A stretch of 41,104 nt of DNA from Candidatus Melainabacteria bacterium (GCA_013286945.1 JABDET010000005.1:1-41104), one strand, 5' to 3'; positions 1-41,104 are shown, counted from the first letter of the stretch. A program made the numbers and translations. The notes: a model not told the origin generated them from the sequence alone.

Positions 1-450
1 ATCCATGAGTTCGGCCATTTCTTGATGGCCAAACGCGTGGGGGTAAAAGTTCTTGAATTTGCACTTGGCTTTGGACAACGAATCGTCGGCTGGAAAAAAG
101 GGGATACGGAATACGCCATTCGCCTCTTTCCGCTTGGCGGGTATGTCAAGATGCTCGGGGAAGGGGACGAGGGTGACCCAAACGATCCCGGCAATTTCCA
201 AAATCGAAACCTCTGGGAAAAGGTGGCGGTTGTGGCGGCAGGCCCTTTAATGAATTATGTTCTGGCTATCGTGATCTTGTTTGTCTTGGGTCTTGGATAT
301 GGGATTAACCATTATGTCCCCCAGATCATGGCAACGGTTGGGATTTATTTTTTTGTTCGTTCCCTTCGAAAAGACTCGAACAATGCCAATGTTCGCCGGG
401 TTGAAGCCGTAATTCGGGAAGCTGAGCAGTTGATCCGACAACATCGATAA
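1..450 (+). CDS. Site-2 protease (M50, RseP-like), 5' cut by window, 3' truncated or fused
   Basis: The reading frame is open from base 1 and begins inside the zinc-binding motif HEFGH (residues 2-6 of the visible part), followed by the usual family segments GYVKMLGE and NLWEKVAVVAAGPLMNYVLA, then a membrane helix. RseP-family proteins cleave substrates within the membrane and normally continue with one or two PDZ domains and a second catalytic segment containing an LDG motif, for roughly 350-450 residues. Here the family match stops near residue 107. About 40 unrelated, charged residues ending VIREAEQLIRQHR follow before the stop. No PDZ domain or LDG motif is present. The accA gene follows after 51 bases, which is not a gene order I associate with rseP. 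The gene may be a deletion or fusion product, a diverged short protease, or an assembly join. Family assignment of the N-terminal part is firm; activity is doubtful. Confidence 0.8.
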   Translation: MHEFGHFLMAKRVGVKVLEFALGFGQRIVGWKKGDTEYAIRLFPLGGYVKMLGEGDEGDPNDPGNFQNRNLWEKVAVVAAGPLMNYVLAIVILFVLGLGYGINHYVPQIMATVGIYFFVRSLRKDSNNANVRRVEAVIREAEQLIRQHR

Positions 451-501
451 TTAAAATTACGTCTCGTCGGGCATCCTGGGTATACTAAAGGAGCACCACG
501 C

Positions 502-1479
502 ATGGGATTGGATTCCTTTTTGGAAGTTGAAAAGCCCCTTGAAAAGCTAGAAGAAAAAATTGAGGAGCTGAGGCGATTGAATGCACAAGGAACTGTTGAC
601 TTAGCCGACGAGATTCGCCTCCTTGAGGAAAAAGCATTACGGCTTAAAGAAGAAATCTTTAAGTCGCTTTCGGCATGGGAAAAAGTCCAACTGGCTCGCC
701 ACATGAAACGTCCTACTACCTTGGACTATGTGCGTGCCATAACCACCGACTTTGTCGAACTTCACGGGGATCGTCTCTTTGCAGATGATCCCGCGCTGGT
801 GGGTGGGTTTGCTCGTTTTGAAGGGATCCCTGTGATGGTGATCGGGCATCAAAAGGGGAAAGAAACCAAAGAAAATGTTTATCGAAATTTTGGAATGGCT
901 TCCCCCGAGGGGTTTAGAAAAGCAGCTCGACTCATGAAGCTTACGGAGAAATTTAAACACCCACTTATCACTTTCATTGACACTCCAGGGGCTTATCCAG
1001 GCATTGAAGCAGAAGAACGGGGACAATTTGTGGCCATTGCTGAAAACCTGACCTTGATGGCTGGCCTTTCGGTTCCCATTGTGGTTTGTATCATTGGTGA
1101 GGGGGGAAGCGGTGGGGCACTTGCCCTTGGTTTAGGCGATCGCGTGATCATGTTGGAACATTCGGTTTATTCCGTCATCTCTCCCGAAGGGTGTGCATCC
1201 ATTTTGTGGCGAGATGGGAAAAAGGCTCCAGAAGCTTCTTCGTTTTTGCATCTCACCGCACAAGATCTCGAAAAGCTTCGCCTTGTCGATGAGGTGATTC
1301 CAGAGCCTTTGGGAGGAGCTCATCGCAACATTGAGATGACGATACAACGGGTTCGAAAGTCGATTTCAAATCATCTAAGCCAAGTGAGTGCATTGAGTCT
1401 TCCTGAGCTTTTGCGTTTGCGATATCAAAAATATCGGAAGATGGGAGTGGTTCTCGAGTTCCCCGAAGTTCGACGCTAG
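502..1479 (+). CDS. accA: Acetyl-CoA carboxylase carboxyltransferase subunit alpha
   Basis: This is the alpha subunit of the carboxyltransferase half of acetyl-CoA carboxylase. It works with AccD to move the carboxyl group from biotin to acetyl-CoA, making malonyl-CoA for fatty acid synthesis in the cytoplasm. The 325-residue length is normal. The N-terminal helical segment (FLEVEKPLEKLEEKIEEL) and the crotonase-fold core are intact, with family motifs DFVELHGDR, FIDTPGAYPG, EGGSGGALALG and YSVISPEGCASILW. The start is supported by AAGGAG 8 bases upstream. No accD, accB or accC lies in the window. A TATACT hexamer sits just upstream at 481-486, but it is so close that a transcript from it would lose the ribosome binding site, so I do not call it a promoter. 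Confidence 0.97.
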   Translation: MGLDSFLEVEKPLEKLEEKIEELRRLNAQGTVDLADEIRLLEEKALRLKEEIFKSLSAWEKVQLARHMKRPTTLDYVRAITTDFVELHGDRLFADDPALVGGFARFEGIPVMVIGHQKGKETKENVYRNFGMASPEGFRKAARLMKLTEKFKHPLITFIDTPGAYPGIEAEERGQFVAIAENLTLMAGLSVPIVVCIIGEGGSGGALALGLGDRVIMLEHSVYSVISPEGCASILWRDGKKAPEASSFLHLTAQDLEKLRLVDEVIPEPLGGAHRNIEMTIQRVRKSISNHLSQVSALSLPELLRLRYQKYRKMGVVLEFPEVRR

Positions 1480-1486
1480 AATCTTC

Positions 1487-2596
1487 ATGTGGAATTTAGC
1501 CCTCAAGAATACCAAGGAAATTTGGCGCGACAAGAAGTTGTTGATTATCTCCCTTTTTTTTCCGATTTTTCTTCTCCTCTTAACCCATCTTTTTTTTAAA
1601 GAGGCTCGCTCTTACCTCGAGGCAATTCCTGTTGCCGTGGTGAACCCGGAAACCAATTTCCCGAAAGCGGGTAAGCTTCTCGTTATGGCCCTTGAAAAAA
1701 CAAAGTCTCGCGAAACCGGAAATCCGCTTTTCAAGATAAGCGCGATGTCGAAAGAAGATGCTTTGCGAAATCTGCACGCCGGGAAAGTAGTGGCAGCCCT
1801 CCTTGTGCCCGAGGGATTCACTGAAGCCATTCGAGGGAAAAGCCAAGGCAAACTCGTTTTGTTGATAAATGAGCGAGAAAGAAGAGGAGCATTTGTTGCA
1901 TCGGTCTTGTATTCTCTGGTGGATCGTTTTGGGACTTTGGTGGAAAAAAGTCAAGGGAACGGAGTGAAGTCTCCGGTTTTGCTATCGGTGGTTTCAACCG
2001 ATTCCGGCGTGGCAGAACCTGAACTCGATTCTTTTATCGATGTCTTGATTTTTGCGCTAATCTTTTTGATTCCGTATGCGGCGGGCCAATGGGTATCGGA
2101 ATTTGAACATGGGAGCTTTGCTCGTTTTCGCTTAGCCAATTTTTCCCCGGCTGCTCTTTTTGGCGGCACCCTTTTTTCTACCGCCTTTCTTGGATTCTTG
2201 CAAGGAGGTCTTCTTCTTGTTGTTGGGATTCTGTTGGGACTAAGACTTTACTCACTTCTTTTTTGGATTTGGCCCATTGCGTTTTGCCTTGTCTTAGCGT
2301 CTGGTGGGGTTGGGCTTATTCTTTCTACGTTCATCGAAAAAGAGAAGCAACTCAATCTTTTTGCATCGCTTCTCTTGATTCCGCTCTTCTTTCTTTCAAG
2401 TTCAGCCGGGCGAGAGCTGGGCTCTGAACGAGTGCTGAGCTATCTTCCTTGGCATCAAGGGTACTCGCTCCTCAGTGATTTGTTGACCGCACAAACACCT
2501 GAAATGTTTTTATTCGTTCGCCTCATCGTTTCTTCGTTGATTCTTGCATTTTTTGGGATGTCGCTTTTTTCCATGAGACGATTGTACTATGGCTGA
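1487..2596 (+). CDS. ABC-2 type transporter permease
   Basis: A 369-residue membrane protein with ABC-2/NatB-type topology. It has an N-terminal helix at about residues 17-37 after a short cytoplasmic segment, a large external domain to about residue 180, then about five membrane helices to the C-terminus. The external domain carries a typical segment, VAALLVPEGFTEAIRGK. It overlaps the following ATPase gene by 8 bases, so the pair should form an efflux ABC transporter. The substrate cannot be told from sequence; relatives export drugs, lipids or Na+. It begins only 7 bases after accA, so it may share that transcript. Confidence 0.88.
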   Translation: MWNLALKNTKEIWRDKKLLIISLFFPIFLLLLTHLFFKEARSYLEAIPVAVVNPETNFPKAGKLLVMALEKTKSRETGNPLFKISAMSKEDALRNLHAGKVVAALLVPEGFTEAIRGKSQGKLVLLINERERRGAFVASVLYSLVDRFGTLVEKSQGNGVKSPVLLSVVSTDSGVAEPELDSFIDVLIFALIFLIPYAAGQWVSEFEHGSFARFRLANFSPAALFGGTLFSTAFLGFLQGGLLLVVGILLGLRLYSLLFWIWPIAFCLVLASGGVGLILSTFIEKEKQLNLFASLLLIPLFFLSSSAGRELGSERVLSYLPWHQGYSLLSDLLTAQTPEMFLFVRLIVSSLILAFFGMSLFSMRRLYYG

Positions 2597-3533
2597 GATT
2601 TTTTCACTCCGAGGCATCAAGAAAACGTACAAGAATGGGGTGAAAGCGCTTGCGGATGTTTCTCTGCAAATGGATGAAGGGGAAACGGTGGCGCTTCTTG
2701 GCCCCAATGGTGCTGGAAAAACAACGCTCATCAAGATTCTCACCGGATTGCTCTTTCCAGATGAAGGGAAAGTTTGGATCAAGGGGGTTCAGCTCTCGAG
2801 AGGAGACTCATTCACGCAAAGTTTTGGCATTGTACTCCAGGAGATCGGACTGTGGCCTCATTTAACCGTGACAGAAACTTTGCACTTTGTCGGAAAGCTT
2901 TACAAAATGAAGTCGAACGTCATTCATGAGAGAACAGCCGAATTGTTGCAAGCTTTGGCCCTTAAAGAACACGAGAAACTTCGTTTCGGAGAATTGTCCG
3001 AAGGCTTAAAGAGGCGCCTCAATTTAGCGAGCGCTCTCATTCACGAACCTGAAGTGTTAATTTTAGATGAACCTTCTCTTGGTTTGGATGTTCATGCTCG
3101 GGTGGCCTTGTGGGAATATCTTCTCGCCCTGAAAAAGAAACCGAAGAAACTTTCAATTTTGCTGTCAACCCATGACATGGAAGAAGCCGATCGGCTATCG
3201 GATCGGGTGGGTGTTTTGGATCATGGGAAGCTCTTGGCCCTTGATTCTGTGAGCAACTTGAAATCGGTGCATGCTTCTGGTGATCAGATTGAGATGAAGC
3301 TTGGAGGTAACGGCGCTATCTCGCCCGATTTTTTTTCTCATTGGCCAGGCTTTGTCAGCGCGAAGGCCACGAATGGCACAACACGCCTCTTCATTCGAAA
3401 TGGAATTCGAGAGCTCCCTTCGATCATGAGGGCCATGTTCGAAGCAGGGGTGTCTGTGGAGGATCTTGCTGTTAAACCAGCTACTCTCGCCGAAGTCTTC
3501 TTAGCCCTTACCGGACGTTCGCTTATTAGCTAA
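2589..3533 (+). CDS. ABC transporter ATP-binding protein
   Basis: The 314-residue nucleotide-binding subunit that powers the permease encoded just upstream, with which it overlaps by 8 bases. Visible motifs in order: Walker A GPNGAGKTT (about 38-46), Q-loop in IVLQEIGLW, signature LSEGLKRRLNLA (about 136-147; LSEGL in place of LSGGQ), Walker B VLILDEPS (about 154-161) with D-loop SLGLD, and H-loop STHDMEE (about 194). A C-terminal extension of roughly 90 residues follows, as in CcmA/NatA-type exporters. All catalytic elements are present. The stop codon directly abuts the stop of a convergent small gene. Confidence 0.95.
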   Translation: MAEIFSLRGIKKTYKNGVKALADVSLQMDEGETVALLGPNGAGKTTLIKILTGLLFPDEGKVWIKGVQLSRGDSFTQSFGIVLQEIGLWPHLTVTETLHFVGKLYKMKSNVIHERTAELLQALALKEHEKLRFGELSEGLKRRLNLASALIHEPEVLILDEPSLGLDVHARVALWEYLLALKKKPKKLSILLSTHDMEEADRLSDRVGVLDHGKLLALDSVSNLKSVHASGDQIEMKLGGNGAISPDFFSHWPGFVSAKATNGTTRLFIRNGIRELPSIMRAMFEAGVSVEDLAVKPATLAEVFLALTGRSLIS

Positions 3534-3713
3534 TTAGCCAATAAGATAGTTCAGAGGGCTATGGGGATCAGCATAATAATTCGTTTCTTGCGGACCCTTG
3601 GTTTGTGTTTGAGCTTCCTGGGGTGTTGTGGCTTCTGATCCTCGTTTTCGTGGTTCTGTTTGTGGCAGGCGGCTACCCATTGCTCCTTGAAAGGCGGGAA
3701 ATCTAATGTCCAT
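3534..3713 (-). CDS. Small hypothetical protein (59 residues) with its own promoter
   Basis: A short minus-strand gene lies tail to tail with the ABC ATPase. The start at 3713 is chosen because GAGGAG (3723-3728) lies 9 bases upstream; in-frame ATGs at 3719 and 3722 are nearer the ribosome site and less well spaced. The product begins MDIRFPAFQGAMGSRL and is rich in Pro, Thr and Gln (TTPQEAQTQTKGPQET), with no membrane helix or known motif. Support comes from correct signal order: a promoter at 3745-3773, a short leader, a Shine-Dalgarno and a start. It could also be the coding-like part of a regulatory RNA antisense to the 3' region of the ABC operon. Function unknown. Confidence 0.5.
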   Translation of the reverse strand: MDIRFPAFQGAMGSRLPQTEPRKRGSEATTPQEAQTQTKGPQETNYYADPHSPLNYLIG

Positions 3714-3744
3714 GTTCATCATCTCCTCATCGTTAGTTGTTGGG

Positions 3745-3773
3745 AGTATAACATGATCTTCTCCACAATGCAA
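3745..3773 (-). promoter_or_regulatory. Sigma-70-type promoter for the 3534-3713 gene
   Basis: Read on the minus strand: TTGCAT (3768-3773), a 17-base spacer, then TATACT (3745-3750). Transcription would start near 3738, leaving a leader of about 25 bases that contains GAGGAG before the start. Confidence 0.6.
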
Positions 3774-3879
3774 GGGGTATAAACGGGCACAATTGGCTCT
3801 ACCGATGTATTCTGGAGGTTAAGCCTGGCCGATATTGAATCCAGACGATAATACGCGGGCGGGGGTATGTATTCGGGGA

Positions 3880-4299
3880 ATGACTAAAGAACGAGGCATT
3901 TCGAAAGTTCGAATCCAGTGGAGTCGGGTGACTTTGGTGGTGGTACTCGCTTTTTTCTTAGTAGAAGCTTCTTTGGCTTTTGAGCGCAAACTTGTTTTGC
4001 ACCAGGAAGTTCACGAACACCTCCTCAAGGCTCGCGCCGAGCTTGCGTGGCTACAAAACCAAAATTTAGCCTTAAAGGAAGAGAAGGAAGCCCTGCACCA
4101 CCCAGAGAAAATAGAACAACTTGCCAGGGAGAAGCTTGGCTTAACGAAGCCCCACGAGATTGCAGTCAAGATCATTAGGAAAGCTTCCGATGACCGTACC
4201 CATGAGCAGGGAAATCCTCCCAAGCCTTCCAAAGGTCTTTGGGAAAAAATCAAGGAGGAATTGCCCATCCAATGGCTTTTGAAGTCGGGACGATCGTAG
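3880..4299 (+). CDS. Septum formation initiator (DivIC/FtsB family)
   Basis: A bitopic cell-division protein. A short basic cytoplasmic tail is followed by one membrane helix (about residues 15-33, VTLVVVLAFFLVEASLAF), a coiled coil (HLLKARAELAWLQNQNLALK) and the family's closing motif PEKIEQLAREKLGLTKPHE. In divisome models this family bridges FtsL and FtsQ/DivIB. The start is uncertain. ATG 3880 gives a normal N-terminus but has only a G-rich stretch upstream; TTG 3835 would add 15 residues and lies 16 bases after GGAGG. The C-terminal tail is longer than usual, and the gene overlaps the S1 gene by 28 bases. The divIC then S1 order matches divIC-yabR of Bacillus. Confidence 0.85.
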   Translation: MTKERGISKVRIQWSRVTLVVVLAFFLVEASLAFERKLVLHQEVHEHLLKARAELAWLQNQNLALKEEKEALHHPEKIEQLAREKLGLTKPHEIAVKIIRKASDDRTHEQGNPPKPSKGLWEKIKEELPIQWLLKSGRS

Positions 4300-4718
4300 A
4301 AGGCACGGTCGTCAACATCACGAATTACGGGGCCTTTGTTGAACTCTCTGATGGCAAAACCGGTTTAGTTCACATCTCCGAAATCGCGGATACCTATGTC
4401 ACGGACATTCGTCCACTCCTAAAAGACCGACAACTGGTTCGAGTCAAGATTATTGGGATTAATGACAAGGGGAAATATGACTTGTCTATTAAGCAAGTGG
4501 ATAAGAAACCGGAAGACCATCCCCATCGCGAACGGAAAAAAGGCAAGATTAAGATTAAGGCGCGAACCCTTGGGGAATCAGAACATGACGATCACCGCCG
4601 AGGGGAATCCCTTAGTTTTGAGGATAAGCTTGCTCGCTTTATGAAAGAAAGCGAAGAGCGTCTTCTGGATCTCAAGAGAAATGTTGAAGCAAAACGAGGG
4701 AAGGGGAGAATTCGATGA
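4272..4718 (+). CDS. S1 RNA-binding domain protein (YabR / general stress protein 13 type)
   Basis: 148 residues. One S1 domain fills about residues 3-76 (GTIVEGTVVNITNYGAFVEL, then GLVHISEIADTYV and GINDKGKYDLSIKQV), followed by a very basic and acidic linker and a helical tail (SFEDKLARFMKESEERL). Proteins of this type bind RNA or ribosomes and are small post-transcriptional regulators in Firmicutes. AAGGAGG lies 13 bases before the start, a long gap. No nearer in-frame start exists. Position after the septum initiator gene supports the YabR assignment. Confidence 0.88.
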   Translation: MAFEVGTIVEGTVVNITNYGAFVELSDGKTGLVHISEIADTYVTDIRPLLKDRQLVRVKIIGINDKGKYDLSIKQVDKKPEDHPHRERKKGKIKIKARTLGESEHDDHRRGESLSFEDKLARFMKESEERLLDLKRNVEAKRGKGRIR

Positions 4719-4745
4719 CATCTTTTAAGGAGGTCTTTTCGACCA

Positions 4746-7079
4746 ATGCATCTTATCGCACTTGTACATCATGCTACGAGCGTCTCGCCGGAGCAAATAC
4801 AGCTTCCTCCATTTAATCATCAAACCTACGTCCTTTTGATTGTGGCGCTTGCAACTGCCGCTCTTTCTATTTTATTTGGTGTTTGGCTTATGCGGAGTGT
4901 CATGGCCGCAAGCCCAGGAACTCCAAAAATGCAAGAAGTATCCGAAGCGATTCGTGAGGGAGCCATGGTTTATTTGTCTCGCCAGCGGAACACCATGGTG
5001 TTGTTTGTGCTGGCGACAGCCATCGCCCTCTTTTTCTTTTATCGCACCCTTCCGGCTTATGCGGGAGATTTGAGTCTCCAGGTCGGTATCGCTGTTGCGT
5101 TCTTGATGGGCGTCCTTTGCTCTTATGGTGCCGGCTATGTCGGAATGGGCTTAGCTGTGCGCGCGAATGCGCGTGTGGCTTATGCGGCGCTTTCGAGTTT
5201 CAAGCGAGCATTGGAAGTGGCGTTTGAAGCAGGGGGCGTTTCCGGGATGTTCACGATTGGCATGGGCCTTTTGGGCGCAACCCTCATTTTTCTCATGTTT
5301 AAAGAGAAAGCCATGTTCGTCTTGGTTGGTTTTGGATTCGGGGGATCTCTTGCCGCTTTGTTTATGCGTGTCGGTGGCGGAATTTTCACGAAAGCCGCTG
5401 ACGTTGGGGCTGACCTGGTTGGAAAAGTAGAAAAATCAATTCCCGAAGACGATCCGCGAAATGCGGCGGTGATTGCAGACAATGTTGGAGACAATGTTGG
5501 AGACTGCGCTGGAATGGCGGCCGATGTCTTTGAAAGCTATGAAGTCACCTTGGTTGCTGCCATCATTTTAGGAGCCATCCTTTCAAAACTGCCCGGAATT
5601 AATGGTCAACCGTTTGGCTTAAAACTTATTCTCTTCCCACTGCTCGTTCGAGCTGTCGGTGTGTTCGCGTCATTTATTGGCATTAAGCTTGTCAAAGGAC
5701 AAGAAGATATGCCAGACCCGATGAAGCCAATCAACTTCGGATTTTGGGCTTCGGCGCTTGTCGCTCTGGCTGGAGTCTTTGCGGTTGATTACTGGTATCT
5801 TGATGGTGACTTACGATTCTTCTATGCTTGCACAGCGGGTCTTGTTCTCGCTGTTGCGACCCTCTATCTGACCAATTATTATACACACATCGACAAACCC
5901 GCGGTCACCGAAACGGCATACTCCACCAAAACCGGTGTGGCCACCATGATCCTTTCCGGATTAGCTTTCGGGCTGCAATCGAGCGTATGGGCCATTCTCT
6001 TGATCGGTGGGGCCATCGGTGCTTCGCTCTTCATTTTTCAAGGCAATCTCGGAATGCAGATGTACGGCATTGCGCTTGTTGGACTTGGGTTACTGACCAC
6101 AACAGGATACATCTTGGCCATGGATACTTATGGCCCTGTGACCGATAATGCGAACGGCGTATTTGAAATGTCTGGCGCTCTAAAAGAGTCAGCCAACGGA
6201 GAACGGGCTCATCGCATTGTCGCGAAACTCGATGCCATTGGAAATACCACGAAGGCGTTAACCAAAGGGCTTGCAATTGCCACGGCTGTTATCGCCGCTA
6301 CGGCGTTGTTTAGCTCCTTCATTCAAGCGGCAGGACTTACCGCTTCCGGAATCCGGGTTGACGTCCCGTCTGTCTTTATTGGCTTACTGATCGGTGGCGC
6401 GGTACCGTTTCTCTTCTCCGGATTTGCCATTAACGCGGTTGGACGAGCCGCTTTTCTCGTCGTAGAAGAAGTGCGACGACAATTCCGGGAGATCCCTGGC
6501 ATTATGGAAGGAACCGGCAAACCGGAATATGGCCGTTGTGTTGATATCTCGACCACGGCTGCACAAAAAGAGTTGCTGGGGCCCGGTGTTCTCGCGGTTT
6601 GCACTCCGCTTGTCGTTGGGTTCGGACTTGGTGCTGAAGCCCTTGGCGGTTATCTTGCCGGTACTATTTTAAGTGGACAGCTCATGGCTGTTTTCATGTC
6701 AAATGCCGGAGCCATCTGGGATAATGCGAAGAAAAAAATCGAGGAAGGTCTTTTTGGTGGAAAAGGAACTGAACAGCACAAGGCGGCCGTTGTGGGTGAT
6801 ACGGTGGGCGATCCGTTGAAAGACACCGCGGGTCCAGCCATTAACCCGCTTATTAAAGTAGGAAATCTTGTGGCGATTTTGATTGCGCCAGCGGTGACCG
6901 CTTTGGCGCTACCGAACATGACCCCGGTTATTCGCTGGGGAATCGTGTTCGTTTCACTCGCGGCACTTGCGTTTTCGGTTTGGTTCTCCAATCGAGGTTC
7001 GATTGTGGAAGAATCAGCTGAAGCGTCGTCAGGCAATTCGAAGGGTGTGCTTCCTCGCGAGGTGGTCAACGTAAAGTAA
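4746..7079 (+). CDS. hppA: Membrane-bound proton-translocating pyrophosphatase, K+-independent type
   Basis: A 777-residue, about 16-helix membrane pump that couples pyrophosphate hydrolysis to cation export. Signature segments are present: DVGADLVGKVE (about 219-229), DNVGDNVGDCAGMAADVFES (about 245-264) and the C-terminal GDTVGDPLKDTAGPAINPLIK. The K+-dependence site reads GNTTKALTKG with Lys503. In this family Ala here goes with K+-dependent enzymes and Lys with K+-independent proton pumps, so a K+-independent H+ pump is predicted. AAGGAGG lies 12 bases upstream of the start. The Ppx/GppA gene follows, giving a local pyrophosphate and polyphosphate theme. Confidence 0.96.
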   Translation: MHLIALVHHATSVSPEQIQLPPFNHQTYVLLIVALATAALSILFGVWLMRSVMAASPGTPKMQEVSEAIREGAMVYLSRQRNTMVLFVLATAIALFFFYRTLPAYAGDLSLQVGIAVAFLMGVLCSYGAGYVGMGLAVRANARVAYAALSSFKRALEVAFEAGGVSGMFTIGMGLLGATLIFLMFKEKAMFVLVGFGFGGSLAALFMRVGGGIFTKAADVGADLVGKVEKSIPEDDPRNAAVIADNVGDNVGDCAGMAADVFESYEVTLVAAIILGAILSKLPGINGQPFGLKLILFPLLVRAVGVFASFIGIKLVKGQEDMPDPMKPINFGFWASALVALAGVFAVDYWYLDGDLRFFYACTAGLVLAVATLYLTNYYTHIDKPAVTETAYSTKTGVATMILSGLAFGLQSSVWAILLIGGAIGASLFIFQGNLGMQMYGIALVGLGLLTTTGYILAMDTYGPVTDNANGVFEMSGALKESANGERAHRIVAKLDAIGNTTKALTKGLAIATAVIAATALFSSFIQAAGLTASGIRVDVPSVFIGLLIGGAVPFLFSGFAINAVGRAAFLVVEEVRRQFREIPGIMEGTGKPEYGRCVDISTTAAQKELLGPGVLAVCTPLVVGFGLGAEALGGYLAGTILSGQLMAVFMSNAGAIWDNAKKKIEEGLFGGKGTEQHKAAVVGDTVGDPLKDTAGPAINPLIKVGNLVAILIAPAVTALALPNMTPVIRWGIVFVSLAALAFSVWFSNRGSIVEESAEASSGNSKGVLPREVVNVK

Positions 7080-7106
7080 TACAATCCGCATGCAATGCAG
7101 ATTGTA
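7080..7106. other. Stem-loop between hppA and ppx
   Basis: TACAATC and GATTGTA pair, then after one mismatch GCAT pairs with ATGC around a 3-base loop, starting right after the hppA stop. No clear T-run follows, so it is at best a weak terminator or an RNA-processing or stability structure between two genes 54 bases apart. Confidence 0.5.
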
Positions 7107-7131
7107 TTATCCTGAGCGAAGCGAAGGATCT
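7107..7131. repeat. Short palindromic repeat (CTGAGCGAAGCGAAGGATC type)
   Basis: ATCCT and AGGAT flank a GAGCGAAGCGA centre. It resembles short interspersed palindromes I recall from many uncultured bacterial genomes, and a related palindrome lies at 20808-20832. Its AAGGA stretch sits about 8 bases before the ppx start and appears to serve as that gene's ribosome binding site. Confidence 0.5.
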
Positions 7132-7133
7132 TA

Positions 7134-8063
7134 ATGTCTCGGGTCGGCTTAATTGATGTAGGAACCAATACACTAAGACTTATAATCGGGGAACCTGGTG
7201 AAAACGGGGTTCCCCGATTTCTTTATCATGAAGTTTTAGCCACTCGGCTTGGGGAAGGATTAAGCCAGCGCAACGAACTGAGTCCTGAAGCGATCGAGAG
7301 AACCATCGATGGCTTAAGACGCTTGAAAGCAAAGGCGAACAGCTACGGGGTCAAGCTTGTTGAGGCCTATGCCACGGCATGGGCGCGATTGGCAACCAAC
7401 ACGGATGAAGTTCTCTCGAGCGTTGCAAAGCTCGACCTTCCCATCTGGATCCTAACCGAGGAAGAAGAAGCCATGATGGCCGTGGAATCGGTGAAGCTCT
7501 TGGCGATCGGAACGGAAAATTTTTGGGTGGTTGACATGGGTGGAGGATCGACCCAAATCGTTCGAGTGATTAACGGAGAGGGAGAATACATTCGAAGCGT
7601 TCCGTTCGGCGCGGTGAATTTTACCGAAAAGTATCTTCTCCATGATCCTCCTGAGGTCGATCGAACCAAGGCAGAAGAAGAAGTAAAAAAGCTCTTGGCT
7701 TTACAACGTCTCGGAGAGACCGGCGAACAGAGGGCACGTGTCGTGGCACTTGGCGGGACCGTTGCGACGCTTGGAGCATTGAAAGTGGGGATTGCTCCAG
7801 AAGAGCCAAGTTTCTTCGAAAAAGTCCAGGGGTTATCCCTTGAACAGAGCTGGATAAAAAGCGAGATCGATGTTCTTTTTCATCTGTCGCTTGCTGAACG
7901 AAAAAAACTTGCTGGAATGGAACCCGAACGAGCGGACATTCTTCCAGGTGGCGCAATCCTTCTTCATGGATTTCTTTCGGAAATTAATGCGTCTACAGTC
8001 TTCATTTGCTTATATTCGTTTATCCATGGGTTGTTGGCCAAGAGAGTGGAAGCGCTAGAATAG
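7134..8063 (+). CDS. Exopolyphosphatase / pppGpp phosphatase (Ppx/GppA family)
   Basis: 309 residues of the actin-like ATPase fold. The phosphate-1 motif is GLIDVGTNTLRLIIGE (about residues 4-19), the phosphate-2 motif VVDMGGGSTQIV (about 131-142), and an adenosine-type segment GGTVATLGAL follows. Family members release phosphate from polyphosphate or convert pppGpp to ppGpp. The protein has only the two-domain core, with no extra HD domain, so it is a short Ppx2-like form. Start ATG 7134 follows AAGGA carried by the palindromic repeat. Which substrate is preferred cannot be read from the sequence. Confidence 0.92.
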   Translation: MSRVGLIDVGTNTLRLIIGEPGENGVPRFLYHEVLATRLGEGLSQRNELSPEAIERTIDGLRRLKAKANSYGVKLVEAYATAWARLATNTDEVLSSVAKLDLPIWILTEEEEAMMAVESVKLLAIGTENFWVVDMGGGSTQIVRVINGEGEYIRSVPFGAVNFTEKYLLHDPPEVDRTKAEEEVKKLLALQRLGETGEQRARVVALGGTVATLGALKVGIAPEEPSFFEKVQGLSLEQSWIKSEIDVLFHLSLAERKKLAGMEPERADILPGGAILLHGFLSEINASTVFICLYSFIHGLLAKRVEALE

Positions 8064-8084
8064 ATCTGGTCCAGCTTGGATGAC

Positions 8085-8510
8085 TCAGGAATCTTTTTGC
8101 TTTAACCGGTTTAACCCTTCCACTGCCGACCATTGTGTGCCAAAACACTGATCTGCTCTGCGTTCATGCTCCTTTGAAAGCTGACTCAGACTGTTGTGAA
8201 CACAAACTCCAAGGATCATTGTGCCAACACCTCCAGCCAAAGCAATCAAAGGATGGACGTAGGACGAAACCGCTGCAACAAGACCGAGGCCAGCTCCGAC
8301 AAACCCCAACCCGGCAGCCCAATTGGCTTTTCTGGCGTAGCTCTTGCTCAAATCAATGTGGGCGTGCTCTTGCCACCCGGCGTTTAGCAGCTGCACTTCT
8401 AGGGCTGGCCGTGGTAATGGACTTTCTTGTTGTATAGATGGCTGACTTCTTCTAGAATATGGATTGGCTAACGGGTACGTGTTGCCCACGAATCTCAGGA
8501 CTTCTCTCAT
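8085..8510 (-). CDS. Putative membrane pseudopeptidase related to M48/HtpX
   Basis: 141 residues. The start at 8510 is chosen because AAGGAG lies 7 bases upstream. After an N-terminal 45 residues comes QEHAHI (47-52), two membrane helices (about 64-83 and 88-105), then SKEHERRAD (112-120) and GLNRLKQ. M48 peptidases such as HtpX have HExxH, membrane segments, then SRxxExxAD and a similar ALxRLK end. The match in order and spacing suggests descent from that family with the first zinc His changed to Gln; the second His and the Glu (E116) remain. This kinship is my inference. It lies 61 bases after a similarly built gene (8572-9012), probably in one transcript, and converges with ppx. Confidence 0.6.
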   Translation of the reverse strand: MREVLRFVGNTYPLANPYSRRSQPSIQQESPLPRPALEVQLLNAGWQEHAHIDLSKSYARKANWAAGLGFVGAGLGLVAAVSSYVHPLIALAGGVGTMILGVCVHNSLSQLSKEHERRADQCFGTQWSAVEGLNRLKQKDS

Positions 8511-8571
8511 GCAACGGCTCCTTTTTGACATTTCAGCTTCACGGCAACCCTGGCCTTTCCCTGCAGAAACC

Positions 8572-9012
8572 TCAAGAATCAATGATTGCAAAAAAAGAGG
8601 TCAATGCTTTTGGATCCTCTTCATTTCGAATGGTCCCCAGCATCTCGTTAGCCAAGCGAACGGCATCAGCTTTCTTTGTTAGCCCTGTGGAAGCAAAATG
8701 GCTGATCACGAGACTCATAATTCCCAAGACTGACCCGGTTAGTGTATTTGAGGCCATTACGGACACGCCGACAGCCAGCAAGGGGGATAACAACAAACCT
8801 TCCATATCAAGCCGTCGTGATTGCCGATTGATTCTCGTCAGCTCGCCATTGGTGCGCTCGAACATTTTCGAAACGTTATCTAAGTGAGGTGGAAGCCTTT
8901 CAATTGTGTCGACGGCTCTCCAAAACAACTCTCCACCATCCGGGGTATCCATGTAATCTGGGCGCATGGATTCGATAAGTCTCATCACATCAAATCGTGG
9001 AATCGTATTCAT
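8572..9012 (-). CDS. Putative membrane pseudopeptidase, paralogue-like partner
   Basis: 146 residues from ATG 9012. The frame is open further up, but bases 9047-9075 look like a promoter, so the longer version is unlikely. No clear ribosome site precedes 9012, and ATG 8985 is another option. The layout resembles the next gene: a soluble N-terminus, GELTRINRQSRR (56-67) where an M48 enzyme would have HExxH plus NRHS, two membrane helices (about 72-90 and 93-108), then LTKKADAVRLANEMLG (111-126) where the family has SRxxExxADxxAAxLxG. All three zinc ligands would be lost (G56, R60, T112). The relation to M48 is inferred; without it this is an unknown membrane protein. Confidence 0.55.
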   Translation of the reverse strand: MNTIPRFDVMRLIESMRPDYMDTPDGGELFWRAVDTIERLPPHLDNVSKMFERTNGELTRINRQSRRLDMEGLLLSPLLAVGVSVMASNTLTGSVLGIMSLVISHFASTGLTKKADAVRLANEMLGTIRNEEDPKALTSFFAIIDS

Positions 9013-9046
9013 GGGAACTTTGGCGTTTGATTCATCGCTGAGTACT

Positions 9047-9075
9047 AGGATAATCCGATTGACTGCAAGAGTCAA
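9047..9075 (-). promoter_or_regulatory. Strong sigma-70-type promoter for the minus-strand pair
   Basis: On the minus strand: TTGACT (9070-9075), 17-base spacer, TATCCT (9047-9052). It reads toward the 8572-9012 gene, with transcription expected near 9040 and a leader of about 28 bases to ATG 9012. Confidence 0.65.
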
Positions 9076-9315
9076 GAACCAGATATTGCTAACATGTTAA
9101 TTTTCTGTCACGCTAATTCGTTTTAGCTCGAGGGATTGTTTCTTCTGTTGGGTTCTTAGCTGGTGATTGCTTTAGAATTCGCCTTAAGGGGTCGAAATTC
9201 ATGCAAGAAGGAGGTTTCCTAAAAATAGAAAATCTTGAACTCAATTTTGTTTCAAGGTTTCAATGACAGCCCCACAAGGTGGTGAAAAGTTAAAGAAACG
9301 TTAACGAAATCAATC
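9076..9315. other. Divergent intergenic region, possible 21-residue ORF
   Basis: This spacer separates two divergent orphan transcription units. The one coding-like item is a plus-strand ORF at 9201-9266 (21 residues, starting MQEGGFLKIENLEL), with AAGGGG 10 bases before its ATG. No convincing promoter precedes it, so it could be chance. GTTAA repeats occur at about 9289-9304, just upstream of the 9316-9344 promoter. Nothing else recognisable. Confidence 0.3.
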
Positions 9316-9344
9316 TGGACAAGGCTTAGCGAAAATGCTATATT
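9316..9344 (+). promoter_or_regulatory. Sigma-70-type promoter for the 9383-10178 operon
   Basis: TGGACA (9316-9321), 17-base spacer, TATATT (9339-9344). Transcription would begin near 9351, about 30 bases before the first start codon. Confidence 0.65.
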
Positions 9345-9382
9345 AGATTTATAAGATTTCAGGATAAGGAGCTAAATCAACA

Positions 9383-9925
9383 ATGCCGATTGTCGATCCA
9401 ATTCGTAAAATTCCCCAACTCCGTCAAGAGTTGAGAACAGCGATCACCCGAGGTCTTACCACTCCTGAATTCGTTGCTGGAATACGAGATCAGGTTTCAC
9501 GTATGGCTCCAGAAGGAAGAAGTTTTCCTGACGAAGTTCAACGCTCACTCACCTTTCTCCGAAGAGATTTAGAACTATGTGAGGCTGCTCAATCCTCGGC
9601 GAGCTCTTCTGTTAATTCAGGAAAACCATCGTTTAGAGTTGTCGCCCCTCAATCCGAAGGTGAGTTTCATGGACAACTGGGCGCTCTTCGCGAGGCCATT
9701 AAGGGTCGGGAAATCACTAAGAGTGAAGCTTTAGATGCGGTCGAGACATTGCGCGGTTTTGTTGGCGCCTTGGGGATGCAAGATGGGCCAGCGAAGCAAG
9801 CGCTGTTTAGTTCCTTGGACAATCTAGTCAAAAAAGCTAAGAATCTTCCTGAGCGATCGCTTGAATCGGTCGGAACGAATGCCCTTCAAGGTAACAACGG
9901 TTATCAGTTCGGTACAGCGATCTAG
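9383..9925 (+). CDS. Hypothetical protein, helical, 180 residues
   Basis: I do not recognise this protein. It begins MPIVDPIRKIPQLRQEL, has no signal peptide or membrane helix, and looks mostly helical, with a Ser-rich linker (about residues 70-80) between two helical segments (LRTAITRGLTTPEFVAGIRD and GQLGALREAIKGREITKSEA). The C-terminus is Gly/Asn-rich. AAGGAG lies 11 bases before the start. It is the first gene of a two-gene unit with its own promoter and a terminator after the second gene. The second gene also begins MPI with a nearly identical leader layout. Confidence 0.7.
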   Translation: MPIVDPIRKIPQLRQELRTAITRGLTTPEFVAGIRDQVSRMAPEGRSFPDEVQRSLTFLRRDLELCEAAQSSASSSVNSGKPSFRVVAPQSEGEFHGQLGALREAIKGREITKSEALDAVETLRGFVGALGMQDGPAKQALFSSLDNLVKKAKNLPERSLESVGTNALQGNNGYQFGTAI

Positions 9926-9959
9926 AAGCATAGAACTGAAATAAGGAGCGAACAAAAAT

Positions 9960-10178
9960 ATGCCAATCAATGCAACCACGGAAATTAGTACAAGCAACGC
10001 TTTAGCCATGATCAGAGAGGCGACTCGCCAGGTAAGAGACGGTAAAGCTCCGTCAAGAGGTGTTTTTGCCCAAATAACTGACATTCACGACTCAAGAGAC
10101 GATCGGGGAACCAGAGCTGCCCAAAGAATAGACCAGGCATGGAAAGCGCTTCAAGCGGCAAACAGCAGTAGAAGCTGA
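9960..10178 (+). CDS. Hypothetical small protein, 72 residues
   Basis: I do not recognise this protein. It begins MPINATTEISTSNALAMIRE and is polar and helix-prone with a basic, Ser-rich end (ALQAANSSRS). AAGGAG lies 11 bases upstream, matching the spacing of the preceding gene. It lies 34 bases after that gene and is followed by an intrinsic terminator, so the two form a closed operon. No known domain or export signal is visible. Confidence 0.6.
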   Translation: MPINATTEISTSNALAMIREATRQVRDGKAPSRGVFAQITDIHDSRDDRGTRAAQRIDQAWKALQAANSSRS

Positions 10179-10208
10179 CACTAAAATAATTGTCTTAAAC
10201 ACTCCACC

Positions 10209-10236
10209 AAAGCCTAACCACTGGGTAGGCTTTTGC
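10209..10236 (+). terminator. Intrinsic terminator after the 9383-10178 operon
   Basis: AAGCCTA pairs with TAGGCTT, with CC/GG inside, around a short loop, and TTTT follows. Confidence 0.75.
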
Positions 10237-10301
10237 GTTATCTTGCATTTGCTTCAGCCAGCAGGGAAGCGTGGGGAGCGCTCGAACTAAGGTGTCTAGA
10301 G

Positions 10302-11420
10302 ATGGAACACCCAAAGAAAATGGAAGGCGAACCGTTCTCCCTGCAAGCCACACCAGGAGAACTTCCGAAGTCGATTAGCGGCAATATCCCAGACCCGGAA
10401 CAAGATCGAAAAACTTACAATCTCTTTATCCTCTATCAAGCCAGTCGCGCGTTGAGCGCTGTCCTTGAAGTGGAGGAGCTTCTTGAACTTTCCCTTGACA
10501 TGACCACAGAAGTGATGAACACGGCGTGGGGACTCTTTTACCTGATGAGCGAAGAACAAGACGCGTTGGAGCTTCGAAAAAGCAAGGGGATTGATGCAAA
10601 GACTATTCCATCTTCGCTCCATTTAGCAGAGGGGATGGTGGACTGGGCCAAAGGTAAAATGGAGCCGTTCTCCTTTGATGAGCTTATTCCGGAAATGCCT
10701 TTTAGCCGATCGTTTCCCGATCTTCGGAACTTAACTCAAGCTAACCCATACTTCCTGATTCCCATCTTCCATCAACTCCGATTCATTGGTTTGATCGTGC
10801 TTGGCAGACGTCTGGACGGAGGGGTCTTCACCGAAAACGATTTGGAGCTCTTAAGCACGTTGGTTTCACTTTCAGCCAATGCGATCATGAATGCTCATCT
10901 TTACGAGCTGGCTATTTTGGATGGGACAACCAAGCTTTTCGTTGTCCGTTATTTCCGTCAGCGCATGCGAGAAGAGATTAAGCGTGCCAGCCGATACACT
11001 CAACCGCTCACGTTACTCATGCTCGACTTGGATCTTTTTAAGCTTGTCAACGACACTTATGGCCACCCCTCAGGTGATAAGGTCTTGGCTGACGTGGGAG
11101 CCATCGTTCGAAAATGCACCCGAGAATACGTGGATATTCCGTGTCGCTATGGTGGAGAGGAATTTGCCGTTCTTCTTCCAGAAACCGATACGGAAGGGGG
11201 ATATCACGTGGCTGAGCGGATCCGAAAAATGATCGATAAGACGCGGTTTTTGAAAGAAAATATCCGCATCACCATTTCCGCGGGGTTGGCTTCTTATCCG
11301 ACCGATGCGGATACCGATGAAGAGCTGGTCGAACGAGCGGACTTGGCTCTTTATGAAGCGAAACGATTAGGACGGAATCGCGTGGTGGCCCATGATCAAT
11401 CAGCGATTCACATCATCTAA
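10302..11420 (+). CDS. Diguanylate cyclase with N-terminal GAF-like sensor domain
   Basis: 372 residues from ATG 10302, chosen because AAGGTG precedes it and the residues further upstream overlap a terminator. A GAF-like domain covers about 45-200 (ALSAVLEVEELLELSLDMTT, then a segment ending ALLSANAI-like helices). A GGDEF domain covers about 205-365, with LLMLDLDLFKLVNDTYGH and the active motif RYGGEEF (about 281-287). It should make cyclic di-GMP from two GTP. The product-inhibition RxxD site before the active motif reads EYVD, so feedback control may be lost. The protein appears soluble. Its stop abuts the start of the phosphoesterase gene, suggesting co-expression. Confidence 0.93.
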   Translation: MEHPKKMEGEPFSLQATPGELPKSISGNIPDPEQDRKTYNLFILYQASRALSAVLEVEELLELSLDMTTEVMNTAWGLFYLMSEEQDALELRKSKGIDAKTIPSSLHLAEGMVDWAKGKMEPFSFDELIPEMPFSRSFPDLRNLTQANPYFLIPIFHQLRFIGLIVLGRRLDGGVFTENDLELLSTLVSLSANAIMNAHLYELAILDGTTKLFVVRYFRQRMREEIKRASRYTQPLTLLMLDLDLFKLVNDTYGHPSGDKVLADVGAIVRKCTREYVDIPCRYGGEEFAVLLPETDTEGGYHVAERIRKMIDKTRFLKENIRITISAGLASYPTDADTDEELVERADLALYEAKRLGRNRVVAHDQSAIHII

Positions 11421-13448
11421 TTGAAAAAAATTTATTTCGTTCTTCTCACCTTCTTCTTAGCTGGGGTTCTCTTCTGGCCTCTCAGCTCATCGACGGCTTT
11501 GGGGGAAGAGTCCGTTGCAGAGAATCCCCTCTGGGTCGTTCTCATCGCAGACAGTCACCTTGGATTTAAGAAATCAAATGAGGCTTTCCAAGCGTTTCTG
11601 AAAGATGTCTCAACACTTCCTTTTAAGCCAAGAATCGTAATCAACAATGGTGATGTGACCGAAATTGGAGATCCGCAACTTTTTGAATTGTACAAGAAAG
11701 GGATCGACCCCATCTTTGAAGAGTCGTACAGTGTTATTGGAAACCATGACACGCGATGGAGTCCTGAAGGGAAGAAAGCCTTTGCTCGGTCCATTGATCC
11801 CCGTTATTACAGCAAGGATTTTCGAGGAATCCATTGGATGTTTCTTGATTCGACCTTGGAGCATCAAACCCAAGGCCATGTTGATCGAAAAGAGATCCGC
11901 TGGATTCAGAGTGATTTAAAAGATGTTCCGAGAGATACTCCCATTCTTGTTTTTTCGCATCACCCATTCCAATGGCGTGGAATGAGTGTGGATGACGGCA
12001 CGGATGTGGTCAGCCTTTTTCAAGGCTATAATGTTCCGGCCTTCTTTAATGGCCATGGCCATAAGCTAGAAAGGATTCAATTTCGTGGGATCCCCTTCAT
12101 TGAAAACGATGCCCTTTACCATGGGAATTATCTCCTTTTCAAGAAATCAGGAGACCGGGTGGAATTGTTTGAGAAAGCGATTGGACAGCCGGTTCTTCAA
12201 TCATGGTTTGAATTTGCTCTTCATCCGAAACCATCGACTTCCCGCATTTTGTCTCCAAAGCTCAATGCTCGAGTCAAAAATATTTTTCACGTGCGCTATG
12301 CCTTGGGAAACGCCTTAGCCCCATCCCTTCAGGTTGATCACGAATCGCCAATCTCACTCCCAAAGAAAGCGGGGACTGGAGAGGTGTCTGTTAAGCTGGG
12401 GCAAGCAGGCTGGCATCTGCTCAGACTTTATTCTTCGAGTGAATCTCCTCCCGAGGATCAAACTTGGGTTTTTTCTCCAGACAAGATAAAGGCCATTCCT
12501 CTTGGAGAAATTTATGCAGGATTGGCAAGTGACGGGAAAGATGTTTTTCTTGGGACGCTCGATGGAAATGTTTTTGCGCTCGGCAAAACAGGTGAGATTC
12601 GATGGAAGCGATCGTTGGATGGAAATGTCTTGGCTGCTCCCTGTGCGGATCACGACAAGGTCTTTGTGGGAACCAAAGGGGGGAGCTTGTATGCGCTCGG
12701 TTCAAAATCGGGCAACACGCTTTGGAAGTTTAAAAGAGATTTTCCCTTTGCCGCACCCCCTTACGTTTTTGGAAAGACACTGTTTGTCGGGAATGGAGAT
12801 AAGAACTTTTATGCGATCGATACCGAAACTGGAAAAGAAAAATGGGAAACCGCTTTGGGAAACTTTACCGAGATGCAAGCGGTTGCCGACCAAGGGAAAG
12901 TTTTTGTGGGGGCATGGGATCACACTTTTTATGCACTGGATGCGGAAGATGGCCATGTGATTTGGAAAAAGAATATTGGGAAGGCCATTTATTACTCCCC
13001 TGCGCTGGCTCGTCCCCTTGTGGCTGATGGAGTGGTCCATGTCATTGGAAAGGATCATCACGCCTATGCCTTTGATGAGAAAACGGGAGAAGAAAAATGG
13101 ACCCTTGAAATTGCGGACGGGTTTGCCTCTCCGCTTTTGCTTTCAAACGAGATTCTTTTTCCAAGTGAGAGTGGGCATCTTGTCGCCGTTGATCGGGACA
13201 AGGGGGAAATCAGCTGGCAAAAGAAACTCGACACCGCTTTTTACAGCGCTTCCCCCATCGCTCAAGGAGAAGCGATTTTGTTGGTGGGGGTGGATGGACG
13301 ATTTTTTATTCTCGATGGAAAGACTCACGAAACAAGAGTAGCGCTCCGAGTCTCTCGCGGTTTTAATTTTAGTACTCCAGTCATCGTGGGGGGGAAAATC
13401 TGGATCGGCTCCCTGGATGGCTACCTCTACGCCATCCCTCTGCATTAA
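11421..13448 (+). CDS. Secreted metallophosphoesterase fused to PQQ-type beta-propeller
   Basis: 675 residues from a TTG start directly after the cyclase stop. A signal peptide (KKIYFVLLTFFLAGVLFWPL) precedes a calcineurin-like phosphoesterase domain with every metal motif: IADSHLG (DxH), NNGDVTE (GDxxE), GNHD, SHHP and NGHGHK (GHxH). An Ig-like stretch (about 270-340) leads to a C-terminal propeller of repeated strands such as GSLYALGSKSGNTLWK, KNFYAIDTETGKEKWE and HTFYALDAEDGHVIWK, the pyrrolo-quinoline-quinone-like repeat also found in BamB. It is likely periplasmic or extracellular. The phosphoester substrate is unknown, and the propeller may bind a partner or surface rather than PQQ. Confidence 0.9.
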   Translation: MKKIYFVLLTFFLAGVLFWPLSSSTALGEESVAENPLWVVLIADSHLGFKKSNEAFQAFLKDVSTLPFKPRIVINNGDVTEIGDPQLFELYKKGIDPIFEESYSVIGNHDTRWSPEGKKAFARSIDPRYYSKDFRGIHWMFLDSTLEHQTQGHVDRKEIRWIQSDLKDVPRDTPILVFSHHPFQWRGMSVDDGTDVVSLFQGYNVPAFFNGHGHKLERIQFRGIPFIENDALYHGNYLLFKKSGDRVELFEKAIGQPVLQSWFEFALHPKPSTSRILSPKLNARVKNIFHVRYALGNALAPSLQVDHESPISLPKKAGTGEVSVKLGQAGWHLLRLYSSSESPPEDQTWVFSPDKIKAIPLGEIYAGLASDGKDVFLGTLDGNVFALGKTGEIRWKRSLDGNVLAAPCADHDKVFVGTKGGSLYALGSKSGNTLWKFKRDFPFAAPPYVFGKTLFVGNGDKNFYAIDTETGKEKWETALGNFTEMQAVADQGKVFVGAWDHTFYALDAEDGHVIWKKNIGKAIYYSPALARPLVADGVVHVIGKDHHAYAFDEKTGEEKWTLEIADGFASPLLLSNEILFPSESGHLVAVDRDKGEISWQKKLDTAFYSASPIAQGEAILLVGVDGRFFILDGKTHETRVALRVSRGFNFSTPVIVGGKIWIGSLDGYLYAIPLH

Positions 13449-13449
13449 C

Positions 13450-13710
13450 CCAGTAGCCGTAAGTCGGGATGCAAGGCATTGGAAGCACACTCCGATTTGG
13501 TTATTCTTGTCGTGTGACCGAGCGGGAGGGGGTCCTCGCTTTTTCAAAAAGTCCATCCATGAACTTTTTGAGTTCGGATTGCGATATCGAACATCGTGTT
13601 CTTTTTAATGTTTCGCAATACTCACCGCGTCGGACCCCTCCCGGTCGGTCTTTGACAAGATAGCACTATCGGAGTGTGCTTTCGAGTGTTCTATCCCGAC
13701 TTACGGCAGT
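13450..13710. mobile_element. MITE-like 261-bp palindromic element with TTAAC flanks
   Basis: Nested inverted arms span the whole element: CCGTAAGTCGGGAT (13457-13470) with its complement at 13693-13706; AAGCACACTCCGAT (13483-13496) with 13668-13681; and a GC-rich arm 13516-13535 with 13632-13650. ATTGCGA/TCGCAAT pair near the centre. TTAAC occurs directly on both sides (13445-13449 and 13711-13715), as expected of a target duplication, and the left copy contains the stop codon of the phosphoesterase gene. No transposase is encoded. A loop at 13499-13519 resembles the hairpin family at 23144-26331. Confidence 0.55.
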
Positions 13711-13736
13711 TTAACAATTTGGAAACAAGCCCCCCC

Positions 13737-13766
13737 TTGCATTCATCCTGCTTTTTGTGTTAGAAT
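13737..13766 (+). promoter_or_regulatory. Extended -10 promoter for the 13810 gene
   Basis: TTGCAT (13737-13742), 18-base spacer, TAGAAT (13761-13766), preceded by TGT as in extended -10 promoters. It gives a leader of about 37 bases to ATG 13810. Confidence 0.6.
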
Positions 13767-13809
13767 CAACTTCTGTGTGAGAGTTCAAAAGTTAAGGAGA
13801 TCCGTATCT

Positions 13810-14553
13810 ATGGTTATCGCTTCAGGCGCAGTAACATCAATCTCGCTGCATGACGCCATTTCCTTAGGCCTTGTCCAAACACACCCCCGACAACTCATGG
13901 AAGAGGGAGAGGGAAAGCTGAATGAACACCTTGATCGATTCGATCGAAAGCGCGAACGGGTCGGTCGCGAGCTTATAGACAATGAACTTGCGGCCTTAAG
14001 AGGAATGCAGAGAGTGTTCATCAATGAAGTTGTTGCAATCAGAGAAATTCCGAAACAAACTCATCTCATTTCCAAATCCATCGAGCAGGCGATTGTTGGT
14101 GGAAGAGAACTGGCTCACCCGGCGGCTCCGATTGCTCTCATAACAACGCGGGTTCCCTTATTCCCTCAGTTTGATAAAGGGTTAGCGGGTAAATTGCAGG
14201 ATGACTATAATGCCATGCTTGGCAACTTTCTTAGGTGCGTCCGGACGGGGAGGAAGAATTCGCTGCAAACTGAATCGGGGCGCTTGAAGGAGAAGCTGGA
14301 AGCGAACACGACGGCGCTCTTAGAAACGGTGATGGCGAACGGGGTGTTTTTCCTAGCACTTCCCACCCCGCCTCCATCAGGCTTTGAATTTGAGAAGGGA
14401 AAGCTTCAAGGAAAGTCCGGCTGGTTTAACCAATCCCAACCGACGACCCTAAAGCCGACGCTTGAAAAGTATCAAGAAAAACTAGCCGCTGTTCAAAGAA
14501 TAGCATTTCAAACCCGCCTCATCCAGATAGCCTCGGAGATTTTCATCTTGTGA
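13810..14553 (+). CDS. Hypothetical protein, 247 residues
   Basis: I do not recognise this protein. The start at 13810 has TAAGGAG 10 bases upstream. It begins MVIASGAVTSISLHDAISLG, continues with a charged helical region (EGKLNEHLDRFDRKRERVGR), and has a more hydrophobic middle (APIALITTRVPLFPQFDKGL) and a helical C-terminus. The first 20 residues are mildly hydrophobic but lack a basic n-region, so a signal peptide is doubtful. It stands alone, with its own promoter upstream, a MITE-like element before that, and a REP-like hairpin directly after its stop that may act as a terminator. Confidence 0.7.
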   Translation: MVIASGAVTSISLHDAISLGLVQTHPRQLMEEGEGKLNEHLDRFDRKRERVGRELIDNELAALRGMQRVFINEVVAIREIPKQTHLISKSIEQAIVGGRELAHPAAPIALITTRVPLFPQFDKGLAGKLQDDYNAMLGNFLRCVRTGRKNSLQTESGRLKEKLEANTTALLETVMANGVFFLALPTPPPSGFEFEKGKLQGKSGWFNQSQPTTLKPTLEKYQEKLAAVQRIAFQTRLIQIASEIFIL

Positions 14554-14597
14554 AGGGACACTTCCGTCCTCGCCATGACCCAGTGGGAAGTGTCCCC
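14554..14597. repeat. REP-like hairpin, copy 1 (GGGACACTTCC type)
   Basis: GGGACACTTCC and GGAAGTGTCCC form the ends of an imperfect hairpin whose interior (TCCTCGCCATGACCCAGT) resembles that of copy 2 at 14699. It starts right after the stop of the 13810 gene. Confidence 0.65.
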
Positions 14598-14698
14598 ATC
14601 AGGGTGTTTACCATCGTGGGAGAGGCCCATTACGAGGAATTCACAAAAAAGAAGCGAAATCAGAGCAAAACATAACGTTCAAAGCGCAGCAATCCGTA

Positions 14699-14743
14699 GG
14701 AGACAGTTCCATCCTAGCTATGACCAAGTTAGGAAGTGTCCCC
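14699..14743. repeat. REP-like hairpin, copy 2
   Basis: Direct repeat of the 14554 element with changes: GACAGTTCC at the left, TCCTAGCTATGACCAAGT inside, GGAAGTGTCCCC at the right. It lies 25 bases before the rplU start, close to its AGGAGG. The 101 bases between the two copies hold nothing recognisable. Confidence 0.6.
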
Positions 14744-14768
14744 ATAAACAGGAGGATCCATTTAAGCC

Positions 14769-15101
14769 ATGTATGCCGTTGTCGAAGCCAGTGGAAAACA
14801 AGTTCGCGTTGAAGAAGGGAAAGAAATCCTCATTGACTTTCAGGATGGTAAGCCAGGGAAAAAGATCACCTTAAACAAGGTGCTCCTCATCCAGGATGGG
14901 CCAGGGAAATCCCATATCGGCAAACCGTATGTCAAAGGGGCCAAAGTTGAAGGAGTTCTTGTCGACCACGAACAAGGACCCAAGATTCGAGTGTTTAGAT
15001 ACAAGCCGAAGAAGCGGTATCGAAAAACCATCGGACATCGCCAAGATTACACTCGAGTAAAGGTGGAAAAAATTCATTTAGGGGGCAAAGAAGATGCGTA
15101 A
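14769..15101 (+). CDS. rplU: Large ribosomal subunit protein bL21
   Basis: A 110-residue ribosomal protein with the family's start MYAVVEASGKQVRVEEG, the core LNKVLLI and GKPYVKGAKVEGVLVDH, and the basic C-terminal signature RYKPKKRYRKTIGHRQDYTRVKV that contacts 23S rRNA. AGGAGG lies 13 bases before the start. In most bacteria rpmA (bL27) follows rplU. Here a small membrane-protein gene overlaps its end by 8 bases and pcrA comes next, so rpmA must lie elsewhere. Confidence 0.97.
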   Translation: MYAVVEASGKQVRVEEGKEILIDFQDGKPGKKITLNKVLLIQDGPGKSHIGKPYVKGAKVEGVLVDHEQGPKIRVFRYKPKKRYRKTIGHRQDYTRVKVEKIHLGGKEDA

Positions 15102-15300
15102 CGAAGAACAGACGCTTGAAGAAGAAGAACAGGGGTGCGACGCTTTCAGCGTGGAAAAGATTTTCGGGATAGCCACCTTGGGGGCCGTTACCTCACTTGG
15201 TTTGTATTTTCTTTATCAAAACCTCGGAGATGAAGCAAAAGATACGATTAAAGACAGCGTTGTTTCTGGTTTTAAAGCCGCTCTCCATCTGAGGGACTAA
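15094..15300 (+). CDS. Small single-helix membrane protein, 68 residues
   Basis: An acidic N-terminus (RNEEQTLEEEEQGCDAF) is followed by one membrane helix at about residues 23-42 (IFGIATLGAVTSLGLYFLYQ) and an amphipathic tail (DEAKDTIKDSVVSGFKAALH). It overlaps rplU by 8 bases and ends 4 bases before the helicase start, so it sits inside a tight operon. I do not recognise a family. Its compact placement and sensible topology make it likely to be real. Confidence 0.65.
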   Translation: MRNEEQTLEEEEQGCDAFSVEKIFGIATLGAVTSLGLYFLYQNLGDEAKDTIKDSVVSGFKAALHLRD

Positions 15301-15304
15301 TCGG

Positions 15305-17425
15305 TTGTTTGAAAAGCTGGCTGAGCTTAATCCGCGCCAGCGTGAAGCGGCTGCCTGCCTTGAAGGTCCTTTACTCATTCTTGCTGGCGCAGGAAGCGGA
15401 AAAACTCGTACCCTCACGTATCGGATTGCGCATCTCCTCCATGAAGGAATTCTTCCCCAAAACATTCTTGCAGTAACATTCACAAACAAAGCGGCTCAAG
15501 AAATGAAGGAAAGGGTCGCCAAACTCTTGCACCACCGATCAACTGGATTAGCGATGGGAACCTTCCATTCGATTTGTGTTCGAATTCTCCGTAAGGAAGC
15601 TCATCATCTTGGTCTCGATAATGACTTTAGCATCTTTGATGAATCGGATCAGATGTCTCTGATTCGTGAGATTTTAAAGGAGTTGGAGTTGGATTCCACT
15701 CGGCATCACCCACGTGCTATCTTAAGTGCCATTTCTGCCGCTAAGAACCGAAAGGCCAACTTAAGCCGATTTGGGAGTGGCTATTTTGAAGAGATGGTGC
15801 TTGGGATATACAAACATTATCAAAACAAGCTTCGAGAATTTCACGGGTTTGATTTTGATGATCTCCTTTTAGAAACAATGCGCTTGTTTGAAGAACACGC
15901 GGAGGTTCGTTCTCGTTATGAAGACCTTTATCGCTATGTTCTTGTGGATGAATATCAAGATGTCAACTTTAGCCAATATCGGTTGGTTAAGCTTGTCTCT
16001 GACCGCCATCGCAACCTGTGCGTGGTGGGGGATGACGACCAAAGCATTTACAGCTTTCGTGGAGCTGACGTCGGGTTGATACTTCGTTTTGAAGAAGACT
16101 TTCCCGATGCCAAAGTTATCCGGCTTGAACAAAACTATCGCTCAACAGGAACCATTCTCGATGCAGCCAATGCCATTTCGGCTAGGAATCAGCGAAGAAA
16201 ACCGAAGAAACTTTGGACCGAAAACCAGTCTGGGGAAAAAATTGCTTTGTATGAAGCATTGAATGAAAGAGAAGAAGCTCGTTTCGTTTTCGAAGAAATT
16301 CAAAAAAGCATTCGTCAGGATGGTCGTTCCCCCAAGGACTTCGTGATTTTGTATCGCACCAATGCTCAGTCTCGTGCCTTGGAAGAAGTGCTACTTCAGC
16401 GCGGAATTCCTTATCATTTGGTGGGCGGGGTCCGATTTTATGATCGAAAAGAGATTAAAGACATTCTGGCTTACCTAAAAGTTTTGGTTAATCCTTATGA
16501 TACCTTAAGCATACGCCGCATCTTGAATGCCCCCCCGCGAGGTCTTGGAAAAGCCACCTTAAAGAAATTGGAAGACTTCGCTGCGGGAAAAGGGGAAAGT
16601 CTCTTTTATTCCTTGATGCATTTGGACGAGGTTCCAGAGCTGAGGGGGAAGGCTTCGCAAACCCTGGGAAGCTTTGTGCAGCTGTTGGTGGAACTGATCG
16701 AGCTTAAGAAAACATCGGGGATTACCTCGTTGGTGAAAAGTGTGATGAGTAAGTCGGGTTATCTTGAGGCTTTGGAAGAGGAAGGGGACGCTGAAGCCGC
16801 GAGCCGTCTTGAAAACTGCCAGGAGCTCTTGAGTGTCACGCACGATTTTGAAAAAAATGCGGATGAAAACTCCCTTGAGGCTTTTCTTTTTCATGTTTCG
16901 CTCTTGAGCGATACAGACTCCCTGAAAGAAGGGAATGAATCGGTTACCCTCATGACCCTTCATGCCGCTAAAGGACTTGAGTTCCCCGTTGTGTTCATGA
17001 TCGGCATGGAAGAAGGGGTGTTCCCTCACAGTCGCTCGCTCCTGGAAGAGGGTGAGGTTGAAGAAGAGCGTCGCCTTTGTTACGTGGGGGTCACTCGAGC
17101 GATGGAAAAGCTGCACCTGGTGCGAGCTTATGAGCGAACGCTTTATGGAATGACAAACTTCGGAGAACCTTCCCGATTTCTCGAGGAAATTCCCGGTGAA
17201 TTGGTTTCGTTTAAAAGCCAACGCGAGGCCGGGGGTCGCATTTCGTGGGAAGGGAGTGCGGCTGGATTAAGCTTACGCCCTGGGGATCGTCTTCATCATG
17301 GTGAATGGGGGAAAGGGGTTGTGATTCAGCGGAACAATGGTGAAGTCACGGTTGCTTTCGAGGGGGTTGGGCTGAAACGCCTGCCAGTTGAGGACGCTGT
17401 TGAGATGCGGGCGCCGAGGGGCTAG
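15305..17425 (+). CDS. pcrA: ATP-dependent DNA helicase PcrA/UvrD (superfamily 1)
   Basis: 706 residues from TTG 15305, with GAGGGA upstream. It unwinds DNA 3' to 5' in nucleotide excision and mismatch repair and removes RecA from DNA. Motifs in order: Q-motif LNPRQREAA, Walker A AGAGSGKT (27-34), FTNKAAQEMKER, motif II VDEYQD (about 214), motif III GDDDQSIYSFRGAD, motif IV LEQNYRST, motif V VTLMTLHAAKGLEF and motif VI EERRLCYVGVTRA. A Tudor-like C-terminal segment (GDRLHHGEWGKGVVIQ), as in PcrA, follows. It overlaps the convergent protease gene by 80 bases. Confidence 0.95.
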   Translation: MFEKLAELNPRQREAAACLEGPLLILAGAGSGKTRTLTYRIAHLLHEGILPQNILAVTFTNKAAQEMKERVAKLLHHRSTGLAMGTFHSICVRILRKEAHHLGLDNDFSIFDESDQMSLIREILKELELDSTRHHPRAILSAISAAKNRKANLSRFGSGYFEEMVLGIYKHYQNKLREFHGFDFDDLLLETMRLFEEHAEVRSRYEDLYRYVLVDEYQDVNFSQYRLVKLVSDRHRNLCVVGDDDQSIYSFRGADVGLILRFEEDFPDAKVIRLEQNYRSTGTILDAANAISARNQRRKPKKLWTENQSGEKIALYEALNEREEARFVFEEIQKSIRQDGRSPKDFVILYRTNAQSRALEEVLLQRGIPYHLVGGVRFYDRKEIKDILAYLKVLVNPYDTLSIRRILNAPPRGLGKATLKKLEDFAAGKGESLFYSLMHLDEVPELRGKASQTLGSFVQLLVELIELKKTSGITSLVKSVMSKSGYLEALEEEGDAEAASRLENCQELLSVTHDFEKNADENSLEAFLFHVSLLSDTDSLKEGNESVTLMTLHAAKGLEFPVVFMIGMEEGVFPHSRSLLEEGEVEEERRLCYVGVTRAMEKLHLVRAYERTLYGMTNFGEPSRFLEEIPGELVSFKSQREAGGRISWEGSAAGLSLRPGDRLHHGEWGKGVVIQRNNGEVTVAFEGVGLKRLPVEDAVEMRAPRG

Positions 17426-18254
17426 CCGTTTTCTTTGCGTCTTCGGGGAAAATGAAGTGGGGAGTTGTGATCAGATGTTTCACGGCACCATACCACTCTG
17501 GATTGAGTGATCGCAATTCCGCTTCTCTTTCTGGCTTTACCCAAGCCGCCACATATTCAGCAACGAATTCGTCTTTGTAAAACAGATCACGAAAGGGAGC
17601 ACTTAGGAAGTAGTGCACTGTGGTTGGGTGAGCTCTCATAAGCTTCCTTTCAAACCATTGAGCATATTGTGGCGCCGATTCTCGGAGCGCATGAAGCAGA
17701 GGATGAGCCACCTCGTGGATCGCGATCGGATGGGCATTCCCTATCGATTCCTCGCGAATAAACATGGTTCTATAATGAGGGATGTAGGCCGCTTTTATCT
17801 GTTTTGCCGGGTTTTGCCAATCTTGCAGAATTTGATGATCCACCGGGTGTATGCGAAGCATTATTCCTGTCTTAGGTTGTCGGTAATTGTAATAGCCGGG
17901 AAGGGTGTCGGGAGGAACTTCACGGAAAACTCCGCTGTCCAACAGACTCTCTGGAGAAGATAACCCACCTCTTATGATGATGATTCTAGTTCTGTGGAAT
18001 TGAAGAGTCTTAAATATGTGCATCGGAAGAATCGACAGTTCCTGGCACAGCTTCTTCGTGGCGTCAGCTGGAGGCGGGCCATTCAACGTTGGTACTACCA
18101 TCCCCTGAATGATTTGATCTTTTTGTTCTTCTTCAGTTAAGACTTTTTTCTGTTGGGTTTGCGTCGCGGAAGTGTCGCCTGCCAAACTTGGTTGAGCCAA
18201 GAGCGGAGGGAAAACGATAGACGCTGTCAGGACAGCTACCCTTGCGATCTTCAT
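17346..18254 (-). CDS. Predicted secreted zinc metalloprotease (HExxH, ATLF-like)
   Basis: 302 residues. A signal peptide (MKIARVAVLTASIVFPPLLA, likely cut after SLA at 23-25) precedes a domain with HEVAH at 180-184 and, about 45 residues on, YKDEFVAEYVAAW with E229 or E233 as possible third ligand. The spacing and the late acidic motif recall anthrax lethal-factor-like and Pro-Pro endopeptidase domains, but the match is by motif only. The C-terminus is a Pro/Ala/Gln-rich tail (about 275-302). There is no Shine-Dalgarno before ATG 18254. A Fur-box-like sequence covers the promoter region just upstream. The last 80 bases lie inside the 3' end of pcrA. Substrate unknown. Confidence 0.7.
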   Translation of the reverse strand: MKIARVAVLTASIVFPPLLAQPSLAGDTSATQTQQKKVLTEEEQKDQIIQGMVVPTLNGPPPADATKKLCQELSILPMHIFKTLQFHRTRIIIIRGGLSSPESLLDSGVFREVPPDTLPGYYNYRQPKTGIMLRIHPVDHQILQDWQNPAKQIKAAYIPHYRTMFIREESIGNAHPIAIHEVAHPLLHALRESAPQYAQWFERKLMRAHPTTVHYFLSAPFRDLFYKDEFVAEYVAAWVKPEREAELRSLNPEWYGAVKHLITTPHFIFPEDAKKTASPSAPASQQRPQLAGVSAQPPRKQP

Positions 18255-18258
18255 TTGA

Positions 18259-18277
18259 TATAATCATTATCATAATC
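18259..18277 (-). promoter_or_regulatory. Fur-box-like operator upstream of the metalloprotease gene
   Basis: On the minus strand this site reads GATTATGATAATGATTATA and agrees with the classical 19-bp Fur consensus at 16 of 19 positions by hand count. It ends 4 bases before the start codon and overlaps a possible TTGAAC-N17-TATATC promoter. Iron-dependent repression would be the expected control if a Fur protein is present. No fur gene is in the window. Confidence 0.5.
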
Positions 18278-18335
18278 AAGTTCAAAGCGCTAGTGGATAA
18301 CTCACCATGAGTGTTAACAAATCATGAACAATTGG

Positions 18336-18899
18336 TCAAGTCAGAAGAAGTTCATCGTACCTTGCGCGAAGCATTTGCATGTCTTCCCACACCAGGCGCT
18401 TCATGTTCGGGTTCCGAAGAAGATACGCGGGATGAAAGGTGGCAAGAAGTGGGACTTCTTGGTACTGGTGAAACCTTCCGCGAAGTTTGGAAATTTTCTC
18501 ATCGGTTCGGAGCAGGGTTTGGGCAGCGAAGGTTCCCAGGGCACATACGAGATCGGGACGCAGCGCGCGAAGTTGGGCATGCAGGTAAGGTTCGCAACAC
18601 TCAATCTCGTGAGGTAATGGATTTCGATTGTTGGGTGGACGACATTTCAGAATATTGGTAATAAAAACATCATCCCGGTCAAAACCAATGGCGGCTAGAA
18701 TTTTCGTGAGGAGTTGACCTGCGGCTCCAACAAACGGTTCTCCTTGCAAATCTTCGTCTCTTCCAGGTGCTTCCCCGATGATAACCAGCTTCGCATGTGG
18801 ATTCCCCACACCCGGAACCGCGCGGGTACGGGTGTGGGATAATTCGCACTTGGTGCAACCCTTGATTTTTTCTGCTAGGGTCTCAAGTGTTTCTATCAT
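18336..18899 (-). CDS. Uracil-DNA glycosylase, family 4 (iron-sulfur type)
   Basis: 187 residues. It removes uracil from DNA to start base-excision repair. The four iron-sulfur cysteines of family 4 are visible as C15 and C18 (GCTKCELSH), C86 (LKCRPP) and C102 (or C101). The active-site motif is GEAPGRDED (42-50) with [11 protein letters not shown], and the DNA-intercalation motif HPAYLLRNP comes near 155. The length fits the family. Its start directly follows the stop of the mscS-like gene, so the two are co-transcribed. Confidence 0.95.
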
Positions 18900-19916
18900 T
18901 TATATCTGACTCATGTGGACCACGCGCTGGGGGAGTGAGAACCGAATGCCTGCGTCGCGGTAATTCTTGGTAAGTGCCTTAATGAATTCATGGACCAGAA
19001 GAAGTCGAAGATTAATTTCTGGGGCTCGCAAATAAACGGTAAACTCGATGCCAGAGTCTCCGAACGAATGAAAGCGAACTGTCGCGGGCTGCTGATCGGG
19101 AGGCGCATTCATTTTTTCCATGACATCTTTCGCGGTTTCAAGCGTCACTTGTTCGACCTTTTCGAGATCGTTTCCATAGTCAACATGCACTTCAACCGGA
19201 GTGGAAAAATCGGGTGTGGGGTGGGCAAGGTTTGTCAGGACACTTTGGGAAGCCTTGGCTGTGGGGACATAAATCATCATGCTGGAGAGTGTTTTCAAGT
19301 GAATGGTTCGTAAACCCACATCTACAACAAAGCCTTCTTGGCCGGTTTCGAGTTTGATGTAGTCGCCAATCTGGATGATCCGGCTGGTCAAAATATAGAT
19401 TCCAGCAAAAAGATTCGATAACGTGTCTTGAAGTCCCAAAGCAACCGCCAATGAACCAATGCCTAACGCGGTGAGAAGTGGAGCTATGGCAATGCCAAGA
19501 ATAGAGAAAACCATGAGGATGGCGATGATCATCACCAAGATGCGAACCAGATTGACGGTGAGTGTGGTGGCAGGCAGGTCGATTGGACCTCTTCCCATTT
19601 TTTCGCGCAGGAGAACAATGAGAAAATCGGCCAAGGCAAGCCCCACAGAAAAAATCAGAATGCAGTCGAGTGTCTTGTGGATCTTCACCCAGTGCTCGGG
19701 AGGGATGGCAACAAAAAAGGGAAGGAGTTCCACCCCAAGGCAAGCCATCCATAAAACCAGATAGCGTGAAAGGGCTAAACTCTCTCCGGGCTTAGTTTCC
19801 ACGTTGAAGCGCCTAAGCAGGCTTGATAAAATGGGAAGACTCGTCTGCTTCAAAACGTAGCCAAAGACAAGGGAACCAGTTAGAATAAGAAGAGCGATGG
19901 TCCAGGGATAAATCAT
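18900..19916 (-). CDS. Small-conductance mechanosensitive channel (MscS family)
   Basis: 338 residues with four or five membrane helices in the first 170, then the MscS pore helix and beta domain: [20 protein letters not shown] (glycine/alanine-packed pore helix), [33 protein letters not shown] and [19 protein letters not shown]. The cytoplasmic alpha/beta domain includes [19 protein letters not shown]. Such channels open under membrane tension to relieve osmotic downshock. No clear ribosome site precedes ATG 19916. It lies between the SPOR gene, 45 bases upstream, and the glycosylase gene, directly downstream. Confidence 0.93.
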
Positions 19917-19961
19917 CAGTGCGTACGGGAAATGAGAAATGAGTGACGAGGAGAGGCTTCG

Positions 19962-20639
19962 TCAGTGTGTATTTTCATCACCTAAGACAAAGGCTTGGTA
20001 ACCTTTTCCACTCAGCTCTTGGGCAATCGACTGTGCTTCTTCCTTCGAGTCATAAGGACCCACCCAAACTCGATAATAAGCCCCTTCAGGGTGTGAGATC
20101 ATCTCGAGCCCGCTCCCATACCCTTCGGTTTGGAGATGACTCAACAAATCTTTGGCGTTCTCTGAGCTCGCAAACAAGCCGGCTTGGATTCGGAATTTTA
20201 CACTTCCCTTAAAAGGAACGACCGCCGTGGTTTTGTTCTTTGCGGTTTCGGCTGGACTTGCTGCGGTGACAGGCTTGTCTTCTTGTCCGTTGGATTGGGT
20301 AGCCTCTTGGCTTTTTTGTGTTTCGGTCGACTGCGTTGGTTCCGATTGTCCCGTTTGTCCCATGGCGGGCGGAGGAACAACCAATGGAGGAGACGCAATG
20401 TTTTGCCTCTCAGGTGACAGGGTGGATGATTGCATAACGTCATTGAGGGGGGGATTCGGTGGGGTGTACACCACCGCAGGGGGAGGAGCTTTGATCCCGG
20501 TCCTCGATTCCAGCAACTTATTACCAAACCAACGCCCTAAAAAGATAGAACCTGCAAAGGTGAGAACTGCCGTGAGAATAACCATGCCCCACTTAATCTC
20601 GTTATCTGAGCTGAGTGATCGTTTCGAGGCATACGGCAT
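19962..20639 (-). CDS. SPOR-domain membrane protein
   Basis: 225 residues: a short cytoplasmic tail, one membrane helix at about 17-37 (WGMVILTAVLTFAGSIFLGR), a long Pro/Thr/Gln/Ser-rich linker (about 50-145) and a C-terminal SPOR domain (about 148-221: FRIQAGLFASSENAKDLLSHL, then YYRVWVGPYDSKEEAQSIAQ). SPOR domains bind septal peptidoglycan lacking stem peptides, so a role at the division site or in wall remodelling is likely. AAGGAG 8 bases upstream fixes the start. It leads a minus-strand unit with the mscS-like and glycosylase genes. Confidence 0.92.
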   Translation of the reverse strand: MPYASKRSLSSDNEIKWGMVILTAVLTFAGSIFLGRWFGNKLLESRTGIKAPPPAVVYTPPNPPLNDVMQSSTLSPERQNIASPPLVVPPPAMGQTGQSEPTQSTETQKSQEATQSNGQEDKPVTAASPAETAKNKTTAVVPFKGSVKFRIQAGLFASSENAKDLLSHLQTEGYGSGLEMISHPEGAYYRVWVGPYDSKEEAQSIAQELSGKGYQAFVLGDENTH

Positions 20640-20754
20640 TGGTGTTGCTCCTTGTCGTTTTAGAGATGGATAAGTGCTTTCCTTAAATTTCTTCCTTTTT
20701 CAAGGAATTTCCTTTGCCCAGAACGGGAAAGATGTGCTGTTATCGTGTTATTGC

Positions 20755-20788
20755 AAAAAGGAGAAGACGAGCCCTAACGCTCGTCTTC
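20755..20788 (-). terminator. Intrinsic terminator of the peroxiredoxin gene
   Basis: On the minus strand a perfect 10-bp stem GAAGACGAGC/GCTCGTCTTC with a 6-base loop is followed, after TCC, by TTTTT. Confidence 0.7.
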
Positions 20789-20807
20789 AATCGCAAATTC
20801 AAAATAG

Positions 20808-20832
20808 ATTCCTCAGCCTTCGGCCTCGGAAT
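20808..20832. repeat. Short palindromic repeat (ATTCC...GGAAT)
   Basis: ATTCC/GGAAT and GCC/GGC pair around TTC. It is of the same general kind as the repeat at 7107-7131 and lies 11 bases past the peroxiredoxin stop. Confidence 0.45.
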
Positions 20833-20843
20833 GACACTCGGGT

Positions 20844-21440
20844 TTAGGGGGGGGTCAAATGTTTCTGGCCAGGCTTCCAGTCTACGCCGCACAGCCCGCC
20901 GGATTGAAGGGCTTGAAGAACTCGGACCACTTCTTGAGTGCTTCGTCCAACGCCGGTGGAATGAACCACTTGCCACTGTAGGATTCCTTCGGGATCGATG
21001 ATGAAAGTGCCACGAAGAGAAAAGCCTTTCTCGTTAATCAAGATCCCATAAGTTCGGCTGACTTCTTTGGTTAAGTCAGAAAGGATCGGGTAGGGAATTT
21101 TCCCAGCGTGTTTGGCTTCAATCCATGCTTTATGGGTGAAAACACTATCCACGCTCATGGCAAAAACTTCGGCATTGAGTTTCTTGAATTCTTGGTGCAG
21201 GTTCTTGAAGCCATCCACTTCGGTTTCGCAGACCGGAGTGAAATCAAGCGGGTATGAAAAAAGAACAACCCACTTGCCCCGGAGTCCCTTCAAGGAAAAT
21301 TCCTGAATTGTTCCTTCAGGGGTAACCCCTTGCATGCGCCACTCTGGAGCAGACAGTCCAACCTGCAACTGCGCGCTTACCCCATTTTTCTGCTTTAACG
21401 TCGTCTCTTCTTTTTGTCGTTCTTCAACTTGTACCGCCAT
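20844..21440 (-). CDS. Peroxiredoxin, AhpC/typical 2-Cys type
   Basis: 198 residues from ATG 21440, fixed by AAGGAGG 6 bases upstream. It reduces hydrogen peroxide and organic peroxides in the cytoplasm. The peroxidatic cysteine is C71 in DFTPVCETEV and the resolving cysteine C184 in GGLCGVDWKPGQ, so the typical dimeric 2-Cys mechanism is expected. About 25 extra N-terminal residues (MAVQVEERQKEETTLKQKNG) precede the thioredoxin-like fold. A hairpin lies in the leader directly before the ribosome site, and a terminator follows the gene. No AhpF-type reductase is nearby. The divergent neighbour is an Lrp/AsnC regulator. Confidence 0.95.
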   Translation of the reverse strand: MAVQVEERQKEETTLKQKNGVSAQLQVGLSAPEWRMQGVTPEGTIQEFSLKGLRGKWVVLFSYPLDFTPVCETEVDGFKNLHQEFKKLNAEVFAMSVDSVFTHKAWIEAKHAGKIPYPILSDLTKEVSRTYGILINEKGFSLRGTFIIDPEGILQWQVVHSTGVGRSTQEVVRVLQALQSGGLCGVDWKPGQKHLTPP

Positions 21441-21454
21441 CGCATTCCTCCTTC

Positions 21455-21476
21455 GGAGACACTGCAAAGTGTCCCC
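21455..21476 (-). repeat. Hairpin in the peroxiredoxin leader, related to GGGACACT repeats
   Basis: On the minus strand GGGGACACT pairs with AGTGTCTCC around TTGC. It ends 1 base before AAGGAGG, so in mRNA it could sheathe or present the ribosome site. The arm sequence matches the ends of the REP-like elements at 14554 and 14699. Confidence 0.55.
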
Positions 21477-21588
21477 ACGCTTAGGTTTATCGTTTCTTCC
21501 TTGCGACTTTGTTTCCCTCTTCCCTTAATTTGCTTCAATTGTCAGGAGGAAATCAGACGATTCATCTAAAATATATCAATAATAGAGA

Positions 21589-22065
21589 ATGATCGACGCT
21601 ATTGACTTAAAAATACTGAATATACTTCAGGACAATGCTCGGACTTCCAACGCGGAGATTGCGCGGAAGGTAGGGATGGCGCCATCGGCTATTTTTGAAC
21701 GGATTCGAAGGCTTGAAACCGATGGGATCATCCAAGGCTATGAAGCCAGGCTTGATCCGAAGAAAATCGGCATGAGTCTTGTTGCTTTTGTGTATGTGAA
21801 AGCCGAGGAGAAATGCGGCGAAATGAAAATTGCGGCACAATTGGGAAAGATTCCTGAAGTTCAGGAAGTGCACCACATCGCGGGTGAAGATTGTTATCTG
21901 GTCAAAGTACGCACGGCCAGCACCGACGCCTTGTGGGAGCTGTTGCGATCGCGATTTGGAAAAATTTCTTTATTGCGATCGACAAAAACCACGATTGTCT
22001 TAAGCACGAAGAAGGAAACTGCAAGGCTTCCCTTGGATGCCGATGCATTAAGAAAGGAAAGTTGA
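21589..22065 (+). CDS. Lrp/AsnC family transcriptional regulator
   Basis: 158 residues. An N-terminal winged helix-turn-helix (LKILNILQDNARTSNAEIAR, then APSAIFERIRRLETDGIIQG) is followed by a RAM/ligand-binding domain (about 65-140, with VAFVYVKAEEKCGEM and EVQEVHHIAGEDCYLVKVRT). It probably senses an amino acid or similar small molecule and controls the adjacent exporter gene, which starts 3 bases after its stop. The start at 21589 fits the family's N-terminus, although no strong ribosome site precedes it. It diverges from the peroxiredoxin gene. Confidence 0.93.
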   Translation: MIDAIDLKILNILQDNARTSNAEIARKVGMAPSAIFERIRRLETDGIIQGYEARLDPKKIGMSLVAFVYVKAEEKCGEMKIAAQLGKIPEVQEVHHIAGEDCYLVKVRTASTDALWELLRSRFGKISLLRSTKTTIVLSTKKETARLPLDADALRKES

Positions 22066-22067
22066 AC

Positions 22068-23051
22068 GTGTTACCAAGAAGCGAAGTTCGCTCGGTCAAG
22101 AGCCATTGGATCGTCTTCTCCTTAATCTCTCTTTATCTTGTTTGGGGATCGACTTATCTTGCGATTCGAATCGGGCTCGACAGCTATCCCCCCTTCTTGT
22201 TGGCTGCCATTCGATATGTTCTGGCCGGAGGAGTTCTTTTTCTTTTCTTGCGATTTCAACGGTTCGCGATCCCGAGCAAGAAAGAATGGCTGAATTCGAC
22301 GCTCGTGGGTGGCTTGCTCTTGGTGGGTGGAAACGGCGGGGTTACGCTGGCCGAAAAATGGATTCCCACCGGCTTGACTGCCCTCATCATCGGAACCGTC
22401 CCCTTGTGGGCTGCTCTTTTCTCCAGCTGGTTTGGCCGTAAGCCATCTCGGGTGGAATGGATTGGATTGGGTGTCGGCTTTCTTGGGGTGGCCGCACTGA
22501 GCTTTAAAGGAAACCTGTGGTCTGCTCCATTGGGAGCCAGCATCGCCCTTGTTGCTGCAGCAAGTTGGGGACTCGGCGCGGTGTTAACACAACAGCTGAC
22601 CCTCCCAAGAGGGCTGATGTCAAGCGCTGCGCAAATGTTGACTGGGGGCGGACTTCTTCTTTTGTTAAGTTTTGTATTCGGAGAACACGTCCCAAGAAAC
22701 CCGAGCGAGGGCTCATGGTGGGCTTTGGTTTATTTGACGGTTTTCGGCTCTCTTGTCGGATATTGCATTTTCATGTTCCTTTTGAGTCGGGTTTCGTCAT
22801 CATTGGCCACGAGCTATGCTTATGTGAATCCGTTGGTTGCCGCATTTCTTGGGTGGCACTATAATGGAGAGACAATTACGGCTCCCATGATGTTGGCCGG
22901 ATTCGCGATCTTGCTTAGTGTAGCGCTTATCACCATCCAGCGAGGAACAACGGTGAAGATCGAACAAGAAAAGGCTTTTTCCGAGAATGAGCCCATTTCG
23001 TCCTCATGTGAAGATCAGGATTCAAATTGCGAACCCTGCTCCTCCAAGTAA
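22068..23051 (+). CDS. EamA/DMT family transporter
   Basis: 327 residues from GTG 22068, with AGGAAA upstream and the regulator's stop 3 bases before. Ten predicted membrane helices form two EamA repeats; the first begins SLYLVWGSTYLAIRIGLDSY and the second follows LGASIALVAAASWGLGAVLT. Relatives such as RhtA, YdcZ-like and PecM-type proteins export amino acids or metabolites. The Lrp/AsnC gene before it suggests an amino-acid-responsive exporter. The C-terminal tail is hydrophilic with several cysteines (SSSCEDQDSNCEPCSSK), which is unusual and could bind metal. Confidence 0.92.
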   Translation: MLPRSEVRSVKSHWIVFSLISLYLVWGSTYLAIRIGLDSYPPFLLAAIRYVLAGGVLFLFLRFQRFAIPSKKEWLNSTLVGGLLLVGGNGGVTLAEKWIPTGLTALIIGTVPLWAALFSSWFGRKPSRVEWIGLGVGFLGVAALSFKGNLWSAPLGASIALVAAASWGLGAVLTQQLTLPRGLMSSAAQMLTGGGLLLLLSFVFGEHVPRNPSEGSWWALVYLTVFGSLVGYCIFMFLLSRVSSSLATSYAYVNPLVAAFLGWHYNGETITAPMMLAGFAILLSVALITIQRGTTVKIEQEKAFSENEPISSSCEDQDSNCEPCSSK

Positions 23052-23143
23052 AGAGTAACTATTCAGGGGCTGACACTTTCAATAAACACTCGGTGGGTGG
23101 TTATCCGCACTCGCGACCCCTACAGGGCCAAGGGTGAAAAGGA

Positions 23144-23195
23144 ATCCAGCGGTTTATCGCATCGTGCGACCGCTGGATGAATTCATCCTGAATTC
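23144..23195 (+). repeat. Two-hairpin covarying element, copy 1
   Basis: Hairpin 1 is ATCCAGCGGT/ACCGCTGGAT (10 bp), with an inner CGCA/TGCG stem capped by TCG and a TTAT bulge. Hairpin 2 is GAATTC/GAATTC around ATCCT. GGAATCC/GGATTCC (23141-23147, 23205-23211) offer an alternative enclosing stem. It sits in the 258-base gap before the 23310 gene; the rest of that gap shows nothing clear except a possible TTGTTT-N18-TATGAT promoter (23262-23291). Confidence 0.7.
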
Positions 23196-23309
23196 ACGAA
23201 TAAAGGATTCCAAACCGGGCAAGTATAACAAAACGGCTACAATCTTTTAACATTTCTGATCTTGTTTCTATGCATCCGGATCGTGTATGATGATTCTAGG
23301 AGGCTAAAC

Positions 23310-24290
23310 GTGAAGAACTTTGGGGATGTCCGGTCACTCCTTTATCGGTACAGCAAGCTCACGTCCGAAACCAACCATGGGAAGGACAATCACGTTTCCT
23401 TTGAAAACCTGGTGCCTCCACTTTATAAGCGCCACTTGATTTCTCCCCACTGGCACTGCTATCGAACGGTCAAGTACATCATGGAGGAAGTCCAAGAGAA
23501 CCGACTCCCTGAAGTGGATGCCCATGAGGCCCTTTCGATCCTGAGTAAGGCTGTGAAAGCAGAGCTGCAGCTTATCACGGAGCAGCTTCGAACTTGGCGG
23601 AGTCAAAACCGATTTCCGAGAGTTCTGCATTTGCTCGGCGTTGTTTGCACAGAAATGATTGAAGCCTTGCATTTGTTTGGAAGCACACTGCATGACATGA
23701 ATAAGAGCCAAAACCAAAAAGCTTTACTTGAGTTCAAGCAAATCATCGAGGATCACGAATCACTGCGTGAGGAGTTAGTTTCTTATAATGAAGCGCGTGG
23801 ATGGTACCTTTTGGAGCGATTCCCTGGCCCATTCTCTCCCATGGTTTCTGTTTTGGGCTGGGGAATGGTCATGCACATTTCAGGGTCTTTTGAAGAGAAG
23901 CGTTTTCGCCACTTGTTGGCCATGGCCAACCAAGAATTCGAGAGGACGGTTCAAAAGTATGAGCTCGAATTTTCGGCTACCAACTTTTGGCAAGAGGCTA
24001 AACAGGAAGCCAGAACAGCGTATGGACTGATTTACGCTTCATTCTTTTCAGCGCTGAACGTGAACGGGACCGTGGATCCCTTGATTGTACGAGGGGCCTT
24101 GGCGATGTTGGCCCATGCGCTTAGCCGGCTTAATGCGTGCATTTTGAATTCCCATCCAGGAGACGCAAACAAGGGCTCAATGTTTTCAGCATCGACGCAA
24201 ACCCTCGTGGGAAAAAATACAATTCCCCGTCATCTCTTGGTCATGAACCAAGCTTTTTACCCAACCTCATCCGGCATTTCCTCGAATTAG
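23310..24290 (+). CDS. Hypothetical protein, helical, 326 residues
   Basis: I do not recognise this protein. GTG 23310 is chosen because AGGAGG lies 6 bases upstream. The product begins VKNFGDVRSLLYRYSKLTSE and is mostly helical and soluble. It has SILSKAVKAELQLITEQLRTW and several His/Trp/Tyr-rich helices, a more hydrophobic segment GALAMLAHALSRLNACILNS near 265, and a Ser/Thr-rich end. No signal peptide or catalytic motif is visible. It stands alone between two repeat-bearing spacers. A weak promoter (23262-23291) lies so close that its transcript would start about at the ribosome site, so the true promoter may be further up. Confidence 0.7.
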   Translation: MKNFGDVRSLLYRYSKLTSETNHGKDNHVSFENLVPPLYKRHLISPHWHCYRTVKYIMEEVQENRLPEVDAHEALSILSKAVKAELQLITEQLRTWRSQNRFPRVLHLLGVVCTEMIEALHLFGSTLHDMNKSQNQKALLEFKQIIEDHESLREELVSYNEARGWYLLERFPGPFSPMVSVLGWGMVMHISGSFEEKRFRHLLAMANQEFERTVQKYELEFSATNFWQEAKQEARTAYGLIYASFFSALNVNGTVDPLIVRGALAMLAHALSRLNACILNSHPGDANKGSMFSASTQTLVGKNTIPRHLLVMNQAFYPTSSGISSN

Positions 24291-24318
24291 AAGTATTCTT
24301 GCTCTTTGCAAGCTTCCC

Positions 24319-24484
24319 CAATTTCTAAGAGTCGCGAGCGGGAGTCCGCCAAAAGGCTCCCCATGCCCCCGCGGTTTTTCACGTCGTGTGACCGCGGGAT
24401 GAATTCGTCCTGAATTCACATCCGTGGCGCTTGAACCGCAATACCGCTTCCTCAGGGACCCCCGCTCGCTCCCCATAGAAATTG
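24319..24484. repeat. Long imperfect inverted repeat enclosing element copy 2
   Basis: Arms of 29 bases (24319-24347 and 24456-24484) share CAATTTCTA, GCGAGCGGG and GTCC in mirrored order with a few mismatches. The loop of about 108 bases carries the two-hairpin element at 24368-24417. It lies just after the 23310 gene and may end its transcript. Confidence 0.65.
24368..24417 (+). repeat. Two-hairpin covarying element, copy 2
   Basis: Hairpin 1 is CCCGCGGT/ACCGCGGG, with inner CACG/TGTG (one G-T wobble) capped by TCG and a TTTT bulge. Hairpin 2 is GAATTC/GAATTC around GTCCT. Same order and spacing as copies 1 and 3. Confidence 0.7.
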
Positions 24485-24608
24485 TTTCAATATTGCGACG
24501 ACCTCTCATTACTTCACTTCGTATTACATGCACTTAATTGTCACAATGGTAACAAGTTTCTAACGATCGCAGCCCCAGGAGCACACCACCTGTTCGTTTT
24601 TACAGTTT

Positions 24609-24685
24609 GTTTAGAACTTGTCTATCTATTGTTTACATTGTTTACTTGATTACGCTTGGAGCCATCCGTTCTTCTGTGCTATGAT
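24609..24685 (+). promoter_or_regulatory. Shared upstream box and promoter of the 24722 gene
   Basis: A 39-bp T-rich box (24609-24647) with two TTGTTTAC units 9 bases apart lies 32 bases before TATGAT (24680-24685); TTGGAG (24656-24661) is a possible -35 with 18-base spacing. The box aligns without gaps to 26460-26498 at 25 of 39 positions. The spacer from 24485 to 24608 shows nothing recognisable beyond GGTAACA near 24551. Confidence 0.55.
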
Positions 24686-24721
24686 CTATGTGAACAGATA
24701 TACTTGAGGAGGAAACGTGAT

Positions 24722-26038
24722 ATGTCAGCTAATGCGAATCATCAAGCGAATCCAGTGCCGAAGGTGCAGCCGCCACCTAAGCCGAAGGAATCACCAGCAC
24801 CACAACAAAGCAAAACTCAGGTAGCAAGTCATTCATCGAGTCAGTTGCCAAACCATGACAATGCCAAGCTTAGCCCGCTTGCAGCAAAAGATGTGGCTAG
24901 CCACCCAGCGGTTAACAAGAATGTGGCTCATCCAGTAAGCTCCAGTCATGCAGCATCCCACCCAAGCTCGAATGTCCATCCAGTGAGCTCAAATTCACAT
25001 CCAGCAAGCTTAGCTCACCAAGTAGCAACGGATACTTCTCACAGAGGCAACCAAAACGCAGCGGGGCTCAATTCGAGTACCAAAGCCGCTTCGAATTCAG
25101 CTCAAGTAAAATCTGGGAGTTCGCAAGCTTCGAGTCCCCTCCACGACAATTCAGTTTTGAGTTCAGGGAAGGCTGGAAGTCCAGCGGCTTCAAGCCCAGT
25201 CCAGGCTAACTCGGTGAGTAAAGACGCCTCGAGCCCCAATGCGGCCTCGAACTCTGCGAACACCAACGGTGCAGCGAATGCTAATGCGAATTCCAATGCC
25301 AACCCAAATCCGAAGATTGAGAAATTGAAAAAAGATGTCGACTCCTTTGTTAGTGACGCTAAAGACGCCATCACTCAAAATAAACTCACTGACCCTCCCA
25401 CACAAAAAAAGCTTGTGGGGGACCTTGGAGCGATCCTGAGCGACGTTGCAGGGTTGGCTTCCGATCAAAAAGGGAGCGATGCGTCTAGCCAGCCGGGCTC
25501 AGCGAGTCAGGCTGCGGGTGCTTCTTCCAATCCGAGTGCCGGTAATTCCGGAACGAACACGGCGGCACCCTCCGCTTCCCCGGCAGATTCCGGAGCGGCG
25601 GCTTCCAATTCATCGGCAGCTCCGGCGGGAAGTGCGTCCGCGGGCAGCGGAAGTGGCGCTCCATCTGCAGCAGGCAACGGACAAGCAACACCGGCTCCAC
25701 AAGATGGCGCAAGTTCCAGTCCGCTCATGAAGCTCATAACTGATATCATGAAAGCACTGTTTGCTTTGATGACCGGAAACGCAAGTGCCTTGTCAGGCAT
25801 TCTGCCACAGCTCATGACGGATTTTCAAAATTACATGCAAAGCCAGGGTTCATCTGCTCAGGGGCAAGGTGCGAATCCGAGTGCAACTCCAGGGCAAAGT
25901 AACCCGACGAGTGGCGGAACAGCTGCCGCAGGCAGTGGGGCTCCGACAGTCGCACCCGGGAGTCAAGTCGCGCCCACTGGGTCAGCGACTCCGAGCACCC
26001 AGGCTACACCGACCCAGTATGCCTTAAGTAAGAACTAG
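24722..26038 (+). CDS. Low-complexity Ser/Ala/Asn/Pro-rich protein, 438 residues
   Basis: ATG 24722 follows GAGGAGG by 9 bases. There is no signal peptide and no membrane helix. Residues 1-195 are disordered and rich in Ser, His, Pro, Asn and Ala (ASHPSSNVHPVSSNSHPAS). A helical segment (about 195-255, KIEKLKKDVDSFVSDAKDAI then LVGDLGAILSDVAGLA) and a second one (about 335-380, LMKLITDIMKALFALMTGNA) are separated by more Ser/Ala/Gly sequence. The C-terminus is Pro/Thr/Ser-rich. I do not know its function. It shares architecture, a TGNAS segment and a promoter box with the 26574 gene. Surface, matrix or non-Sec-secreted roles are guesses. Confidence 0.8.
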   Translation: MSANANHQANPVPKVQPPPKPKESPAPQQSKTQVASHSSSQLPNHDNAKLSPLAAKDVASHPAVNKNVAHPVSSSHAASHPSSNVHPVSSNSHPASLAHQVATDTSHRGNQNAAGLNSSTKAASNSAQVKSGSSQASSPLHDNSVLSSGKAGSPAASSPVQANSVSKDASSPNAASNSANTNGAANANANSNANPNPKIEKLKKDVDSFVSDAKDAITQNKLTDPPTQKKLVGDLGAILSDVAGLASDQKGSDASSQPGSASQAAGASSNPSAGNSGTNTAAPSASPADSGAAASNSSAAPAGSASAGSGSGAPSAAGNGQATPAPQDGASSSPLMKLITDIMKALFALMTGNASALSGILPQLMTDFQNYMQSQGSSAQGQGANPSATPGQSNPTSGGTAAAGSGAPTVAPGSQVAPTGSATPSTQATPTQYALSKN

Positions 26039-26064
26039 AGTAAATAGCCTTTACACTGATGAGT

Positions 26065-26094
26065 GCAATCAACGCCCGAAAGGGCGTTGATTGC
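26065..26094 (+). terminator. Strong hairpin terminator after the 24722 gene
   Basis: A perfect 13-bp stem (26065-26077 with 26082-26094) is capped by GAAA and followed by TTAATTT. Confidence 0.75.
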
Positions 26095-26110
26095 TTAATT
26101 TCAGGTCGTA

Positions 26111-26331
26111 GGTTTCCGTGACAGGACGTCTTAACGGAAACCGGAGATACTGCGAGGACACGATGTCCGAGCAGTGCTGAAATCATCCAGCGGTCAGTGG
26201 CGTCACGGATGACGACCTCCGGCGGCCACAGGATGTAATCGGCCGCGGACACGGATGTGACAAATCGCTGGATTCCTGAATTTACGGACAAATTCATCCC
26301 GCAGTCACAAGGATGTGATAAACTGCGGGAT
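26111..26331. repeat. Array of hairpins between the two low-complexity genes
   Basis: Successive hairpins include GGTTTCCGT/ACGGAAACC (26111-26142), ACTGC/GCAGT with inner GGACA/TGTCC (about 26149-26175), CGTCA/TGACG (about 26201-26214), GCGGCC/GGCCGC (26222-26246), and element copy 3. Apical sequences repeat a theme of CA, then GGATGT or GATGTG. ATCCAGCG (from about 26185) and CGCTGGAT (about 26266-26273) can also enclose several of them. Confidence 0.55.
26278..26331 (-). repeat. Two-hairpin covarying element, copy 3
   Basis: Read on the minus strand: hairpin 1 ATCCCGCAGT/ACTGCGGGAT (10 bp), inner CACA/TGTG capped by TCCT with a TTAT bulge, then hairpin 2 GAATTT/AAATTC. Every stem differs from copies 1 and 2 yet still pairs. 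Confidence 0.7.
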
Positions 26332-26459
26332 ACCGCTAAAATAGCCCAATTCACCAGCCGTCACCAGCCAATATGCAAGTTCACACCATCGTCACAGCGG
26401 CAACATTCTGGAAACAAACCGCGCTCCTTAACCACTTGGACATACTTTGGTAACACTTT

Positions 26460-26535
26460 ATTTAAACTTTGTTTATCTTCGCTACAGAATGTTTACTCTT
26501 TTGCTCTAGGCCAGGGGCTTGTCTGACGTGATAAT
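26460..26535 (+). promoter_or_regulatory. Shared upstream box and promoter of the 26574 gene
   Basis: The 39-bp box 26460-26498 (ending GAATGTTTACTC) matches that before the 24722 gene. It lies 31 bases before GATAAT (26530-26535). The -10 to start distance is 38 bases, against 36 in the other gene. No good -35 is visible, which fits activator dependence. Confidence 0.5.
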
Positions 26536-26573
26536 CGTGGTAGAAGACCATTCAGTAAGGAGGAGATTTAAAA

Positions 26574-28610
26574 ATGAGTCATCATAGCGACAATTCAGCA
26601 ATCATCGGGGCATTGCACCAAGCCTGGAATGCCGACAATCAGAAGGATGGGGTAATCCAGCAGTTGCAAACGCAAAACAGTGCGCTGCAGGCGCAAAACA
26701 AAACGCTGTCAGATCAAGCAAGTGCAGATCACGATATGCTTGTGCGGGATGATCAGATACTCGCCGATCGTGGAATTAAGGATGGTTCGTTCTTGAGTAA
26801 TTTGTCACAAGCCGCCACAGCCCCAGCGGGAAGTGCAGCCAATCAAGATACCAGCAAGTCGAGTCCAAACACTTCAGCTAATGCAGACAACAGTCAAAAT
26901 AATTCGGCGAATCCGAACAATTCAGCGAATCCGAGCGGTTCCAACGCTTCGGCTGCAAGCGCAAGCCATTCAGCTGGGTGCTCTTGCTGTCACGGCCACG
27001 AGGTAGAAAACGACAATGACGCGGATGACGCTCCTAAGAGTAATCCAAGCAATGTTTCTACTAAAGACGCCTTGAACGCAATGGCAGACGTCACGAATGC
27101 CGTTAACAATAATACCCCTGAAAAACTTGCCTCAGCTTTTGAGAAACTGAATACGGCCTTGGGAAATCCGGTTCTCCCAGATGGGAATGCAATGAGTTTT
27201 GACCAAGCAAGCGCCAATCTTGAACAGGCTCTAGCCTCTGGGGATTCGTCAAAATATCCTCAAGCTCTCGCAGATTTTCAGTTGGCTGCCATGCCAAACG
27301 GCAGTGTGACGGTTCCGCCCACTCCGGTTACTCCGCCTGGCCCGACTCCGAGCCCTGTTGGCCTAGGTGGCACCTTCTTCGGTGACTTGGGAAAATTATT
27401 CTCCGATATGATTGCTGACTTACAGAGCCCAAACCCAGATTTCAGCAATTTGAGTTCGGATTTTCAAAGCCTCATGACCGATTTAGGAGGAGGCCCCATC
27501 TATGCAAATCAGGGAAGCGCGGCCTCTCCGACGAATCAGGTTGCATCGAATCAGGGAAGCGCAGCCTCTCCGACGAATCAAGTCGCATCGAATCAGGGGA
27601 GCTCAGCTTCTCCAGCCAGTGCTGCGAATTCAAGTTCTATCAGTCTGGATCCTACTTCTTTGAGTGCACTTAACCAACTGAGTAGCGAAATCCAAGCATT
27701 GGTTACAGCATTAACGGGAAATGCATCGAGCACCAGTGCAACCAACTCTAGCGCCAACAACGCCTTGAACTCGATATTTGGAAATAGCAGCACTCCAGCT
27801 CTCGCTGACAATAGTACTCTCAACGGTTTATTGAGCAGCCTTGGAATTCCGTCCTCGACTCAGGGGAACAACAGCTCGAGCGCCCTCTCCAGTGATCCGG
27901 TTATTCAGTCCCTCATGTCCGGTACCGGCTTTTTTGGAGCAAGTAACTCGAGCTCGAGCTTGCAAAACTGGATGAGCAGCTTTTTGGGAACCGGAACAAG
28001 TGGTTTGACGAGCCCCGCAAGTTCGGCCGGTTCAACGGTGTCAGCCGGCGGTGGGATTACAATTAGTGGATTACCGGCGCTTGCCCCCGGCCAAAGCTAC
28101 ACGATTACGATAGCCGAGAATGGCGCCCCAGCGGTAACCGTTGCACAACCAACTGCACCTGTTAGCGCGCCAATCGCTTCGAATCCGCCTGGAACCGTCG
28201 TGTCTCAACCGATTCAGTATCCAGTCGTAAATCCCCCGGGAATGACAACGGGACCCGCCATCGGCGCTCCAATGCCAACAACCGTAGCGACAGGGCCGTC
28301 AGTTCCTCCAGTCGGAGTAAGCTATCCTGGCGGCGGACCTGTTAGGCCAACCATGCCTCCCGTCGGAGTTACGAGACCTGGTATTAACCCGGTGGCCTCA
28401 CTTCCTCCTTCTCGTCCGTGGCAACCGATTACAACCAGTCCCGGCGTTATAGGCATAACGCGACCAATCTTGTACGGGCCAGGACAACAAGGACCAGGAA
28501 CCATGTATATCCCTGGGGTAACCACACAGGCCGATTTAACAGCCAACTTGAATCAACAACTGTCTGGCGTCCAAGGCGTGACCTTAAACAAGACGACCAC
28601 CACCGTCTAA
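26574..28610 (+). CDS. Low-complexity Ser/Asn/Ala/Pro-rich protein, 678 residues, coiled-coil N-terminus
   Basis: AAGGAGG lies 10 bases before the start. No signal peptide is visible. Residues 20-55 form a heptad-like helix (VIQQLQTQNSALQAQNKTL), followed by a Ser/Asn repeat zone, a Cys/His cluster (C136, C138, C139, H140, H142 in GCSCCHGHE) and a helical domain at about 160-240. A short helical segment (DLGKLFSDMIADLQSP) and a 14-residue repeat (about 312-345) come next. Ser/Asn-rich helices with LVTALTGNASS follow, and then a Pro/Gly/Val-rich C-terminal third (PPVGVSYPGGGPVRPTMPPV). No homologue comes to mind. It is the larger partner of the 24722 gene and ends at a strong terminator. Confidence 0.8.
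   Translation: MSHHSDNSAIIGALHQAWNADNQKDGVIQQLQTQNSALQAQNKTLSDQASADHDMLVRDDQILADRGIKDGSFLSNLSQAATAPAGSAANQDTSKSSPNTSANADNSQNNSANPNNSANPSGSNASAASASHSAGCSCCHGHEVENDNDADDAPKSNPSNVSTKDALNAMADVTNAVNNNTPEKLASAFEKLNTALGNPVLPDGNAMSFDQASANLEQALASGDSSKYPQALADFQLAAMPNGSVTVPPTPVTPPGPTPSPVGLGGTFFGDLGKLFSDMIADLQSPNPDFSNLSSDFQSLMTDLGGGPIYANQGSAASPTNQVASNQGSAASPTNQVASNQGSSASPASAANSSSISLDPTSLSALNQLSSEIQALVTALTGNASSTSATNSSANNALNSIFGNSSTPALADNSTLNGLLSSLGIPSSTQGNNSSSALSSDPVIQSLMSGTGFFGASNSSSSLQNWMSSFLGTGTSGLTSPASSAGSTVSAGGGITISGLPALAPGQSYTITIAENGAPAVTVAQPTAPVSAPIASNPPGTVVSQPIQYPVVNPPGMTTGPAIGAPMPTTVATGPSVPPVGVSYPGGGPVRPTMPPVGVTRPGINPVASLPPSRPWQPITTSPGVIGITRPILYGPGQQGPGTMYIPGVTTQADLTANLNQQLSGVQGVTLNKTTTTV
27507..27616 (+). 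repeat. 42-bp tandem repeat inside the 26574 gene
   Basis: Two nearly identical 42-bp units (27507-27548, 27549-27590) and a partial third encode NQGSAASPTNQVAS repeats. Such in-frame repeats can change length by slippage. Confidence 0.8.
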
Positions 28611-28626
28611 AAACGAATTCAAAATC

Positions 28627-28663
28627 AGCGAAGAAGAGGGCAAGTCCCTCTTCTTCGCTTTCA
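28627..28663 (+). terminator. Strong hairpin terminator after the 26574 gene
   Basis: A perfect 14-bp stem (28627-28640 with 28646-28659) with loop CAAGT, followed by TT. The T-tail is short but the stem is very stable. Confidence 0.7.
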
Positions 28664-28670
28664 AGAAACC

Positions 28671-28699
28671 TTGACATGACGCCGTTCTCGCTCGATATT
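28671..28699 (+). promoter_or_regulatory. Promoter for the FmdB-type zinc-ribbon gene
   Basis: TTGACA (28671-28676), 17-base spacer, GATATT (28694-28699). It lies between the preceding terminator and the gene at 28770. Confidence 0.6.
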
Positions 28700-28769
28700 G
28701 CAGGACTTCCGCTTACAGCACCTAAACAAATGCATGAAAGAATTGAACTGTACCTTGAGGTGAAACCGG

Positions 28770-29108
28770 TTGCCGATTTACGAGTACGAGTGTAATAAAT
28801 GCCACGAATTTTTCGAGTTGCTTCAATCAATACACGATTCAACACTCCCCCAGTGCCCGAAGTGTGGTGGAAAGGTGCGACGGCTTATTTCTCGTCCAAG
28901 CATTCTGTTTAAGGGATCGGGATTTCATGTCACCGATTACTCGCGCTCTTCGAGCGGTAGCTCCACTTCAAAGACGGAAGAGAATGCATCTCCGAAGACG
29001 GCGAAGAAAGAAACCACCACATCGGAGTCCAAGTCGTCGGAGTCCAAACCCGCTGAGTCTAAACCTTCTGAGTCCAAACCGAAATCCTCCGATTCTTCCA
29101 AACCATAG
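28770..29108 (+). CDS. FmdB-type zinc-ribbon protein with Ser/Lys/Glu tail
   Basis: 112 residues from TTG 28770, with GAGGTG 7 bases upstream. The N-terminus MPIYEYECNKCHEFFELLQ and then CPKCGGKVRRLISRPS is the FmdB/CxxC regulatory zinc ribbon, with C8, C11 and a second CxxC near 33-36. GSGFHVTDY is also typical of the family. The last 50 residues are a low-complexity tail repeating SESKPAESKPSESKP. Such proteins are thought to act as small regulatory or assembly factors, but the role is not known. It probably shares expression with the next zinc-ribbon gene. Confidence 0.88.
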   Translation: MPIYEYECNKCHEFFELLQSIHDSTLPQCPKCGGKVRRLISRPSILFKGSGFHVTDYSRSSSGSSTSKTEENASPKTAKKETTTSESKSSESKPAESKPSESKPKSSDSSKP

Positions 29109-29213
29109 GTTTTTCCCATCGTCCGAAAGAACGTGATCGAAAGAAGGAAGACCTTGATAAAAGCCGAACATAAAACCCAAATTTTTTACCAATTAGCCTA
29201 AAGGGGGAAATTC

Positions 29214-29519
29214 ATGGAATTCCAAGACAAAACCATTGCTTGCAAGGAGTGCGGACAAGACTTTGTGTTCACTTCGGGTGAACAGTCCTTTTATTCGCAG
29301 AAGGGATTTGAGAATGAGCCGGCCCGCTGCCCAGACTGTCGGAATCAGCGCAAGCAGCAATTCCGAAAGAGCAACGGAGGGAGTCGAGGTAAGAAAGAAT
29401 TGTTTGACGATGTTTGTGATTCTTGCCAAAAACCGACCCAGGTTCCATTTCAGAGAACTGGCACCAAACCGGTTTACTGCCGAGATTGTTTTGATCGCGT
29501 AAACGCAAAGGCGTTTTAG
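29214..29519 (+). CDS. Double zinc-ribbon protein (zf-trcl plus CxxC-x17-CxxC)
   Basis: 101 residues. The first half, DKTIACKECGQDFVFTSGEQ then ARCPDCRNQRK, is the probable zinc-ribbon domain found in many small bacterial proteins. The second half has two CxxC pairs exactly 17 residues apart (CDSC and CRDC, with QVPFQRTGTKPVY between), the CxxC-x17-CxxC domain. Four CxxC pairs suggest two bound zinc ions. AAGGGGG lies upstream of the start. Function unknown; nucleic-acid binding is possible. Confidence 0.88.
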   Translation: MEFQDKTIACKECGQDFVFTSGEQSFYSQKGFENEPARCPDCRNQRKQQFRKSNGGSRGKKELFDDVCDSCQKPTQVPFQRTGTKPVYCRDCFDRVNAKAF

Positions 29520-29604
29520 TTTAATAAACCCCATCCCAGAGCCATTTGCTTCAACATCCGCCATCTCGTGGAAAAAATTTCTTTGCAAAAATCTGACAGA
29601 TTGC

Positions 29605-29633
29605 TTGCATTTTTTTTCGAAAGATGTTAAAAT
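29605..29633 (+). promoter_or_regulatory. Promoter of the 29705 micro-ORF / small RNA
   Basis: TTGCAT (29605-29610), 17-base spacer starting with seven T, TAAAAT (29628-29633). Transcription should begin near 29640. The leader contains a GTTCTGC/GCAGAAC hairpin (about 29648-29669). Confidence 0.65.
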
Positions 29634-29704
29634 ACAACTATCAAATTGGTTCTGCGCTAAATGCAGAACACGAAGGTAAGCAGATTACGAAAGGTGGTGA
29701 CGGG

Positions 29705-29749
29705 ATGGCAGCCAAGAAGGCCAAGAAATCAAAGAAAAAGAAAAAGTAA
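29705..29749 (+). CDS. 14-residue lysine-rich peptide
   Basis: A micro-ORF encodes MAAKKAKKSKKKKK: nine Lys, or ten counting the last, no acidic residue. AAAGGTGGTGA ends 4 bases before its ATG, an extended match to the usual ribosome-binding region. It has its own promoter (29605-29633) and terminator (29773-29803), so the transcript of about 160 bases carries nothing else. It may be a nucleic-acid-binding peptide like the tail of bacterial histone-like proteins, or the ORF may be a translated part of a small RNA. Nothing else coding is seen between 29520 and 29857. Confidence 0.55.
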   Translation: MAAKKAKKSKKKKK

Positions 29750-29772
29750 GAAACTTTTTGGTGCCCCCTCGT

Positions 29773-29803
29773 ACCCAAGGTCCATGAAGGCCTTGGGTTT
29801 TTA
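29773..29803 (+). terminator. Intrinsic terminator after the 29705 micro-ORF
   Basis: ACCCAAGG and CCTTGGGT pair, with CC/GG inside, around a short loop, followed by TTTTTA. Confidence 0.75.
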
Positions 29804-29857
29804 GTTTGGTCATGTTTAGGTTTTGAGGATTCTGGAGATAATGAATTGGAGACAACC

Positions 29858-30256
29858 ATGCTTGATACGATATCTTTGAAGATGCCTGCTAAGGCACAAA
29901 ATGCTCTTGCGGTTCGACTTCTCGTGGCTGGCCTAGCCAACTTGAATCACTTCGATTCTGAGGAAATTGAAGACATGAAGCTTGCGGTGAGCGAGGCATG
30001 CACTTGCATCAGTGATGCGGAGCACCTTGTTCAAATGAGTTTTCTCTTGGAAGAGCAAAAAATGATCATCGAAATTCAAGGAAGTCACCCCTCAAAAAGA
30101 CCCATGTTAGAATTTAATGACGCCGCGTTAGAAGGAATTGGATTTCTCCTCATGAAAAATCTTATGGATTCTATGGAGATTCATAGCGGAGACCAAGGGA
30201 CATTTATTCGGTTGGTGAAAAACCAAAAGAGTGCTGTTCCGGTGAAAACACAGTGA
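29858..30256 (+). CDS. RsbW-like anti-sigma/ATPase-fold protein, degenerate N-box
   Basis: 132 residues from ATG 29858, with GGAG 6 bases upstream. It has the small HATPase fold of anti-sigma factors: an early strand and helix (ALAVRLLVAGLANLNHFDSE), the N-box helix EDMKLAVSEACTC (38-50) and the late GIGFLLMKNLMDSMEI (G2-like) segment. In active RsbW/SpoIIAB kinases the N-box ends with an Asn that binds Mg2+; here it is C50. The DxGxG G1-box is not visible either. It may bind a partner without phosphorylating it. It overlaps the following lipoprotein gene by 4 bases. Confidence 0.78.
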   Translation: MLDTISLKMPAKAQNALAVRLLVAGLANLNHFDSEEIEDMKLAVSEACTCISDAEHLVQMSFLLEEQKMIIEIQGSHPSKRPMLEFNDAALEGIGFLLMKNLMDSMEIHSGDQGTFIRLVKNQKSAVPVKTQ

Positions 30257-30711
30257 CACGATATCCCTGGCTTGTTCTAATATTATTGCCTCTTATTTTT
30301 TTAACCAGTTGCAGCTCTCACTCATCTTCTGACGAACCCACTCTTTCTCAAAGTCCGTCCATTGCTTCAAGCAATCAACCCGTTTCGGAATCGGACCTGG
30401 GTGTACCACTTTATCCGAATGCCGCCGTTGACCAAAATCAGAGTTTCGGATTTCAAGGAAACAGCCAGAGCGACCAACACGTGAAAACCGCTTCGGCTTC
30501 TTTGACCACGACCGACTCGGTCGATCAAGTGAAATCGTTCTATAAGGAAAAGCTAGGGGACAGTGCTCGGATAGCAGAGCATAAGTCGCCTGGGGGAAAA
30601 TTGGTCGACATATTGGCCATCCGAGATGACAAACAGGTCCGAATTCAAATTGCACCCCAAGCCAATGGCATCGGCTCCATTATTGTTATCCTGACCCAAG
30701 CCCATCAGTAA
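30253..30711 (+). CDS. Lipoprotein of unknown function
   Basis: 152 residues from GTG 30253, overlapping the upstream stop by 4 bases. A lipoprotein signal peptide ends in the lipobox FLTSC (cysteine 20), followed by a Ser/Pro-rich linker. A small alpha/beta domain comes next (VKTASASLTTTDSVDQVKSF, then YKEKLGDSARI and KQVRIQIAPQANGIGSIIVI). The domain resembles short periplasmic folds that end in paired strands, but I cannot name it. Coupling to an RsbW-like gene hints at envelope stress signalling; that is speculation. Confidence 0.82.
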   Translation: MTRYPWLVLILLPLIFLTSCSSHSSSDEPTLSQSPSIASSNQPVSESDLGVPLYPNAAVDQNQSFGFQGNSQSDQHVKTASASLTTTDSVDQVKSFYKEKLGDSARIAEHKSPGGKLVDILAIRDDKQVRIQIAPQANGIGSIIVILTQAHQ

Positions 30712-30780
30712 GGGACAAGGATTTTTCCTCCTCACGCAGCGCTGGTTGAAGGAAAACCAGAATCCTGAGTGGTAGTTCGA

Positions 30781-30815
30781 GAAATCATTCCTCATGAAAA
30801 GGAAAATTTCTTTTT
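30781..30815 (+). terminator. Possible AT-rich terminator after the lipoprotein gene
   Basis: GAAAT/ATTTC and TTCC/GGAA pair and TTTTT follows. The stem is weak, so this is tentative. The same gap holds a CTGGTT/AACCAG hairpin near 30748-30768. Confidence 0.4.
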
Positions 30816-30865
30816 CGATCATCTCGAGGTGCTGGTTGAGGAATTAGCCTAAAGGATGTGCAACC

Positions 30866-31246
30866 ATGAAAAGATTTCTGTTTGGACTGCTTATTACTGC
30901 CACTTTTTGTTTTCTCGCCCGAGTCTTTGCGGGTGAACCAGGGAGCGCTTCAGATCCTCTGGTGACCAAGAGCTTTCTGGAAGAGGCCTATGGCTGGCGT
31001 GTGACCACGGTTCCTGCTGGAGAAAAACTTTCTCTGGATCTCGGCTCAGAAGCCGTATTGCGATCGGGGAAAGCCGAAGTGATCAAAGCAAAATCGGGAG
31101 GGTTGGCTGATCTAACCGAGGGTGAAGACGTGCCAGGAGGAGTTTTGGTCCCTGCGAACCACTATTTGATTTCAGCATCTTCCGACGGCAGAGGAGTGAA
31201 AGCCATCACCACGTCAGTATTTCTCACACGTGGTTTGGTCAGGTAG
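30866..31246 (+). CDS. Small secreted protein with GSxSDPLVTKSxL motif
   Basis: 126 residues. A signal peptide (MKRFLFGLLITATFCFLARV, cut near FAG) is followed by PGSASDPLVTKSFLEEAYGW. That motif recurs at the start of the mature part of small exported proteins in Firmicutes-like genomes, as far as I recall. The rest looks like a beta-rich fold (LDLGSEAVLRSGKAEVI, GLADLTEGEDVPGGVLVPAN), perhaps a cupin- or SAF-like barrel. AAAGGA lies 9 bases upstream. It lies 2 bases before the DUF5693 gene, so the two are probably co-expressed. Confidence 0.75.
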   Translation: MKRFLFGLLITATFCFLARVFAGEPGSASDPLVTKSFLEEAYGWRVTTVPAGEKLSLDLGSEAVLRSGKAEVIKAKSGGLADLTEGEDVPGGVLVPANHYLISASSDGRGVKAITTSVFLTRGLVR

Positions 31247-31248
31247 CA

Positions 31249-33204
31249 TTGAAAAAATTCCTTTTCATCCTTTTACTGATTTCCTTTGTGGCCAGTCTAT
31301 GGCCAGCCCTACTACGCCACCATCTTGAAGAAAGCAACCGTCAGGTGGAAATCACCTTGGATTATGATGGCGTTTCAGATTTGTGCGAAAGAGAAGGGCT
31401 TTCAGTGGAAACCACTCTTTCCGAATTTCAAAAGCTGGGTGTGAGCACGATTGCGCTTTCGGAGATTACCTTGGAGAAGCTGCATCAGGAAGGAAAAATC
31501 GTGTGGCTTCGAGGGGAAGACCTTCCCTTGTATGAAAAAGAAAAAAAACTTCACGACTTGTTCAAAAATATTTCTCTTCCATCGGTTGTCGTTTTGGTGA
31601 GTGACAAAAGTATCAAGCCATGGTTGTCGAAAGCCCTCGCATCGCTTTTTGGCGGTGAAGAATTCCGTGTCCAGGAATTTCCAGATGGCTTCATCATTCC
31701 AGGGAAATGGGATGATGTGACGCAGATTAGCCTTGGTTTGGATCCCGATCAAGCAAAACCACTAGCGGCTCAACATTTTCTGATTAATCCTCGGATATCC
31801 AACCGAGATGATCTCGACGAGACAAAACTGGGCTATCTTCTGGCCAACGTGCTTTCTATCCCCAATGTGAGAACCTTGATTTTCTCAGGCTTGCGAAACG
31901 AAGTTCTCGGTTTTGATCATGATGTCGGGAAAGTAGGGGAGTTTCTTCGATTGCACCAAGTTCGGTTTGGCTATGTCGAGGCTTATGAGAGCGCACGGGC
32001 TCTCAAGGGTGGAGATGAATTAGCACAAAAAATGCCCGATTCGGTGGTGAAAGTGCAGGCGTTGATCCTTCCTTCACTCACCCGTCTTGATCCTGAAAAG
32101 GCTGTGGAAACCTTTTCACTTGGGGTGAGGGAAAGAAATATTCGAATTATCTATTTTCGTCCGTTCCTGGTAAATTATGGAGGAAAAAGTGTTTTGGAAA
32201 CCAACGTCCAGTTCTTGAAAAGCTTGAGGGAAGATCTCGAAAGGAATGGTTTCGAACTCTCTCCGTCAAGACCTTTTCCTTTGTTGTCAGCAAGCCGCTT
32301 TAGCACGGTGATTGGAGTGACAGGCGTCGTGGTTGGTACTTTCCTTTTTCTCTTGACATTTCTTGACATTTCACTTCTCTGGTTTTGCATTTTCTTTCTC
32401 GGATCACTAGCCTTGGTTCCGGTTGCACACGTGATGCATCAGGAGAATTTATTGCGTAGCATCTTTGCTTTTTGGGGAGCCAATCTTTTTCCGATTTTTG
32501 GAATTGTTCTTTTTTCAGAACGGAAGCCGCTCGGTTTTTTCAACTCAGTTCTCGCGCTGCTGGGTGCAACATTGTTTACCGTGATGGGGGGATTTCTGGT
32601 ATCGAGTTTGATGACGGATAATCTAACCATGCTTGGAATTCAAACCTTCCGAGGGGTGAAGGCCATTCTTGTGGCTCCTGTCATTCTTGCTCCCTGGCTA
32701 GCTTTCGTTTATCAAAGGGGTAAGGGCTCGGCTCGGAGCTTTTCGGATTGGCTTAGGAAGTTTGTGGAACCCCTTCGAGAGCCGGTCCAGGTGTCTCACG
32801 TGGTGGCATTGTTGATTCTTTTGGTTGGGGCGGCATTCATGATCCTTCGAAGTGGAAATGCGGTTCCAGAAGGGGCTGTTCCGGAGTGGGAAAAAAGTTT
32901 TCGGGCCACACTGGACACGACGTTGGCTGCACGGCCACGATTTAAGGAATTTGTGATTGGCCATCCTTTCTATCTTTTGGCAAGCGGCCTTGGGCTTGAA
33001 AGCGTTGGGGGGGTCTTGTCACTCTTTCTGGGTGGCCTTGGCCAAGCAGACATCATGGACAGTTTTGCTCATTTGCACACACCGCTCCGACTCACCTTGC
33101 TCCGAACCGTGAATGGAATTTGGCTTGGCATTATTCTTGGGGCGTTCCTGCGATTGATTGTGGGGAGGTTGACCACTGTCAATCGGGAGGATCGGTCAAA
33201 ATGA
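31249..33204 (+). CDS. DUF5693 family membrane protein
   Basis: 651 residues from TTG 31249. One N-terminal membrane helix (FLFILLLISFVASLWPALL) is followed by an external domain of about 320 residues starting with NRQVEITLDYDGVSDLCERE, the hallmark start of DUF5693 proteins. Then come about eight membrane helices (about 350-640). In other genomes this family sits next to csaB, which pyruvylates cell-wall polymers, and it is presumed to act in envelope polysaccharide handling. Here it overlaps a sugar epimerase gene by 4 bases (ATGA), which fits that idea. No csaB is in the window. Confidence 0.85.
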   Translation: MKKFLFILLLISFVASLWPALLRHHLEESNRQVEITLDYDGVSDLCEREGLSVETTLSEFQKLGVSTIALSEITLEKLHQEGKIVWLRGEDLPLYEKEKKLHDLFKNISLPSVVVLVSDKSIKPWLSKALASLFGGEEFRVQEFPDGFIIPGKWDDVTQISLGLDPDQAKPLAAQHFLINPRISNRDDLDETKLGYLLANVLSIPNVRTLIFSGLRNEVLGFDHDVGKVGEFLRLHQVRFGYVEAYESARALKGGDELAQKMPDSVVKVQALILPSLTRLDPEKAVETFSLGVRERNIRIIYFRPFLVNYGGKSVLETNVQFLKSLREDLERNGFELSPSRPFPLLSASRFSTVIGVTGVVVGTFLFLLTFLDISLLWFCIFFLGSLALVPVAHVMHQENLLRSIFAFWGANLFPIFGIVLFSERKPLGFFNSVLALLGATLFTVMGGFLVSSLMTDNLTMLGIQTFRGVKAILVAPVILAPWLAFVYQRGKGSARSFSDWLRKFVEPLREPVQVSHVVALLILLVGAAFMILRSGNAVPEGAVPEWEKSFRATLDTTLAARPRFKEFVIGHPFYLLASGLGLESVGGVLSLFLGGLGQADIMDSFAHLHTPLRLTLLRTVNGIWLGIILGAFLRLIVGRLTTVNREDRSK

Positions 33205-34166
33205 CGGCGGTTCGCCTGAGCGGGAGTCGCTGTGTTGTTACCGGAGGGGTTGGTTTTATAGGCTCCACTCTCGTGATAGAGCTTCTTCAAAAAGGAGCAA
33301 GTGTCAAAGTCATCGACAACTTGGTCACCGGTAGAAAATCAAACCTGAACCAGGTTCTTAACCAAGTGGGGTTCGCCGAAATCGACATCCGAAACCTTGA
33401 TGCTGTCCGAAAGGAGATCCGTGGTTCAGAGTTCATTTTTCATTTAGCGGCCATTAATTCGGTTCCCCGATCCATCGAACATCCCGATTTAGCGATTTCA
33501 AGCAATGTGATGGGAACGCTCAACCTTTTGATGGCAGCCAAGGAATGTGGAATTAGGAAATTGGTGAATGCTTCCTCGAGTTCGGTGTACGGTGGAATCA
33601 AAGAAGAAATGAAAAAGGAAAGCATGGCGGCATGGCCTCTTTCTCCTTACGCCATCAGCAAATACTCCGCCGAGCTCTTAGTGAAGAATTATTTTGAAGT
33701 TTATGGCTTGGAGACGGTCAGCCTGCGATACTTTAATGTTTTTGGTCCAAGACAAGATCCCAATTCTCCTTATGCAGCCGTGATTCCAAAGTTTTTGAGC
33801 GCATTGCTCAAGAAAGAGTCTCCCATTGTTTTTGGGGATGGAACACAAGCCCGTGATTTTACGTTCGTCAATAACGTTGTAGAGGCCACACTTCTTGCGC
33901 TGGTCAACGGAAAGCCCGGGGAGGTCTATAATGTAGGTGGAGGCAGTTTGACGACCTTAAACGAACTTTTAGAGCATCTGACAGTTACCACGGGGAGTCG
34001 GATCAAGCCGAAGTATGAAGATTGGCGAAAAGGGGATGTTTATCGTTCAGGGGCCGATGTCTCCAAAACAAAGGCTGAACTCGGCTTCGAATCAAAAATT
34101 AGCTTAAAGGAAGGATTGCAAAACATGACGGAGTGGTACGTTAGGGAAGAGCAGCACAATCCATGA
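33201..34166 (+). CDS. NAD-dependent UDP-hexose 4-epimerase (TviC/WbpP-like)
   Basis: 321 residues from ATG 33201, overlapping the previous stop as ATGA, with GGAGG 10 bases upstream. It is an extended short-chain dehydrogenase: nucleotide motif TGGVGFIG (14-21), the NASSSSVYG stretch with the catalytic Ser, and YAISK with Y150 and K154. C-terminal substrate loops (YFNVFGPRQDPNSPYAAVIP, then GDGTQARDFTFV) are typical of UDP-GlcNAc(A) and UDP-glucose 4-epimerases. It overlaps a nucleotide-sugar dehydrogenase gene by 4 bases. The pair resembles TviC/TviB, which make UDP-N-acetylgalactosaminuronic acid, but the exact sugar is inferred. Confidence 0.9.
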   Translation: MTAVRLSGSRCVVTGGVGFIGSTLVIELLQKGASVKVIDNLVTGRKSNLNQVLNQVGFAEIDIRNLDAVRKEIRGSEFIFHLAAINSVPRSIEHPDLAISSNVMGTLNLLMAAKECGIRKLVNASSSSVYGGIKEEMKKESMAAWPLSPYAISKYSAELLVKNYFEVYGLETVSLRYFNVFGPRQDPNSPYAAVIPKFLSALLKKESPIVFGDGTQARDFTFVNNVVEATLLALVNGKPGEVYNVGGGSLTTLNELLEHLTVTTGSRIKPKYEDWRKGDVYRSGADVSKTKAELGFESKISLKEGLQNMTEWYVREEQHNP

Positions 34167-35449
34167 GCCGAACCATCGCGGTCATCGGGCTTGGTTATGT
34201 GGGACTTCCGATTGCTTGTGCTTTTGGGAAAGCCGGCCTTCCGGTCATCGGATACGACATTGATTCTACCCGCATTGAAGCCTTGAAAGCTAATCAGGAT
34301 GTGACCCGGGAATGTGATGAGCCAACCATTCGCGCCGCCAAGATTCGATTTACAGACGATCCACACGATTTAAAGAAAGCCAATTTCGTTATCATTACGG
34401 TTCCAACCCCGATTGACAAAGCCAACTGCCCTGACCTAAGCTTTCTGCGAAGCGCTTCTTTGGCGGTGGGAGAAAATCTTTCAAAAGGTTCCATTGTTGC
34501 TTTTGAATCAACGGTTTATCCAGGCGTCACAGAGGAAATTTGCGTCCCCATTCTCGAGCAGGCATCGAACTTGAAATTTGGGGTTGATTTCAAGGTGGGG
34601 TATTGTCCAGAGCGGCTTAATCCTGGAGACAAAGAGCACACGCTGGACAAAGTCATCAAGGTGGTTTCAGGAAGCGACGCTCCTACGCTCGAAGCGATCG
34701 CTCAAATTTACGGAACCATTTGCAAGGCTGGGATCTGGAAGGCGCCAAACATTAAGACAGCTGAAGCAGCCAAAGTGATTGAAAATGTTCAGCGTGATTT
34801 AAACATCGCTTTGATGAATGAGCTTTCCATGTTGTTTCAGAAGATCGGAATTAATACAAAAGATGTGATTGAAGCCGCTTCGACCAAATGGAATTTCCAC
34901 TCGTACAAACCGGGGCTTGTGGGAGGACATTGCATTGGCGTTGATCCATATTATCTCACCTATTTGGCTGAAATGGTGGGACATCATCCGGAGCTTATTT
35001 TAGCCGGAAGACGAATTAATGACCACATGGCCGATCGTGTGGTGGATCAAGTTTTACTTGGCCTGGTAAAAACGGGGAAGGTGGTCACGGAAAGCAAAGT
35101 TTTAATCCTGGGGATTACGTTTAAGGAAAACATTCCCGACACTCGGAATTCGAAACTTTATCAAGTGATTCAGGGGCTAAAGAAATATGGGGTGGACGTT
35201 CATGCGTGCGATCCCTTTGTTTCGCACGAGAAAATTCTTTCCCATTTCCTGGCATCCCCTGTTCATTGGCCACTGAATGAAAGACGATATGATGCTCTCG
35301 TGCTGGCGGTTCCCCATCATCAATTTAAGGAAGCATTGAACCCGAAAGCCATCGAAGGGCTTCTCCAATCTCCTGGTACCGTGCTTGACCTAAAATGGAT
35401 GTTTAAAGCTTCTGATTTTTCAAAAGAGATCTTGTACGAATCCCTCTAG
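34163..35449 (+). CDS. UDP-N-acetylhexosamine 6-dehydrogenase (TviB/WbpO-like)
   Basis: 428 residues. It oxidises the C6 hydroxyl of a UDP-sugar to a uronic acid in two NAD+-dependent steps. The N-terminal Rossmann motif is GLGYVGLP (8-15); FKVGYCPERLNPGDKEHTLD and the central helix dimer region follow. The catalytic cysteine is C257 in GGHCIGVDPYYL, and the last NAD domain carries LGITFKENIPDTRNS. PYYLT after the cysteine fits the TviB/WbpO branch that uses N-acetylated sugars. It starts 4 bases inside the epimerase gene. Confidence 0.92.
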   Translation: MSRTIAVIGLGYVGLPIACAFGKAGLPVIGYDIDSTRIEALKANQDVTRECDEPTIRAAKIRFTDDPHDLKKANFVIITVPTPIDKANCPDLSFLRSASLAVGENLSKGSIVAFESTVYPGVTEEICVPILEQASNLKFGVDFKVGYCPERLNPGDKEHTLDKVIKVVSGSDAPTLEAIAQIYGTICKAGIWKAPNIKTAEAAKVIENVQRDLNIALMNELSMLFQKIGINTKDVIEAASTKWNFHSYKPGLVGGHCIGVDPYYLTYLAEMVGHHPELILAGRRINDHMADRVVDQVLLGLVKTGKVVTESKVLILGITFKENIPDTRNSKLYQVIQGLKKYGVDVHACDPFVSHEKILSHFLASPVHWPLNERRYDALVLAVPHHQFKEALNPKAIEGLLQSPGTVLDLKWMFKASDFSKEILYESL

Positions 35450-35509
35450 AGTGCTTGAAGCCTTGTTTGGAAGGGAATAGTTCCTCGATGACGAATTAAT
35501 TGGCCTATC

Positions 35510-37165
35510 ATGAAAACCCTAAGGTATCTAAGCCTTTTTTTATTTTTGGTGATTTTTTCGTACAGTGGCCTGATCTTTGCCGATGACTCCGATAACTCCT
35601 CAACTTCGGTAGACAAAATCGGGGTGGACGTACACGGGATCATGAACAAGAATCTTGATGATTTGGATACTCCGTCGCTCAATCGCGATTCTCAAGCATC
35701 ACCTCTGGGGACTCTACGGAGTTACCAGCCAGCAACTCCAAGCTTGCCTTCCATTAACATGTCCACTCAGAAATCTCTGTCTGCCGTGAATCCTGATCGA
35801 TACACGATTGAACCGGGTGACACGCTGAGTGTTGATTTGTGGATTCCCGCACATCTCCGATTCACGGGTGTTGTTTCCCCTTCGGGGACATTGGGCATCG
35901 ATCCCGTCGGGGATGTTCCCGTGCGAGGTGTGCAACTCAGCCATCTTTCTTCGCACCTTGATCAGTTCTTGAGTAAATACTACAAGCACGTACAAGTAAG
36001 TACAAATCTCATCGACGTTCGGACTGTAAAAGCTCAAGTTCTTGGTGAAATCAAGCAACCCGGAGCTTATGAGTTAAATGGTGTCACGGGTGCTTTGGAT
36101 GCGATCATCAAGGCTGGAGGGCTCACCGAACGGGGGTCTCTCCGTGGGATTGAGCTTCGGAAAGGGAGCCAGCTGGTTCGCAAGCTTGACTACTTTAAAT
36201 GGCGCATTCAGGGAGATGATGATGAAAATCCATACCTTGAGCCCAATGAAGTGGTTTACGTTCCAGTCCTAAAAAGTGCAGTCACCTTAACCGGAGAAGT
36301 TCGTCGTCCTGGAAGCTATGAGATCCTCCCCGAGGATACCTATGCAGACCTCATCAAAATGGCGGGTGGCTATACGCCAGAGGCCATGCAAGGCGAAGTT
36401 AAAATGTCACGCATTACGGACGCCCATTCGAAAGTGGATTTGCTGGTTGCAGACAAACTAGCGCTAAAAGATGGTGATTCGATTTATGTTCCACCAGTGG
36501 GTCTTTTTCAGAAGAAAATTAAAATCATTGGGGAAGTGGTGGGAACCGGTGTTTTTCCACAATCTCAAACCCAAAACAAGCTTCCAATTCCAGAACTTCC
36601 GAGGATTGGATGGTACCGGCTTCACGAAGACGAGCGCGTGAGGGACGTGATCCTAAGTTTAGGTGGATTAACCCCAAGAGCAGATCCAGCGCATGCAAGA
36701 ATCGAAAGAAAGAATGAAAATGGAGCCATCGTTGTTATCCCTGTCAATCTTCAAAAGCTTTTTGCCGAAAACGACATGAGCCAGAACCGAAAATTAAAGG
36801 ATGGCGATACGCTTGCTGTTCCTGCAGCCCCAGACAGCATTTATGTCTTAGGTGAAGTGGCGCGCCCAGGGGTCTTCCCCTATAGTCCAGGCAATCAGAT
36901 TCGTGAATACTTGGCCTTGGCTGGAGGCCCGGCTTCCCATGCAAAATTAAGTCATGCAAAATTGGTGCGTGTCGTGGATGGGGCGGCTCAACCCGAGGTT
37001 TACAACTTGGATCTCAAGCAACTTCTCATGGGGGAAAACAAAGCAAGAAGTGTGGTCTTGGAGCCTGGCGATGTCATTTTTGTACCCCGTTCTGAAGTAA
37101 CAAGCTTTACCGACATCATTGGCGTGCTGGGTAACTTTGCAATCGTGAGAGCCCTGTTCCGGTAG
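35510..37165 (+). CDS. Polysaccharide export protein with multiple SLBB domains (Wza-like)
   Basis: 551 residues. A signal peptide (LRYLSLFLFLVIFSYSGLIF, then ADDSDNS) has no lipobox cysteine, unlike Wza. The poly-export domain starts at about 96 (YTIEPGDTLSVDLWIPAHLR). At least four SLBB-like units follow, each marked by GE-x-x-PG and an AGG: GEIKQPGAYEL, GEVRRPGSYEIL, GEVVGTGVFPQS and GEVARPGVFPYS. The C-terminus is SFTDIIGVLGNFAIVRALF. It should form or line the outer-membrane exit channel for a capsule or exopolysaccharide. It precedes the Wzz-like gene by 5 bases. No strong ribosome site precedes ATG 35510. Confidence 0.9.
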   Translation: MKTLRYLSLFLFLVIFSYSGLIFADDSDNSSTSVDKIGVDVHGIMNKNLDDLDTPSLNRDSQASPLGTLRSYQPATPSLPSINMSTQKSLSAVNPDRYTIEPGDTLSVDLWIPAHLRFTGVVSPSGTLGIDPVGDVPVRGVQLSHLSSHLDQFLSKYYKHVQVSTNLIDVRTVKAQVLGEIKQPGAYELNGVTGALDAIIKAGGLTERGSLRGIELRKGSQLVRKLDYFKWRIQGDDDENPYLEPNEVVYVPVLKSAVTLTGEVRRPGSYEILPEDTYADLIKMAGGYTPEAMQGEVKMSRITDAHSKVDLLVADKLALKDGDSIYVPPVGLFQKKIKIIGEVVGTGVFPQSQTQNKLPIPELPRIGWYRLHEDERVRDVILSLGGLTPRADPAHARIERKNENGAIVVIPVNLQKLFAENDMSQNRKLKDGDTLAVPAAPDSIYVLGEVARPGVFPYSPGNQIREYLALAGGPASHAKLSHAKLVRVVDGAAQPEVYNLDLKQLLMGENKARSVVLEPGDVIFVPRSEVTSFTDIIGVLGNFAIVRALFR

Positions 37166-37170
37166 AGAAA

Positions 37171-38604
37171 ATGGAAAATTCTGAAGTTAGCCTAAAAGAA
37201 TATTGGCTTATCCTCTCCAAACATCGGCGTTTGGTGGCTTTCATTGCCATCGGAGTTTTTTTGGTTACCGCCATTTCCAGTTTCTTGTCTCCCAATGTTT
37301 ATCAAGCACAAACGAGTTTTTATTACCCGCTAAGCGACAAGGGGCATTCCTTGGGAAACATTGCGCAGAGCGTTTTGGGAAAAGACGATACAGGTCTTGG
37401 TTCGATGCTGCTCCCTTCAAGTGGAGGCAACTTGCAGGACTATTCGAGGGGAATCCTCGAGAGTCGCCATATCGCAGATGCCCTCAGTGCCCATCTGAAC
37501 CTGAAAGAGCGATTTCATATCCAGCAAGAAAGTCGAATCGCGCAGTTGCTTCATGACATGACCCAAGTTAAACTCAGCAATGACGGTATCATGGAAATCA
37601 CCGTGACCACAACCAATCCCCAACTTTCGGCTGATATCGCGAACGGTTACGTCGATGTGTTTCGGGATTATTCGTTGACGAGTCTCATGAGCGTTTCAAA
37701 AAAGCACCGAATTGATGTGGAAAAAAGATTGGCACAGCTTCGAGAGAAGCTCCAAGATGCGGAATCGGATGTCAGCGTTTTTCAAAGAACTCACAAGACC
37801 ACCGATTTCATGGAAAACGGACGGAATTTGATGCGCTCACTTTTGGAACTTCAATCAGACAAGTTAAGCACAGACATAGCGCTAAGGTCGATGGAAGGGA
37901 CATTGCAGCGAGCAAGACAGGTCATGGTCGGGGAACTCCAGGATGCCTCTCGTGACCCTTTGGTAAGTCCGCGACTGATGGATCCGATACTCGATGGTCT
38001 TAACCAGCAGTTGTCGGAAGTTTATGTGAAATACTCGCAAGCCAAAGTGAACGAGAAACCTGAGAATCCTGAGCTTGTGTCTTACGCACAGCAAATCAAG
38101 GATCTCGAATCTGCCTTGCAAAAAGAGATTCGTCACCACCTTCAAGCCGAATCAACTGGCGCTACGGGGGACTTTCTGGATATGCAAATCAAGGTAGCTC
38201 AGTTGGAGGCCAAGGATGTTGCCCTCACGCAAGGGATTAACCAAACTGAAAGCAAGTTTAATACCTATCCTCAAATCAATTTGCAATATGGCCGCAAAGC
38301 TCGTCGACTGAAGATCCTTGAAACCTTGTATCTTTTTCTTTCCACAGAATACGAGAAGGCGCGTCTTGAAGAGGCACGCGAATCACCTGATTTCGAGGTT
38401 TTGGACAAAGCGGCCCCGCCGGATCACAAGAGTGGTCCCCATCGCTTGTTCTCACTCATTTTCGGTCTTTTCCTTGGTCTTTTCCTCGGCGCAGGTGCTG
38501 CTTTCTTTGTCGAATCCATGAAGCCGAATGCAAACACCAAGCTGCCACCGGACGGACACCTAACCGAACCTGAGCTTGAAATGGTTGAAACCGGGAGAAG
38601 GTAA
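37171..38604 (+). CDS. Chain-length determinant / polysaccharide co-polymerase (Wzz/GumC-like)
   Basis: 477 residues with the classic topology: a cytoplasmic start ([17 protein letters not shown]), a membrane helix at about 22-42, a long periplasmic coiled-coil region (about 45-430), and a second helix at about 430-452 ([20 protein letters not shown]). [19 protein letters not shown] is typical of the coiled coil. No tyrosine-kinase domain is fused, and no separate kinase gene is nearby. It should set polymer length and couple polymerisation to the Wza-like channel encoded before it. The gmd gene starts 2 bases after its stop. Confidence 0.9.
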
Positions 38605-38606
38605 TT

Positions 38607-39620
38607 ATGAAGAAGGCACTGATTACCGGGGTTACCGGGCAGGATGGTTCTTATCTGGCTGAGTTCCTTCTCCAAAAAGGGTATACGGTCTACGGGTTAG
38701 TCAGGCGGGCCAGCGCGGCCAATACGGGACGAATCGCTCATTTTTGCCAAGATCCTCACGATTCCGCGACACAGTTTCATTTGGTTCACGGGGATTTGAC
38801 AGACGCGGCATCGCTTCGACGGATTCTTTCTGAGGTCAATCCTGACGAAATTTATAATTTGGCGGCACAAAGTCATGTGATGGTGAGTTTCGAGCTTCCG
38901 GTTTACACAGGGGATGTGGTGGCTCTTGGAACGGTTCGGATTCTTGAGTCGATGAGAGAGATTGGATCTAAAGCTAGATTTTATCAAGCGTCTTCAAGTG
39001 AAATGTACGGCAATGGATCAAAAAATGCCATCCATGAAGGAACTTCCTTTCGCCCTTCGAGTCCTTACGCCATTTCGAAAGTCCATTCTTACTGGACAAC
39101 CGTCAATTATCGAGAAAGCTATGGCAATTTTGCTTGCAACGGCATTTTATTTAATCACGAATCGCCGCGGCGCGGAGAAACCTTTGTGACTCGAAAAATC
39201 ACGCTTGGTGTAGCGAACATTGTTGCTGGAAAACAAGACTTCATTCATCTTGGAAACCTTGATGCAAAGCGGGATTGGGGTTATGCGCCTGACTATGTGA
39301 AAGCCATGTGGCTCATGCTTCAGCAAGAGAACCCTGACGACTACGTGATTGCTTCAGGAGAGGCGCACTCGGTCAAAGAATTTCTCCATGAGGCTTTTGC
39401 TCATGCTGGACTTGACTGGCAAAAACACGTGAGGATTGATCCTCGTTATTTTCGTCCTACCGAAGTTCATGCACTTCTTGGGGATGCGACAAAGGCCAAA
39501 GAAAGGCTAGGTTGGACTCCATCAACTTCTTTTAAGGAATTGGTCCACGCGATGGTGGAGGCCGATCTTCAGTTGATTCAGGAAAAACGACTCCCTGCAC
39601 TTGAAGAAGAGCCTGTTTGA
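38607..39620 (+). CDS. gmd: GDP-mannose 4,6-dehydratase
   Basis: 337 residues. It converts GDP-D-mannose to GDP-4-keto-6-deoxy-D-mannose, the precursor of GDP-fucose, GDP-rhamnose and related sugars. NADP motif [16 protein letters not shown] (7-22), [12 protein letters not shown], the catalytic QASSSEMYG segment, and YAISK with Y154 and K158. [16 protein letters not shown] and [16 protein letters not shown] are strong family signatures. The length is slightly short but complete. No GDP-fucose synthase or reductase follows, so the final sugar is not determined here. The 3' end overlaps the convergent glycosyltransferase gene by 43 bases. Confidence 0.95.
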
Positions 39621-40762
39621 GCCACTTCAAGCTTCCCGAGGGCTTCACGGAATACGTCAGCGGTTTCACGAGCACAACGGTTCCACGAGAATTGCTTCAC
39701 TTGTTCTTTTCCCTTTAAAATCAAGTTTTCGCGGATTCCCGTTTGTTCAAGTGCTGCCCCTAAGGAATCAACGAGCTTGTTCACGTCATAAGGGTTGAAG
39801 TAAAGTGCAGCTTCTCCGGCAATTTCACGAGAATTCTCGATATCACCAGCTAGAATGGGTACGCCTCCCGCCATGGCTTCAACCAAAGGGTGTCCAAAAG
39901 TTTCCAGATAAGAAGCAAAGATAAAAAGTTTTGCGTTCTGATACAGAATCGGTAGGTCAGCATAGGCTACCTCGTTGGCCAAATAAACGTACGATTCGAG
40001 TTGATGCCTTTCGATGGCCTTTTTCATTTGTTCATAGTAAGGTTTGTCATACGGTTTTCCCGCAATGATGAGATGATAGTTCTCGGTGGCTTTCTTTCGA
40101 TAAAGAGCAAAGGCCTCAATGAGACGAACAAAATTTTTATACCGGTAGATGGAAGAAACCGAAAGAAGGTAAGGTGTTCGCGAGCGAACCCAAGCAAGCG
40201 ATTCAGGAATAGAATTCTTTTGCTCAAAGAATTGCGGGCTTACCCCGTGATAGACAACCTTTTGTTTTTCAGGCGCGATCCCGAGCTGTTTGGCGATGAG
40301 TTCTTTCGAAAAATGTGATACGAAGATAATTTTTCTTGCAATCTTAGAAGAAAGCCGCGCAAATCTTGACAATGCCCCAAATTTGAGTCGAAATGAAAAA
40401 GACCATCCTTTATCGCGTGGGACATAAAGATTCATGTTTCTCATGGCTAAAACCACTGGACATGGAGCCAAAAGAGAGGTGGAGTCCGCTGGAGAAAAAA
40501 GAAGATCAACTTTTTCTCGCTTAAGCCAGCGCGGTAGCCAGAACTGCTCTCTCTGAAAGCGCCCCACAATTCCCGTGGAGTCTTCGACAGGAATGTACCG
40601 CATTTGCGGGCTGGAGGCGGGGAGAGAAGACATCGACGAGGATCTCACAAGAACCAGGTACTCTGACTCTCGATCGGCTTGGAGAAGTGCAGGGAGAAAA
40701 TGGTCAAAATACGTTCTCCCTCCCCCTCCATCTACACCCAGGCTGTTGATCGCGATTCTCAT
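39578..40762 (-). CDS. Glycosyltransferase family 4 (GT-B fold)
   Basis: 394 residues from ATG 40762, which overlaps the stop of the upstream ligase-like gene as ATGA; the frame is open further up but that region codes for the other protein. The N-terminal domain starts [20 protein letters not shown]. The C-terminal donor-binding domain has [36 protein letters not shown] and the E-x7-E-like [20 protein letters not shown], as in GT4 enzymes. It would add a sugar to a lipid-linked repeat unit. Acceptor and sugar are unknown. Confidence 0.92.
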
Positions 40763-41104
40763 GTGGCTTTGACCATTCTGCTCGATCGATTCTCGGTTTC
40801 CCGAAGGTATTCCAAGACGGCTATGCCACTCCAAAACATGAAAACCTGAGAATTTCCGGCGGCGTAAATCCAGCTTTCGGACATGCACCCAATCAAGCCA
40901 GACAAAAGCAACCCTTGGAGGCCAATTCGGACAGGGGACGGATTTTTCGAGAGCATCTCCTTAACGAGTAAGACAAACATTGGAGCAAAGAAAAGAAATG
41001 CTCCCACAAGACCCACCTGGAGGATAAGACCGAGATAGGCATTATGCACGTACTCCCCTTCGTGGAACAAGAAAAGAAATTTCTCTCTTCGAAAGAGGAG
41101 ATCT
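40759..41104 (-). CDS. O-antigen ligase/polymerase-like membrane protein, C-terminal part
   Basis: The frame runs off the right window edge, so the N-terminal part is missing. The visible 114 residues contain HEGEYVHNAYLGLILQVGLV, the conserved His-Asn segment seen in the large loop and following helix of WaaL/Wzy-type proteins. Three more hydrophobic segments follow, then a short basic tail. Such proteins polymerise or ligate polysaccharide repeat units in the periplasm. It overlaps the glycosyltransferase start by 4 bases and should be in the same transcript. Confidence 0.75.
   Translation of the reverse strand, partial: DLLFRREKFLFLFHEGEYVHNAYLGLILQVGLVGAFLFFAPMFVLLVKEMLSKNPSPVRIGLQGLLLSGLIGCMSESWIYAAGNSQVFMFWSGIAVLEYLRETENRSSRMVKAT

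Follow-up and report, generated by a model that had tools for sequence, protein, structure and literature searches.

The window analysed here, a stretch of 41,104 nucleotides from a Candidatus Melainabacteria bacterium, carries two neighbouring genes for large proteins, P1 and P2, which the original prediction had singled out as an undescribed pair. Large disordered orphan proteins are already known as a kind, and they form a blind spot of annotation. The locus raises the question of whether P1 and P2 are real genes, whether they belong together and what role two such chains could have.

Reading frames and predicted structure

P1 is the open reading frame at 24722-26038 on the + strand (ATG at 24722, stop at 26038, 438 residues) and P2 that at 26574-28610, on the same strand (ATG at 26574, stop at 28610, 678 residues). 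Shine-Dalgarno sequences were read in front of both, GAGGAGG at 24706..24712 (+), 9 nt before the ATG of P1, and AAGGAGG at 26557..26563 (+), 10 nt before that of P2. Both frames are longer than chance allows, since, when the region was simulated 300 times under a first-order Markov model, the longest frame in any reading frame reached only 374 residues (mean 154). Codon usage was uninformative as proof of coding; the codon bias in the region is too weak to add evidence. Each gene forms a single-gene unit, as had been predicted, with no convincing gene in the 431 bp upstream of P1 or the 535 bp upstream of P2.

The composition of both products agreed with the predicted richness in Ser, Ala, Asn and Pro (P1: S 18.7, A 18.3, P 9.4, N 8.2 and G 7.8%; P2: S 15.2, A 12.2, P 9.4, G 9.1 and N 8.7%). 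Among those reading frames of the window that were ranked by their S/A/N/T/G/Q/P fraction, P1 and P2 took the top two places (0.71 and 0.69; next 0.54), and their mean local sequence entropy was 2.92 and 3.07 bits, respectively, versus 3.41-3.48 bits in three neighbours. P1 contains no Trp, and towards its N-terminus five HP dipeptides fall within a span of 35 residues, mostly in degenerate Ser-rich surroundings. The C-terminal third of P2 is Pro-rich. All three Cys residues of P2 fall within the Cys/His cluster HSAGCSCCHGH (26967..26999, +), which lies in a disordered linker and is a possible metal-binding or cross-linking site judging from its residues. A 42-nt tandem duplication, in which NQGSAASPTNQVAS occurs twice in copies that are 93% identical, occupies 27507..27590 (+) of the P2 gene.

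AlphaFold2 models gave a pLDDT below 50 for 312 of the 438 residues of P1 (71%) and 511 of the 678 residues of P2 (75%), values that partly reflect a limit of the method, as the models were made from single sequences. Most of each chain has no predicted fold, and on these models P1 and P2 would both be classed as intrinsically disordered proteins. The short helical islands that had been proposed within the disordered chains were recovered. In P1 two helical hairpins were predicted, the first at residues 197-254 (25310..25483, +; pLDDT about 91-93 over most of its length) and the second at residues 334-379 (25721..25858, +; about 88-90 over most of its length). P2 begins with a predicted coiled coil at residues 5-65 (26586..26768, +; pLDDT 83-88), followed by weaker hairpins: hairpins 1 and 2 at residues 163-196 and 206-238 (27060..27287, +; about 46-73), and hairpins 3 (residues 264-305; 27363..27488, +; about 40-52) and 4 (residues 360-401; 27651..27776, +), both predicted with low confidence. 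A Foldseek search of the PDB with the P1 model gave no match better than E 1.1; this best match, to four-helix bundles of the PsbQ and cytochrome c' type, was rejected.

In agreement with the predicted lack of a Sec signal, Kyte-Doolittle hydropathy, the only measure used here, detected no hydrophobic N-terminal stretch in P1 or P2. The best 11-residue mean near the N-terminus was -0.79 in P1 and +0.85 in P2, and the latter peak falls within the predicted helix. By this simple hydropathy measure neither protein carries the N-terminal signal peptide expected of a Sec-exported matrix protein. Since neither N-terminus is of the Sec, Tat or lipoprotein-like type, the cytoplasm is the default location.

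Upstream regions and the relation between the two genes

The original prediction tied P1 to P2 through a common TGNAS segment. The segment is indeed present in both, at residue 351 of P1 (25772, within hairpin 2) and residue 381 of P2 (27714, within hairpin 4), but we rejected it as proof of kinship, as the two proteins have six 5-mers in common where 1.8-2.8 are expected, which is near chance. A BLASTP comparison of P1 with P2 was not significant (E 0.18). Comparison of the hairpins with one another gave p<0.02 in a class-preserving shuffle for 5 of 15 comparisons, about 0.3 being expected, with hairpin boundaries that were picked by eye; none of the 6 comparisons between a hairpin and the coiled coil reached this level. 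Hairpin 3 of P2 resembles hairpin 1 of P1 (class-shuffle p 0.017) and hairpin 4 of P2 resembles hairpin 2 of P1 (p 0.010). The sequences of the P1 and P2 hairpins thus appear weakly alike, the p values being marginal.

The status of a pair seems better supported by the regions upstream of the two genes than by TGNAS. About 170 bp before P1 and before P2 could be aligned over their full length, the alignment running from a GTCACA box on the distal side as far as the -10 region, with a z of about 4.3-4.7; an alignment as good was obtained in 0 of 500 shuffles (global) and 1 of 500 (local). With the P1 upstream region as query, that of P2 came out at the top of the 4,282 windows scanned. Counting against this evidence, an unrelated stretch inside a flagellar gene, at about 7400-7690 (-) of locus L015, reached a local score of 18 against the P1 upstream region, close to the 18-19 of P2 windows. 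From the two copies we built the pattern of a composite motif, TTGTYTATCTNNNNTNNANANTGTTTACT, located at 24618..24646 (+) before P1 and 26469..26497 (+) before P2. A search of the 1.73-Mb genome sequence (67% complete) that allowed as many as 3 mismatches found no third copy, and a larger regulon under TTGTYTATCTNNNNTNNANANTGTTTACT was rejected on this result. A putative P1 promoter was read by eye at 24656..24685 (+), with TTGGAG and TATGAT 18 nt apart and a TG(N) before the -10 element; it lies under the threshold of the consensus scan. The element GATAAT at 26530..26535 (+), which aligns with the P1 -10, is the putative -10 of P2 and has no clear -35. Together, these upstream regions suggest that P1 and P2 are probably a co-regulated pair. 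The gene at 23310-24290 was considered as a third member of the promoter family and rejected, its local upstream similarity being no higher than that of shuffles.

Very strong terminators had been predicted after both genes, and this held for one of them. The hairpin after P1 (26065..26094, +; 13 bp, -25.4 kcal/mol, tail TTAATTT) has the sequence of a good intrinsic terminator. The hairpin after P2 (28627..28659; 14 bp, -28.3 kcal/mol) has an equally strong stem, but its T tail is poor on the + strand and good only on the - strand, the only strand on which the terminator scan calls it; as a terminator on the + strand it is doubtful.

Search for relatives and genomic setting

We detected no relatives of P1 or P2 in Pfam, NCBIfam, PHROGs, the PDB (by sequence), phages or plasmids, nor in a set of 58 genomes of relatives. 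Pattern scans of GTDB contigs and IMG/VR were equally negative; these require short near-exact peptide matches, so that distant relatives in other phyla may escape them. In 149 genomes of the phylum P2 had no credible relative. The weak matches at the level of the phylum (E 0.007-0.08) were attributed to chance, the frames checked resembling metallo-beta-lactamase, dehydratase, membrane-protein or antisense frames. A thaumatin-like PDB match to residues 485-520 of P2 was also judged to be chance; it consists of a single S/T/G-rich stretch of 36 residues (E 0.0019, or 0.00065 on the fragment). TrbL (E 0.26), YukD (0.045) and DivIC (0.11) were rejected as matches under the cut-off on short helices, and so was SHNi-TPR, the best Pfam match for the ordered islands, which covers 12 residues at E 0.0065, under the family cut-off. 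Three genomes searched with a profile of the hairpins yielded no additional copy. Sampling of the family amounts to just three genomes, and that of the genus to one; its two near-complete relatives in the family have neither P1 nor P2, although the block downstream is syntenic in them. By their sequences, P1 and P2 are real, lineage-restricted orphans and can be classed as taxonomically restricted genes; that they were undescribed was borne out in every library and genome set tried.

The downstream block, which runs from an FmdB-type gene to DUF5693, has the same order in the two near-complete relatives, with other genes upstream of it there. In the window it spans 28770-33204 (+) and comprises an FmdB-type zinc ribbon protein, HATPase_c_2, two small proteins, of which the first has a lipoprotein-like N-terminus, and DUF5693, an order kept in both G001 and G002. 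DUF5693 was not mentioned in the literature searched. In G001 the sequence that matches the window's UvrD-SPOR side is on another contig. Since the conserved blocks on the two sides lie on separate contigs in that genome, P1, P2 and a third orphan are placed at a junction of blocks. This third orphan in the row (23310-24290, +; about 326 residues from a GTG after AGGAGG) had no Pfam match and no relative in a 38-genome set.

A palindromic element of about 57 nt, GGAATCCAGCGGTTTATCACATCCGTGTGACCGCTGGATGAATTCATCCTGAATTCA, occurs in the window at 23141-23196 and 24365-24418 (+), with a related palindrome at 26297-26331 (loci L037-L056). Its core has 34 matches in the genome, versus 0 for a control pattern, and none in the two family relatives. 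Across 19 copies of the stem, compensatory changes were observed at 6 of 13 pairs, and 0 of 500 shuffles were as good. No Rfam match was found within the window; from its sequence the element looks like one of the REP or MITE type.

Possible roles and comparison with known systems

P1 and P2, two proteins that seem to be co-regulated, consist of ordered hairpins and coiled coils set on soluble low-complexity spacers. The reading that suits this anatomy best is a tentative one, held at less than even confidence, in which P1 and P2 would be a lineage-restricted pair acting as a multivalent scaffold. The two hairpins of P1, the approximately four of P2 and the P2 coiled coil would serve as interaction modules, or "stickers", and the Ser/Ala/Asn/Pro/Gly-rich stretches as flexible spacers. 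Made together, the two proteins may self-assemble or co-assemble into a scaffold, which would be a condensate or platform in the cytoplasm or, if the proteins leave the cell, a matrix. Against the scaffold reading, which is drawn by analogy, stand the lack of homologues in which hairpin conservation or coding constraint could be followed, the low model confidence of the P2 hairpins, the marginal p values of the hairpin comparisons and the lack of an adjoining client gene. The most far-reaching form of the proposal, a new two-protein system with a private promoter design and related hairpin stickers that builds a lineage-specific organelle-like condensate or a non-Sec-exported matrix with no known counterpart, we regard as very unlikely. 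If P1 and P2 do co-assemble, they would offer a cheap test case for lineage-specific scaffolds that arise without a folded ancestor; if they do not, they are a documented orphan pair in a thinly sampled bacterial family.

The suggestion that a secretion system be sought elsewhere in the genome was followed, and two FlhA-type export gates were found, in two separate flagellar type III export sets. One set (L015, G000:C2) has by Pfam the C-terminal part of FliF, FliK, FliM, FliO and FlhA, and the other (L017, G000:C82) a FliM/N-type protein, FlhB and FlhA; FliP/Q/R/FlhB-like frames lie between these genes in the former and FliP/Q/R-like frames in the latter. For each of the two, G002 has a separate orthologous set (L018 and L019). 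Export of P1 and P2 without Sec, for instance through a flagellar type III gate, to form an extracellular adhesive or filament-associated matrix, would fit the presence of these gates, and a polysaccharide export operon (SLBB/Poly_export, Wzz) lies downstream of P1 and P2; chains that are disordered, S/N/A/Q-rich, nearly free of Cys and devoid of a signal peptide could be type III substrates. On the DNA read, however, both genes lie outside flagellar operons and no chaperone-like gene was recognised beside them, TTGTYTATCTNNNNTNNANANTGTTTACT was found at no other site in the genome, and P1 and P2 are missing from near relatives that share these flagellar sets. Type III export is thus possible in principle from the gene content, with no tie of either gene to the gates found, and we consider export to a matrix unlikely. 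A comparable probability is given to P1 and P2 being anciently diverged members of a known surface, coat or flagellar-associated family that have drifted past recognition. Low-complexity and disordered sequence diverges fast, and the sampling of family and genus is sparse; yet the ordered islands, too, are unmatched (best Pfam E 0.0065; best PDB E 1.1 for the P1 model), the hairpin profile recovered no additional copy, and in the two relatives no counterpart precedes the syntenic block.

A somewhat more doubtful explanation is that P1 and P2 arose recently and have little or no function, being expressed but unselected. It would fit the complete lack of relatives, the low complexity and the internal tandem duplication, as well as the three successive orphan genes at the junction of blocks found on different contigs in a relative and the interspersed repeats between them. 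It does not sit well with the long frames, good Shine-Dalgarno sites, terminator and private common promoter design, which point to maintained expression, or with confident hairpins, which are unexpected of random sequence. A role as soluble stress-protection proteins of the hydrophilin type we hold to be highly improbable. Both proteins are disordered, carry no signal and exceed 6% glycine (7.8 and 9.1%), but hydrophilins are defined by a mean hydrophilicity above 1, and P1 and P2 fall short of it (mean hydropathy, GRAVY, -0.54 and -0.25, respectively), with low charge and hydrophobic hairpins. The defining features were likewise absent for the type VII and Sec readings, and all three were rejected.

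Known systems resemble P1 and P2 in part only. As in taxonomically restricted bacterial genes (PMC10003748, PMC1824705), relatives outside the lineage are lacking and the products are low-complexity and disordered. Unlike usual orphans, P1 and P2 form a pair with related promoter regions. They are also, as a general impression, long for orphan genes. FliK (PF02120) is similarly disordered and free of a signal peptide and leaves flagellated bacteria by the type III route, but Pfam finds no Flg_hook domain (PF02120) in P1 or P2, and a separate FliK is already encoded in L015 of the genome. Helical hairpins and the absence of a Sec signal recall WXG100 and type VII substrates; these are recognised by a WxG motif between two helices in about 100 residues, and neither protein matches the WXG100 family, P1 being devoid of Trp. 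In design P1 and P2 recall CsoS2, the scaffold of the alpha-carboxysome, whose N-terminal domain binds Rubisco weakly and multivalently through four helical repeats (PMC11365436). CsoS2 is a disordered, repetitive condensate scaffold with short helical repeats, and the resemblance is one of design only: no sequence relation was found, the hairpins of P1 and P2 are not repeats of nearly identical sequence, and the annotated parts of the window hold no shell-protein or Rubisco gene.
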